A stretch of DNA of 41,883 nt from Anaerolineae bacterium (GTDB lineage: Bacteria; Chloroflexota; Anaerolineae; UBA4142; SHND01), in contig JADZCJ010000088.1 in assembly GCA_020851635.1 (NCBI GenBank), positions 1-41,883 on the forward strand, written 5' to 3'. Made by a program: the position numbers and the translations under genes. Below the pieces are notes generated by a model. That model saw only the letters and a program-made list of their open reading frames with translations, was not told where the DNA came from and made no database searches. Shown piece after piece: positions 1-41,883 of this stretch (position 1 is its first letter; each line of letters starts with the position of its first letter).

Positions 1-116
1 GCAAACGCGCGATTGTCGAGCCCGCGCGCTTGTTAACCGGCGCAGAACTGATGCAACGCGTGTGCGAGTATTATCACTGCGAATTACTTGAGCCACTCGC
101 AAAATCACTTTGTTAA
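1..116 (+). CDS. C-terminal fragment of an unrecognised protein
   Basis: An open frame runs in from the window edge in frame 3 and stops at TAA (114-116), giving 37 residues that end in KSLC. The piece has ordinary coding character (VEPARLLTGAELMQRV, then Cys- and Tyr-containing residues) but no motif that names a family. The next gene on this strand starts 59 bases later. It may share a locus with the ATPase that follows, but that cannot be judged from this fragment. Confidence 0.4.
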   Translation, partial: KRAIVEPARLLTGAELMQRVCEYYHCELLEPLAKSLC

Positions 117-175
117 AGATGCACTAGGGCCAGCCAAAACGGGCCGTTTACTTCACTATTCGACGGAGGCGCAAC

Positions 176-1891
176 TTGTCTAAAGACGTGTTAAATTCAA
201 ATGAAATTGAAAAACTGACTATCCTTGTAGAGGAAGCAATCCGAGCTAATGAAGCGGGTGTCAAGCGGTTTGTTGAGCCAGCGCGCGGCACCCGACAACA
301 AGCCGCAAACAAAACACATTGCATCATATTTGGACGTCGGGGGTCGGGCAAATCAAGCTTACTTCGAAGAGCGAAGGGAGATCTTACACTAGATCGTCGC
401 CCAATCGCTTATGTCGACCTTGAGACTTTCAAAGGGCATAGTTATCCTGATGTGCTGGTGAGCGTTCTCTTGAGGACATTCGCAGAGTTCAAAATCTGGC
501 TTGATACAGCAGCCGTCTTTCCGGCAACCAAAAAATCGTTTTGGATGAGACTTTATTATGCTCTACCGACGAGAGCATCATACAATCAGAAAGGTGCGCA
601 AAAGCTCTCAAATGATCTGGCAACTCGCATTAAGGAGCTCGAAACGCTACTCCATTCCCCAGAACAAATCGACACAAAACGTGTTTCGAAGCAAGAAGCC
701 GATCGGAGTACAGAAGCCTACGTAAAGGCAGAAGCGGGAGAACTAATCAAGGCTGGAACACAATATTCGGGATCTGAGAGCTCTTCTCAGACAGAGGAAC
801 TTCATGAGTCGTTCCAGAGCAACAAAATAGATTCGCTTCGTCGGCATATTATGGATTATCAAGCAATCTTCCGAGAGATGGAAAATCTATCAAGTGGCGA
901 CTCCTTTCTTTTTTTGGATGATCTATACTTCATAAGGCGTGCAGATCAGGCAAAGGTCATCGACTACTTTCATACTATTGGCAAAGGCAATGGTTTATGG
1001 TTGAAAGTCGGGACAATTCGATATCGAACAGATTGGTATATTCATGGAGACCCACCAATTGGCATGAAATTGGCGGATGATGCTCAAGAGATCAATCTTG
1101 ACCTAACGCTTGAAAGATACGAATCTACTAAACAATTCCTTCTCAAGATCCTCGAAGGGTTTCTGACGGAGTCTGGGAATTTACGCCTTGATGAAATAAT
1201 GTCTGAGAATGCAATTGATCGACTTGTCCTAGCAAGTGGTGGCGTCGCTAGGGACTTTCTTGGGATATTTGGACGATCCATTATTGCGGCTCGAAACCGA
1301 GGAACTACCAATAATCGACAAAGAATTGGCGTGGAGGATGTGAATAATGCAAGTGGCTCTTACTCTATCACAAAGAGAGAAGAATTTAAGATCGATACAG
1401 CAGACAATAGTGAGCAAACCAGCCTAGAGGAATCTTTCAGCAGAGTTAAGGAGTTCTGTTTTGAGCAATCGAATGCTAACCTGTTTCTCGTTCAACCTAT
1501 TGAGGGAAATCCAGGATACGAAGCGATTCAGAAGCTTGTCGACCTGAGGTTGGTTCATAAAGCGGTATCAAATGTAACAATCAGCAAGCGGCAGGGTGAA
1601 AGATTTGAGGCGTATATGCTTGATGTAAGTGAGTATACTCATTCTCGAAAACGGCGGGATTTCAACGAAATCAAATTTTGGGGCAAGGATCATGACAATA
1701 TACGGAGGCTTGATCTCGTTCTTGATACCAATCTTTTGGTAGGAAAGAGACAGCCGCCCATCGAAGCGATGCCCAAACGTGGCGCAGAACTGGCAAAACC
1801 CAAGGGCGCAAAGAACAAGAAGGCAGCTCACCCCAAGAGCGAGCAACTTCGATTAGATTTTGAGGATGGGGATAGAACAACTTCCTCATAA
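176..1891 (+). CDS. Standalone P-loop (ORC/AAA-like) ATPase, function unknown
   Basis: A 571-residue protein with a Walker A loop GRRGSGKS (residues 53-60), a hydrophobic strand ending in acidic residues FLFLDDLY (244-251) as Walker B, and a sensor-like strand KVGTIRYR (277-284). This order fits an Orc1/Cdc6- or KAP-like AAA+ ATPase. A long charged helical insert (about 140-225) separates the Walker motifs, and the tail is Lys-rich (KPKGAKNKKAAHPK). The start is TTG at 176, chosen because GGAGG (165-169) lies six bases upstream. The gene is visibly AT-richer than its neighbours, which suggests horizontal acquisition. ATPases of this build occur in anti-phage and other mobile loci, but no partner gene is visible here. 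Function is not assigned. Confidence 0.8.
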   Translation: MSKDVLNSNEIEKLTILVEEAIRANEAGVKRFVEPARGTRQQAANKTHCIIFGRRGSGKSSLLRRAKGDLTLDRRPIAYVDLETFKGHSYPDVLVSVLLRTFAEFKIWLDTAAVFPATKKSFWMRLYYALPTRASYNQKGAQKLSNDLATRIKELETLLHSPEQIDTKRVSKQEADRSTEAYVKAEAGELIKAGTQYSGSESSSQTEELHESFQSNKIDSLRRHIMDYQAIFREMENLSSGDSFLFLDDLYFIRRADQAKVIDYFHTIGKGNGLWLKVGTIRYRTDWYIHGDPPIGMKLADDAQEINLDLTLERYESTKQFLLKILEGFLTESGNLRLDEIMSENAIDRLVLASGGVARDFLGIFGRSIIAARNRGTTNNRQRIGVEDVNNASGSYSITKREEFKIDTADNSEQTSLEESFSRVKEFCFEQSNANLFLVQPIEGNPGYEAIQKLVDLRLVHKAVSNVTISKRQGERFEAYMLDVSEYTHSRKRRDFNEIKFWGKDHDNIRRLDLVLDTNLLVGKRQPPIEAMPKRGAELAKPKGAKNKKAAHPKSEQLRLDFEDGDRTTSS

Positions 1892-1924
1892 TCGTTAGCT
1901 CATGCCCCTCGCACCAGGTCCAAT

Positions 1925-1950
1925 AGGCGAACCACCACGGTTCGCCTTTC
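1925..1950 (+). terminator. Hairpin after the ATPase gene
   Basis: AGGCGAACC (1925-1933) and GGTTCGCCT (1939-1947) form a perfect 9-bp stem with a 5-base loop. It is followed by a short pyrimidine run, TTCTC, and lies 33 bases after the ATPase stop codon. Position and shape fit an intrinsic terminator, but the T tract is poor. Confidence 0.55.
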
Positions 1951-2417
1951 TCGTCAAATGCACCAAAACTGATCGCCGCTCGTTTCCCGACGCATGACAC
2001 ACCACACGTATTTCCCAAAAATACTTCCAAAATACGTGAAAACTACGTGCAACACGTATTTACATTCCCCTCCTCCTGTTTTACACTATCCCCATTCGTG
2101 ACCTTGGTCGCGTCCCATCTCCCAAACTCCCTGCACCTTAACATTCCCGCGTCCCGCCATCACACAAAATTCAGGTTTACTTTCGCGGGTCTGGGTCTTC
2201 TTTCGCGGTTTTCGCGTCATCTCGCGTCTTTCGCGTTCCAAACCCCCGCCGCCTATCCTGGACATGCAAACCTGGGACCGCAAATCTCCGATTTGCGCAC
2301 TTGCCCGCCACTTGTGATACACTTTTCCATCACCCCCGTTCGCGCCTTCTGCCGTCTGCCGTCTGGGTTCTGCCATCTGCTATCTGCCATCCGCTATCTC
2401 CGCTATCAGCGTTCTCA
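1951..2417. repeat. Gene-free stretch of short simple repeats
   Basis: No credible gene is seen. Three copies of CACGTATTT or its complement lie at 2005-2013, 2030-2038 (inverted) and 2053-2061. A TTTCGCG-type oligomer recurs through about 2181-2236. A palindrome GCAAATC-TCC-GATTTGC sits at 2280-2296. A degenerate heptamer array of the TCTGCCA/TCTGCCG/CGCTATC type runs through about 2347-2408. The open frame on the plus strand here is a by-product of the repeats. Confidence 0.65.
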
Positions 2418-2445
2418 TTGACAAAACGAGCATCCACCGTAAAAT
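2418..2445 (+). promoter_or_regulatory. Sigma-70-type promoter of the tRNA-Leu gene
   Basis: A consensus -35 TTGACA (2418-2423), a 16-base spacer and a -10 TAAAAT (2440-2445) end 11 bases before the first base of the mature tRNA. Transcription would start about 2451-2453, leaving a very short 5' leader, as is usual for tRNA genes. Confidence 0.75.
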
Positions 2446-2491
2446 GAATACCAGTTGGGGCTATGGCGAAATTGGCAGCCGCGACGGACTT

Positions 2492-2767
2492 AATCTGAGC
2501 ACCGGTGGAGAAATCCTCCGTGTGAATTCTGTCAAAGTCGGTGAACCCTCCACCAAATGGTGGTGGCAATACCGAGCCAAGTTTCATGATTTGTCTGAAA
2601 AACGGCAAATCACGAAAAAGGTGTAGAGACTTGACGGCAGAGACCTAAGGTAGCGATGCTACGGTCAAGGTAAAGTCCAGACCACAAAACGGAACGCAAA
2701 TCTAGCGCGCAAATCTGGCGCGCAAATCTCTGATTTGCGACTGTGCGGCGCAAGCCGTAGTGGTACG
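2492..2767 (+). ncRNA. Group I self-splicing intron in the tRNA-Leu(UAA) anticodon loop
   Basis: The 276-nt insert ends in G2767, the expected terminal guanosine, and exon 1 ends in U2491. Core helices can be paired by eye. P3 is GTCAA (2531-2535)/TTGAC (2631-2635). P4 is CGGT (2539-2542)/ACCG (2571-2574). P5 is CCACC (2550-2554)/GGTGG (2559-2563). P6 is 2582-2593/2606-2617. P7 is GACTT (2628-2632)/AAGTC (2673-2677). P8 is GACC (2642-2645)/GGTC (2663-2666), capped by GTAGC/GCTAC. The stretches GTGTAGAGAC and AGTCCAGACCACA match the conserved R and S regions of tRNA-Leu introns as I recall them. P1 is weak by eye: CUU/GAG with a U-G pair at the splice site. No homing endonuclease is encoded. 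It probably belongs to the IC3-like tRNA introns. Confidence 0.85.
2695..2739 (+). repeat. 13-bp tandem repeat and palindrome inside the intron
   Basis: CGCAAATCT begins at 2695, 2708 and 2721, a 13-base period over nearly three units. The last unit runs into GATTTGC to make the hairpin GCAAATC-TCT-GATTTGC (2722-2738). Apart from loop bases this is the same palindrome as at 2280-2296 outside the intron. It lies 3' of P7, in the peripheral part of the ribozyme, where insertions are tolerated. Confidence 0.75.
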
Positions 2768-2828
2768 AAAATCCGTTGGAGCAGCCCTCCGTGAGGGTTC
2801 GAGTCCCCCTAGCCCCACACCCACGCCT

Positions 2829-2867
2829 TCGAGGTCACGCGCACGATAGAATTGCTGTTGACCTCGA
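2829..2867. repeat. Inverted repeat between tRNA-Leu and the DsbA-like gene
   Basis: TCGAGGTC (2829-2836) and GACCTCGA (2860-2867) are perfect inverted arms 23 bases apart. There is no T tract, so it is a poor intrinsic terminator. It overlaps the promoter region of the next gene and could be an operator or an RNA-end hairpin of the tRNA transcript. Confidence 0.4.
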
Positions 2868-2879
2868 GGGCTTTACAAT
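2852..2879 (+). promoter_or_regulatory. Putative promoter of the DsbA-like gene
   Basis: TTGCTG (2852-2857), a 16-base spacer and TACAAT (2874-2879) lie 27 bases upstream of the ATG at 2907. The -10 is good and the -35 only fair. Confidence 0.45.
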
Positions 2880-2906
2880 GCGTTTTACCTACAAGAGAGT
2901 GATGGA

Positions 2907-3794
2907 ATGTCAGAAGAATTCAATCCAAAACCCGAGACGGTCCTTGAACCGTCGAACGAACTAGACCAAGCTCCCACCGTCCCCGATACACAGGTCGAAT
3001 CCGAAAAAGCAGCACAACCCAAATCCGACAAAACGCCCATGTGGCGCCTGTTGATCGCCCCCGCCTGGTTTCTCTTGGGCGTCCTCGCCGGATTAGGAAT
3101 CTTTGCCGCCTACACCCAATACACCGCCAAACCGCCGATCCCGCCCCTGAGCGCCGCGGAGGTCAAGCAGGCCTCGCGCGACGGATTCATGGAAGCGCTT
3201 CAGGAAATGCAGGCGCAGAGCGGGGGCGGCGGCTCGCAGGGTCCCCAGGCAGTTGACCCGAACGCGTTTGCTATCCGCGACGCAAACGTTCTCGGCAACC
3301 GCGACGCCAAAGTCTCTATCGTCGAGTTTGCAGATTTTCAATGCCCCTTTTGCGGACGACATCATGAAATGGTCTTTCCGTCCATCGTACAAGACTATGT
3401 AGACACGGGCAAGGCGACGTATGCATACAAACATCTTGCCTTTTTAGGTCCCGAATCAGTCTATGCAGCCATCGCCGCCGAGTGCGCGGCAGACCAGGGC
3501 AAGTTCTGGGAATTTCACAATTTCTTGTTCGAACATCAACAGGGTGAAAACCAGGGCGCGTTTACCAACGACAAACTGATCGCTTTTGGCAAGGAATTGA
3601 ATCTGGACATGACGGCGTTCGAGCCGTGTGTGACGAACGGCGCGACCGTCTCCCGCGTGCAGGCAGACACCGAAGAAGCGCAAAAGCTTCACGTGGGCAG
3701 CACACCGACATTCTTTATAAACGGCAAACCGCTGGTGGGACTTAAATCGCCGGACGAGTTCAAGACGGCGATTGAGCAGGCGTTGGCGGAATAA
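2907..3794 (+). CDS. Membrane-anchored DsbA-family thioredoxin protein
   Basis: A 295-residue protein with a charged Pro/Glu-rich cytoplasmic N-terminus, one membrane segment (about 48-69) and an extracytoplasmic thioredoxin-like domain. The domain has the redox motif CPFC (146-149, in FADFQCPFCG) and the cis-Pro region VGSTPTFFING near the C-terminus. This is the layout of DsbA/BdbD-like disulfide oxidoreductases (Thioredoxin_4 type) that act on secreted proteins. A Gly-rich linker (105-112) separates anchor and domain. The start at 2907 places a promoter-like site 27 bases upstream. No DsbB or VKOR partner is visible nearby. It stands as a single gene, with the next gene convergent. Confidence 0.88.
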   Translation: MSEEFNPKPETVLEPSNELDQAPTVPDTQVESEKAAQPKSDKTPMWRLLIAPAWFLLGVLAGLGIFAAYTQYTAKPPIPPLSAAEVKQASRDGFMEALQEMQAQSGGGGSQGPQAVDPNAFAIRDANVLGNRDAKVSIVEFADFQCPFCGRHHEMVFPSIVQDYVDTGKATYAYKHLAFLGPESVYAAIAAECAADQGKFWEFHNFLFEHQQGENQGAFTNDKLIAFGKELNLDMTAFEPCVTNGATVSRVQADTEEAQKLHVGSTPTFFINGKPLVGLKSPDEFKTAIEQALAE

Positions 3795-3851
3795 CCGGCG
3801 AGCTCCGCCAGGACATGTAACTTTGCAAGAGTCGTTTCCCTTTTTCGTGTG

Positions 3852-5054
3852 CTATTGAGGTCCCAAGTGCGACATGACGCGTTGGGCAATGTGGGCGCCG
3901 ATGGCGAGGGACGCGGTGGCGGCAGGCGAGGGAGCGTTGAGGACGTGAAGCGAACGCGGTGATTCCACAAAGCAGAAATCGTCCAGCAATTCGCCCTGCG
4001 CGTTGACCGCCTGCGCGCGGACGCCCGCGCCGCCGCGCTGCAAATCGTCGGAGCGGACCGCCGGAACGAGTTTCTGGAGAGACCGAACAAACGCCGGTTT
4101 AGACAGAGACCGATAAAACTCGTACGCGCCCGTCTTCCACCAACGGCGCGCCATTTTCCAAAAACCCGGAAACCCGAACGTCCTGAGCGTTTCGGACGGA
4201 CTGATCCGCGACCAGCTGTACCCCTCGCGCGCCAGCGCAAATACCGCGTTCGGTCCCGCCTCGACCGAGCCGCGGATCGTGCGAGTGAAATGCACTCCGA
4301 GAAACGGGAGCTGTGGATCAGTGACGGGATAAATCAATCCGCGCACCAACTGCTGCGCCGCGGGTTTCAGGAAATAATACTCCCCCCGAAAAGGTATGAT
4401 CCGCACGTTCGGTTCGATTCCGCAGAGCCGCGCGATGCTGTCCGAATAAAGCCCCGCACAGTTGACCAGAAAACGCCCCTGCTCTTCCCCGGACGGTGTG
4501 ATCACGCTGATTTCACCTGGGCGCGCATGGATTGCGGTCACGCGCGCATTGGTTTGCACGGTCCCCCCAAGAGACTCGATGTCGGCACACATCTGCTGTG
4601 CAACGCGCGTATAGTCCACGATAGCAGTGTTGGGAGAATGGATCGCGGCAATCCCCGCCGCATGAGGTTCTATTTCCGCCAGCGCGTCGCGGTCAATTCT
4701 GCTCACATGCGGAACATGGTTCGCCGCGGCGCGTTCGTAAAGCATTTCGAGACGCGCGAGTTCCGATTCGTCCGTCGCGACAATGACCTTGCCGACGCGG
4801 TCAACGGGGATCGAATGTGCGGCGCAGTATTCGACCATCTGCCGGGCGCCGCTCACCGAGAGCTCAGCTTTTAGCGAATTGGGTTTGTAATAAATGCCCT
4901 GATGGATGACGCCGCTGTTGTGCCCCGTCTGGTGGGTTGCAACGGCGGCTTGTTTTTCCAACACCAGGACGCGCGTCTTGGGCTTGGTTGTGAGGACCGC
5001 GCGGGCGGTTGCCAGCCCGACGATCCCGCCGCCTACAATGATGAGGTCAACCAT
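3852..5054 (-). CDS. lhgO: L-2-hydroxyglutarate oxidase family FAD enzyme (LhgO-like)
   Basis: About 400 residues, starting at ATG 5054; a TTG two codons upstream is possible. The N-terminal dinucleotide fold IIVGGGIVGLATA binds FAD. The HQTGHNSGVIHQGIYY block is the signature of the LhgO/YgaF branch of the DAO superfamily, and a second conserved region near the C-terminus (RGGAGVRAQ) closes the FAD site. Family members oxidise L-2-hydroxyglutarate to 2-oxoglutarate and feed electrons to quinone. The gene starts 8 bases after the stop of the upstream M1 peptidase gene, so the two are probably co-transcribed, with no obvious functional tie. Confidence 0.88.
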   Translation of the reverse strand: MVDLIIVGGGIVGLATARAVLTTKPKTRVLVLEKQAAVATHQTGHNSGVIHQGIYYKPNSLKAELSVSGARQMVEYCAAHSIPVDRVGKVIVATDESELARLEMLYERAAANHVPHVSRIDRDALAEIEPHAAGIAAIHSPNTAIVDYTRVAQQMCADIESLGGTVQTNARVTAIHARPGEISVITPSGEEQGRFLVNCAGLYSDSIARLCGIEPNVRIIPFRGEYYFLKPAAQQLVRGLIYPVTDPQLPFLGVHFTRTIRGSVEAGPNAVFALAREGYSWSRISPSETLRTFGFPGFWKMARRWWKTGAYEFYRSLSKPAFVRSLQKLVPAVRSDDLQRGGAGVRAQAVNAQGELLDDFCFVESPRSLHVLNAPSPAATASLAIGAHIAQRVMSHLGPQ

Positions 5055-5062
5055 GATCAATT

Positions 5063-6694
5063 CTATTCACCGACAATCCACTGCCGGTAAAGCGGAGTTA
5101 TGTCCTCGCCGCTCGCCGCATTAAAAGCGTTGACCAGGTCGGACGGATAGGCGACTCGAAATTTGAAATCGGCGTAATAATTTTCGAGCGCGGCAAAGAA
5201 TGCGCTGTCGCCGATGCGCTCGCGCACCGCCTGAAAGAATTTGGGTCCTTTGGCATAGATGAATGCGTTATACGCCTCCTCATCATACGCGCCGATGGGC
5301 AGACCGGCGGGGCTGTCGCCATATTTCTGTTTGGCAGTCTCATACTGCGGGTCAAAATACTGCTCTTGGATGATCCGCCCCTGTTCGGGTCCATAGCGGT
5401 CTTCGAAATATACGAGTGTGGCGTATTGCGCCAGCGCCTCGTCCAACCACGGGTGATTGACCTGGTCGCTGCCGACAGTCGAATAGAACCACTGGTGCGC
5501 GGTCTCGTGGACGGCGGCAAATTCAAAAAAGTTGAGCTGCCCCGGGTCCCCATATAGGCGCGTGCTCAGGGTATAAAGTCCGGGATACTCGATGCCCCCC
5601 GCGCTCGTAGGCGATTCGACGATATCCAACTCTTTGAACGGATACGGACCGAAACGATTTTCAAAAACGATGATGGCATCGCGGGTCCAATTCAGTGCCC
5701 GCTGCCCCGGCTCGGCATGCTCGGGCAAAAACCAGGAATTGATAGTAATGTCATCCAGCTGCGTCGAGGCGGCGGTCAACGAGTCGGTGAGATTCACGTC
5801 GAAATCGCGCATGGGCGCGCCGATAAAACGCCGCGTGGTGCGGCTGCCATTGCTCGATTCCTCGATCAGTTGTCCCGACGTAATGACGTTATAACGCGAC
5901 GGCGCCGTAATCCGAACGTCATAGACGCTGCTGTCGGCAAAGACGAGGTCGCCATAGGCGGGCGGGACTTGCAGATGCCAGCCATTCTGGTCATAGCGCG
6001 GCACGATGGGATACAGCGATGGCAGGGTCGTCACCCATTCACTGCGAATAAATTCGCCATAGCGAATGGTGTTCATGCTCGGGACGTCAATCGTATATTC
6101 GAGCGTCAGAATCTGGACCTCGCCGGGAGCGAGCGGACGGTCCAATTCGACCCGCAGTGCCGTGTCCTCGGCTTCAAGCGTATAAGGCAGGGCGCGCCCG
6201 CGCGTTTCAACCGAATTGATGCGAATATCTCCCGCGCCATGCGGATAATTCGCAAAGAGTCGAAAGTAGATTTGATACAGCGGCGCGCCGGTATTGTTGG
6301 CAAAGATTACGCGCTGTTGCCCCTGAATTTGAGAGAGATCGTCATTGATCTCCCAATTGATCGTGTACACGGTCTCGTTGTTGACCAAATCCAGTTCATC
6401 AGCGAATCGTGAGCGCAGCGCATATTCAAATCCCGAGGCGGAAGGCGTGGCAGACGGCGCGACTGACGGCACAGGAGTTTGCGGTTGTCCATCTTGAGAC
6501 GGAACGCGCGTGGCGCGCGATTGCCCATAATCGGAGGAAAGTAGCGTCGGACCGACAGGAGGCAGGGTTGGGAGAACAATCGTGGTTGGCGGCGGCGCTG
6601 TCGTGGGCGCCACGGACGCGGGCGCGCCGCAGCCGCCAAGCGCGGCTAACGCTCCAAGCCCAATCAATAAATAAAGGGTGAACTTGCGGTCCAT
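5063..6694 (-). CDS. M1-family (gluzincin) metallopeptidase lipoprotein
   Basis: About 543 residues from ATG 6694, chosen because GGAGGAAGA lies directly upstream; an upstream ATG would add 11 residues. A signal peptide with lipobox LGGC (Cys 22) predicts a lipoprotein, followed by a Thr/Pro/Ser-rich linker to about residue 88. The zinc site is HETAH (396-400) with the third ligand Glu 419 in WLDEALAQY. GGIEYPG (367-373) stands where M1 aminopeptidases carry GAMEN. M1 family members cleave N-terminal residues from peptides; this one would act outside the membrane. It shares a short spacer with lhgO downstream. Confidence 0.87.
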   Translation of the reverse strand: MDRKFTLYLLIGLGALAALGGCGAPASVAPTTAPPPTTIVLPTLPPVGPTLLSSDYGQSRATRVPSQDGQPQTPVPSVAPSATPSASGFEYALRSRFADELDLVNNETVYTINWEINDDLSQIQGQQRVIFANNTGAPLYQIYFRLFANYPHGAGDIRINSVETRGRALPYTLEAEDTALRVELDRPLAPGEVQILTLEYTIDVPSMNTIRYGEFIRSEWVTTLPSLYPIVPRYDQNGWHLQVPPAYGDLVFADSSVYDVRITAPSRYNVITSGQLIEESSNGSRTTRRFIGAPMRDFDVNLTDSLTAASTQLDDITINSWFLPEHAEPGQRALNWTRDAIIVFENRFGPYPFKELDIVESPTSAGGIEYPGLYTLSTRLYGDPGQLNFFEFAAVHETAHQWFYSTVGSDQVNHPWLDEALAQYATLVYFEDRYGPEQGRIIQEQYFDPQYETAKQKYGDSPAGLPIGAYDEEAYNAFIYAKGPKFFQAVRERIGDSAFFAALENYYADFKFRVAYPSDLVNAFNAASGEDITPLYRQWIVGE

Positions 6695-6763
6695 TCTTCC
6701 TCCAATGACACACTCGAGGTATTCCACAAGTGCAATCGCGCCACATGAACGCCAGCTTGAAAA

Positions 6764-7627
6764 TCAGCGCCGACTCTTGGCGGCGTCCGTCCATCTGACG
6801 GGCTGACCTCGGGCATCCACCCACAGCATCACTGTTCGAGCGCGCAAAATGTCCTCGCATGTGTCGCAAGTCGTGATGCGGACCTGCCAGTCGCCGCGCG
6901 TCTTGCCGCGACGCACGAGTCGCGCGTCGAGTCGGATCTTGTCGCCGGGAAGCGCCGAACGGACATATTCGAGCGCGTGCCGATGGAACCACGGGAACGG
7001 CGTCGAACCGTCCAACTTGAGCGCGTACCCCATCGCCGTCAACGCCGCGCGCACCGCTTCTTCGACCCATTCCACATAGACCGCGTTGTTCACATGGCGC
7101 GCCGAGTCCGCCTCGTAATATTGCGCGTGACGCGTGGACCGGTACTCGAACAAGGCGGGCGCGTCAGAATCCAGATTGACCTTGCCAATGGGCGGCAGCG
7201 CCGGCGCCTCCCCCGCCTCAAAAATGGCGACAATTTCGGGCGGGATGCGCGTGGGCGTCAGGGTGGCAGCATCCAGATAGACCCAGTTGGCAATCGCGCG
7301 CGCAACCCGCCGATTGTCGCGCGGTCGGCGGATTTCATAGTTTCGGTCAGAACGGACCCGCGCGAGCGACGAGACCCAGGTGCGAACTTCCAATTCGTCC
7401 CCGTAGCCGGGCGCGCAGACCCGCTCCAGCTGGAGCGTGCGGATCACCCAGAATTGTTTGCGCGCCTCATACCATGCCAGATCAAAGCCAAAATGGGCAG
7501 AACCGCGAATCGCCGCTTCTTCCAAATAGCGAAACAATGTGGCGGGGGCGGCTTGGCCGCGCAGATCAAGGTCATAATGGCGGACGGTGAGAGGAAAACA
7601 AAACGAGGTATTTGCCACAACGCGCAT
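6764..7627 (-). CDS. Acyl-ACP thioesterase (FatA-like, double hotdog)
   Basis: A 287-residue protein with two hotdog halves. The N-terminal half contains FRYLEEAAIRGSAHFG and WVIRTLQLE. The second half begins about residue 170 and carries ADSARHVNNAVYVEWVEEA, the conserved Asn/His-bearing segment of acyl-ACP thioesterases. The enzyme hydrolyses acyl-ACP to release free fatty acid, ending chain elongation. Plant FatA/FatB have bacterial relatives of about this length. The gene sits 69 bases upstream of the M1 peptidase start on the same strand and diverges from the cold-shock gene. Confidence 0.85.
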   Translation of the reverse strand: MRVVANTSFCFPLTVRHYDLDLRGQAAPATLFRYLEEAAIRGSAHFGFDLAWYEARKQFWVIRTLQLERVCAPGYGDELEVRTWVSSLARVRSDRNYEIRRPRDNRRVARAIANWVYLDAATLTPTRIPPEIVAIFEAGEAPALPPIGKVNLDSDAPALFEYRSTRHAQYYEADSARHVNNAVYVEWVEEAVRAALTAMGYALKLDGSTPFPWFHRHALEYVRSALPGDKIRLDARLVRRGKTRGDWQVRITTCDTCEDILRARTVMLWVDARGQPVRWTDAAKSRR

Positions 7628-7727
7628 TGTACTACAAATGAGTGACGAGAAGGTTTGCGTTCAATTGAGCGCCATTATGTATTGATGAGTGGTTTCTCAT
7701 CTCGCTCTCATCACAAATTAAGCCGAT

Positions 7728-7756
7728 TTGACAGCCGCGAGAAATTGAATTATGCT
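7728..7756 (+). promoter_or_regulatory. Sigma-70-type promoter of the cold-shock gene
   Basis: TTGACA (7728-7733), a 17-base spacer and TATGCT (7751-7756) form a near-consensus promoter. Transcription would start about 7763, leaving a leader of roughly 200 bases before the ATG at 7971. Confidence 0.7.
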
Positions 7757-7762
7757 CTCGAA

Positions 7763-7970
7763 CGATAGGGTCACGGTTCGGAATGCAGTGGCATTATTCG
7801 TTCAGTACTTTGGCACGACGCTTTTCGCTCGAAACAGCGCCAATGCGCCCAATCTCGCACATTGCGAGTGGACGCTGGCGTTTTCTTTTTCCCCTTGCAA
7901 TTCACCCAACTAGACCTCGCTCCGGTCTCACTAATCCCTAATCCCAACACGAAAGGAGGTGATCCCCCGA
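7763..7970 (+). promoter_or_regulatory. Long 5' leader of the cold-shock mRNA
   Basis: This stretch between the predicted start site and the coding region holds no credible gene. It ends in AAAGGAGGTGATC (7952-7964), which is complementary to nearly the whole anti-Shine-Dalgarno tail of 16S rRNA. Long structured leaders are the known site of cold control in cspA-type mRNAs. The fold was not computed here. Confidence 0.5.
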
Positions 7971-8189
7971 ATGGACAACCGCATTACCGGCACTGTCAAA
8001 TGGTTCAACGCCGCCAAGGGCTATGGTTTCATCGCTCACGGCAACGGCGATCAAAAGGACGTCTTTGTTCATTACTCTGCCATCACGATGGATGGCTATC
8101 GCGCGCTTGCTGAAGGCGACAAGGTAGAATTCACGATCGTCGAAGGCGCAAAAGGACCACAGGCAGAAAACGTATCCAAATTGTCTTAA
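7971..8189 (+). CDS. Cold-shock domain protein (CspA family)
   Basis: A 72-residue single cold-shock domain. RNP1-type KGYGFIAHG and RNP2-type VFVHYSAI, preceded by [12 protein letters not shown], are diagnostic. The protein binds single-stranded RNA and DNA and works as an RNA chaperone. The ATG at 7971 is preferred over an upstream start because the very strong ribosome-binding site AAAGGAGGTGATC ends six bases before it. Monocistronic: its own promoter, long leader and terminator are visible. Confidence 0.95.
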
Positions 8190-8215
8190 TCCTTCTGTCA
8201 GCAGCCAAATCATTG

Positions 8216-8248
8216 CAGGCGCGGTGAATACCGCGCCTGTCTTTTTTT
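8216..8248 (+). terminator. Intrinsic terminator of the cold-shock gene
   Basis: CAGGCGCGGT (8216-8225), GAAT loop, ACCGCGCCTG (8230-8239), then TCTTTTTTT. A perfect 10-bp GC-rich stem with a strong T tract. Confidence 0.92.
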
Positions 8249-8293
8249 CGTCAATCGAACACCTCGCGTCACCAAAACCGGCCCGCGCGTTTG

Positions 8294-8335
8294 AAAAAAA
8301 ATGCCCCATCTCAAATCGGCGATTCGGGATGGGGC
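8294..8335 (-). terminator. Intrinsic terminator of the TPR/receiver operon
   Basis: On the minus strand GCCCCATC (8335-8328) pairs with GATGGGGC (8310-8303) across a loop that itself contains CGAATCGCCGATTTG-type partial pairing. An eight-base T run (8301-8294) follows. It lies 16 bases after the TPR gene stop. Confidence 0.85.
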
Positions 8336-8350
8336 GCAGGTCTGGTTGCT

Positions 8351-9202
8351 TTATTGCAGTAGAACAAGCACAATGCCGAGGATAAAGAGGACGACGACGA
8401 CAGCGAGGAGAATAAACATCAGCTTGCGCATGCCCGTTTGATTGGTCGCGGCGGTCGCGTGCAGGTCGTTCAAGTCGGCGGTTTGTGGGGGGGGCGCATT
8501 TTTTGCGGCAGATTGGTCGGGGACCTGGGCGCGTAATTTCCGCAATCGCTCCATCGCGGCAGTTTCTTCCGCCGAGGGTTGCGCGTTGGTGAGAGGTTGA
8601 GTCAAAGCGGGACGCGTGGTCAACGAATCGAGCGGGACAAAAGTCGCATGCTGGGCAGTGTTGACATCCTCCGCGTCAGCGGGAAGATTGACGGTGAGCA
8701 GACCGGCACGCGCGCGCGCATCACGCGGGTTGGTTGCAAGCGCGCGATTCAAATAGTCGAGCCGCGCCTGCTCTTGAGCCGCCGTGCCTGCAAGCCACAC
8801 CAACGCATCGGTGGAGGACGAATCCAACTCGACCGCTCGTTCCAACAGGGTGTGTGCGCGCGAGTCCAGCCCGACTTGGGCAAATTCCTGCCCCAGCGCG
8901 ACCAGCAGAGGCGCATCACCCTTGACAGCCGATTGCACGCGTTGGTCCAGAGCGGCATCGAGCGTGCGACCGAGCGCCTGATTATTCTTGTCCAAAGCAG
9001 CAGCATACGCATAACTGACCAGCGCTTCGTCGGCAGAGACCGCAGTCTCGGCGCGCCCCTGCCAGGCAATGACTTGCTGCGGTCCGAGCTCGCTGGCGCG
9101 CGCGTAAAACTGATATGCCATTTCGGTGTCGCCCTGCGCGCGAGCAGTTTGCGCTCTGCCGAGCATTTCGGTTGGATCGTCCCAATTGGTGCTCAAGATC
9201 AA
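8351..9202 (-). CDS. TPR-repeat protein with a C-terminal membrane anchor
   Basis: Up to 283 residues. Helical repeats with TPR spacing (for example AYQFYARASELGPQQVIAWQGRAE near the N-terminus and RAVELDSSSTDALVWLAG mid-protein) point to a protein-binding scaffold. A Pro/Ala/Gln-rich linker follows. A single hydrophobic segment at the extreme C-terminus (KLMFILLAVVVVLFILG) makes it tail-anchored with the TPRs in the cytoplasm. The start is TTG at 9202, overlapping the TGA of the upstream gene; a TTG two codons later (9196) has better spacing to the AAGGAG site. The overlap implies translational coupling to the receiver/GAF/GGDEF gene, a likely partner. Confidence 0.75.
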   Translation of the reverse strand: MILSTNWDDPTEMLGRAQTARAQGDTEMAYQFYARASELGPQQVIAWQGRAETAVSADEALVSYAYAAALDKNNQALGRTLDAALDQRVQSAVKGDAPLLVALGQEFAQVGLDSRAHTLLERAVELDSSSTDALVWLAGTAAQEQARLDYLNRALATNPRDARARAGLLTVNLPADAEDVNTAQHATFVPLDSLTTRPALTQPLTNAQPSAEETAAMERLRKLRAQVPDQSAAKNAPPPQTADLNDLHATAATNQTGMRKLMFILLAVVVVLFILGIVLVLLQ

Positions 9203-10572
9203 GCTCCTTCCACGCGATTGCGCCCCGCGCGTTTGGCGGCGCGCAGTGCCTGGTCGCCAATGCCAAACAAATCAAAGACAGAGGAAATGCTGCTGCGGTA
9301 GGCGGCGACGCCAAAACTGGCAGTCACCTGCCAGATATCCTCCTGCGTGGGGACCTGGATCTCGGCGACCAACAGCCGCAGACGCTCTGCCACCGCGAGC
9401 CCATGCTCTTTTTGCGCCATCCACAGAGTGAATCCGATAGTATGCGGGCTTAGGCGTCCGACCAAATCAACCTTGCGAACGTGTTCGCGCACGGTGTGGG
9501 CAACGCGGCGCATCACCTGGTCCGTGTCCGCGGGTCCCAGTTCCAGATGCATCGCGCCAAACTCGTCAACGTCCATGACGACCGCGCACAGAGTCTGGTC
9601 AAAACGCCAGGCGCGGCGAAAATCGCGGTCCGCCAACTCGAAAAAATATTCCCGGCTAAAGAGACCCGTCACGGGGTCGCGTGGTTCGAGACGCTTGACC
9701 CGGGCGCTGAGCCGGGCGAGCTCGATGGCGATGGCAGCTTGCTGTGCCAGATCCTGAATCCCCGCCAGCATGGAATTGGAAAAAGTCTCCGGTGCCGGAG
9801 TCTGGTGCGCGATCGCGATGCCCATGATCTGGTCGTGGAACATGAGCGGAACGCCAAGCGTATTTTCGGTCAGTTCAGCATCATCTGACGACATCCACTG
9901 GAATGTTTTTACCGTCGCGATGCGCAAGGCAAACTTTTCGCCAACGCGGTTGGTATAGCTGCGCCCCGCCTCGACACGCGTGGTATAACCGTGTGAAGCG
10001 GTGAGATGCAATTGTCCGTCGTTGTGGGGCAAGAGCACAAAAGAGTGCGCCGCGCGCGAGAGTCGCGCAAACTCGACGGTGAATTGATTGAGCAGAGCAT
10101 TCAGGTCCTGGGCATGCGCGATGGCGTCCAAAAGACCCGCGCTCCTCGATTCACCCGGTAACATGGCGGCGGAAGGAGGGAGCGGCGCAAGGCGCGGGGT
10201 CGGCATTTGTCCGGCGGCGCGTTCGATCAAGATGGCGAGCCGGGTCAGGTCGTCCAGCGGCTTGACCAGATAATCAAATGCCCCTTCGCGCACGCCGTTT
10301 GCCGCCACGGCAATATTGTTGGCGTCCGCCAGGAGGATAACGGGCAGCGGATTCTTTTTTTCCTGCGCGGCTCTTAAAATCTGCAAGGCATCCTGTTTGG
10401 GCAAGCTGACATACGCGACCACCACATCCAGCGAGCCGTTTTGCATGTGAGCCAGTGCTTCATTCCCATCGGCGGCAGGGACAACAAAATAGCCCTGCTG
10501 CGTCAATACGCTTTGGGCTTGGAGTCGCACATTCGCGTCGCTGTCGGCAATAAGCACACGCAAACCCGCCAT
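9199..10572 (-). CDS. Receiver-GAF-GGDEF protein with degenerate signalling residues
   Basis: A 457-residue protein in three parts. The receiver-like domain (1-120) keeps the acidic pair D10/D12 and Lys 104 (LVKP), but Tyr 54 replaces the phosphoacceptor Asp, and the conserved Thr/Ser is Ala 82. A GAF-like sensor domain (about 145-290) follows. The GGDEF-like domain (about 297-450) keeps DPVTGLFSREYF and VMDVDEFG, but LSPHTIGF (374-381) replaces the GG(D/E)EF loop. Phosphorylation and cyclic-di-GMP synthesis are therefore unlikely. A role as a pseudo-enzyme or nucleotide-binding switch is an inference. It is the first gene of a two-gene operon with the TPR protein. Confidence 0.8.
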   Translation of the reverse strand: MAGLRVLIADSDANVRLQAQSVLTQQGYFVVPAADGNEALAHMQNGSLDVVVAYVSLPKQDALQILRAAQEKKNPLPVILLADANNIAVAANGVREGAFDYLVKPLDDLTRLAILIERAAGQMPTPRLAPLPPSAAMLPGESRSAGLLDAIAHAQDLNALLNQFTVEFARLSRAAHSFVLLPHNDGQLHLTASHGYTTRVEAGRSYTNRVGEKFALRIATVKTFQWMSSDDAELTENTLGVPLMFHDQIMGIAIAHQTPAPETFSNSMLAGIQDLAQQAAIAIELARLSARVKRLEPRDPVTGLFSREYFFELADRDFRRAWRFDQTLCAVVMDVDEFGAMHLELGPADTDQVMRRVAHTVREHVRKVDLVGRLSPHTIGFTLWMAQKEHGLAVAERLRLLVAEIQVPTQEDIWQVTASFGVAAYRSSISSVFDLFGIGDQALRAAKRAGRNRVEGA

Positions 10573-10661
10573 GGTCTGAAAATTATACTCGCTTTCAACC
10601 TCAGAGGAAATGCCAAGATAATTACAGTTCAGCGGCTAAATTTCATTGACACTCTGAAGAA

Positions 10662-11090
10662 ATGCCATTATCATCGTTCCCGTTCATGTCCCTCCTCTCC
10701 CGTTTGCCCCAAATCACGCTCATTGTCGCGCTTGTGACGTTTACGGTTTCGCTCTACCTGACCATCACCTCCGGCGTGGGTCTCTCGCAACCCACCAATC
10801 TGCTGTTCATTCTGGCACTGGCGCTTTCGGTCCTGTCCATGTTTCTCGCGCAGAATCCAAACAACGAGCGCGCCGCGCTCTTTTTTTGGGCAAGCGCGGG
10901 CGTGTGGGGCGCGACGGCGTATTCGAATTTTCAAATGCTCGGACTTTTTGCGCTGATCGTCGCGGTGGGAGCAGGGGTGAGCGCCTTTTTGATCGAACGC
11001 GAGAGCCGGATCTATTCTTTTGTAGGACCTGCGCTATTTATCGGAATTGCCTTTTCACTGGTTATCCTGTCAAATCTACTGACACGTTGA
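10662..11090 (+). CDS. Small polytopic membrane protein, function unknown
   Basis: 142 residues (or 134 from a Met at 10686) with about four membrane segments, roughly residues 18-36, 46-62, 72-90 and 92-140 with a short break at a charged turn (IERESR). No catalytic motif is seen and I do not recognise the family. The stop lies 4 bases before the surE start, so it is probably the first gene of a three-gene operon with surE and the Nudix gene. Confidence 0.65.
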   Translation: MPLSSFPFMSLLSRLPQITLIVALVTFTVSLYLTITSGVGLSQPTNLLFILALALSVLSMFLAQNPNNERAALFFWASAGVWGATAYSNFQMLGLFALIVAVGAGVSAFLIERESRIYSFVGPALFIGIAFSLVILSNLLTR

Positions 11091-11094
11091 AATT

Positions 11095-11904
11095 ATGCCT
11101 CGACCCTTAATCGTGTTGACAAATGACGACGGCGTCAAGTCGCCGGGTCTCCTGGCGGCGGCGCGGGCGCTGCGCGGGCTGGGTGAATTGATCGTCTGTG
11201 CCCCACGCCAACAACAATCCTCCTCCGGTCGGGCGTTTTATTGGAATCGGCGCCCCGCACAAAAATCCATCCTCAAAATCGGACGCCAGCAAATTCGAGC
11301 GTTTGCCGTTGATTCCTCGCCCGCGGTCTCGGTGCGCTACGGGCTGATGCTGGCGGTGCCGCGCCCGCCCGCGCTGGTCGTGAGCGGCATCAATTACGGC
11401 GAAAATCTCGGCAGCGGGCTTACGATCAGCGGCACGGTGGGCGCGGCGCTGGAGGCGGCGGCGACGGGCGTGCCTGCGATCGCGGTTTCGCTGGAAACCG
11501 CCAAAGAGTTTCACACAAGCCACAGCGACATGATTGATTTCACAACCGCGGCGCATTGGACGCGCTGGTTCGCGGAACGGATCCTTGCGCGCGCCTCGTC
11601 TGAAAACGCGCCGGTGGTAAATATCAACGTGCCGAGTAATGCGACAAGAGAGACAGACTGGCGTGTGACGCGCGCATCGCACCAGGCGTACTTTCGTTCT
11701 CTGGTCGCGAACGGCAAATTTGTGGGTTATGATGTGGTGATAGATGCCGAGACGCTCGAACGCGACTCGGATATTTACGCGCTGCATGTGGACCGTGTGG
11801 TTTCGGTGACACCGCTCACCTATGACCTCACGGCAAAGGTGAATCTCGAGACCTTTGGCAAAACCTTAAGCCGGAAACCCGATGACAAACAAGCGAGAAC
11901 TTGA
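11095..11904 (+). CDS. surE: 5'/3'-nucleotidase SurE
   Basis: A 269-residue protein with the SurE metal-binding start LTNDDG (8-13), the SGINYGENLG motif and the SGTVGAALEA active-site loop. SurE dephosphorylates nucleoside 5'- and 3'-monophosphates, and in some species exopolyphosphate, using a divalent metal. Length and motif order are normal. It overlaps the downstream Nudix gene by 23 bases and follows the small membrane protein gene by 4 bases, so the three are probably one transcript. Confidence 0.93.
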   Translation: MPRPLIVLTNDDGVKSPGLLAAARALRGLGELIVCAPRQQQSSSGRAFYWNRRPAQKSILKIGRQQIRAFAVDSSPAVSVRYGLMLAVPRPPALVVSGINYGENLGSGLTISGTVGAALEAAATGVPAIAVSLETAKEFHTSHSDMIDFTTAAHWTRWFAERILARASSENAPVVNINVPSNATRETDWRVTRASHQAYFRSLVANGKFVGYDVVIDAETLERDSDIYALHVDRVVSVTPLTYDLTAKVNLETFGKTLSRKPDDKQART

Positions 11905-12448
11905 CAAGCTGCGCCGACGCTTTGGAGAATTCGAACGAGTCTCTTTTGAGTTTCGCTCCATTTCCCCGCACTTTGGCGCGTGGGTGCAAAAACTGACCAA
12001 GCGACGCGGCGAAATCATACTGGTGGTGCCGCGCGGCAAGGGGCGTGTTTTGCTTCACACAAAACCTCACTATCCCGACAGCGTGTTTCGTTTGCCGACA
12101 GGCGGGATTCATCCCCGTGAGACGGCGCTGGATGCGGCACAACGCGAGGGGTTCGAAGAAATCGGGTTCAAACCAAAGAAACTAGAGCTGCTGGGCGTGT
12201 TGGACAATGTGTTTTGGCTGCCGGACCAAAAGCTGGTCTATCCGTCATTTGTTTTTCAGACCGAAAAATACACCGGCGAGCCAAGCCCAACCGATCCCGA
12301 TGAAGAGATTTCCGGTTTCCGTGACGCAGACATGCTGGAGCTAGAGACGATGGCGATTCTAATGACGAGTCTGCCCGCGGCGTGGAAAGATTGGGGTCGT
12401 TTCCGCGCCGCCCCCCACACCTGGTTGGTGAATCGCCAGCGCACGTAG
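11882..12448 (+). CDS. Nudix hydrolase
   Basis: A 188-residue protein with a full Nudix box: a Gly-Gly start followed by IHPRE, then TALDAAQ, REGFEEIGF, matching GX5EX7REUXEEXGU with Gly at the U position. It should hydrolyse a nucleoside diphosphate linked to some moiety; the substrate cannot be told. The N-terminal 40 residues are charged and helical. The pairing with SurE suggests nucleotide pool housekeeping. The stop codon TAG lies within the CGTAG edge of the following palindromic repeat. Confidence 0.87.
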   Translation: MTNKRELDKLRRRFGEFERVSFEFRSISPHFGAWVQKLTKRRGEIILVVPRGKGRVLLHTKPHYPDSVFRLPTGGIHPRETALDAAQREGFEEIGFKPKKLELLGVLDNVFWLPDQKLVYPSFVFQTEKYTGEPSPTDPDEEISGFRDADMLELETMAILMTSLPAAWKDWGRFRAAPHTWLVNRQRT

Positions 12449-12574
12449 AGACGCAATATCTTGCGTCTCGATTGGGTCTCTCGATTGCGTCTCTCGATTG
12501 CGTCTCGATTGCGTCTCTCGATTGCGTCTCTCTTTGCCGTAGGTAGAAACGCATTATCTTGCGTCTCTCTACGG
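12444..12574. repeat. Palindromic GAGACGCAA repeat with tandem expansion, copy 1
   Basis: It starts CGTAGAGACGCAA-TATC-TTGCGTCTC, a 9-bp stem with a 4-base loop. Several direct copies of the oligomer TCTCGATTGCG follow. It closes with a second palindrome edged by CTACGG (AAACGCA-TTATCT-TGCGTCT). Both outer edges read CGTAG outward-in, and these supply the TAG stops of the Nudix gene (12446-12448, plus) and the CorC-like gene (12569-12571, minus). It probably also acts as a bidirectional transcription end. A related copy lies at 16805-16919. Confidence 0.85.
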
Positions 12575-13906
12575 TTTGGATTTCTGCTCGTTCTTGTTGA
12601 GCAGAACCTGAACAATCCGGGGTCCTTGCATCTTGGAAACGGTGAGCTTGATATTCTCCAGGCGCACCGAGTCCCCTTCTTTGGGCACCCGCCCCATCCG
12701 GGTCAAAATCAGTCCCGCCAGCGTCTCATAATCATCCGATTCGGGCAGTTGGATGCCAAGCTGCATATTGGCTTCGTCCACGCCGAGCGCGGCGTTGGCT
12801 TCGAATTGTCCCTCGCTGAGCCGCCGCAACTGTGGCGTCGTGACCGCGAGCTCGTCGCTCACACTGCCGACTATTTCTTCGATCAATTCCTCGATAGTCA
12901 CCATCCCCGCCGTGCCGCCGTATTCGTCGAGCACGATCGCCATTTGCGCTTTGGCGCGCTGCATTTCACCAAACAATTGACCGATCACCTTGGTCGCAGG
13001 CACATAGAGCGGCGTGCGCATGATGGGCTTGATCGGTCCTGTGCTGTCGTTTGGAGTCTTTGCCAGTCCGCGAAGCACATCCTTGACCCAGACAAAGCCG
13101 ACGATATTGTCGAGCGAGCCGGAATAAACGGGAAAACGGCTGTGGCTCACCTGGGTAAACAGGTCAAGAAAATCCCGAATCGAAGCCGTGTCCTCGACGG
13201 CGCGAATGGCGGTGCGCGGAATCATCACTTCGCCAACCTGGGTATCGGCAAACTCGAATGCATTCTGGGCAAACTCGCGTTCGACCGGTTTCAATTCTCC
13301 GCTTTCGGTGCTGGCGCTGACGAGCATCTTTAATTCTTCGACCGAGTGAACGAGTTGATGCCCCGCGGGGCGATTCAACCCGACTCTCCGCAAAAGCCAG
13401 TTGCCTGTCCCGTTCAACGCCCAGATCGCGGGCCGAAAAATGTTTTCAAAAATAATCATCGGCGACGCGACGACGAGCGAGGTCTGTTCGGGATACCCAA
13501 GCGCGATGGATTTGGGCGCGAGCTCCCCAATCACAACGTGGAGAAAGGTGATGATTGAAAAAGCGATAATGGTCGAGATGACGGCGGCGGTCGTGTGTGA
13601 GATAAAGGATTCGGGCGCGAAACCAAACAGCGGCTCGATGAGATGGGCAATGGCGGGTTCGCCAATCCAGCCGAGAGCCAACGAGGCAATCGTAATGCCC
13701 AATTGCGTGGCGGCAATGAACCGGTCAGGGTCGTGGATGACGTGACGCACCGTTTTCGCGGTAAGATTGCCCTGGGTGACGAGTTCTTCGATTCGGGTTT
13801 TGCGTACGCTGACGAGCGCAAATTCGGCGGCGACAAAAAAAGCATTCGCGCCTATGAGGAGCGCCGCCATAGTCAGCAACAGGATATCAGTAAAGGTTTG
13901 ACTCAT
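12569..13906 (-). CDS. CorC/HlyC-family transporter-associated protein (CNNM + CBS pair)
   Basis: About 445 residues from ATG 13906, chosen for the upstream GGAGAAAGGG site; a longer frame to 13984 is less likely. The N-terminal DUF21/CNNM membrane domain has four hydrophobic segments and the ANAFFVAAEFALVSVRKTRI signature. Two CBS domains follow, with MIPRTAIRAVEDTAS and ARAKAQMAIVLDEYGGTAGMVT-type cores (the second about 290-330), then a C-terminal CorC_HlyC domain. Relatives are linked to Mg2+/Co2+ efflux and were formerly called hemolysins. It diverges from mevalonate kinase and converges with the Nudix gene. Confidence 0.9.
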   Translation of the reverse strand: MSQTFTDILLLTMAALLIGANAFFVAAEFALVSVRKTRIEELVTQGNLTAKTVRHVIHDPDRFIAATQLGITIASLALGWIGEPAIAHLIEPLFGFAPESFISHTTAAVISTIIAFSIITFLHVVIGELAPKSIALGYPEQTSLVVASPMIIFENIFRPAIWALNGTGNWLLRRVGLNRPAGHQLVHSVEELKMLVSASTESGELKPVEREFAQNAFEFADTQVGEVMIPRTAIRAVEDTASIRDFLDLFTQVSHSRFPVYSGSLDNIVGFVWVKDVLRGLAKTPNDSTGPIKPIMRTPLYVPATKVIGQLFGEMQRAKAQMAIVLDEYGGTAGMVTIEELIEEIVGSVSDELAVTTPQLRRLSEGQFEANAALGVDEANMQLGIQLPESDDYETLAGLILTRMGRVPKEGDSVRLENIKLTVSKMQGPRIVQVLLNKNEQKSKP

Positions 13907-14088
13907 GGACCCTTTCTCCTCGATGTTTGTCTCGGAAACGCCAACAGGATGAGCGGCGCGATGCGCTTGAACAGAGCGCACCATGCTTGCCGAGCAAGCA
14001 TCTCACGCCGAACCCATCTTGCTGTCGTTTGAAAATGATTCGAGGATTATTTGCAAATCGCCATTTATTCTACTACAGTATCAAGACC

Positions 14089-15030
14089 ATGAGCGTTGGC
14101 ACGGCGTGCGGCAAGATTATTCTGTTTGGCGAGCATGCGGTTGTCTATGGACGACCCGCGCTTGCCGTTCCCTTTTCAGAGCTACGGGCGAGCGTGACCG
14201 TCAAGGCGCGGACCGGTCAAGGCATTGTCATTCGCGCGCGCGATTTGGGGCGCGAGATTTTGGTCGGGGACACAGCGCGCGATGACGCGCTGGCAGCCAT
14301 CACCCGGTTGACACTGGACAAACTCGGCAAGAGCGACAACCTGGAGCTGGAGGTTTCTTCCGAAATTCCGCTCGCGAGCGGTTTCGGCAGCGGCGCCGCC
14401 ATCTCGACTGCCATTGTGCGGGCATTGGCAAGCTATTTCAACAGCTCGCTGACGCCCGATGAAATTTCGACGCTTGTATTCGAGACAGAAAAACTGTATC
14501 ACGGCACGCCCAGTGGGATTGATAATACGGTGATTGCCTACGAGCAAGCCATTCGCTTTGTGCGGCGTCCAATCGGCGAGCATGAGATTCTACCCATTCA
14601 TATCGCGCGCCCGTTCACGCTCCTGATTGCGGATACCGGGATCGCGAGTCCCACCAAAGTGACGGTGGGTGACGTGCGTCAAGGTTGGGAGCGGGACCCT
14701 GAGCGTTATGAAAGGGTTTTTGATGCGATTGGAGCGATTGTGTCAGAGGCGCAGGACGCGCTGGCGCACGGCGAGAACGCGCAGCTGGGTGAATTGATGC
14801 GGCGCAATCATCAAGCACTGCGCGCGCTGGGCGTTTCATCCGACGAGATCGAACGCTTGATCGCGGCGGGTTCGAGGGCAGGCGCGAGCGGCGCCAAGCT
14901 TTCGGGCGGAGGACGCGGGGGGAATGTGCTCTTTTTCGTCGAGGCGGACGAGGCGAACGTTGTCCGGGCGGCGGTCTTGCGCGCGGGCGCGGCTAGGGTG
15001 ATTGTGACGGTGATTGGAGAAAAAGCGTAA
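14089..15030 (+). CDS. mvk: Mevalonate kinase (GHMP family)
   Basis: 313 residues from ATG 14089. GHMP motif 1 is KIILFGEHAVVYGRPA, motif 2 is PLASGFGSGAAIST with the ATP-binding loop, and motif 3 is GAKLSGGGRGGNV. The TPSGIDNTV segment is characteristic of mevalonate kinases. The enzyme phosphorylates mevalonate in the mevalonate route to isoprenoids, unusual among bacteria but known in several phyla, including some Chloroflexota. The start was set by alignment of the kinase N-terminus; no Shine-Dalgarno is visible, so the message may be leaderless. The other mevalonate genes are not in the window. Confidence 0.9.
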   Translation: MSVGTACGKIILFGEHAVVYGRPALAVPFSELRASVTVKARTGQGIVIRARDLGREILVGDTARDDALAAITRLTLDKLGKSDNLELEVSSEIPLASGFGSGAAISTAIVRALASYFNSSLTPDEISTLVFETEKLYHGTPSGIDNTVIAYEQAIRFVRRPIGEHEILPIHIARPFTLLIADTGIASPTKVTVGDVRQGWERDPERYERVFDAIGAIVSEAQDALAHGENAQLGELMRRNHQALRALGVSSDEIERLIAAGSRAGASGAKLSGGGRGGNVLFFVEADEANVVRAAVLRAGAARVIVTVIGEKA

Positions 15031-15042
15031 AAGCGGGGAGAG

Positions 15043-16794
15043 CTATGCGCCGGTCTTTTCTCTGGCAACGTCGCGCAGCATTTCTCTGGCGCTGGCGCGG
15101 GTGCTGTCGGTGACGGAACCAAGCATCCCGGCGAGTTCTTCGATGCGTTTTTTGTCTCGCAGAATTTCTGCTTGGGTCGTGGTGCGGTCGCCAACGATAA
15201 CTTTGCGGATATGGAAATGGGCGTCACCATACGAGGCGATTTGCGGCAGGTGAGTGATGCAAATGACCTGATGGGCATTCTGTCCCGAACCGTTTTTGGA
15301 AACGCCAAGACCCCACAATTTTTTCCCAACCACACCGCCAATACGTCCGCCAATGCCCTGGTCTATTTCATCAAAAATGAGCGTCGGCGTGCGGTCTGCC
15401 GCGCCCAGCACCGCTTTGAGGGCGAGCATCATGCGCGACGTTTCACCGCCCGACGCGATTTTGGCGAGTGGTTTGAGCGGTTCGCCCGGATTGGGCGAAA
15501 CAAGAAATTCCACCTTGTCAATGCCGCTGCTTTCAAAAGAATACCGTTTGTCACCAACGCTTAGCCCGTGGGGGTCCTCGACGCGATTGAGCGCGACGCC
15601 GAACCGGGCTTTTTGCATCCCCAAATCCTGCAGCTGCGCCTCGATTTCGCGCGCGAGCGTATCCGCCGCTGAATGACGCGCGGCAGAAAGTTTTTCGGCG
15701 AGCGCGCCCGCTTCGCCCACAAGCCGGGCTTCGGATTCTTGTAGCTCCTTGATGCGTTCTTCGGCGTTCGAGACGACGTCCAGTTCCGCTTGCGAGGTCT
15801 TGCCAAACTCGATGATCTGTTCGATGGTTTCGCCGTATTTGCGTTTAAGCCGAAAGAGCAGGTCGAGCCGGTCTTCGATCTGTTCGAGACGTTTTGGATT
15901 AAATTCGATCCTGTCTCGGTAATCTCGAAGCGTGCGGGCAAGATCATCCATCAAGGCGACGGTATTCTCGGCTTGCTCGAGCGTGGTCTTGATTTCGGGG
16001 TCGTATTTTTCCAGCCCGCGTACCGCCTGAATCGCCTGATTGAGCAAATCGAGCGCGCCCTCTTCGTCCTCGCCGCTGCCATACAGCGCGTTGTATGCCT
16101 CATCCGAGAGCGTGGCGCGCGATTCGGCGTGGGCGAGCAGATCGCGTTCGGTCTTGAGCTCTTGTTCCTCCCCCAACTTTAGCTTGGCGTCATTGATTTC
16201 TTGCAGGATGAATTCAAGACGGTCAATCTTGCGCGCGGTCTCGCGCGCATCTTTTTGCAGCTCGCGCAGCTCTTGGCGCACTTTGCGCAGCTGGCGCACA
16301 TGTCGCGCTACCTGGGCGCGTTCCTCCCACAAGTTCCCGTAGCGGTCCAGCAAGTCAACGTGCTCTTTCGGACGCAGCAGCGATAGATGTTCGCTCTGTC
16401 CGTGAATGTCCACCAGTTTGTCGCCGATCTGGGAAAGCACCGTCCCCGTCACCGCGCGCCCATTCACGCGCCCGGTGGCGCGTCCCGCGCGATGCAGCTC
16501 GCGCGCAAGGATGAGCGAATCATCTTCGAGCGTGATACCATTCTCTTCCAACAGCGCGCCCAGCAGCTCTTTGGCGATGCTGTTCAGAACAAAGATGCCT
16601 TCCACACGCGTTTCATCCGCGCCCGCGCGAATCAATTCGCTCTGCGCGCGCCCGCCCAGCAACAACCCCAGGGCATCGAGGATGATTGATTTGCCCGCGC
16701 CCGTTTCCCCGGTGAGCACGTTAAAGCCCGGGTCGAATTTCAATTTCAATTCATCAATGATGGCGAGATTAGAAATAGTGATTTCGGCGAGCAT
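15043..16794 (-). CDS. recN: DNA repair protein RecN
   Basis: A 583-residue SMC-like ATPase with Walker A GETGAGKS (29-36), a long coiled-coil middle (about 150-370), the ABC signature IASGGETSRMMLALK and Walker B TLIFDEIDQGIGG. RecN bridges DNA ends during double-strand-break repair by recombination. Length and order are typical. It ends 12 bases from the convergent mevalonate kinase stop, leaving no room for a separate terminator. Its start codon lies only 11 bases from the GAGACGCAA repeat, so the promoter must lie within or beyond the repeat. Confidence 0.96.
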   Translation of the reverse strand: MLAEITISNLAIIDELKLKFDPGFNVLTGETGAGKSIILDALGLLLGGRAQSELIRAGADETRVEGIFVLNSIAKELLGALLEENGITLEDDSLILARELHRAGRATGRVNGRAVTGTVLSQIGDKLVDIHGQSEHLSLLRPKEHVDLLDRYGNLWEERAQVARHVRQLRKVRQELRELQKDARETARKIDRLEFILQEINDAKLKLGEEQELKTERDLLAHAESRATLSDEAYNALYGSGEDEEGALDLLNQAIQAVRGLEKYDPEIKTTLEQAENTVALMDDLARTLRDYRDRIEFNPKRLEQIEDRLDLLFRLKRKYGETIEQIIEFGKTSQAELDVVSNAEERIKELQESEARLVGEAGALAEKLSAARHSAADTLAREIEAQLQDLGMQKARFGVALNRVEDPHGLSVGDKRYSFESSGIDKVEFLVSPNPGEPLKPLAKIASGGETSRMMLALKAVLGAADRTPTLIFDEIDQGIGGRIGGVVGKKLWGLGVSKNGSGQNAHQVICITHLPQIASYGDAHFHIRKVIVGDRTTTQAEILRDKKRIEELAGMLGSVTDSTRASAREMLRDVAREKTGA

Positions 16795-16804
16795 GCCCGG
16801 TCCC

Positions 16805-16919
16805 CGTAGAGACGCAATATTTTGCGTCTCCTATACCTGCGTCTCGACCTGCGTCTTCAATACCTGCGTCTCGATCTGCGTCTTCTCTACCTGCATCTCG
16901 ACCTGCGTCTCGACCTGAC
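16805..16919. repeat. Palindromic GAGACGCAA repeat with tandem expansion, copy 2
   Basis: It opens CGTAGAGACGCAA-TATT-TTGCGTCTC like copy 1, then runs as about eight imperfect copies of ACCTGCGTCTCG and shorter variants (GCGTCTTC, GCATCTCG). It fills the whole gap between the zinc-finger gene stop and the recN start. The palindrome head is the same as in copy 1 but the tandem unit differs (ACCTGCGTCTCG against TCTCGATTGCG), which suggests independent expansion of each copy. Confidence 0.85.
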
Positions 16920-16920
16920 A

Positions 16921-17457
16921 TCAGCTGCGAAGACGCGCATAGACGGTGCTGGCAGCCAGCGCCGCATAGATCCAAAAACCAATATTGATAAACACACGGG
17001 CGAGAATGTCGAACCGTCCTGCCAGGAGCAAGGGAAGGACAGGGACCGACAGCGCGGCGAGCGCACCAAGCACAACCGCCCCCGCCGCAACGAGAGCGAG
17101 ATAGCGCCCGCGCCGTTTCGAGATGAGACGGCGAATGACTTCCGAGATGACCGCTCCGGCAAACGGTCCGGCAAAAATCGCCACCAGCCAAAAGCCAATC
17201 AGCGAGATAATGAACCCGCCGACTCCGCCCAGAATGAATGCGATGACTGCGGCGACGCCATAATCCAGCGACGTCGCGGTGTAATACCCCTGGCGCTGTT
17301 CTCCGAGACATTCCTTACAGCGATAACCGACGGGGGTGCGTTGGACACACTTGATGCACACCGGGCGACCGCAGCGATTGCATTTCAGATAGGTCTCGGT
17401 TTCGGGATGATTGACACAAAAGGTCTTGGTTTGTGGAGTTTCAGTAGCAATAGTCAT
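16921..17457 (-). CDS. B-box-type zinc-finger membrane protein
   Basis: A 178-residue protein. The N-terminal zinc ribbon has ordered Cys/His ligands (CVNHPETETYLKCNRCG, then VCIKC and YRCKEC, residues about 14-50). Four hydrophobic segments follow (about 68-90, 92-112, 122-145 and 150-172). Proteins of this make-up are common and uncharacterised in Chloroflexota and Actinobacteria. The zinc domain may bind protein or nucleic acid at the cytoplasmic face. The upstream region holds a small palindrome. Confidence 0.78.
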   Translation of the reverse strand: MTIATETPQTKTFCVNHPETETYLKCNRCGRPVCIKCVQRTPVGYRCKECLGEQRQGYYTATSLDYGVAAVIAFILGGVGGFIISLIGFWLVAIFAGPFAGAVISEVIRRLISKRRGRYLALVAAGAVVLGALAALSVPVLPLLLAGRFDILARVFINIGFWIYAALAASTVYARLRS

Positions 17458-17486
17458 TTTTCAATTCCAATAGAACATGTATTCGG

Positions 17487-17501
17487 GTGATATTTTATCA
17501 C
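17487..17501. promoter_or_regulatory. Palindrome upstream of the zinc-finger membrane gene
   Basis: GTGATA-TTT-TATCAC lies 30 bases upstream of the ATG at 17457. On the minus strand it contains GATAAAAT, which could be a -10 element, so the palindrome could be an operator. No convincing -35 was found. Confidence 0.35.
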
Positions 17502-17568
17502 ACATTACACGGGAGCGACCGATAATTTTGCGCGTCAAGAACATATAGTGCGCGAGCGCGCCGCTAGC

Positions 17569-18387
17569 TTACGGGAGTGGACGCAAGACCACGAATGCCC
17601 AGCCCGCAACAACAAGATAGGGACCGTACGGAATCGCCATAAAAGCCGAATAGCCGCGACGGCGCACAACTTGCAAGAGAATCGCAGCGAGCGCGCCGGC
17701 CCCGCCCAATAAAATGGCATAGATCAAGACATACAAGACCGCAGGGACGCCGACCAGCGCCCCCAGCAAGCCCGCCAGTTTCACATCTCCCATCCCAAAC
17801 GCGACGGTGTTGATTTTGTTGGTCCGGTTGCGATTGAGCCAGCGGAGAAACAATATCCCCAAGAGATAAATCCCATACGTCAAGCTATACCCAATTGCCG
17901 CGCCCAAAAGTGAAACCAGGATGAGACGCAGATTCAAACTGTCGAGCGCGACTCTATTCGGAGCGAGCAAAATCGGGCTGAACAGGAGCGCGAGCGCGGT
18001 CGCGGGCAGGACGACGACGTTGAGAATCAGTTTGTGCTCTATATCAATCACCGCGATGAGCAGCAGGATCGCCGTAAAGAGGCAGAGGGCAGCGAGCAAG
18101 AGACCCATCGGATAGCGGGCGGCGAGATAGGCAAAGAGCGCGGCAGTGGCAATTTCGACAATGGGCGCGCGCAAGCGCAGGGGCGCACTGCATTGGTGAC
18201 ATTTGTCGCGACGCAAAACAAAACTCGCGATGCCGCATTGTTCGAGTGGGCTGCGCCGCGAGTCGCAATAGGGGCAGCGGGGCGTCTCGAAAAACGAACG
18301 GCGCAGAGGCGGCGGCAGGTTGTCTGCCGCGCGATTGATCAAGATGCCGACCGCCAGACCGATGAGCGCAACAAGTAGCGAGAGCAT
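17569..18387 (-). CDS. Prepilin peptidase (type IV leader peptidase family)
   Basis: A 272-residue polytopic membrane protein. The N-terminal DiS_P_DiS-type domain carries two CxxC pairs (CPYC and CHQC). The membrane peptidase domain has the catalytic GMGDVK motif (GxGDxK) about residue 197 and a second acidic position in the loop after IDIEHKL. It cleaves, and in some systems methylates, prepilin-like proteins for type IV pili or type II secretion. No pilin genes lie in the window. It diverges from the membrane protein at 18448. Confidence 0.9.
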   Translation of the reverse strand: MLSLLVALIGLAVGILINRAADNLPPPLRRSFFETPRCPYCDSRRSPLEQCGIASFVLRRDKCHQCSAPLRLRAPIVEIATAALFAYLAARYPMGLLLAALCLFTAILLLIAVIDIEHKLILNVVVLPATALALLFSPILLAPNRVALDSLNLRLILVSLLGAAIGYSLTYGIYLLGILFLRWLNRNRTNKINTVAFGMGDVKLAGLLGALVGVPAVLYVLIYAILLGGAGALAAILLQVVRRRGYSAFMAIPYGPYLVVAGWAFVVLRPLP

Positions 18388-18447
18388 GTATTGAGGTGCC
18401 GGGCAAGTGCGTTTATTTTTTTCTGCTTTTTATTGTATGATGATTTT

Positions 18448-19290
18448 ATGCTTTCTTCGGACAAACGCGCCGGTCGGCGCCTGCCGCTCGAACAACTGAG
18501 TCTGCTCGTCGGGATGAACGTGTTGGGGCTGACACTCTCGCTCCTGCTCGTGCTTCCCGAACGACTCGTTCAGCTTGGATTTCTCGGGACCGATGCCTCG
18601 ATTGTGCTTTCGGGACCCTGGCTCTTTGCGGGTCTCTTGAGCGTCATGACCGCCGCGGGCGTGGAATCAATCATGCGGGCGCATCCCCGCGTGCACCTTT
18701 CCGAGACTCCTTATACCGCGATTCTCTGGATTCTGCCATGCATTATCGTGACGGGCACGGCGCTCACCCTGCCGCTCTTGCGCGACTCGGCGCAAATTGC
18801 GTTCCTCACCATCATCGGGTCTGGCGTTTTGCTCACGCTCGTCGTGCTGGGCGAGTATCTGACGGTGGACTTGCAGGACCCGGCGTATGCGTTTGCGCGG
18901 CTCGGTTTGAATCTGGCGGTCTATCTCGCCGCGTTGGGTCTCTTTCAAGCGATCTATTCCTTCAAGCTGCGCAGTCTGCAGTCGGGTTCGCTCACTTTGG
19001 TTGTGACCGCGCTGCTCGCATTGGAACTGCTGCGCGCGAGCGAATCGGATGTGCGACGCACGTGGATCTATGCCGCCGTCGTCGGGGTGGGTCTTGCCGA
19101 GTCCATCTGGGCAATAAACTATTGGAATCTCGACTCGTTTGTCGGCGCGGTCGTGCTCTTGTTGATTTTTTATTCTCTCACGGGTCTTGCCCAACAATAT
19201 CTGTTTGGCAAATTGAATTGGCGCACCATTCTGGAATTTGTGATTGTTGCCGGACTCGTCGGAGTGTTGATGGTGCGACGACTTGGCTGA
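18448..19290 (+). CDS. Polytopic membrane protein (DUF5656-like), function unknown
   Basis: 280 residues from ATG 18448, with about eight hydrophobic segments and short charged loops; an in-frame ATG 57 bases upstream would add an unlikely extension. No catalytic motif is seen. It resembles conserved Chloroflexota membrane proteins that I recall as DUF5656, but that link is tentative. TATTGTATGAT just upstream could serve as a -10 region and leaves almost no leader. Confidence 0.7.
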   Translation: MLSSDKRAGRRLPLEQLSLLVGMNVLGLTLSLLLVLPERLVQLGFLGTDASIVLSGPWLFAGLLSVMTAAGVESIMRAHPRVHLSETPYTAILWILPCIIVTGTALTLPLLRDSAQIAFLTIIGSGVLLTLVVLGEYLTVDLQDPAYAFARLGLNLAVYLAALGLFQAIYSFKLRSLQSGSLTLVVTALLALELLRASESDVRRTWIYAAVVGVGLAESIWAINYWNLDSFVGAVVLLLIFYSLTGLAQQYLFGKLNWRTILEFVIVAGLVGVLMVRRLG

Positions 19291-19297
19291 GGCAGCG

Positions 19298-20242
19298 CTA
19301 ATTCCACAGCGTCAAAGAGAGCGCCGCACAAATAATAATCACCGCGCCGACGATTTGCAGAGGTTCAAGGACTTGGCCAAATACAATAAACCCGGCAATC
19401 CCTGCAACAATCGGTTCGATGGTCGCAATTACGCTCGCCACCCCGGCGGGCACTGTCACAAGCCCCGCGTTATATAGAGCATAAGACCCCAACGTCGGAC
19501 CCAAACACAACCCCAGCAGCGCGAGCCAGGCGGCTGGCTCGCGATAGAGCGCCTCGGTCCCCAACGCGCCAAAACCTGGAATATCTACAAATTGAAGCGG
19601 CAGCAAGAACAGCGTTCCAAAGATGAGCGAGTATGTGACGGTCGTCCAGGGGGAAGCGCGCGTAGAGAGATATTTCGAAAAAATCGTAAACAGCGCGTAT
19701 GTGAAACCCGACGCCGCCGCGACCAGCACCCCGATGCCGTTCAATTGTAATGTGCCCGGGTCATATGCGCGCGCGACGAGAGCACAGCCAATAAACGCGG
19801 CAATGACCGCGCCGATCTTGCGCGCGGTGAGCGGCTCGCCCCACAAACGCCACGCAAATAACGTGACATAGACGGGCGCTGTATACAACAACACCGAAGC
19901 GGTCGCGACATTGGTGAGAATCACCGCTTCGGCGTTGAGCACATAGAAAAACGCGACGCCGAAAAAACCAAAAAGGACATAAAGACGAATGAGATGGCGC
20001 GGGAGTCTCAGCGCGTCCCGTTTGTAAAACAGCAGCCCGACGACGAGGATGAGGGTTGCAATCGCGGCGCGCAAAAAACCGATCGAGAGCGCCGACATGC
20101 CAAAATCAAAGTGGAGGATGGCAAAGAAAATGCCAATGGTCCCCCACATGCACGCCGCGGCGAGAATAAACGCATAGCCGGCGCGCGGGGTGGCGTCTGC
20201 TGTTTTATGCTCGATGTTGGCGCGCGGTGCAGCGTTGGTCAT
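19298..20242 (-). CDS. EamA/DMT-family transporter
   Basis: A 314-residue protein with ten hydrophobic segments arranged as two EamA repeats. Repeat one opens with AYAFILAAACMWGTIGIFFA and repeat two with GIGVLVAAASGFTYALFTIF. DMT proteins of this type export amino acids or other metabolites. It starts 18 bases after the ornithine-cyclodeaminase-family gene stop, so it is probably the last gene of the hydantoinase operon and may export its product or a side product. Confidence 0.87.
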   Translation of the reverse strand: MTNAAPRANIEHKTADATPRAGYAFILAAACMWGTIGIFFAILHFDFGMSALSIGFLRAAIATLILVVGLLFYKRDALRLPRHLIRLYVLFGFFGVAFFYVLNAEAVILTNVATASVLLYTAPVYVTLFAWRLWGEPLTARKIGAVIAAFIGCALVARAYDPGTLQLNGIGVLVAAASGFTYALFTIFSKYLSTRASPWTTVTYSLIFGTLFLLPLQFVDIPGFGALGTEALYREPAAWLALLGLCLGPTLGSYALYNAGLVTVPAGVASVIATIEPIVAGIAGFIVFGQVLEPLQIVGAVIIICAALSLTLWN

Positions 20243-20260
20243 TGAATTCCGGGTTCCTGC

Positions 20261-21262
20261 TCATCCCAGCTCGACGTCCGCGCCGAGATTCTGCGCTTCC
20301 GCCCGGCTGAGGATCGCTTGAGCGATGGCGGCATCCTGGACGGCGTTGCCGACGGACTTGAAAAAGGTGATTTCGGCTGCCGTGGTGCGCCCCGATTTCG
20401 CGCCACCGCTGATTTCGCCGAGCTCTGCGTAAATGTCAGATTCTGAAATGATGCCCTGCTCCATCGGGATCAGCAGGTCGCCCGCTTCCGCCAATGCGCC
20501 GCTGTACGCATCCACGACGATCTTGGCACAGCGCTTGATAAAGTCCGAATCCACCTCACGACGGTCGTGGGCAAAGGTCCCGACCGCGTTGACGTGCGCG
20601 CCGGGTTTTACATCGTTGCCGTCAAAGAGCGGCGTAGCTGACGTGGTGGCGCAGTAAATAATATCAGCTTGTCGAACCGCTCCTGCAATATTTTCGGGCG
20701 TGCTTGCGAGGACGCGAATATCAAAAGGAACATCTCCCGTGCCGCGCAATTCTCGTGCGAGCGTTTCCGCCTTGGACTGGGTGCGGCTGAACAGATATAT
20801 GGTTTCGAGCGGACGCGCCGCAGAGATCGCTTGAATCGCAGTGCGTCCCTGTACACCCGCGCCCAGGACGACGCCCACACGCGCGTCGGGACGGGCGAGA
20901 AAATCGGTCGCGGCGCCCGCTCCGGCGGCGGTGCGAAGCGCGGTGAGCGAGCTGCCCTCGATGAGCGCGAGCGGGCGTCCCGTTGCCGCATCCAGCGCGA
21001 TGACGACCGCGTGAATCAGCGGCAGACCGCGCTTGGGATTGTCGTAATGCACCCCGACGATCTTGACCGCGAGCGCCTCGCTCTTTTGCAAATACGCAGG
21101 CATATAGAGTGTGATGCCGTTGTGTTTTTCGATCGGGATATTCAGACGCAGCGGAACAATGGTCTCGTTGGCAGACAGCTGGGCAAACGCCTCTTTCATG
21201 ACTTGAATGGCGTCCCGCATCGAGATTGACCGTTCAACATCTGCGCGCGTGAGGATTCGCAT
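20261..21262 (-). CDS. Ornithine cyclodeaminase / mu-crystallin family dehydrogenase
   Basis: About 333 residues from ATG 21262, which has GGAG upstream. A Rossmann NAD(P) site GVVLGAGVQGRTAI lies mid-protein. LVFSRTQ-like LFSRTQSKAE is the second nucleotide strand, and the N-terminal substrate region contains PLRLNIP and KIVGVHYDNP. Members include ornithine cyclodeaminase, alanine dehydrogenase and ketimine reductases; the exact reaction cannot be told. It lies between the M20 amidohydrolase (stop 37 bases upstream) and the exporter, suggesting it handles an amino or imino acid released by them. Confidence 0.88.
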   Translation of the reverse strand: MRILTRADVERSISMRDAIQVMKEAFAQLSANETIVPLRLNIPIEKHNGITLYMPAYLQKSEALAVKIVGVHYDNPKRGLPLIHAVVIALDAATGRPLALIEGSSLTALRTAAGAGAATDFLARPDARVGVVLGAGVQGRTAIQAISAARPLETIYLFSRTQSKAETLARELRGTGDVPFDIRVLASTPENIAGAVRQADIIYCATTSATPLFDGNDVKPGAHVNAVGTFAHDRREVDSDFIKRCAKIVVDAYSGALAEAGDLLIPMEQGIISESDIYAELGEISGGAKSGRTTAAEITFFKSVGNAVQDAAIAQAILSRAEAQNLGADVELG

Positions 21263-21298
21263 AGATCGCTCCGAAAACAAAAACAAGAATAAATGGTA

Positions 21299-22591
21299 TC
21301 AATCGGACAGTTTGTCCAATTCGACAAGACTCTTGACCAGGACCTCAGCCCCGCAGCCAATTTCGTCGCTTGACGAGAACTCGCGCGGGTCGTGGCTGAT
21401 GCCGCCGCGACTGGGAATAAACAACATGCCGGTCGGCGCCACACGCGCAATGTGCGCGGCGTCGTGACCTGCCCCGCTGGGGAGATAGAGCGCGTCAATC
21501 CCCCGCGCGACACAGGCGCGCTCGATCGCTCCGATCACCGTGTCGGAAAAAGTGACGGGAGTTTCATCCGTCAATGTGGTGAGCTCGATGCCGACGGCGC
21601 GCCGCGCGGCAATGGCGCGGATGCTTTCCGTTATCGTTTCTGTATAGACGCGTTTGGCAGCCGCGTCCGCGCTGCGAATGTCCACGCGCAACTCGACGCG
21701 CCCAGGGATCACGTTCATGACATTCGGCTCGTTCTGAATGACCCCCACGGTGGCAACGACCTTGCGCGTATCAGACTGCGCGGCAAGCGTTTCGACAGCG
21801 AGTATCATTTCCGCGGCGGCGGCGAGTGCGTCATGCCGCAAATCCATGGGCGTTGTGCCCGAATGATTGGATTCGCCCGCAATCTCGAGATGCAATCGTG
21901 TGGGCGCGGCGACCGCAGTCACAATGCCGATGGGCTTGCCTGCCCTTTCGAGCACCGGACCCTGTTCGATGTGCAGCTCGACAAACGCGCGCACGGACGA
22001 CCAGTCGAAACGCGAATTTTCAATGTCTTTTTCTGTCTCGCGCAAGGCGGTGCGCTCGGTGGCGATGCGGCTGTTGGTTTCCCATCCCTCGAGTTCCTGA
22101 ACGGCGCGCGCCAGGAGGACCTTGGAACGGTCACGCGCAAAAAGCTCTTGCTTTGAAATCGGCAAGCCCGCCATAACGCGACTGCCAAACCCATAGCCCG
22201 CGCCAAACCGCGAGGACTCTTCCATGACGAAATTAATGACCTTGAGCGTACAGTTCAGACCGCCTTGTTTGTGCAGCACGCGCGCACATTCCACCGCGGC
22301 AAGCATCCCAACAATGCCATCGTATTTGCCTGCATTTACAACAGTGTCAATATGCGAGCCGCAGGCAAGAGTCGGCGCGCCGGGTCTGTTTCCGGGGAGC
22401 GTGCCGATCAGATTGCCGACCGGATCGCGCTCTGGTTCCAGCCCTGCCTCTTGCATCCATCCGCGCAGTAACGCCCTGCCGGCCATATCCTCACGCGTAA
22501 AGGCGAGCCGCGAGACGCCGCCCTGCACGGTGCGTCCGATCTCAGAGAGCTGCTCGATTTGTCGAGCGAGGCACGCGGGGGAGGGTGTCAT
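21299..22591 (-). CDS. Zn-dependent M20 amidohydrolase (carbamoylase / allantoate amidohydrolase type)
   Basis: A 430-residue M20-family enzyme. Metal ligands are visible: His 80 (CGSHIDT), Asp 91 (KYDG), Glu 124/125 (VMEESSRF), His 207 (ELHIEQG) and His 400 (GISHDPREF). Family members with the HIEQGPVLE signature are N-carbamoyl-L-amino acid hydrolases, beta-ureidopropionases, allantoate amidohydrolases and ureidoglycolate hydrolases. All remove a carbamoyl or ureido group with release of ammonia and CO2. Its start overlaps the stop of the hydantoinase gene by 4 bases, so the two are translationally coupled and probably act in sequence. Confidence 0.9.
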   Translation of the reverse strand: MTPSPACLARQIEQLSEIGRTVQGGVSRLAFTREDMAGRALLRGWMQEAGLEPERDPVGNLIGTLPGNRPGAPTLACGSHIDTVVNAGKYDGIVGMLAAVECARVLHKQGGLNCTLKVINFVMEESSRFGAGYGFGSRVMAGLPISKQELFARDRSKVLLARAVQELEGWETNSRIATERTALRETEKDIENSRFDWSSVRAFVELHIEQGPVLERAGKPIGIVTAVAAPTRLHLEIAGESNHSGTTPMDLRHDALAAAAEMILAVETLAAQSDTRKVVATVGVIQNEPNVMNVIPGRVELRVDIRSADAAAKRVYTETITESIRAIAARRAVGIELTTLTDETPVTFSDTVIGAIERACVARGIDALYLPSGAGHDAAHIARVAPTGMLFIPSRGGISHDPREFSSSDEIGCGAEVLVKSLVELDKLSD

Positions 22592-23958
22592 TTGTATAGA
22601 TGTGAGGTGTCGGTCGCAAGAAAACGCGCGCCGCGTTCGGGGTTGACGAGGGTGTTGTTTTCGACAAGGACCCGCCCGCGCTGCATGGTCAGATCAACCC
22701 CCCCCTTTACCGTTTGACCTTCGTAAAGTGTAAAACCCGCCTTGGAATGTTGATTGTCTCGAGAAATGGTCCAGGTGCGGTTCGGGTCAAATATCACAAG
22801 GTCTGCATCAGCATCGGCTTGAATCGTTCCTTTGCGCGGATACAGTCCAAAAATCCTGGCAGGGGTTTCGCTCATGGCGGCGACTAATGTGGCAAGCGAG
22901 ACGCGTTTCATGTTGACGCCGTAATGGTAACACACCGGCAGCATAGTTTCGATATGCGGAGCGCCATACTGCGACTCGAAAAAGTCGGGCAGTTTTTCTT
23001 TGGGCGCGTGGTCACTGCCGATGGTGGTGATGACGCCCTCGGCAAGCCCTTGCCACATGGCGGCATTATCATGCGCGGAGCGGAGCGGGGGACCGATTTT
23101 GGCGACCGAGCCGAGTCGCTGGGTGGTTTCATCCGTCAAGACGAGATAATGGGGACAGGTCTCGCCGATGACGCGCCACCCGTTCTGTTTGGCGCGTCGG
23201 AGTGGTTCCAGATTTTCGGCCGCGCTGTTGTGGACGATATAGACGGCACAATCCATGACGCGCGCGATCGAAATGGCGCGATTGGTAGCTTCAGCTTCGA
23301 GGAGCGCGGGGCGCATGGCGGTAAACATTTTTTTGGAATCAAGTTCGGCGCGATTATATTTGTCTTCCAGGTAATCCGTCGCCAGACCGTTTTCGCAGTG
23401 AACGCTCACCAGACCGCGCGCCTGCCCGACGACATCCATGAGCGCCGTCATCCAATAATCGTCGGTCATCCATTTGAGTTTGGCATAGGTCATGAATACC
23501 TTGAACGATGTGACGCCCAGTCCAAACGCGGCAGACACGTCCCCAATCTGATTGGCGACGTCAAACAGTCCGGCGTGCACGCCAAAATCCAAAACCGAGT
23601 TTTTGCTCCCATCGTCAATAAATGCTTTGAGCGTGGGCAGCAGCGCTTGTCCCGGACGGACATAGGCATAATGAATCATGGTGGTGACACCACCAAACGC
23701 CGCGGTGACGGACGTGTCGTATTTGTCGTCGAGATAAATCGGGTGCACGTGCGCGTCAATAATGCCGGGGAAAATGTATTTACCCGCAGCGTCAATCCTC
23801 CGGGTCGCGGGAGTGATTGACTGCGCAAAATCCGCATCCTCCGGCGTGATAACGGCGGCGATTTTTTCACCGCGAATGCCCACGTCCGCGCGCACGATTT
23901 TGCCGTCTGTGACGACGACGCCATTCCGGATCAGAATATCAAAGGGTTTGTCTGGCAT
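22588..23958 (-). CDS. Dihydropyrimidinase / hydantoinase-family cyclic amidohydrolase
   Basis: A 456-residue amidohydrolase. The binuclear metal site is complete: His 70 and His 72 (DAHVH), Lys 153 (SFKVFMTY, the carboxylated lysine), His 187 (VHCENG), His 243 (IVHNSA) and Asp 316 (GSDHAPK). ETCPHYL and KIGPPLR are typical of the dihydropyrimidinase branch. The enzyme opens cyclic imides such as hydantoins, dihydropyrimidines or allantoin to carbamoyl acids, which the downstream M20 enzyme would then cleave. It is the first gene of a four-gene operon and diverges from the CBS protein gene. Confidence 0.9.
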   Translation of the reverse strand: MPDKPFDILIRNGVVVTDGKIVRADVGIRGEKIAAVITPEDADFAQSITPATRRIDAAGKYIFPGIIDAHVHPIYLDDKYDTSVTAAFGGVTTMIHYAYVRPGQALLPTLKAFIDDGSKNSVLDFGVHAGLFDVANQIGDVSAAFGLGVTSFKVFMTYAKLKWMTDDYWMTALMDVVGQARGLVSVHCENGLATDYLEDKYNRAELDSKKMFTAMRPALLEAEATNRAISIARVMDCAVYIVHNSAAENLEPLRRAKQNGWRVIGETCPHYLVLTDETTQRLGSVAKIGPPLRSAHDNAAMWQGLAEGVITTIGSDHAPKEKLPDFFESQYGAPHIETMLPVCYHYGVNMKRVSLATLVAAMSETPARIFGLYPRKGTIQADADADLVIFDPNRTWTISRDNQHSKAGFTLYEGQTVKGGVDLTMQRGRVLVENNTLVNPERGARFLATDTSHLYK

Positions 23959-23960
23959 GG

Positions 23961-23990
23961 TTGTTTCTGGCTTGCTTGTTGTGGTATGAT
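23961..23990 (+). promoter_or_regulatory. Possible promoter of the CBS-pair gene
   Basis: TTGTTT (23961-23966), an 18-base spacer and TATGAT (23985-23990), about 95 bases before the ATG at 24086. The -10 is good and the -35 weak. The -35 overlaps the first codons of the divergent hydantoinase gene region. Confidence 0.4.
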
Positions 23991-24085
23991 ACGCTCATAA
24001 CGCATTGCGTTATATCGCGAGAGATCAAAAGACGAAAGACAGGTGGGGACAGATAACCAAATTTGTCCTACAGGGAGAAAACAAC

Positions 24086-24496
24086 ATGAGTTATGTTGTC
24101 CGCGATTGGATGGCGCGACCGATCATTGTCATTGACGACGCGACTCTGGTCACGCAAGCGATGACCTTGATGCGGCGCCGAAACATTCACAGTCTGATTG
24201 TAGATTCTACCAAAGACGGCAAGGTTTCGTACGGCATTGTGACGACCACCGATATCCGCGACAAGATCGTGGCGGCAGGGCGCGATCCCGGCAAAACGAC
24301 GGTTGCGGAAATCATGACTCAGCCGGTGCATACAGCACAATCCACCTGGACGCTTCAACAATGCGCCGAGCGAATGCATTCGTTGGGCATCCGCCATCTG
24401 CCCGTGCTGGACCAGGATGGCGTGATGGTCGGCATGATATCGCAGACCGACATTTTTTCCGCCGTAGAGGAAGCAGGGTGGGAAGCGTTGGGGTGA
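24086..24496 (+). CDS. CBS-domain pair protein
   Basis: 136 residues from ATG 24086, with AGGGAG (24072-24077) upstream; a start 27 codons earlier lacks such a site. Two CBS motifs make up the whole protein: MARPIIVIDDATLVTQA...IHSLIVD and IMTQPVHTAQSTWTLQQ...IRHLPVLDQDG. Such proteins bind adenine nucleotides and regulate a partner. It is alone on the plus strand amid the catabolic genes and diverges from the hydantoinase operon, so it could be a sensor for it (inference only). Confidence 0.9.
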   Translation: MSYVVRDWMARPIIVIDDATLVTQAMTLMRRRNIHSLIVDSTKDGKVSYGIVTTTDIRDKIVAAGRDPGKTTVAEIMTQPVHTAQSTWTLQQCAERMHSLGIRHLPVLDQDGVMVGMISQTDIFSAVEEAGWEALG

Positions 24497-24552
24497 GTGT
24501 GATTTGGGTTTCTTGATTTCTGATTTGGCAAACCAAGACAAGAGCAAGCAAA

Positions 24553-24574
24553 CAAGCCCGCGCAAGCGGGCTTG
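24553..24574. terminator. Hairpin between the CBS and aldo/keto reductase genes
   Basis: CAAGCCCGC, GCAA loop, GCGGGCTTG: a perfect 9-bp stem between two convergent genes. Flanks are only moderately T-rich (GATGTTT to the right; TTTGCTT on the minus strand), so it may serve both directions weakly. Confidence 0.6.
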
Positions 24575-24642
24575 ATGTTTCAAGCCGTCAAGAGTCAAGG
24601 CGAGTCGGACAAGAGGCGGCAAGTTTGCCCGCTCCGAGATCA

Positions 24643-25611
24643 TCAGCGGCTGTCGCGCCGCAAATCGAGCCATGCCATTTCGTCGTCGGTCAGATTCGTC
24701 TCAAGGGCGATCATATTTGCCTTGAATTCCTCGCCGCTGCGACAGCCCACGAGCGCAAACAGGTTGAGCGGCTGTCCGAGCACATACGCCATTGCGATCT
24801 GGGGGAGGGTCAATCCTTTTTCGCGCGCAAGCTCTGACGCGCGGTCGAGCCGCTCGAAATTTGCATCGCTAACATATGCCTGCACGGACGACTCTTCCAG
24901 GGTCTGCGCAAACGCCTCTCTATCCTTGTGATCGGATTTTCCCGCAAAGAAACCGTTGGCGAGCGATGACCAGACAAACACGGGCATCTGCGTCTCTTGA
25001 TACCATGCGCGCGCGGCGGCGTTTTGGGGACCGCTGATACTCACACAGCCCGCCCACGGCGGCTGTCCCTGCTCGGCAAGACTAAAGTGGGGACTGCTCA
25101 CGGCAAAGGGCACAAGACCTTGGGCGCGCGCATATTCATTTGCCTGCGCGATCCGCTCCACACTCCAGTTCGAGCCGCCGAACGCGCCAATCCGTCCCGC
25201 GCGATGATGCTCATTCAGAATTTCGACGATGGGCCCAACAGGAACGTTCGGATCATCGCGATGCAGGACATACAGATCAATATAGTCGCTCCTCAGTCGC
25301 GCGAGCGAATCAAACAGGTCGGCAGTGATGTCATACGGCGTGACGCGCCGCCGGTCCACCGAGGGATGCCCGCCCTTGGTGAGAATCACGACATGGTCGC
25401 GGACCCCGCGCGTCTCAAGCCATTCTCCCAGCGCGCGCTCAGACTCGCCGTTGCCATAATTGTGCGCCGCATCAAAGGTGTTGCCGCCCGCCGCAAACAC
25501 ATCGTCCAACAGCCGCAGCGAATAATCGAGCTTTTTGGGACTGAGCATTACAGTCCCTTGCACCAGGCGCGAAATGGGTTTGTCAACGCCCGTCGCTTGT
25601 CCGAATTTCAT
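24643..25611 (-). CDS. Aldo/keto reductase
   Basis: 322 residues from ATG 25611; the open frame extends upstream but the family N-terminus starts here. The catalytic tetrad is visible: Asp 47 and Tyr 52 (FDAAHNYG), Lys 79 (ILTKGG) and His 117 (YVLHRDD). A (beta/alpha)8 NADPH-dependent oxidoreductase acting on aldehydes or ketones. It starts 23 bases after the molybdenum subunit stop and is probably the last gene of the molybdenum hydroxylase operon, where it could process an oxidised intermediate. Confidence 0.9.
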   Translation of the reverse strand: MKFGQATGVDKPISRLVQGTVMLSPKKLDYSLRLLDDVFAAGGNTFDAAHNYGNGESERALGEWLETRGVRDHVVILTKGGHPSVDRRRVTPYDITADLFDSLARLRSDYIDLYVLHRDDPNVPVGPIVEILNEHHRAGRIGAFGGSNWSVERIAQANEYARAQGLVPFAVSSPHFSLAEQGQPPWAGCVSISGPQNAAARAWYQETQMPVFVWSSLANGFFAGKSDHKDREAFAQTLEESSVQAYVSDANFERLDRASELAREKGLTLPQIAMAYVLGQPLNLFALVGCRSGEEFKANMIALETNLTDDEMAWLDLRRDSR

Positions 25612-25634
25612 GTTCTGTCTTGGCGCTCGAAAAT

Positions 25635-27959
25635 CTAAACATGCGTGCTCTGGTCTATTGCCTCCAGCACCCGCTCCGGCGTCAGCGGAAGTTGGTGAAC
25701 GCGCGAACCAATAGCTTTGGCGACGGCGTTCGCAATCGCCGGGGCGACGGGTGTAAAGCAAGGTTCCCCAATCCCTTTTGCGCCAAAAGGACCCAGTCCG
25801 GTGCCCGATTCCAGAATAATGGTCCTGGTTTCGGGAATATCGCTCGCGGTCGGCAAGAGATATTCGGCAAACGAAGGTGTGATAGTGACGCCGTTGACGA
25901 TTTGCACATCCTCGGTCAACGCATAACCCAGACCCATTGCCGCGCCGCCCTCGATTTGACCCGCCGCGGCGGCGGAATTGATCGCGCGCCCAATATCATG
26001 ACAGCCCACACTCTTGAGCACACGCACCTCGCCCGTTTCCATATCCACGGAAACCTCGACCGCGTGCGCGCCAAACGTGTAATCGGGAAACAGATCGCCC
26101 TGCCCCGTTTCGGGATCGAGTTTATCGGTGAACGGCGCCTTGAACAATGACAGGTTCGCGCGCGGCAGTCCTTCTGCCGCGCACATGGCAATCAGCGCGG
26201 TGAGCGAAATGTTTTGCGAGGGGTCATTTTTCACAAACACCGTGCTGTCGGCAAAATCCACCTCGTCCGGCTCACATTCAAGATGCTGCGACGCGCGATC
26301 ACCCAGCGTTTTGCGGACAGCCATCGCCGCCTGGTAGGTCGCATTGCCGGACATATACATCTGCCGCGTAGCTGTGGTGGTGCCTGCGAGCGGGGTGAGC
26401 GCCGAATCGGTGCTATACACGGTGATGCGGTCCATCGGGACGCCCAGCACTTCGGCAGTGATCTGGGCAAGCGTGTTCATTTGTCCGCCGCCGATGTCAG
26501 GGACGCCGCAGCGAATGACCGCGCTGCCGTCCATTTCAAGCCCCACCCATGCCTGGGATGTGTCGTGAAACCAGGTGATGCGTCCATAGCTCTGCATGTA
26601 TGACGCCAGACCGCGCCCGATGCGAATGTGCGGCGACGACGGTTCGGACATTTCGCCGAGCGCATCCCACGCGCGCTTGGCGCACTCGTCCAACCAGACC
26701 GCGCCGCGAATCGCCTGTCCATTCGGAGTAGTGTCGCCCGCCTGCACGTAATTGAGACGGCGTAGTTCGCGCGGGTCCATGTCGAGCGCGCGCGCGATTT
26801 CGTCCATGTGTTGCTCGTATGCCACACACGCTTGCGCCGCGCCAAATCCCCGAAATGCCGAAGTAAAAGTGTTGTTGGTGGCAACCGCAAAAGCGTCTAC
26901 ACTCACATGATTGACCTTGTAGGGACCGACGGCGGCGGCGGATGCATACAACAAAACATAGGGCGAAAGATATACATATGCGCCCGAGTCTGCCATGACG
27001 CTCACCTGTGAGGCGAGCAGGCGACCATTGCGCGTGACACCCGTTTTATGGGTGATTGTAAAAGGATGCCGTTTGCAGTGGGCGAGGATGGACTCTTCGC
27101 GCGAGTACACCATCTTGACGGGGCGGTGTGTCTTGAGCGCAGCAAGACCAATAAAAAGCTCGACGGTAATGTCCTCTTTGCCGCCAAAGCCACCGCCGAC
27201 CATCGCGCCCATGATGTGGACTTTATTTTGCGGCAATTGCAGCGCGGCGGCGATGCTGCGAAAGTGTTCGACGACCTGTGTGCTGACGCGAATCGTGAGG
27301 ACACCATTTTCGTCCACCCACGCGATACCCGCTTCGGGCTCGAGATAGGCGTGGTCAATAAACTGGGTCCGATAAGTGCGCTCGACGATCACGTCCGCCG
27401 ATTTCATGGCACTCTCGGCGTCCCCCTTGACAATGCGCCAGCGCGCGACAATGTTGTCCGGCTCGGTGACAATCGGCGCGCCGGGCTGCATCGCCTCTTC
27501 CGGGGTATAGACCGCGGGCAGCGGCTCATACTCGACCTCGATCAAGTCCAGAGCTTGTTGGGCAATCTCCGGCGTTTCCGCCGCGACGATGGCGATCGCT
27601 TCACCCATGAAACGAACGCGATCGCTCGCAAGCACCGGCGCGTCCGTGCCCGCGCGTTTCGCGGTGCCGGTAACACCGGGAATGTCCGTCGCGACCTGCG
27701 ATCCGGGAAGGTCGTCGGCGGTCAGGACGGCTACAACTCCCGGCAGCGCGCGCGCCCGCGCAGCGTTGACACTCTGGATTTTGGCGGAAGGATATTTGCT
27801 TCGCAGGACGCGGGCATGGAGCATATTGGGCATTGTGTAATCGCCCGCGTATTTGGTCGCGCCGGTGACTTTGCCCATCGCGTCAATGCGGGGCAGCGGT
27901 TTGCCGATGTGCCTGAGTGCAGGCAGGTCGGCGATGTTGGGTTGGTCGAGGTGGATCAT
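25635..27959 (-). CDS. Molybdenum hydroxylase large (Mo-cofactor) subunit, copy 1
   Basis: A 774-residue xanthine-dehydrogenase-family molybdopterin subunit. The N-terminal aldehyde oxidase a/b hammerhead domain (about 20-140) includes GKVTGATKYAGD. Cofactor-contacting motifs GGGFGGKE (255-262) and FRGFG (369-373) are intact. The base Glu 732 lies in GAKGIGE. The CoxL-specific active-site Cys loop of CO dehydrogenase is absent, so it is not a CO dehydrogenase. It should hydroxylate an aldehyde or N-heterocycle with water as oxygen donor. It needs small and medium subunits, both encoded immediately upstream in the same operon. The exact substrate is unknown. Confidence 0.92.
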   Translation of the reverse strand: MIHLDQPNIADLPALRHIGKPLPRIDAMGKVTGATKYAGDYTMPNMLHARVLRSKYPSAKIQSVNAARARALPGVVAVLTADDLPGSQVATDIPGVTGTAKRAGTDAPVLASDRVRFMGEAIAIVAAETPEIAQQALDLIEVEYEPLPAVYTPEEAMQPGAPIVTEPDNIVARWRIVKGDAESAMKSADVIVERTYRTQFIDHAYLEPEAGIAWVDENGVLTIRVSTQVVEHFRSIAAALQLPQNKVHIMGAMVGGGFGGKEDITVELFIGLAALKTHRPVKMVYSREESILAHCKRHPFTITHKTGVTRNGRLLASQVSVMADSGAYVYLSPYVLLYASAAAVGPYKVNHVSVDAFAVATNNTFTSAFRGFGAAQACVAYEQHMDEIARALDMDPRELRRLNYVQAGDTTPNGQAIRGAVWLDECAKRAWDALGEMSEPSSPHIRIGRGLASYMQSYGRITWFHDTSQAWVGLEMDGSAVIRCGVPDIGGGQMNTLAQITAEVLGVPMDRITVYSTDSALTPLAGTTTATRQMYMSGNATYQAAMAVRKTLGDRASQHLECEPDEVDFADSTVFVKNDPSQNISLTALIAMCAAEGLPRANLSLFKAPFTDKLDPETGQGDLFPDYTFGAHAVEVSVDMETGEVRVLKSVGCHDIGRAINSAAAAGQIEGGAAMGLGYALTEDVQIVNGVTITPSFAEYLLPTASDIPETRTIILESGTGLGPFGAKGIGEPCFTPVAPAIANAVAKAIGSRVHQLPLTPERVLEAIDQSTHV

Positions 27960-28011
27960 GGGATTTGCGGTTCGAGCGCTGATGCAGATTAGAGATTGAG
28001 ATAGAGCAGTT

Positions 28012-28494
28012 CTATTCAGGCAGAGTCGAGCCGAGCTCTTGGGCGGCTACACGGACCGCTTCAAAGATGCGGACATAGCCGGTACAACGACAGAGGTTGC
28101 CGGAGAGCGACTCTCGGATTTGTTCGTCGGTCGGCTGGGGGTGTTGGTCGAGCAGGGCTTTGGCAGACAGAATCATGCCGGGAATACAGTATCCGCACTG
28201 CGCGGCGCCCAGGTCCACAAATGCTTTATGGAGAGGGTGGGGCTTGTCGGGGGTACCCAGCCCCGCAACCGTGACGAGTTCTTTGTTTTCTGCCAGCCAC
28301 GCAAGGAGCAAGCAGGAATTGACGACGACGCCATCAATCAGGACACCGCATGCGCCGCAGTCACCTTTTTCGCAGCCGCTCTTGACGTCAGTGTGCCCGA
28401 GGTCACGCAAGGCGTGGAGCAGGGTGGTGTTGGGCGAAAGGGCAACCTGATGGGTGCTGCCGTTGATGGTGAGAGAGATGAGTTTGGGGTTCAT
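28012..28494 (-). CDS. Molybdenum hydroxylase 2Fe-2S subunit, copy 1
   Basis: 160 residues from ATG 28494; the frame continues upstream but the domain begins here. The plant-ferredoxin-type cluster is held by Cys 41, 46, 49 and 61 (GCEKGDCGACG, NSC). The second cluster is held by Cys 100, 103, 135 and 137 (QCGYC, CRCTGY) in the four-helix domain. It passes electrons from the molybdenum site to FAD. It lies 52 bases before the large subunit gene and is probably its dedicated partner. Confidence 0.93.
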   Translation of the reverse strand: MNPKLISLTINGSTHQVALSPNTTLLHALRDLGHTDVKSGCEKGDCGACGVLIDGVVVNSCLLLAWLAENKELVTVAGLGTPDKPHPLHKAFVDLGAAQCGYCIPGMILSAKALLDQHPQPTDEQIRESLSGNLCRCTGYVRIFEAVRVAAQELGSTLPE

Positions 28495-28537
28495 GGTAGA
28501 GTTTCGATACGTGAATTTCGGTGTTTGACAAGACACT

Positions 28538-28957
28538 TCAGACTGCTTCTGCACGCTGTTTGAGAGCGCGATTCATGGCGTTAAAGCCCTGTTCGGTGCT
28601 TTCGAGATTGAATACCGGAATGAGGAGACCGCTAAATTTCTCGCGTTGAATAAAGCGGACGCGGTGAGCGTCCATGGGTTCGATCTCGAATATGTGCTCG
28701 CCATCAAACAGCCCGCCAACAAACAATTTACCGAGCCAGCGTAAAGTGCGGTTGGGTGTGACCTCAACAATTGTCGGTCGAAAGGTCATGGTTTTGCCTT
28801 CGCCCAGCACCACCTCAACGGTTTCCCCTTGTGCAAGTTTCCCCTTGCAAGACCGGATAAACGGGTTCCAATCGGGAAATTTATCCGTGTCAGTGAGGAT
28901 TTGCCACACCCGTTCGGGGACCGCGTTAATTTCGATGGCGGTGCAAAGCTCTTTCAT
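28538..28957 (-). CDS. SRPBCC-fold (polyketide cyclase/CoxG-like) protein
   Basis: A 139-residue START/SRPBCC-type protein, with AVPERVWQILTDTDKFPDWNPFI at the N-terminus and a long C-terminal helix (TEQGFNAMNRALKQRA). The fold binds hydrophobic ligands. In CO dehydrogenase loci the SRPBCC protein CoxG recruits the molybdenum enzyme to the membrane; a similar role here is an inference from position alone. It overlaps the FAD subunit stop by 4 bases and sits inside the subunit operon. Confidence 0.85.
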   Translation of the reverse strand: MKELCTAIEINAVPERVWQILTDTDKFPDWNPFIRSCKGKLAQGETVEVVLGEGKTMTFRPTIVEVTPNRTLRWLGKLFVGGLFDGEHIFEIEPMDAHRVRFIQREKFSGLLIPVFNLESTEQGFNAMNRALKQRAEAV

Positions 28958-29814
28958 AAGGTCTTGTTCCAGGTTTGTTCGAGCATGCGGCGAACATAGA
29001 CCTGAATCATACGGCGGCGATAATTTGCTGACGCGCGCAAATCGTCAATGGGAGCGCACTCTTGCGCGGCGATGCGCGCAGATTCCTTCAAGGCGTTTTC
29101 GGAAAATGGCTGTCCGCGCAAAACAGCTTCGGCGCCGGTCGCCCGAATGGGACGGGGAGCCACCGCGCCGAGCGCGATACGAACGTCACGTATCGTGTCA
29201 CCGTCGCGCTCGAGCCGGACGGCAACGCTGATGATAGAGATGGCGTCCGCCTGACGGAGCCCAAGTTTGTAAAAGCCGGTCGAGACGGGAGACTGGGGAC
29301 GGAGCGCAGGAATTCGTATGCTGGCAATGACCTCGTCGGCGCGTCTGACCGTCTTGCGGGGACCAAGCAAGAACTGGTCGAGTGCGACGAGGCGCGTGCC
29401 GCTCTTGCTGACGAGCTCAATCTGGGCGTCGAGCACAAGCAGAGGCGGGAGCATGTCTCCGGCGGGTGACGCGCTGTTGATGTTGCCCGCAATGGTCGCG
29501 AGGTTGCGGACCATCGGGTTTGCAAAATTATACGCCGCCTGATAGAGCGCCTGATGTGCCAGATCGGGGTGGGTCAGAAATTCAGCAAGGGTCGTCGCCG
29601 CGCCGATTTGCAGCGTCCCGTTTTCGCGCTTGATCCCGCGCAATTCGGCAACCTCTTGCAGTGATACGAGCGCTGTGGGCGCCGCGCGCCCCGAGCGAAT
29701 GTCCACAATCATGTCCGTGCCGCCCGCGAGCGGACGTGTGGCGGGGTCGTTTGGTGCGAGCGCGTCGAGCGCGGCAGTTAGCGTCTTGGGTTGAAGGAGG
29801 TCGAAATCACGCAT
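28954..29814 (-). CDS. Molybdenum hydroxylase FAD subunit, copy 1
   Basis: A 286-residue medium subunit. PLAGGTDMIVDIR (about 29-41) and TIAGNINSASPAGD (about 108-121) are the FAD pyrophosphate-binding loops of the CO dehydrogenase/xanthine dehydrogenase flavoprotein family. The C-terminal CO_deh_flav_C domain ends in SANYRRRMIQVYVRRML. It transfers electrons from the Fe-S subunit to the final acceptor. It overlaps the upstream 2Fe-2S gene by 8 bases and the SRPBCC gene by 4. Confidence 0.92.
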   Translation of the reverse strand: MRDFDLLQPKTLTAALDALAPNDPATRPLAGGTDMIVDIRSGRAAPTALVSLQEVAELRGIKRENGTLQIGAATTLAEFLTHPDLAHQALYQAAYNFANPMVRNLATIAGNINSASPAGDMLPPLLVLDAQIELVSKSGTRLVALDQFLLGPRKTVRRADEVIASIRIPALRPQSPVSTGFYKLGLRQADAISIISVAVRLERDGDTIRDVRIALGAVAPRPIRATGAEAVLRGQPFSENALKESARIAAQECAPIDDLRASANYRRRMIQVYVRRMLEQTWNKTL

Positions 29815-30301
29815 CTGCTGCTCCTATAGCGTTCGCCTCTTGGGTCGCCGCACCGAGCGCAGCGCGCACAATGCTCGCGTATCCCGTACAACGACAGAGG
29901 TTACCGCGCAAATAATCACGCACCTGTTCTTCGGTTGGGTTGGGGATTTCGTTCAAGAGGGCGCGGGTCATCAGGATCATGTCAGAGGTGCAAAACCCGC
30001 ATTGAAACGCGCTGTGATCGAGAAACGCAGTCTGAACAGCGTCGAGTTTGCCATCGCGCGCAAGCCCCTCGATCGTGAGAATGCTCTTGTCTTCGCAGGC
30101 GATTGCAAGGGTCAGGCATGAGAGGACGGGTTCGCCGTCAATGTGGACGGTGCAGGCGCCACACTCGCCAATGCCACACCCGTATTTGGTTCCGGTAAGA
30201 GCTTCATGCTCGCGCAACACATTGAGCAGCAGGTCGTTAGGATGGACGCGCCACTCGCGCGGCTCGTGATTCAGATAGACGGTGATAGATTTTGGCTGCA
30301 T
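29807..30301 (-). CDS. Molybdenum hydroxylase 2Fe-2S subunit, copy 2
   Basis: A 164-residue protein with Cys 42, 47, 50 and 62 for the ferredoxin cluster (YGCGIGECGAC, LSC) and Cys 101, 104, 136 and 138 for the helical-domain cluster (QCGFC, CRCTGY). It is clearly a diverged paralogue of copy 1 rather than a duplicate. It starts 4 bases after the stop of FAD subunit copy 2, so the two are probably partners. Confidence 0.93.
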   Translation of the reverse strand: MQPKSITVYLNHEPREWRVHPNDLLLNVLREHEALTGTKYGCGIGECGACTVHIDGEPVLSCLTLAIACEDKSILTIEGLARDGKLDAVQTAFLDHSAFQCGFCTSDMILMTRALLNEIPNPTEEQVRDYLRGNLCRCTGYASIVRAALGAATQEANAIGAADA

Positions 30302-30305
30302 AAAG

Positions 30306-31202
30306 TTACCCGCAATTATCCCATGCTTGCATCAAGGCGTCACGGACGATCACAAAAGCTACGCTGCGTCGGTACGCGCTCGTCGCGCGCACATCCGAGA
30401 TGGGCTTGATTTCCTGCGCGGCGAGATTGCCCACATGCTCGGCGAGTTCGGGTCCAAAAGTTTCACCGACGAGCGCCGCCCGTGCCTGCTCGGCGCAGAA
30501 TGGGACGGGGGCGACCGACCCAAGCGCAATGCGCGCGTCTTGCACTATATTGCCATCGCGAACGATAGTGACGGCGGCGCAGACCTGCGAAATATCGGCG
30601 ACGACGCGCGAGATTTTTCGAAACGCGCTGCCGGTATTCTGCGCGGGCAGGGGAATTTGGATGTATGTGACAAACTCGTTGGGTCCGAGAATTGTCTTGC
30701 CGGGTCCGACAAAAAAATCTGCCAGTGGGACGGTTTTCTCGGCGGTCTTGGATTTGATCGTGACCGTCGCATCACAAGTGAGCAAAACAGGCGCCGTATC
30801 AGCCGCCGGAGATGCATTACACAAATTGCCGCCGAGAGTTGCCATGTGCATGATTTGAACGCTGCTGAATAGATTGCAGGCGGCGGAGAGGGATTCGAGA
30901 CGAGCGCCCAGAGACGGGTGATTCAGGGTAACGTATTGGTCGAGCGCGCGAATCGCCGTTGCTGCGCCGATCGTTAGAGCGCCGTTTTGGGTGATGGTGT
31001 GGAGTTCATTGATGCGCTGCAAAGAAATGACGTGCGCGGGACGGCGGCGCTCCATTTTCATCTGGACGAGCAGATCGGTCCCACCCGCCATCACTCGCGC
31101 GCTGTCGCCGTATTCCGAAAGCAGTTCTGCGACCTCGTTGACTGTAGTGGGCGCGTGGTATTCAAATTCGGAAAAGAGAATATGTGTGTTGGTGGAAAGC
31201 AT
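30306..31202 (-). CDS. Molybdenum hydroxylase FAD subunit, copy 2
   Basis: 298 residues from ATG 31202; the frame runs 16 codons further upstream without a better start. FAD loops MAGGTDLLVQM (about 41-51) and TLGGNLCNASPAADTA (about 119-134) are intact. The C-terminal domain ends near residue 298 with SAYRRSVAFVIVRDAL. First gene of the compact subunit operon, 105 bases after the NTF2-like gene. It may serve the separated large subunit at 34200-36605 (inference). Confidence 0.92.
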   Translation of the reverse strand: MLSTNTHILFSEFEYHAPTTVNEVAELLSEYGDSARVMAGGTDLLVQMKMERRRPAHVISLQRINELHTITQNGALTIGAATAIRALDQYVTLNHPSLGARLESLSAACNLFSSVQIMHMATLGGNLCNASPAADTAPVLLTCDATVTIKSKTAEKTVPLADFFVGPGKTILGPNEFVTYIQIPLPAQNTGSAFRKISRVVADISQVCAAVTIVRDGNIVQDARIALGSVAPVPFCAEQARAALVGETFGPELAEHVGNLAAQEIKPISDVRATSAYRRSVAFVIVRDALMQAWDNCG

Positions 31203-31307
31203 AGGCAAGATTGCTGATTTTTGACTGGAGCAGATTCGTACTCGATTCAAGGGATAGGACCATGTAAACCCCGCAGGTCTTTTCCCGCAGCTCAGATGGA
31301 ATTTGTT

Positions 31308-31718
31308 CTAATCGGGACGGTTTGCGGTGGCAGGTTCGGGACGGCTGGAATGACGCTCGGCGACGAGCCAGCCCTTGTCGCTTTTTCTCCAGATGTCGGT
31401 GATAAAAAATGTGCCGCTGCGCTCACCGCCCTGGACGACAGCGCGCTGAGTCCAAAACAAGGTGACGACGGCAATTTCGCCATAGATTGTCACGTGAATA
31501 TCGTCCAGCGCCATCTCTCGAATCTCATAGGCGGGCATCACGCTCAGCCAATGCTCGCGCCGGGTGACGCGTAAGGGCATATCCTGAACGGCGATCGCGG
31601 CAAAAAAACCGTCCTCGACCATCTCGCCCAGTTTTTTTATGTCACGCGCGCGCATGGCATTCGCCCACGCATATTCAAGCTCAATCAGCTGTCGAGTAGT
31701 TTCTTCAGGGTTTGGCAT
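31308..31718 (-). CDS. NTF2-like (SnoaL/DUF4440-type) protein
   Basis: A 136-residue single-domain protein. ELEYAWANAMRARDIKKLGEMVEDGF at the start and the alternating strands DDIHVTIYGEIAVVTLFWT and GTFFITDIWRKSDKGWLVAERH are typical of the cone-shaped NTF2-like fold. Such proteins bind or isomerise small ligands. No catalytic residue pattern is decisive. It sits between the small zinc-ribbon membrane protein and the FAD subunit operon, same strand. Confidence 0.8.
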   Translation of the reverse strand: MPNPEETTRQLIELEYAWANAMRARDIKKLGEMVEDGFFAAIAVQDMPLRVTRREHWLSVMPAYEIREMALDDIHVTIYGEIAVVTLFWTQRAVVQGGERSGTFFITDIWRKSDKGWLVAERHSSRPEPATANRPD

Positions 31719-31742
31719 GATGCGTGAACGAACAGAATCCGC

Positions 31743-32150
31743 CTAAACTTGATGCAGCAGCAGTGCGCCGAGCACAAAGGTCGCATACAAGACGCCGACG
31801 CCGAGCAGCAGGATGTTGCGAAAGACCCTGCCTTCAGGAGGCATCTCAAAGCGTTGTCTGCACCTCATGCAGCGAAATGAAATGATGGCAACGTTGCTGC
31901 CACAGCGAGGACATGACACGAACCAGGCGAGCGTTTTGCCCTCGCGCAAAACCAGGAACGACAGTATCGCCACCACAGCCGCGCATGCAAGCCCTGCAAA
32001 CCATAACGCAGTCACTGTGGCTGTCGAAATACTATTCGGATTGCCCCAAACCGCGTTCCACGCAAACCCGACAAGCATCGGACTCGCCGCGAGCATCGCG
32101 AGGACCACGCCATTGCGGAGCGAGACGAGTATATTGGACGCGGCGGTCAT
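31743..32150 (-). CDS. Small membrane protein with a zinc-ribbon motif
   Basis: A 135-residue protein. Two N-terminal membrane segments (about 14-34 and 45-66), then a cytoplasmic four-cysteine ribbon (CPRCGSN and CMRCRQRF, about 79-100), then one C-terminal membrane segment (about 112-132). Function unknown. Its start overlaps the upstream lipoprotein gene stop by 4 bases (ATGA), indicating coupling. Confidence 0.65.
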   Translation of the reverse strand: MTAASNILVSLRNGVVLAMLAASPMLVGFAWNAVWGNPNSISTATVTALWFAGLACAAVVAILSFLVLREGKTLAWFVSCPRCGSNVAIISFRCMRCRQRFEMPPEGRVFRNILLLGVGVLYATFVLGALLLHQV

Positions 32151-32968
32151 GGCGCCATATAGGTCGCAAAATAAAAATCAACAATGTCATTGGTCCATGA
32201 TTCGCCATGGTCCCAAGACGTGAACGGGGTCCCCAAAGGATTCGAGTAACAAAGAGGGCTCGTCGAATAGTCCCAATTGTACGTTCCATCCTCATTCGAG
32301 ACGACGAGCGCGTACAAGACGCCTCCCTCCAGCCGCACGCCATCGCCGAAATCAGCAGTATTATCGGCGGCGATCGGAGCGCTCGCCAGATCAACGATAC
32401 CGGGAACATTACGCTCCGTGTTCCGGATTGCAAGGACCGGACGACTGCTCTGGGTGCTGCCCTTTAACTCGACCCGGACGAGGCGACCGCTGAAACCTGG
32501 CACAAAGGTCTGCGCTTTCCAGGTCTCGCCTCTGACGGCGACGGTCTGCGGCGATTTGGGCGCACAAGTCACCTGGTCTCGACATACGCCGGGACAACGG
32601 GTAGGTGTCGGAATGGCGTTGCGCGTGGCGGTGGCTCCGGCATACCGGGTTTGCTGGACCATCGCCACGACAGTGCGAGCGCGCGCCTCTGCGGTAAACG
32701 TGCCACGGACGGCAGGTAGCAACTCATCAACGGTGGGCGAGGAACGCGCACGCAGGGTTGCCGCGACACCCGCCTCTATCGTGGCTTGTCTGTCACCGGA
32801 AACGACGGTCTTGCGAATTTGGTCCTCTACCGAATTGCCGTCGCATCCAAATACCAGTCCAAGGAGGATGCTCAAGAAAACGAACGTTGGAACGATGACT
32901 CGCCGCCCGCGCGCGGACCGCCAAGACATCGGAGGGTGTTTGATCCGAGCGCCAGAGTTCGATTCCAA
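32147..32968 (-). CDS. Putative lipoprotein of unknown function
   Basis: Up to 273 residues. A hydrophobic signal (VIVPTFVFLSILLGLVFGC) ends in a lipobox-like VFGC about residue 42. A Thr/Ala-rich helical region follows, then a beta-rich C-terminal half (QTFVPGFSGRLVRVELKG) with a few Cys. The later part resembles carbohydrate- or matrix-binding beta domains, but I do not recognise a family. The start is uncertain: the longest frame overlaps the preceding gene by 97 bases, and a Met at 32929 reduces this to 58. Confidence 0.6.
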   Translation of the reverse strand: MESNSGARIKHPPMSWRSARGRRVIVPTFVFLSILLGLVFGCDGNSVEDQIRKTVVSGDRQATIEAGVAATLRARSSPTVDELLPAVRGTFTAEARARTVVAMVQQTRYAGATATRNAIPTPTRCPGVCRDQVTCAPKSPQTVAVRGETWKAQTFVPGFSGRLVRVELKGSTQSSRPVLAIRNTERNVPGIVDLASAPIAADNTADFGDGVRLEGGVLYALVVSNEDGTYNWDYSTSPLCYSNPLGTPFTSWDHGESWTNDIVDFYFATYMAP

Positions 32969-33279
32969 TATCTCACCGGATTGCGACTGCCGGAAAACTG
33001 GGTCCAGTTGAAATAGGTGCAGCCATAATACTCGATGCTGTCCAATTCAATGACAAACCGTCCTACGTGCTTGCTGGGCGTGACTGCAGTTCGTTTCGCG
33101 ACATAGACCTCATTACCGCGCTCGGTGCGATTGTATATGATGACCTGCTTGACCTTGCGTTTCTTGTCAATGACCCAGTTCCCGGTGGACCCCGAGCCGT
33201 CGTCGCGTTTTTTGAAATATTTGCCACACGTGAAAACGACGATCGCATTTTCACGACGTTTGAGCAAACTGGTAGCCAT
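32872..33279 (-). CDS. Small protein of unknown function, overlapping the lipoprotein gene
   Basis: A 135-residue frame with a good AAGGAG site eight bases before its ATG. The first 105 residues (CGKYFKKRDDGSG, VGRFVIELDSIEYYG) look like a compact beta domain. The last 30 (RTLALGSNTLRCLGGPRAGGE) are read in a different frame from the lipoprotein and have poor composition, so the true product may once have ended earlier. No family is recognised. Confidence 0.5.
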   Translation of the reverse strand: MATSLLKRRENAIVVFTCGKYFKKRDDGSGSTGNWVIDKKRKVKQVIIYNRTERGNEVYVAKRTAVTPSKHVGRFVIELDSIEYYGCTYFNWTQFSGSRNPVRYWNRTLALGSNTLRCLGGPRAGGESSFQRSFS

Positions 33280-33379
33280 TTAAGAGTCTCCTTGTGTCAA
33301 GTTGACCAGTGCTGACAGACATGAAATTGTGCGCGCATGTAGGCGCGTTTATTTGATTAGCTGTTCGTGATTGGGTTTG

Positions 33380-33808
33380 TCACCGCAATTCTGAGTCTGC
33401 ACCTTGTGTTGTAAATGGATCTGGGTAAGGCAATAATCTGAGTTCGTTAATAAAACGAAAGTCACGAATATTTTTTGTGACGAATCCAAAGTTCATTGAG
33501 CTTGCAGTGGCTGCGATCAACGCGTCTTGAATCAAGAGACCATGACTCAAGCGAAAACGCCGCAAGAGTTCTACTGCTTTGTTTGAGATTTGCTCATCAA
33601 GCGGGATGATTTGAAAACGTGCAAGAAAATTATCCAGCGCGATGGTCTCGCTCTTGTTACGAAGCCCTACAACCAACTCCATTTCAGTAATGACACTGAT
33701 AGTCAGAATTGCACGTGTTTCAATTTGAGCAAGTGTATCAATTGCAGGCGCGTTACCGTACAAAGCATCAATAATGATGTCGGTGTCAATTACGATTTGC
33801 TCTGGCAC
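33380..33808 (-). CDS. PIN-domain toxin (VapC-like ribonuclease)
   Basis: About 142 residues from GTG 33808 (a GTG at 33826 is also possible). PIN residues are in order: Asp in VIDTDIIIDAL, Glu in EMELVVGLRN, Asp in LLIQDALIAATA and the final acidic NIRDFRF. VapC-type toxins cleave RNA, often initiator tRNA or the 23S sarcin-ricin loop. The gene overlaps the end of the antitoxin gene, the usual order for vapBC. The pair lies in the accessory block between molybdenum hydroxylase genes and is AT-richer than its surroundings. Confidence 0.87.
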   Translation of the reverse strand: MPEQIVIDTDIIIDALYGNAPAIDTLAQIETRAILTISVITEMELVVGLRNKSETIALDNFLARFQIIPLDEQISNKAVELLRRFRLSHGLLIQDALIAATASSMNFGFVTKNIRDFRFINELRLLPYPDPFTTQGADSELR

Positions 33809-34043
33809 GACGCATGTTCTCTTCACTTTGTCGTAAATTTCTCACCCAAGCCGTGCTGTCTTCCATGTCTTTGCGATCGCGCCACATGCCAAGGGCTGGT
33901 TCTTGTTCCAGTGGAATCCGCTTTGCTGCTTTCTTGCGTGTGCTGACGTAGCGTGTTTTCAAGAACGCGATGTAATCAAGCACTTGTTTTTGTAATTCAG
34001 GGGGAAGCGCGGAAAACTCGCGCTGGATGATGGATTGTTTCAT
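33786..34043 (-). CDS. VapB-type antitoxin (DUF2281-like)
   Basis: An 85-residue protein. The N-terminal segment REFSALPPELQKQVLDYIAFLKTRY is typical of the short DUF2281/VapB antitoxins paired with PIN toxins. The C-terminal part is charged and probably disordered, the part that wraps the toxin. It overlaps the PIN gene by about 23 bases. Antitoxins of this kind usually repress their own promoter. Confidence 0.82.
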   Translation of the reverse strand: MKQSIIQREFSALPPELQKQVLDYIAFLKTRYVSTRKKAAKRIPLEQEPALGMWRDRKDMEDSTAWVRNLRQSEENMRRARANRN

Positions 34044-34094
34044 GTTGTTACTCTTCTTTCAAAATAAATCCTGCTCCTTTCTTCCTCTGATGCA

Positions 34095-34196
34095 TCATTG
34101 TGAATCCGCTTTCCGTCGTGTAGCAACAATTCCAATAATCGCAGCAGCGATAACTGTTACAGACCCTATTACCGCCGCGATTACAGTCGAGTCCAT
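34095..34196 (-). CDS. 33-residue single-span membrane protein (unannotated small ORF)
   Basis: ATG 34196 begins three bases after the stop of the large subunit gene (TAA at 34202-34200), and the frame ends at TGA (34097-34095). The peptide opens MDSTVIAAVIGSV, continues as one hydrophobic helix of about 22 residues and ends in a positive stretch ATRRKADSQ. This fits a small inner-membrane protein translated by re-initiation. The Shine-Dalgarno is poor (GGGG inside the upstream gene). No homologue is known to me. Confidence 0.5.
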   Translation of the reverse strand: MDSTVIAAVIGSVTVIAAAIIGIVATRRKADSQ

Positions 34197-34199
34197 TTG

Positions 34200-36605
34200 T
34201 TACCCCGCTGTCTGCATGACCGCCACCCCTTCCCTCTCCCCATTCACCCTTTCGCGGGTTTCGCGCTCCTGTTCCGTGTATATCGCGCATAAAATCTTTT
34301 CCGGCGTAATCGGCAATTCAGTAAAGCGAATCCCCAGCGCGTTATAGAGCGCGTTGGCATAGGCGGCGGCGCAGGGGTTTGTGGCGGCTTCACCGATGCC
34401 TTTGGCGCCAAACGGTCCGCTCGGTTCGTAGGTGTCGGAAAAATGGGTGATGATATTGGCGTTTGTCGGCGCTTCGCTGATGGCGGGAGTCTTGCCATCA
34501 ATCCAAAAGCCCTTGGACGCCAGCTGCCCCGTCTGCGCGTCCCATTGGTTGTCTTCGATGAGCGCATACCCCACGCCCTTGGAAAGCCCGCCTTCGAGCT
34601 GCCCGATTGCCATGTTGGGATTGATCAATGTGCCGCAGTCGCTGCCCATCACCGCGCGATTTGTCGTCACCTGCCCTGTTTCCGTGTCAACCGTGACATC
34701 AACAAAATAAGTGACAAAAGCCGGCGGACAATTGACCTGACGCAAACTCTCGACGGCTGCCATCGTGCCCCACGAATTCATTTGGAGCTGCTTGGCGAGT
34801 GCGCCGAGCGTGATGCGCCGCTCGGGAAAATTCGGACAATAGATCACGCCTTGCATGAGCTCGTAATCAGGCTCAATTACGAACGAATCGGCTTGTAGTC
34901 CGAGGATGCGCGAGGCATTTTCAAAGATTTGCTGTTTGACGTTGCGCGCGGCTTTGAGCGCCGCGCCGCCGCCTGCGTACACTCCGCGCGTGGCATGCGT
35001 GACCACGTCATAGACGGTGGTCAGTGTGTCCGCAGGCGCGATGCCCACTTTTTCGACAGGCACGCCCAATTCTTCCGCGACAATCTTGGCAATCGCTTCG
35101 AGCGTGCCGCCGCCGTGGTCCATCATGGCATGCACCACATCCACCGAACCATCCTCGTTCACCTTGACAAAAGCGCCCGAATAATCAATCACTTCGCCGG
35201 GTTTTGGAGCGCCCGCGCCGCTGGTGTGAAACCCGCGCGCCATGCCAATGCCGTGACGATAGCGTCCCGTCTGCGCGCCGGGTTTGGGACGCGCGCGCCA
35301 ACCGATTTTTGCCGCGCCTTCGCGCAACAGCTGCGGGACCCCGTCACTGCGGATGATGGATTGAACGGAGGGACCCTGTCCCCAAAATGTGCCGCCGAGA
35401 CCGACATAGTTTTTGAGTTTGAAATCAATCGGGTCAATCTCGAGCTCGTGCGCGATTTCGTCCATGAGCGATTCCAGCGCAAAAGTCGCTTGCGGGTTGC
35501 CGAAACCCTGCATCGCGCATGCCGGCGTTTTGTTGGTATAGACGGCGCGCCCCTCAAAACGCAGGTGCGGAAACTTGTAGAGCGACGCGCTCCAACCGGC
35601 GAGAACAGAGAGCAGAGGATACGCCTGAATGTTGTGTCCGCCAATATCGGCGACCGCCTGAATGTGTCCGGCGGTGATTTTGCCGTCGCTCGTCACGCCT
35701 ATTTTTACTTTCAGCTGGGTCTGATAACGGGTGTGGTCATACATGTCCTCTTCGCGCGTGGAAACGAGTTTGACGGGACGTCCCGCTTTGAGCGCAAGGG
35801 CGACACAGATCGGAATGATCGAGTTCATCTGGATGGACGAACCAAAGGTGCCGCCGATGGCAACGCGTTTGACATTGACCTTGTGCAGCGGGATTTCAAA
35901 AATCTCGCCGAGCAGCTGACGGACGTTGTGAATGGACTGGGTCGTCGGATAGACGGTGATCGAGCCATCCGGCGCGGGATCACAGACGCAGCTCTTGGTC
36001 TCCATTTGCGCGTGATAGATGCGGCTGGTGAGAAATTCGCGCTCGAAAACATGGTCGGCATCGGCAAAACCCTGCTCGACGTCGCCGACGTTGACGACGC
36101 GGCTCACCGCCACGTTGTTTTCGATCGGCTTTTGCTCACCATTCAAGAGGACAGATTCATAGATCGGCTCGGCGCCCGTCGCTTGTGCGCTCTCGGGGTC
36201 GGTGTAATGAGGCAGGATTTCCCAGTCCACCTTAAGGGCGCGCAAAGCTTTTTCAGCCAGCCGTTCGGTCGGTGCGGCAACCGCAGCAATCGCTTCGCCC
36301 ACATGACGCGCCTTGTCGGCAAGCACGGTGCGGTCACGATAGAGAAAAGGCGGGGTGCTGACGATACGCTCGTTGTATTTGAGGTGAGGCACATCGGCAA
36401 AAGTGAGCGTGACCGCGCCCAACGCCTGGGCATCGGTCGTGTCAATGCTCTTGATCCGCGCATGAGCATAGGGGGAACGCAGCACGCGAGCGTGCCACAT
36501 GCGCGGAAGGATGACGTCAGACGCATAGACCTCGCGTCCTGTTACTTTGGCGATTCCGTCTTTGCGATGTTTGTTAACGCCGAGGGTGTGGTAAAGCTCA
36601 TTCAT
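34200..36605 (-). CDS. Molybdenum hydroxylase large (Mo-cofactor) subunit, copy 2
   Basis: An 801-residue xanthine-dehydrogenase-family large subunit, only distantly like copy 1. The hammerhead domain opens GIAKVTGREVYASDVILP, and the C-terminal base Glu 739 lies in GAKGIGE. Two cofactor-near loops are unusual: GGTFGS (251-256) replaces GGGFGGK, and MQGFG (365-369) replaces FRGFG. The C-terminus is longer than usual and charged (EQERETRERVNGERE). It has its own strong promoter and a GGAG site. No small or medium subunit is adjacent; the nearest are copy 2 genes at 29807-31202, past the accessory block. Confidence 0.9.
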   Translation of the reverse strand: MNELYHTLGVNKHRKDGIAKVTGREVYASDVILPRMWHARVLRSPYAHARIKSIDTTDAQALGAVTLTFADVPHLKYNERIVSTPPFLYRDRTVLADKARHVGEAIAAVAAPTERLAEKALRALKVDWEILPHYTDPESAQATGAEPIYESVLLNGEQKPIENNVAVSRVVNVGDVEQGFADADHVFEREFLTSRIYHAQMETKSCVCDPAPDGSITVYPTTQSIHNVRQLLGEIFEIPLHKVNVKRVAIGGTFGSSIQMNSIIPICVALALKAGRPVKLVSTREEDMYDHTRYQTQLKVKIGVTSDGKITAGHIQAVADIGGHNIQAYPLLSVLAGWSASLYKFPHLRFEGRAVYTNKTPACAMQGFGNPQATFALESLMDEIAHELEIDPIDFKLKNYVGLGGTFWGQGPSVQSIIRSDGVPQLLREGAAKIGWRARPKPGAQTGRYRHGIGMARGFHTSGAGAPKPGEVIDYSGAFVKVNEDGSVDVVHAMMDHGGGTLEAIAKIVAEELGVPVEKVGIAPADTLTTVYDVVTHATRGVYAGGGAALKAARNVKQQIFENASRILGLQADSFVIEPDYELMQGVIYCPNFPERRITLGALAKQLQMNSWGTMAAVESLRQVNCPPAFVTYFVDVTVDTETGQVTTNRAVMGSDCGTLINPNMAIGQLEGGLSKGVGYALIEDNQWDAQTGQLASKGFWIDGKTPAISEAPTNANIITHFSDTYEPSGPFGAKGIGEAATNPCAAAYANALYNALGIRFTELPITPEKILCAIYTEQERETRERVNGEREGVAVMQTAG

Positions 36606-36636
36606 GGCTACTCCGGAGGGTCAATCTGATGCAAAG

Positions 36637-36664
36637 ATTATAGCACCGGCGTAATTCCCGTCAA
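36637..36664 (-). promoter_or_regulatory. Strong promoter of large subunit copy 2
   Basis: On the minus strand, TTGACG (36664-36659), a 16-base spacer and TATAAT (36642-36637). The predicted start is about 36630, giving a leader of about 25 bases with GGAG before the ATG at 36605. Confidence 0.72.
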
Positions 36665-36754
36665 TGGGGCAGAACAAAAGGAACGCTCTCGGGCCGTAAG
36701 GAACGAACGCCGTTTCGTTCCCCGCAGGTGCCCATCACGCTTTCGGATAGAGAT

Positions 36755-37966
36755 TCAACCTCCATCACATTTCGTGGGGTGTGCTGCCTGCTTGTAAATG
36801 CGGTCAAATTCCTCAATATAGCTCTTGGCAAGCGCGGGGTCGTCAATGATGAGCAGGTTTTCGTCGTTGGTCTTGTTGGCGGCGTCGGTAAAATTGTACG
36901 AACCGGTAATGACGGTGCGATCGTCAATGATCATCAGCTTGCTGTGGAGGATATAGCAGTTGCCATCCTCGAGCACGTCAATGCCCGCGCGTTTCAGCTT
37001 GCCATATTCGGCGCCAGGTCCCGTATTATTGCGCGTCTCGAAAACAGCTTGGACCCGGACCCCCTGATTGTGTTTGGCGATGAGCAGCTCTGCCATCGGG
37101 TCATCCGTAAATGCAAAAGCGGTGATACGGATGTTTTTGGTGGCGCCCTGTATGCGCCTGATGATCGCCTGCTGCGCCCCGCCGTTGGGCGAGAAATAGT
37201 TTTCGAGCGCGATGCCGCCTTCGAGTTGTATGCGCGGGTTCGGAATTTGTTTGGCGGGCACATCCAGCGCGCGAATCAGATAAAGCCGCTCAAAAATATG
37301 CGCATAATTTGCGATCAGCGCCGGGTTGTCGAGGCGCAGCATGTTATTGTTGTTCCGGTAGGTGTCGTTAGGCGTGAAATTCATTGACCCTGTCCACAAG
37401 AGACGGTTGTCAATCAACGCAAATTTGTTGTGCATGAGCGCGCCGCGGTCGTCCTTGACCACCGGGATACCCGCCTTTTCCAGTTTGGCAACCGCGTCGG
37501 TAAATTCCCGCGCGTCTTGATTTGCGTCGTAATCCACAAGAGCGCGGACGGCGACCCCTCGTTCCGCCGCGCGGACCAGCGCATCGGCAAGTGAGGGCAG
37601 CCGCAGGTCAAAGACCGCCACATCAATCGTCTTTTGGGCGCGCTCGAAATCGGCAACGATTGCTTGGTCCACGCCGCCGTGGCGATTCCCTTGTCTTTCC
37701 GGATATTCGGGTTTGGTAAAGTAGACGGTATACCACACACCCTCCGAGACATTGGCGCGCGGAAGGACCGTTACCGGCAAGTCAGGCGCCGGGGCGATAC
37801 TGGGCGGCGGGTTGATGACCTCACCCGGCAGACCGATAGGCATACAGCCGCCAAAAACGGCGCTGCCGCCCAGGATGAGCAGCACAATGAGAATTCCGCC
37901 GAGAATGACCCAGGGACTAAACGCGGCGACTGTGGCTCGGCTGGAGCCGGGTTTCTTTCTGGACAT
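36755..37966 (-). CDS. Phospholipase-D-family protein with two HKD motifs
   Basis: 403 residues from ATG 37966; the longer frame into the upstream gene is rejected. An N-terminal hydrophobic anchor (about 17-42) ends near a possible lipobox FGGC, then a Pro-rich spacer. The two catalytic motifs are HNKFALIDNRLLWTGSMNF and HSKLMIIDDRTVITGSYNF, both with intact His, Lys and Asp. PLD proteins of this size include bacterial endonucleases (Nuc-like, normally dimers of one motif) and phospholipases. An exported or surface-attached enzyme is likely. The gene lies downstream of the Pro/Ala-rich protein, 25 bases apart. Confidence 0.88.
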   Translation of the reverse strand: MSRKKPGSSRATVAAFSPWVILGGILIVLLILGGSAVFGGCMPIGLPGEVINPPPSIAPAPDLPVTVLPRANVSEGVWYTVYFTKPEYPERQGNRHGGVDQAIVADFERAQKTIDVAVFDLRLPSLADALVRAAERGVAVRALVDYDANQDAREFTDAVAKLEKAGIPVVKDDRGALMHNKFALIDNRLLWTGSMNFTPNDTYRNNNNMLRLDNPALIANYAHIFERLYLIRALDVPAKQIPNPRIQLEGGIALENYFSPNGGAQQAIIRRIQGATKNIRITAFAFTDDPMAELLIAKHNQGVRVQAVFETRNNTGPGAEYGKLKRAGIDVLEDGNCYILHSKLMIIDDRTVITGSYNFTDAANKTNDENLLIIDDPALAKSYIEEFDRIYKQAAHPTKCDGG

Positions 37967-37991
37967 GGATGCGTTCGGATAGGTTCGTCGT

Positions 37992-38546
37992 CTATTTCCT
38001 TTTCGAGCGCCTGATTTTGCGCCTTTTTTTGCGTTTGGGGGCAAGGGGCGGGGCAGGATTCGGCGCCGTCGGTCCGATTTCGGCAGAGGCGTTTGCGACA
38101 AGAGCAGCGGTTTCAGGAACGGCGGCGGATGCTTGCAGACGCGCATCGCTATTCGTAGATGCCCGACCGGTCATTTCGATCTCGGCAGAGGTTGTAACGG
38201 GCGCAGGGATAGCGTCCCCGGTCGGATCGGTCGTCGGAGCGCTGCTGTCGCTCATCTTGTTGCTCGTCGCAGACTCGTTCAAACGCGTCGCTGCATCCGC
38301 GCGCAGAGCTAGCGCTTGCGCGAGAAATCCGTCCGCTTGCAGCACAACCGCCTCTGCGCCCCGTTCGCTGCCGGAATTGGCGGCGCTTACGGCAGCGCGC
38401 ACCAGCGAATCATCGGCGTTGGCGGCTATTTGCCCCTGTGCCCATTCAAGCAGCGCGCGGGCGGATTGATCGTCGAGATTTTCGGTAAGCGACTCATTTT
38501 CATAGAGCCGCGCGATTGCATCCTGCTGTTCGGGAGTCAATTCCAT
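37992..38546 (-). CDS. Ala/Pro-rich protein of unknown function
   Basis: 184 residues from ATG 38546; this start lies just downstream of the livM terminator. The N-terminal 90 residues are helical (ELTPEQQDAIARLYENES, then repeats of Ala-rich helix with short turns). The rest is Ala/Thr/Pro-rich and probably disordered, ending in a strongly basic tail (KRKKRRKIRRSKRK). The basic tail could bind nucleic acid or acidic lipid. It is probably co-transcribed with the PLD gene. No family is recognised. Confidence 0.6.
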   Translation of the reverse strand: MELTPEQQDAIARLYENESLTENLDDQSARALLEWAQGQIAANADDSLVRAAVSAANSGSERGAEAVVLQADGFLAQALALRADAATRLNESATSNKMSDSSAPTTDPTGDAIPAPVTTSAEIEMTGRASTNSDARLQASAAVPETAALVANASAEIGPTAPNPAPPLAPKRKKRRKIRRSKRK

Positions 38547-38558
38547 AAATTCAAGACG

Positions 38559-38593
38559 AAAAAAAAACCTGCGAGGAGCGAAATCCTCGCAGG
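38559..38593 (-). terminator. Intrinsic terminator after livM
   Basis: On the minus strand CCTGCGAGGA (38593-38584), a TTTCGC loop and TCCTCGCAGG (38577-38568), then nine T (38567-38559). A perfect 10-bp stem eight bases after the livM stop. Confidence 0.93.
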
Positions 38594-38600
38594 TCACATT

Positions 38601-39809
38601 TTACCCCGCTTCGCTTTCGCGTTCCACTTCTTGTTCCGCAGCGGCGATCCCCGACAATCCCTCCTCTTCCTGTCCCTCATGGAACTCGCGCGCGCGCGCC
38701 TTGTTCGGCAAGAGACCCTCGGGACGGACGAGCATGACAATGACGAGGGCGAGACCGTAAAGCCCATAGCGCCACAGAGAAAAATCTATTTCACCCAGAA
38801 ACGGAATAAAGGCGCCGAGACGGTCTGCCACCGTCGTCATAAAACCCAAGCCGATGCGGTCAATCCCGGCGACCATGACGCCTCCAAGAAGCGCGCCATA
38901 CGGGTTGCCGCTGCCTCCCAGCACGACCGCGCAGAGGACTGTCACCGAAACAGTAAAATCAAAACTGCTGGGAAAAACACCCTGAATATACGAGGCAAAG
39001 TAGGCGCCGGCAAAACCGCTGAACGCCGCGCCCATGCCGAACGCGAGGAGTTTGGTTCGGACAATGTCCACACCCATCGAAGCCGCCGCGTCTTCATCCT
39101 CACGCATTGCCATCCATGCCCGCCCGAGACGGGAATCTTCAAGCCGCCGATTCAAAAAGAGTGCGACCAGAATGATCAAGAGACCGAGCCAGTACCACGG
39201 GGCAAGGTCAATCTTGCTAAAGTTGCCGACGCCCGGAACGTTTGGCAGGGCGATCAAACTCACGCCGCGCTCTCCGGCGGTGAGGTCCAGACAATTAATG
39301 TTCACAAACGGAATCGTCACGCAGGTCAGATTGCGAAACAGCACAGGCACAATCTCACCGAAACCAAGCGTGACGATGGCAAGATAGTCGCCGCGCAGAG
39401 GGATGGTCGGAGCGCCGAGGATAAACCCGCTGAACAATGCAATGCCCGCAGAGATAATGATCGCGACCCAAAAGTAATTTACCGGAAATGGAAAGGGTGT
39501 ATCCCAGGGCGGATGCGGCGTTGTCAGAAGCGCCATCGAATAAGCGCCGATTGCAAAGAACGCGGCATAGCCGAGGTCCAACAAACCGGCATAGCCGACC
39601 ACAATGTTCAAGCCGAGAGCGAGCATCGCGTACATGAGGACGGTCACAAGTGAGCCGGTGTACCCGCCGATTGCGTATCCCGACATTCGCTGCAGCGCGC
39701 TATCTATAAACGGATACAACGCAACCAGGATGACCAGGATCACCAGTTTCCAACGCTTGCGCAAGAGCATCCCCATGCTCGTGATCGAAAGTTCACGTAA
39801 TGGGCCCAT
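38601..39809 (-). CDS. livM: Branched-chain amino acid-type ABC permease LivM
   Basis: A 402-residue polytopic permease. GYTGSLVTVLMYAMLALGLNIVVGYAGLLDLGYAAFFAIGAY is the LivM N-terminal signature region, and the EAA-type cytoplasmic loop is AWMAMREDEDAAASMGVD. It forms the channel with LivH for uptake of branched-chain amino acids, amides or urea-like solutes. The start at 39809 has GGGAG eight bases upstream. The gene is followed directly by a terminator, so no Liv ATPase gene is in this operon. Confidence 0.93.
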   Translation of the reverse strand: MGPLRELSITSMGMLLRKRWKLVILVILVALYPFIDSALQRMSGYAIGGYTGSLVTVLMYAMLALGLNIVVGYAGLLDLGYAAFFAIGAYSMALLTTPHPPWDTPFPFPVNYFWVAIIISAGIALFSGFILGAPTIPLRGDYLAIVTLGFGEIVPVLFRNLTCVTIPFVNINCLDLTAGERGVSLIALPNVPGVGNFSKIDLAPWYWLGLLIILVALFLNRRLEDSRLGRAWMAMREDEDAAASMGVDIVRTKLLAFGMGAAFSGFAGAYFASYIQGVFPSSFDFTVSVTVLCAVVLGGSGNPYGALLGGVMVAGIDRIGLGFMTTVADRLGAFIPFLGEIDFSLWRYGLYGLALVIVMLVRPEGLLPNKARAREFHEGQEEEGLSGIAAAEQEVERESEAG

Positions 39810-39860
39810 TCGTTGTCTCCCGTTCCTGTGCTAGTGCAACAACATGATGAAAATGATGCG

Positions 39861-40910
39861 CTATGCTTTTTGTGAGCTGCCCGTGCCGAGGATGCCCGTG
39901 GGCTTGAACACAAGCACCAGGACCAGCAGTCCAAACACGACAGCGCGCGTCCATTGCCCCGCAAGATATTGGTCACTCAGCGCCGAGACCAGACCTATAA
40001 AAAAGCCGCCGAGCATTGCGCCCGTGATATTGCCGATGCCGCCCAGAACAGCTGCCGTAAAGGCCTTGAGACCCATGTCAAATCCCATATTCCACTGCAC
40101 GCCCTCAAAATAGAGCGCGCCGGCGACACCCGCCACCCCCGCAAGCGCGCCGCCGATGATGAACGTGATCGAGATAATCCGATCAATGTTGATCCCCATC
40201 AGGCGCGCGGCGTCGCGGTTCTGTGCGGTGGCGCGCATGGCTTTGCCCGTCTGGGAACGTTGGACAAAGATTCGCAATGCGATCATCAGCGGGATGGCAA
40301 GCCCGAGGGCAAAGAGATGCTTTGGTGTTAGGTTAATCCCGAGCGCTGTGCCGGCGAGCAAGTTAATCTTGGGAACAAGCGCCGGAAATGCTTTGGGGGT
40401 TGCCCCGCTTCCGCCGAAATAGCTCAGTAGGTCGCTCGGAATGCTCGCCCACCACAAGCCGACTTGCTCGAGCATAAATGAAACGCCGATTGCGGTGATC
40501 AGGACGACGATGCGCGGCGAAGAGCGCAGCGGTCTGTAGGCAAAACGTTCGATGCTGAAATTGAGCAGCGCACAGACAAGGGGCGCCGTAATAAACATTA
40601 GAAAAAGTGTGACGATGACTTGAGAGGGATCAGAGGTGTGGCTTGCGCCCAATAAACTGGCGATGGTCATTGAGGTGAATGCGCCGACCATATAAACGTC
40701 GCCATGCGCAAAGTTGATCAATTCGATGATTCCATAGACCATGGTATAGCCGAGCGCGACCAGCGCAAAAATCGCGCCTTGAGACATCCCGTTGATCACT
40801 TGCTGGGCAAAGAGAGTTGGGTCGCTCCGGAACGCATTGGCAAGAAAAAGTCCGACCGCCGCCATAATCAACCACATTGCTACGTTGCGAAAAGTGATTT
40901 TTGGTTTCAT
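39861..40910 (-). CDS. livH: Branched-chain amino acid-type ABC permease LivH
   Basis: About 349 residues from ATG 40910; ATG 40919 is possible but crowds the GAGGTG site. MSQGAIFALVALGYTMVYGIIELINFAHGD is the LivH signature and GKAMRATAQNRDAARLMGIN is the EAA-type loop for contact with the ATPase. About eight hydrophobic segments. It pairs with LivM 51 bases downstream. A long hairpin separates it from the substrate-binding protein gene. Confidence 0.93.
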   Translation of the reverse strand: MKPKITFRNVAMWLIMAAVGLFLANAFRSDPTLFAQQVINGMSQGAIFALVALGYTMVYGIIELINFAHGDVYMVGAFTSMTIASLLGASHTSDPSQVIVTLFLMFITAPLVCALLNFSIERFAYRPLRSSPRIVVLITAIGVSFMLEQVGLWWASIPSDLLSYFGGSGATPKAFPALVPKINLLAGTALGINLTPKHLFALGLAIPLMIALRIFVQRSQTGKAMRATAQNRDAARLMGINIDRIISITFIIGGALAGVAGVAGALYFEGVQWNMGFDMGLKAFTAAVLGGIGNITGAMLGGFFIGLVSALSDQYLAGQWTRAVVFGLLVLVLVFKPTGILGTGSSQKA

Positions 40911-40950
40911 TGATATCATGCACCTCGAAAATCGTATCGTGTGATGAATA

Positions 40951-40994
40951 ATGACAGGGCACAATTGCGTTCCGGATTCATTGTGCCCTGTCAT
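40951..40994. promoter_or_regulatory. 15-bp hairpin between the binding-protein gene and livH
   Basis: ATGACAGGGCACAAT (40951-40965) and ATTGTGCCCTGTCAT (40980-40994) are perfect inverted repeats with a 14-base loop and no T tract. In other ABC operons such a hairpin stabilises the upstream message and gives excess binding protein (established for malE-malF); the same role here is inferred. Confidence 0.7.
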
Positions 40995-41012
40995 GAGGTA
41001 TTACTATAGATG

Positions 41013-41883
41013 CTATTGAGCTGTGCCGAGATACTTGAACTCGCCGTTCTCGACGACGTTCTTGCTCATCTGTACAACGGTGGTGTCGCCGTTGGCGTCA
41101 AACGACCATTTCGTGCCAAGAATCCCTTCAAAGTCTTTGGTGGCAAAGACCTCGTCGCGGATGCACGCGCGGGTGACAGTGTTCTTGGCGACACATGCGT
41201 CAATCGCTTTGAGCACGACGAGTGCGGCTTCATAACCATACGCGCCATAAACGCCCGGCTCTTGGCCAAATTCTTTTACATAATCCTCGTGCCATTTTTT
41301 CCCTGCCGGACTGATTTTGTCAAGTTCTGCGAGCGGCAGACCGGCAAAGGTGAGAAAAGTGCCTTCTGCATCCGGACCTGCTGCTTTGATAAAGTCCTCG
41401 GACATCATACCGTCCGGACCCGAAAGCTCGCCCTTGAATCCGGCAGAGCGAAGCGCTTTCCATACGAGACCGGGATTGCTCGAAGTGACCCCGCCAAAAT
41501 AGACCGAGTCGGGGTTTAGGTTCACGATCTTGGTCGCCAGCGCGCTATAGTCGGACGCTTTCGTGTCAATCCCTTCCTGTCCGAGCACATTGATGCCTAG
41601 TTCTTTGGCGGTCGCGTTATAAACATCGGCGATGCCTTTGCCGTAGAGCTGTTGATCGTCAAGGATATACACCGACTTGATGCCGCGTTCCTTTGCCCAC
41701 CGCGCGCCAACCGCGCCCTGGAAATCATCCGGTGCGACGACCCGCGCATAGTTGCGGACCTTTGTAGGATAATACGAGTCTGGTTCACCCGCTTCGGTGA
41801 GCCCGGGAAGACCCTTGGTCAAACCTGCATAGGTATTCGCGCCGCTGACCATGACCATCGGTCCCGCTTGATTGAGAATCGGA
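41013..41883 (-). CDS. Liv-type periplasmic substrate-binding protein (5' end missing)
   Basis: The frame is open to the window edge, so the signal peptide and N-terminal part lie outside. About 290 residues remain, beginning PILNQAGPMVMVSGANTYAG. Features of the type I periplasmic binding fold include WAKERGIKSVYILDDQQLYGKG and VYGAYGYEAALVVLKAIDAC. This is the ligand-binding lipoprotein of the LivKHMGF family. Ligands for this family range from Leu/Ile/Val to amides, urea and aromatic compounds. The gene heads the livHM operon. Confidence 0.9.
   Translation of the reverse strand, partial: PILNQAGPMVMVSGANTYAGLTKGLPGLTEAGEPDSYYPTKVRNYARVVAPDDFQGAVGARWAKERGIKSVYILDDQQLYGKGIADVYNATAKELGINVLGQEGIDTKASDYSALATKIVNLNPDSVYFGGVTSSNPGLVWKALRSAGFKGELSGPDGMMSEDFIKAAGPDAEGTFLTFAGLPLAELDKISPAGKKWHEDYVKEFGQEPGVYGAYGYEAALVVLKAIDACVAKNTVTRACIRDEVFATKDFEGILGTKWSFDANGDTTVVQMSKNVVENGEFKYLGTAQ

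Follow-up and report, generated by a model that had tools for sequence, protein, structure and literature searches.

The question raised by this locus is how the tRNA-Leu(UAA) gene of a bacterium outside the Cyanobacteria came to be interrupted by a group I intron at the site known from cyanobacteria and plastids. The tRNA-Leu(UAA) intron is a textbook ancient intron and its spread has been debated since the 1990s; to our knowledge, that debate had no agent of mobility at its disposal. The window analysed here, a stretch of 41,883 nt representing contig C88 of the host assembly, carries the intron in the sole tRNA-Leu(UAA) gene found. The reading held with considerable confidence is that of an IC3-like group I intron from a Chloroflexota clade spread by homing, present here at a later, endonuclease-free stage, with phages as the likeliest vehicle.

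The interrupted tRNA gene and the fold of its insert

With introns allowed, ARAGORN detected one tRNA gene in the window, tRNA-Leu(taa); with introns disallowed, it called no tRNA there. The original prediction had placed the gene at positions 2457–2817, and both the ARAGORN exons and the fold of the joined exons, a normal tRNA-Leu with a long variable arm, agree with this to the base. The insert of 276 nt follows U34, between GACTT and AAAAT, and thus lies between U34 and A35 as had been claimed, the insertion site of the cyanobacterial and plastid tRNA-Leu(UAA) intron; it also terminates in the G required of a group I intron. CCA is not encoded at the 3′ end of the gene. The features of the locus are as follows.

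2457–2491, forward strand: 5′ exon of tRNA-Leu(UAA), ending at U34 (ARAGORN with intron; sequence)
2492–2767, forward strand: group I intron, 276 nt, IC3-like, with omega-G as its final base, G2767 (ARAGORN; Rfam RF00028; covariation)
2489–2499, forward strand: helix 1 of the drawn P1–P9.0 structure, invariant in 13 introns
2528–2641, forward strand: P3 (2528–2533 with 2636–2641), around P4, P5 and P6 (Rfam; covariation, with four pairs changed on both sides in relatives)
2577–2621, forward strand: P6, the first pair of which covaries through all four Watson-Crick types
2628–2677, forward strand: P7, the guanosine-binding helix (2628–2631 with 2674–2677), invariant in 13 introns
2642–2666, forward strand: P8 (sequence; structure alignment)
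2681–2764, forward strand: P9.0 (2681–2685 with 2760–2764), adjoining the 3′ splice site (13-intron alignment)
2695–2739, forward strand: P9 extension with three copies of CGCAAATCT, the last inside the palindrome CGCAAATCTCTGATTTGCG at 2721–2739 (sequence; repeat search)
2768–2817/8, forward strand: 3′ exon of tRNA-Leu(UAA), starting at A35 and ending with the discriminator base (ARAGORN; sequence)
2907–3794, forward strand: DsbA/thioredoxin-like gene just downstream of the tRNA (Pfam), a syntenic marker in congeners with and without the intron

The covariance-model search proposed for the insert gave a match to Rfam Intron_gpI (RF00028) above its cut-off (55.7 against 50 bits, E = 1.3e-11, positions 2481–2693), the sole Rfam family to exceed its cut-off in the window. 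The claimed core pairing of P3 to P8 was scored within a hand-drawn P1–P9.0 structure, including the P7 pseudoknot, on an alignment of 13 introns (the window insert, ten tRNA-Leu introns of Chloroflexota and two of phages, with the long P6 contents removed), and 500 shuffles served as the control. The pairing was borne out: 92.7% of cells were paired, both sides changed in 25 of the 58 pairs against 11.5 in the shuffles, none of the 500 shuffles scored as high, and sliding the structure by one column lowered pairing to about 40%. The inner pairs of P5 and P8, drawn from the window sequence alone, are poorly shared among the 13 introns. P1 is invariant across them, and the first pair of P6 is of a Watson-Crick type in 214 of 216 related introns, with all four types represented (C-G 146, U-A 38, G-C 25, A-U 5, other 2). 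The motif CCUAAG...UACGG in P8, judged by eye, resembles the 11-nt GAAA-tetraloop receptor.

The window intron is apparently intact and is predicted to be self-splicing. From the conserved anatomy and the known family, guanosine bound at P7 would attack at the U·G pair of P1, and the freed U34 would then attack after omega-G, joining U34 to A35 and yielding a tRNA that reads UUA. The palindrome in the P9 extension is a dispersed repeat of the host genome (22 matches at up to 3 mismatches, control 1). In the form CGCAAATC(T/C)C(T/C)GATTTGCG it occurs twice in the window, at 2279–2297 upstream of the tRNA and at 2721–2739 in the P9 region, and a repetitive stretch of the type TCTGCCATCTGCTATC occupies positions 2350–2412, also upstream of the tRNA.

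Presence and absence of the intron within one genus

The host genome G000 (5.8 Mb in 144 contigs, 97.7% complete, 3.2% contamination) is taken as that of a Chloroflexota bacterium of the class Anaerolineae and not of a cyanobacterium, in keeping with the view that the host stands outside the Cyanobacteria. This assignment follows from two related genomes, one of the same order and one of the same class, in which the matching motif has coordinates identical to those in 'Anaerolineales bacterium UBA4826' and in UBA3071, respectively. RecN and the DsbA-like neighbour have orthologues in five congeners, and the window contig is therefore not a stray one. The genes named around the tRNA are consistent with their Pfam matches, except that the 'mevalonate kinase' is supported by generic GHMP kinase domains only.

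Within the genus, represented by the host and the congeners G408, G409, G410, G411 and G412, three of the six genomes contain the intron (G000, G410 and G412) and three an uninterrupted gene (G408, G409 and G411). The DsbA-like gene immediately follows the tRNA gene, in the same orientation, both in G000 and G412, which have the intron, and in G408 and G409, which are empty, so that the four genomes display one locus in two states; synteny covers these four, the G410 contig ending beside the tRNA and the DsbA-like gene of G411 lying on another contig. Presence and absence at one homologous locus, by which a mobile intron is recognised, are thus both found. In the tree of RecN and DsbA, the three intron-bearing genomes cluster together (87/87), a grouping that would be compatible with a single gain; because this support is moderate, one gain and several gains are both possible.

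Endonuclease genes in sister introns and in phages

The second mark of a mobile intron, an endonuclease ORF of its own, is absent from the window copy, as had been predicted: the longest open frame in 2492–2767 is one of 51 aa, antisense, and the P6 loop, only about 37 nt long, contains neither an ORF nor a recognisable endonuclease remnant. It is in this loop that the relatives carry an HNH endonuclease ORF. The introns of G410 and G412, of 689 and 739 nt, each contain a full-length HNH ORF in P6, as does the same intron in G028, a member of the same class and another family. In further Anaerolineae, the frame of the HNH ORF is broken (L308) or all that is left is a short 3′ piece coding for the CPNCHA..DNYRG end (L034, L301 and L312). 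The G410 protein matches the phage family phrog_10822 (HNH endonuclease; E = 5.7e-47), and for its relative from G028 the match is to Pfam HNH; a search of G000 with the HNH protein found no full-length match, only a distant one of 37 residues.

The window intron groups with those of G410 and G412 in the intron tree (100/99), and in the endonuclease tree the G410 and G412 proteins group together (98/93) within a larger cluster (97/95). These groupings favour the view that the window copy once had an endonuclease and lost it, the most economical account of the intron and endonuclease trees taken together; since the window P6 holds no remnant, the intron may alternatively always have been endonuclease-free. 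Homologous HNH ORFs also occur in P6 of other tRNA-Leu introns: those of Bacilli have them on the sense strand, and in gammaproteobacterial copies and some from viral contigs they are antisense. The opposite orientations in the same loop suggest that HNH genes were captured repeatedly by different introns. In the open-licence papers searched, an HNH-bearing tRNA-Leu(UAA) intron is unreported, and the accessible parts of that literature yielded no report of an HNH ORF in P6 of a cyanobacterial or plastid tRNA-Leu intron.

A tblastn search of named phages revealed in the uncultured phage LR756511.1 (595 kb) an HNH protein that is 56.5% identical to the G410 protein over its whole length. It is encoded in a 700-nt intron of a tRNA-Leu(UAA) gene, in the same place and orientation as in the Chloroflexota introns, and it is sister to the Chloroflexota set in the endonuclease tree with moderate support (83/85). 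A second phage record, LR756501.1 (735 kb), has a tRNA-Leu(UAA) intron of 205 nt without an ORF. Both records are assumed to belong to the huge-phage study, and the word intron is absent from the main text of the huge-phage paper (PMC7162821). Introns in phage tRNA genes were first noted in 2019 in the Lak megaphages, where they are called enigmatic and, in the main text, not named as group I (PMC6784885); the phage copies of the present analysis belong to group I and interrupt tRNA-Leu(UAA), one of them with an HNH ORF. According to a pattern scan combined with ARAGORN, at least 38 viral contigs carry tRNA-Leu(UAA) introns, and one contig (L196) combines an HNH-bearing intron copy with a phage DNA polymerase and a DnaB-like helicase. 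The related-locus search of viral contigs with the HNH protein gave no hits, and no phage of this Chloroflexota host was identified among the phage copies.

A freestanding HNH relative adjoins a tRNA-Leu in Gordonia phage GodonK, another overlaps one in Synechococcus phage S-CRM01, and in Dulem virus 42 (L351, positions 1404–2021) an HNH relative lies within a leucine-like tRNA gene, around which a group I core was not recognised. The same kind of intron was also seen in viral contigs L167–L285 in tRNAs assigned to Arg(UCU), Lys(UUU), Asn, Thr, Phe, Ser and other isotypes; among the ARAGORN calls there, some (SeC, Pyl) probably name the wrong tRNA.

In the favoured reading, the P6-encoded HNH endonuclease would cleave tRNA-Leu(UAA) genes that lack the intron, the intron would be copied into them during repair, and phages with the same intron-endonuclease unit would be the likeliest vehicle between lineages; the window copy would represent a later stage, with the intron fixed, the endonuclease ORF gone and a genomic repeat in P9. 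Recent mobility is indicated by the patchy occurrence of the intron at one locus in one genus, together with the HNH ORFs in sister copies and the copy in a huge phage. Since the DNA-cutting gene, which could copy the intron into empty genes, persists in close relatives from the same genus and from a huge phage, the supposedly cyanobacterial, non-mobile tRNA-Leu intron is a member of a family that is wider and probably mobile. The route of the intron, at first regarded as an open question, is indicated to be no longer fully so, and the signs of mobility do not decide between an intron older than the cyanobacteria and one acquired laterally. One genus and its class present all the stages, i.e. 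the empty gene, the endonuclease ORF, the decayed ORF and the ORF-free intron, plus the phage unit, and, as these stand side by side, the question of origin becomes testable by a simple cleavage assay.

Wider distribution and alternative origins

An intron in tRNA-Leu(UAA) outside the cyanobacterial lineage had been regarded as exceptional, a view that has to be abandoned. When named bacterial genomes were scanned for the P7–P8 motif, at least 119 stretches were returned, which are pattern matches and not a measure of prevalence. By ARAGORN, 52 of the 119 matches listed are tRNA-Leu(UAA) introns, with isolate genomes of Phaeodactylibacter, Lewinella, Thiohalophilus and Peristeroidobacter among them, and the remainder lie for the most part in tRNAs to which ARAGORN gave other identities, such as Met(CAU) and Arg(CCU), some calls being shifted or wrong in isotype (e.g. 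Leu(CAA) for an apparent CAU tRNA). Vepritskiy et al. reportedly described a tRNA-Leu(UAA) intron in a subsurface isolate of Pseudomonas in 2002. Because tRNA-Leu(UAA) introns are seen in Gamma- and Alphaproteobacteria, Bacteroidota, Bacilli, Chloroflexota and phages, occurrence outside the Cyanobacteria is unexceptional, and an interrupted tRNA-Leu-TAA was reported earlier in Thiomargarita and Beggiatoa (PMC4853749).

The gammaproteobacterial introns share with the window intron the gene, the site and a non-cyanobacterial host, and many of the copies found have a homologous HNH ORF in P6, but on the opposite strand; they form a separate clade (94/95), which also takes in some introns from other tRNA genes, and their P6 starts mostly with U-A, not C-G. 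The cyanobacterial and plastid intron resembles the window copy in gene, U34/A35 site, core architecture and absence of an ORF, the window copy differing in its Chloroflexota host and in having close relatives with an HNH ORF in P6.

The intron tree comprises 201 cores, for which the alignment anchor was widened to include GAGCUAAG, so that 47 rows were regained. The 13 tRNA-Leu introns of Chloroflexota constitute one clade in it (99/99). A single origin of all 88 sampled Leu(UAA) introns, cyanobacterial ones not being among them, was rejected by the AU test (p-AU 7e-94), a value that, like the one given below for the tRNA-fMet introns, calls for cautious reading as the groups were defined only once the first tree was available and the cores offer about 190 columns with long branches. 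An Anabaena intron, the only cyanobacterial sequence compared and added along with one Azoarcus sequence, was provisionally placed on a long branch that does not belong to the Chloroflexota clade; blastn with that sequence gave zero matches in plasmids and partial ones only in phages, and the viral-contig pattern scan contained no cyanobacterial introns.

The best surviving alternative is vertical descent, i.e. an ancient intron that predates the split of Chloroflexota and Cyanobacteria and was kept here and lost in most relatives. It would agree with the single Chloroflexota clade and with the site shared with the cyanobacterial intron, but it is unlikely in view of the patchy distribution (the P7 motif occurs in only 12 of 400 Chloroflexota genomes, tRNA-Leu and other sites together), the coexistence of introns and empty genes in one genus, the endonuclease ORFs of the sister introns and the rejection of one clade for the 88 introns. 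The favoured reading, homing with phages as vehicle, can be extended only tentatively, to the effect that the Leu(UAA) introns, the cyanobacterial and plastid ancestor included, might be branches of one phage-carried mobile family, with an HNH endonuclease dedicated to the anticodon region and captured in both orientations by several lineages. If this is true, the plastid intron, held to be immobile and ancient, would be a relic of a phage-carried homing cycle.

It is very improbable that the insertion is decayed and non-functional and that a further gene copy provides tRNA-Leu(UAA). A second, intact copy, the finding of which would have spoken against the original prediction, was sought in the host assembly with up to 2 mismatches allowed, and none was found; with 144 contigs at 97.7% completeness an intact copy may be missing from it, but the exons, once joined, give a sound tRNA fold, P1, P4, P7 and omega-G are conserved, and the structure is under covariation. 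The genome's tRNA list, with 41 genes, has no entry at the tRNA-Leu(UAA) locus because its model is blind to a split gene.

The host has a second group I intron, of 646 nt, in an initiator tRNA-Met(CAU) (L002, contig C104, tRNA at 1038–1756), which is also present in G410 and G412 and, in a version of 269 nt without a long ORF, in G408. The host copy encodes a PD-(D/E)XK protein that closely resembles I-Ssp6803I of Synechocystis (PDB 2OST, E = 4e-60). The Synechocystis tRNA-fMet intron with I-Ssp6803I is likewise a mobile-type group I intron in an anticodon loop; it differs from the window intron in the tRNA, in the endonuclease type (PD-(D/E)XK, not HNH), in the position of the ORF in the 5′ part and in its clade. 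In the accessible portion of a 2007 compilation, I-Ssp6803I (tRNA-fMet) is the only one named among bacterial tRNA genes (PMC1995217). A recent ectopic jump inside G000 from the tRNA-fMet intron, with its similar core, into tRNA-Leu is the least probable origin and is disfavoured by the core tree, in which the fMet introns form a separate clade with those of Nitrospirota and Methylomirabilota (100/97), and by the AU test, which rejects one clade of Chloroflexota Leu and fMet introns (p-AU 0.0009), the endonuclease families being different as well. Another Chloroflexota genome, G011, contains three group I introns in three tRNA genes (L039, L046 and L047), two with PD-(D/E)XK-type ORFs (tRNA-fMet and tRNA-Tyr) and one, in a CAU-type tRNA, with an antisense ORF bearing a C..CH motif.
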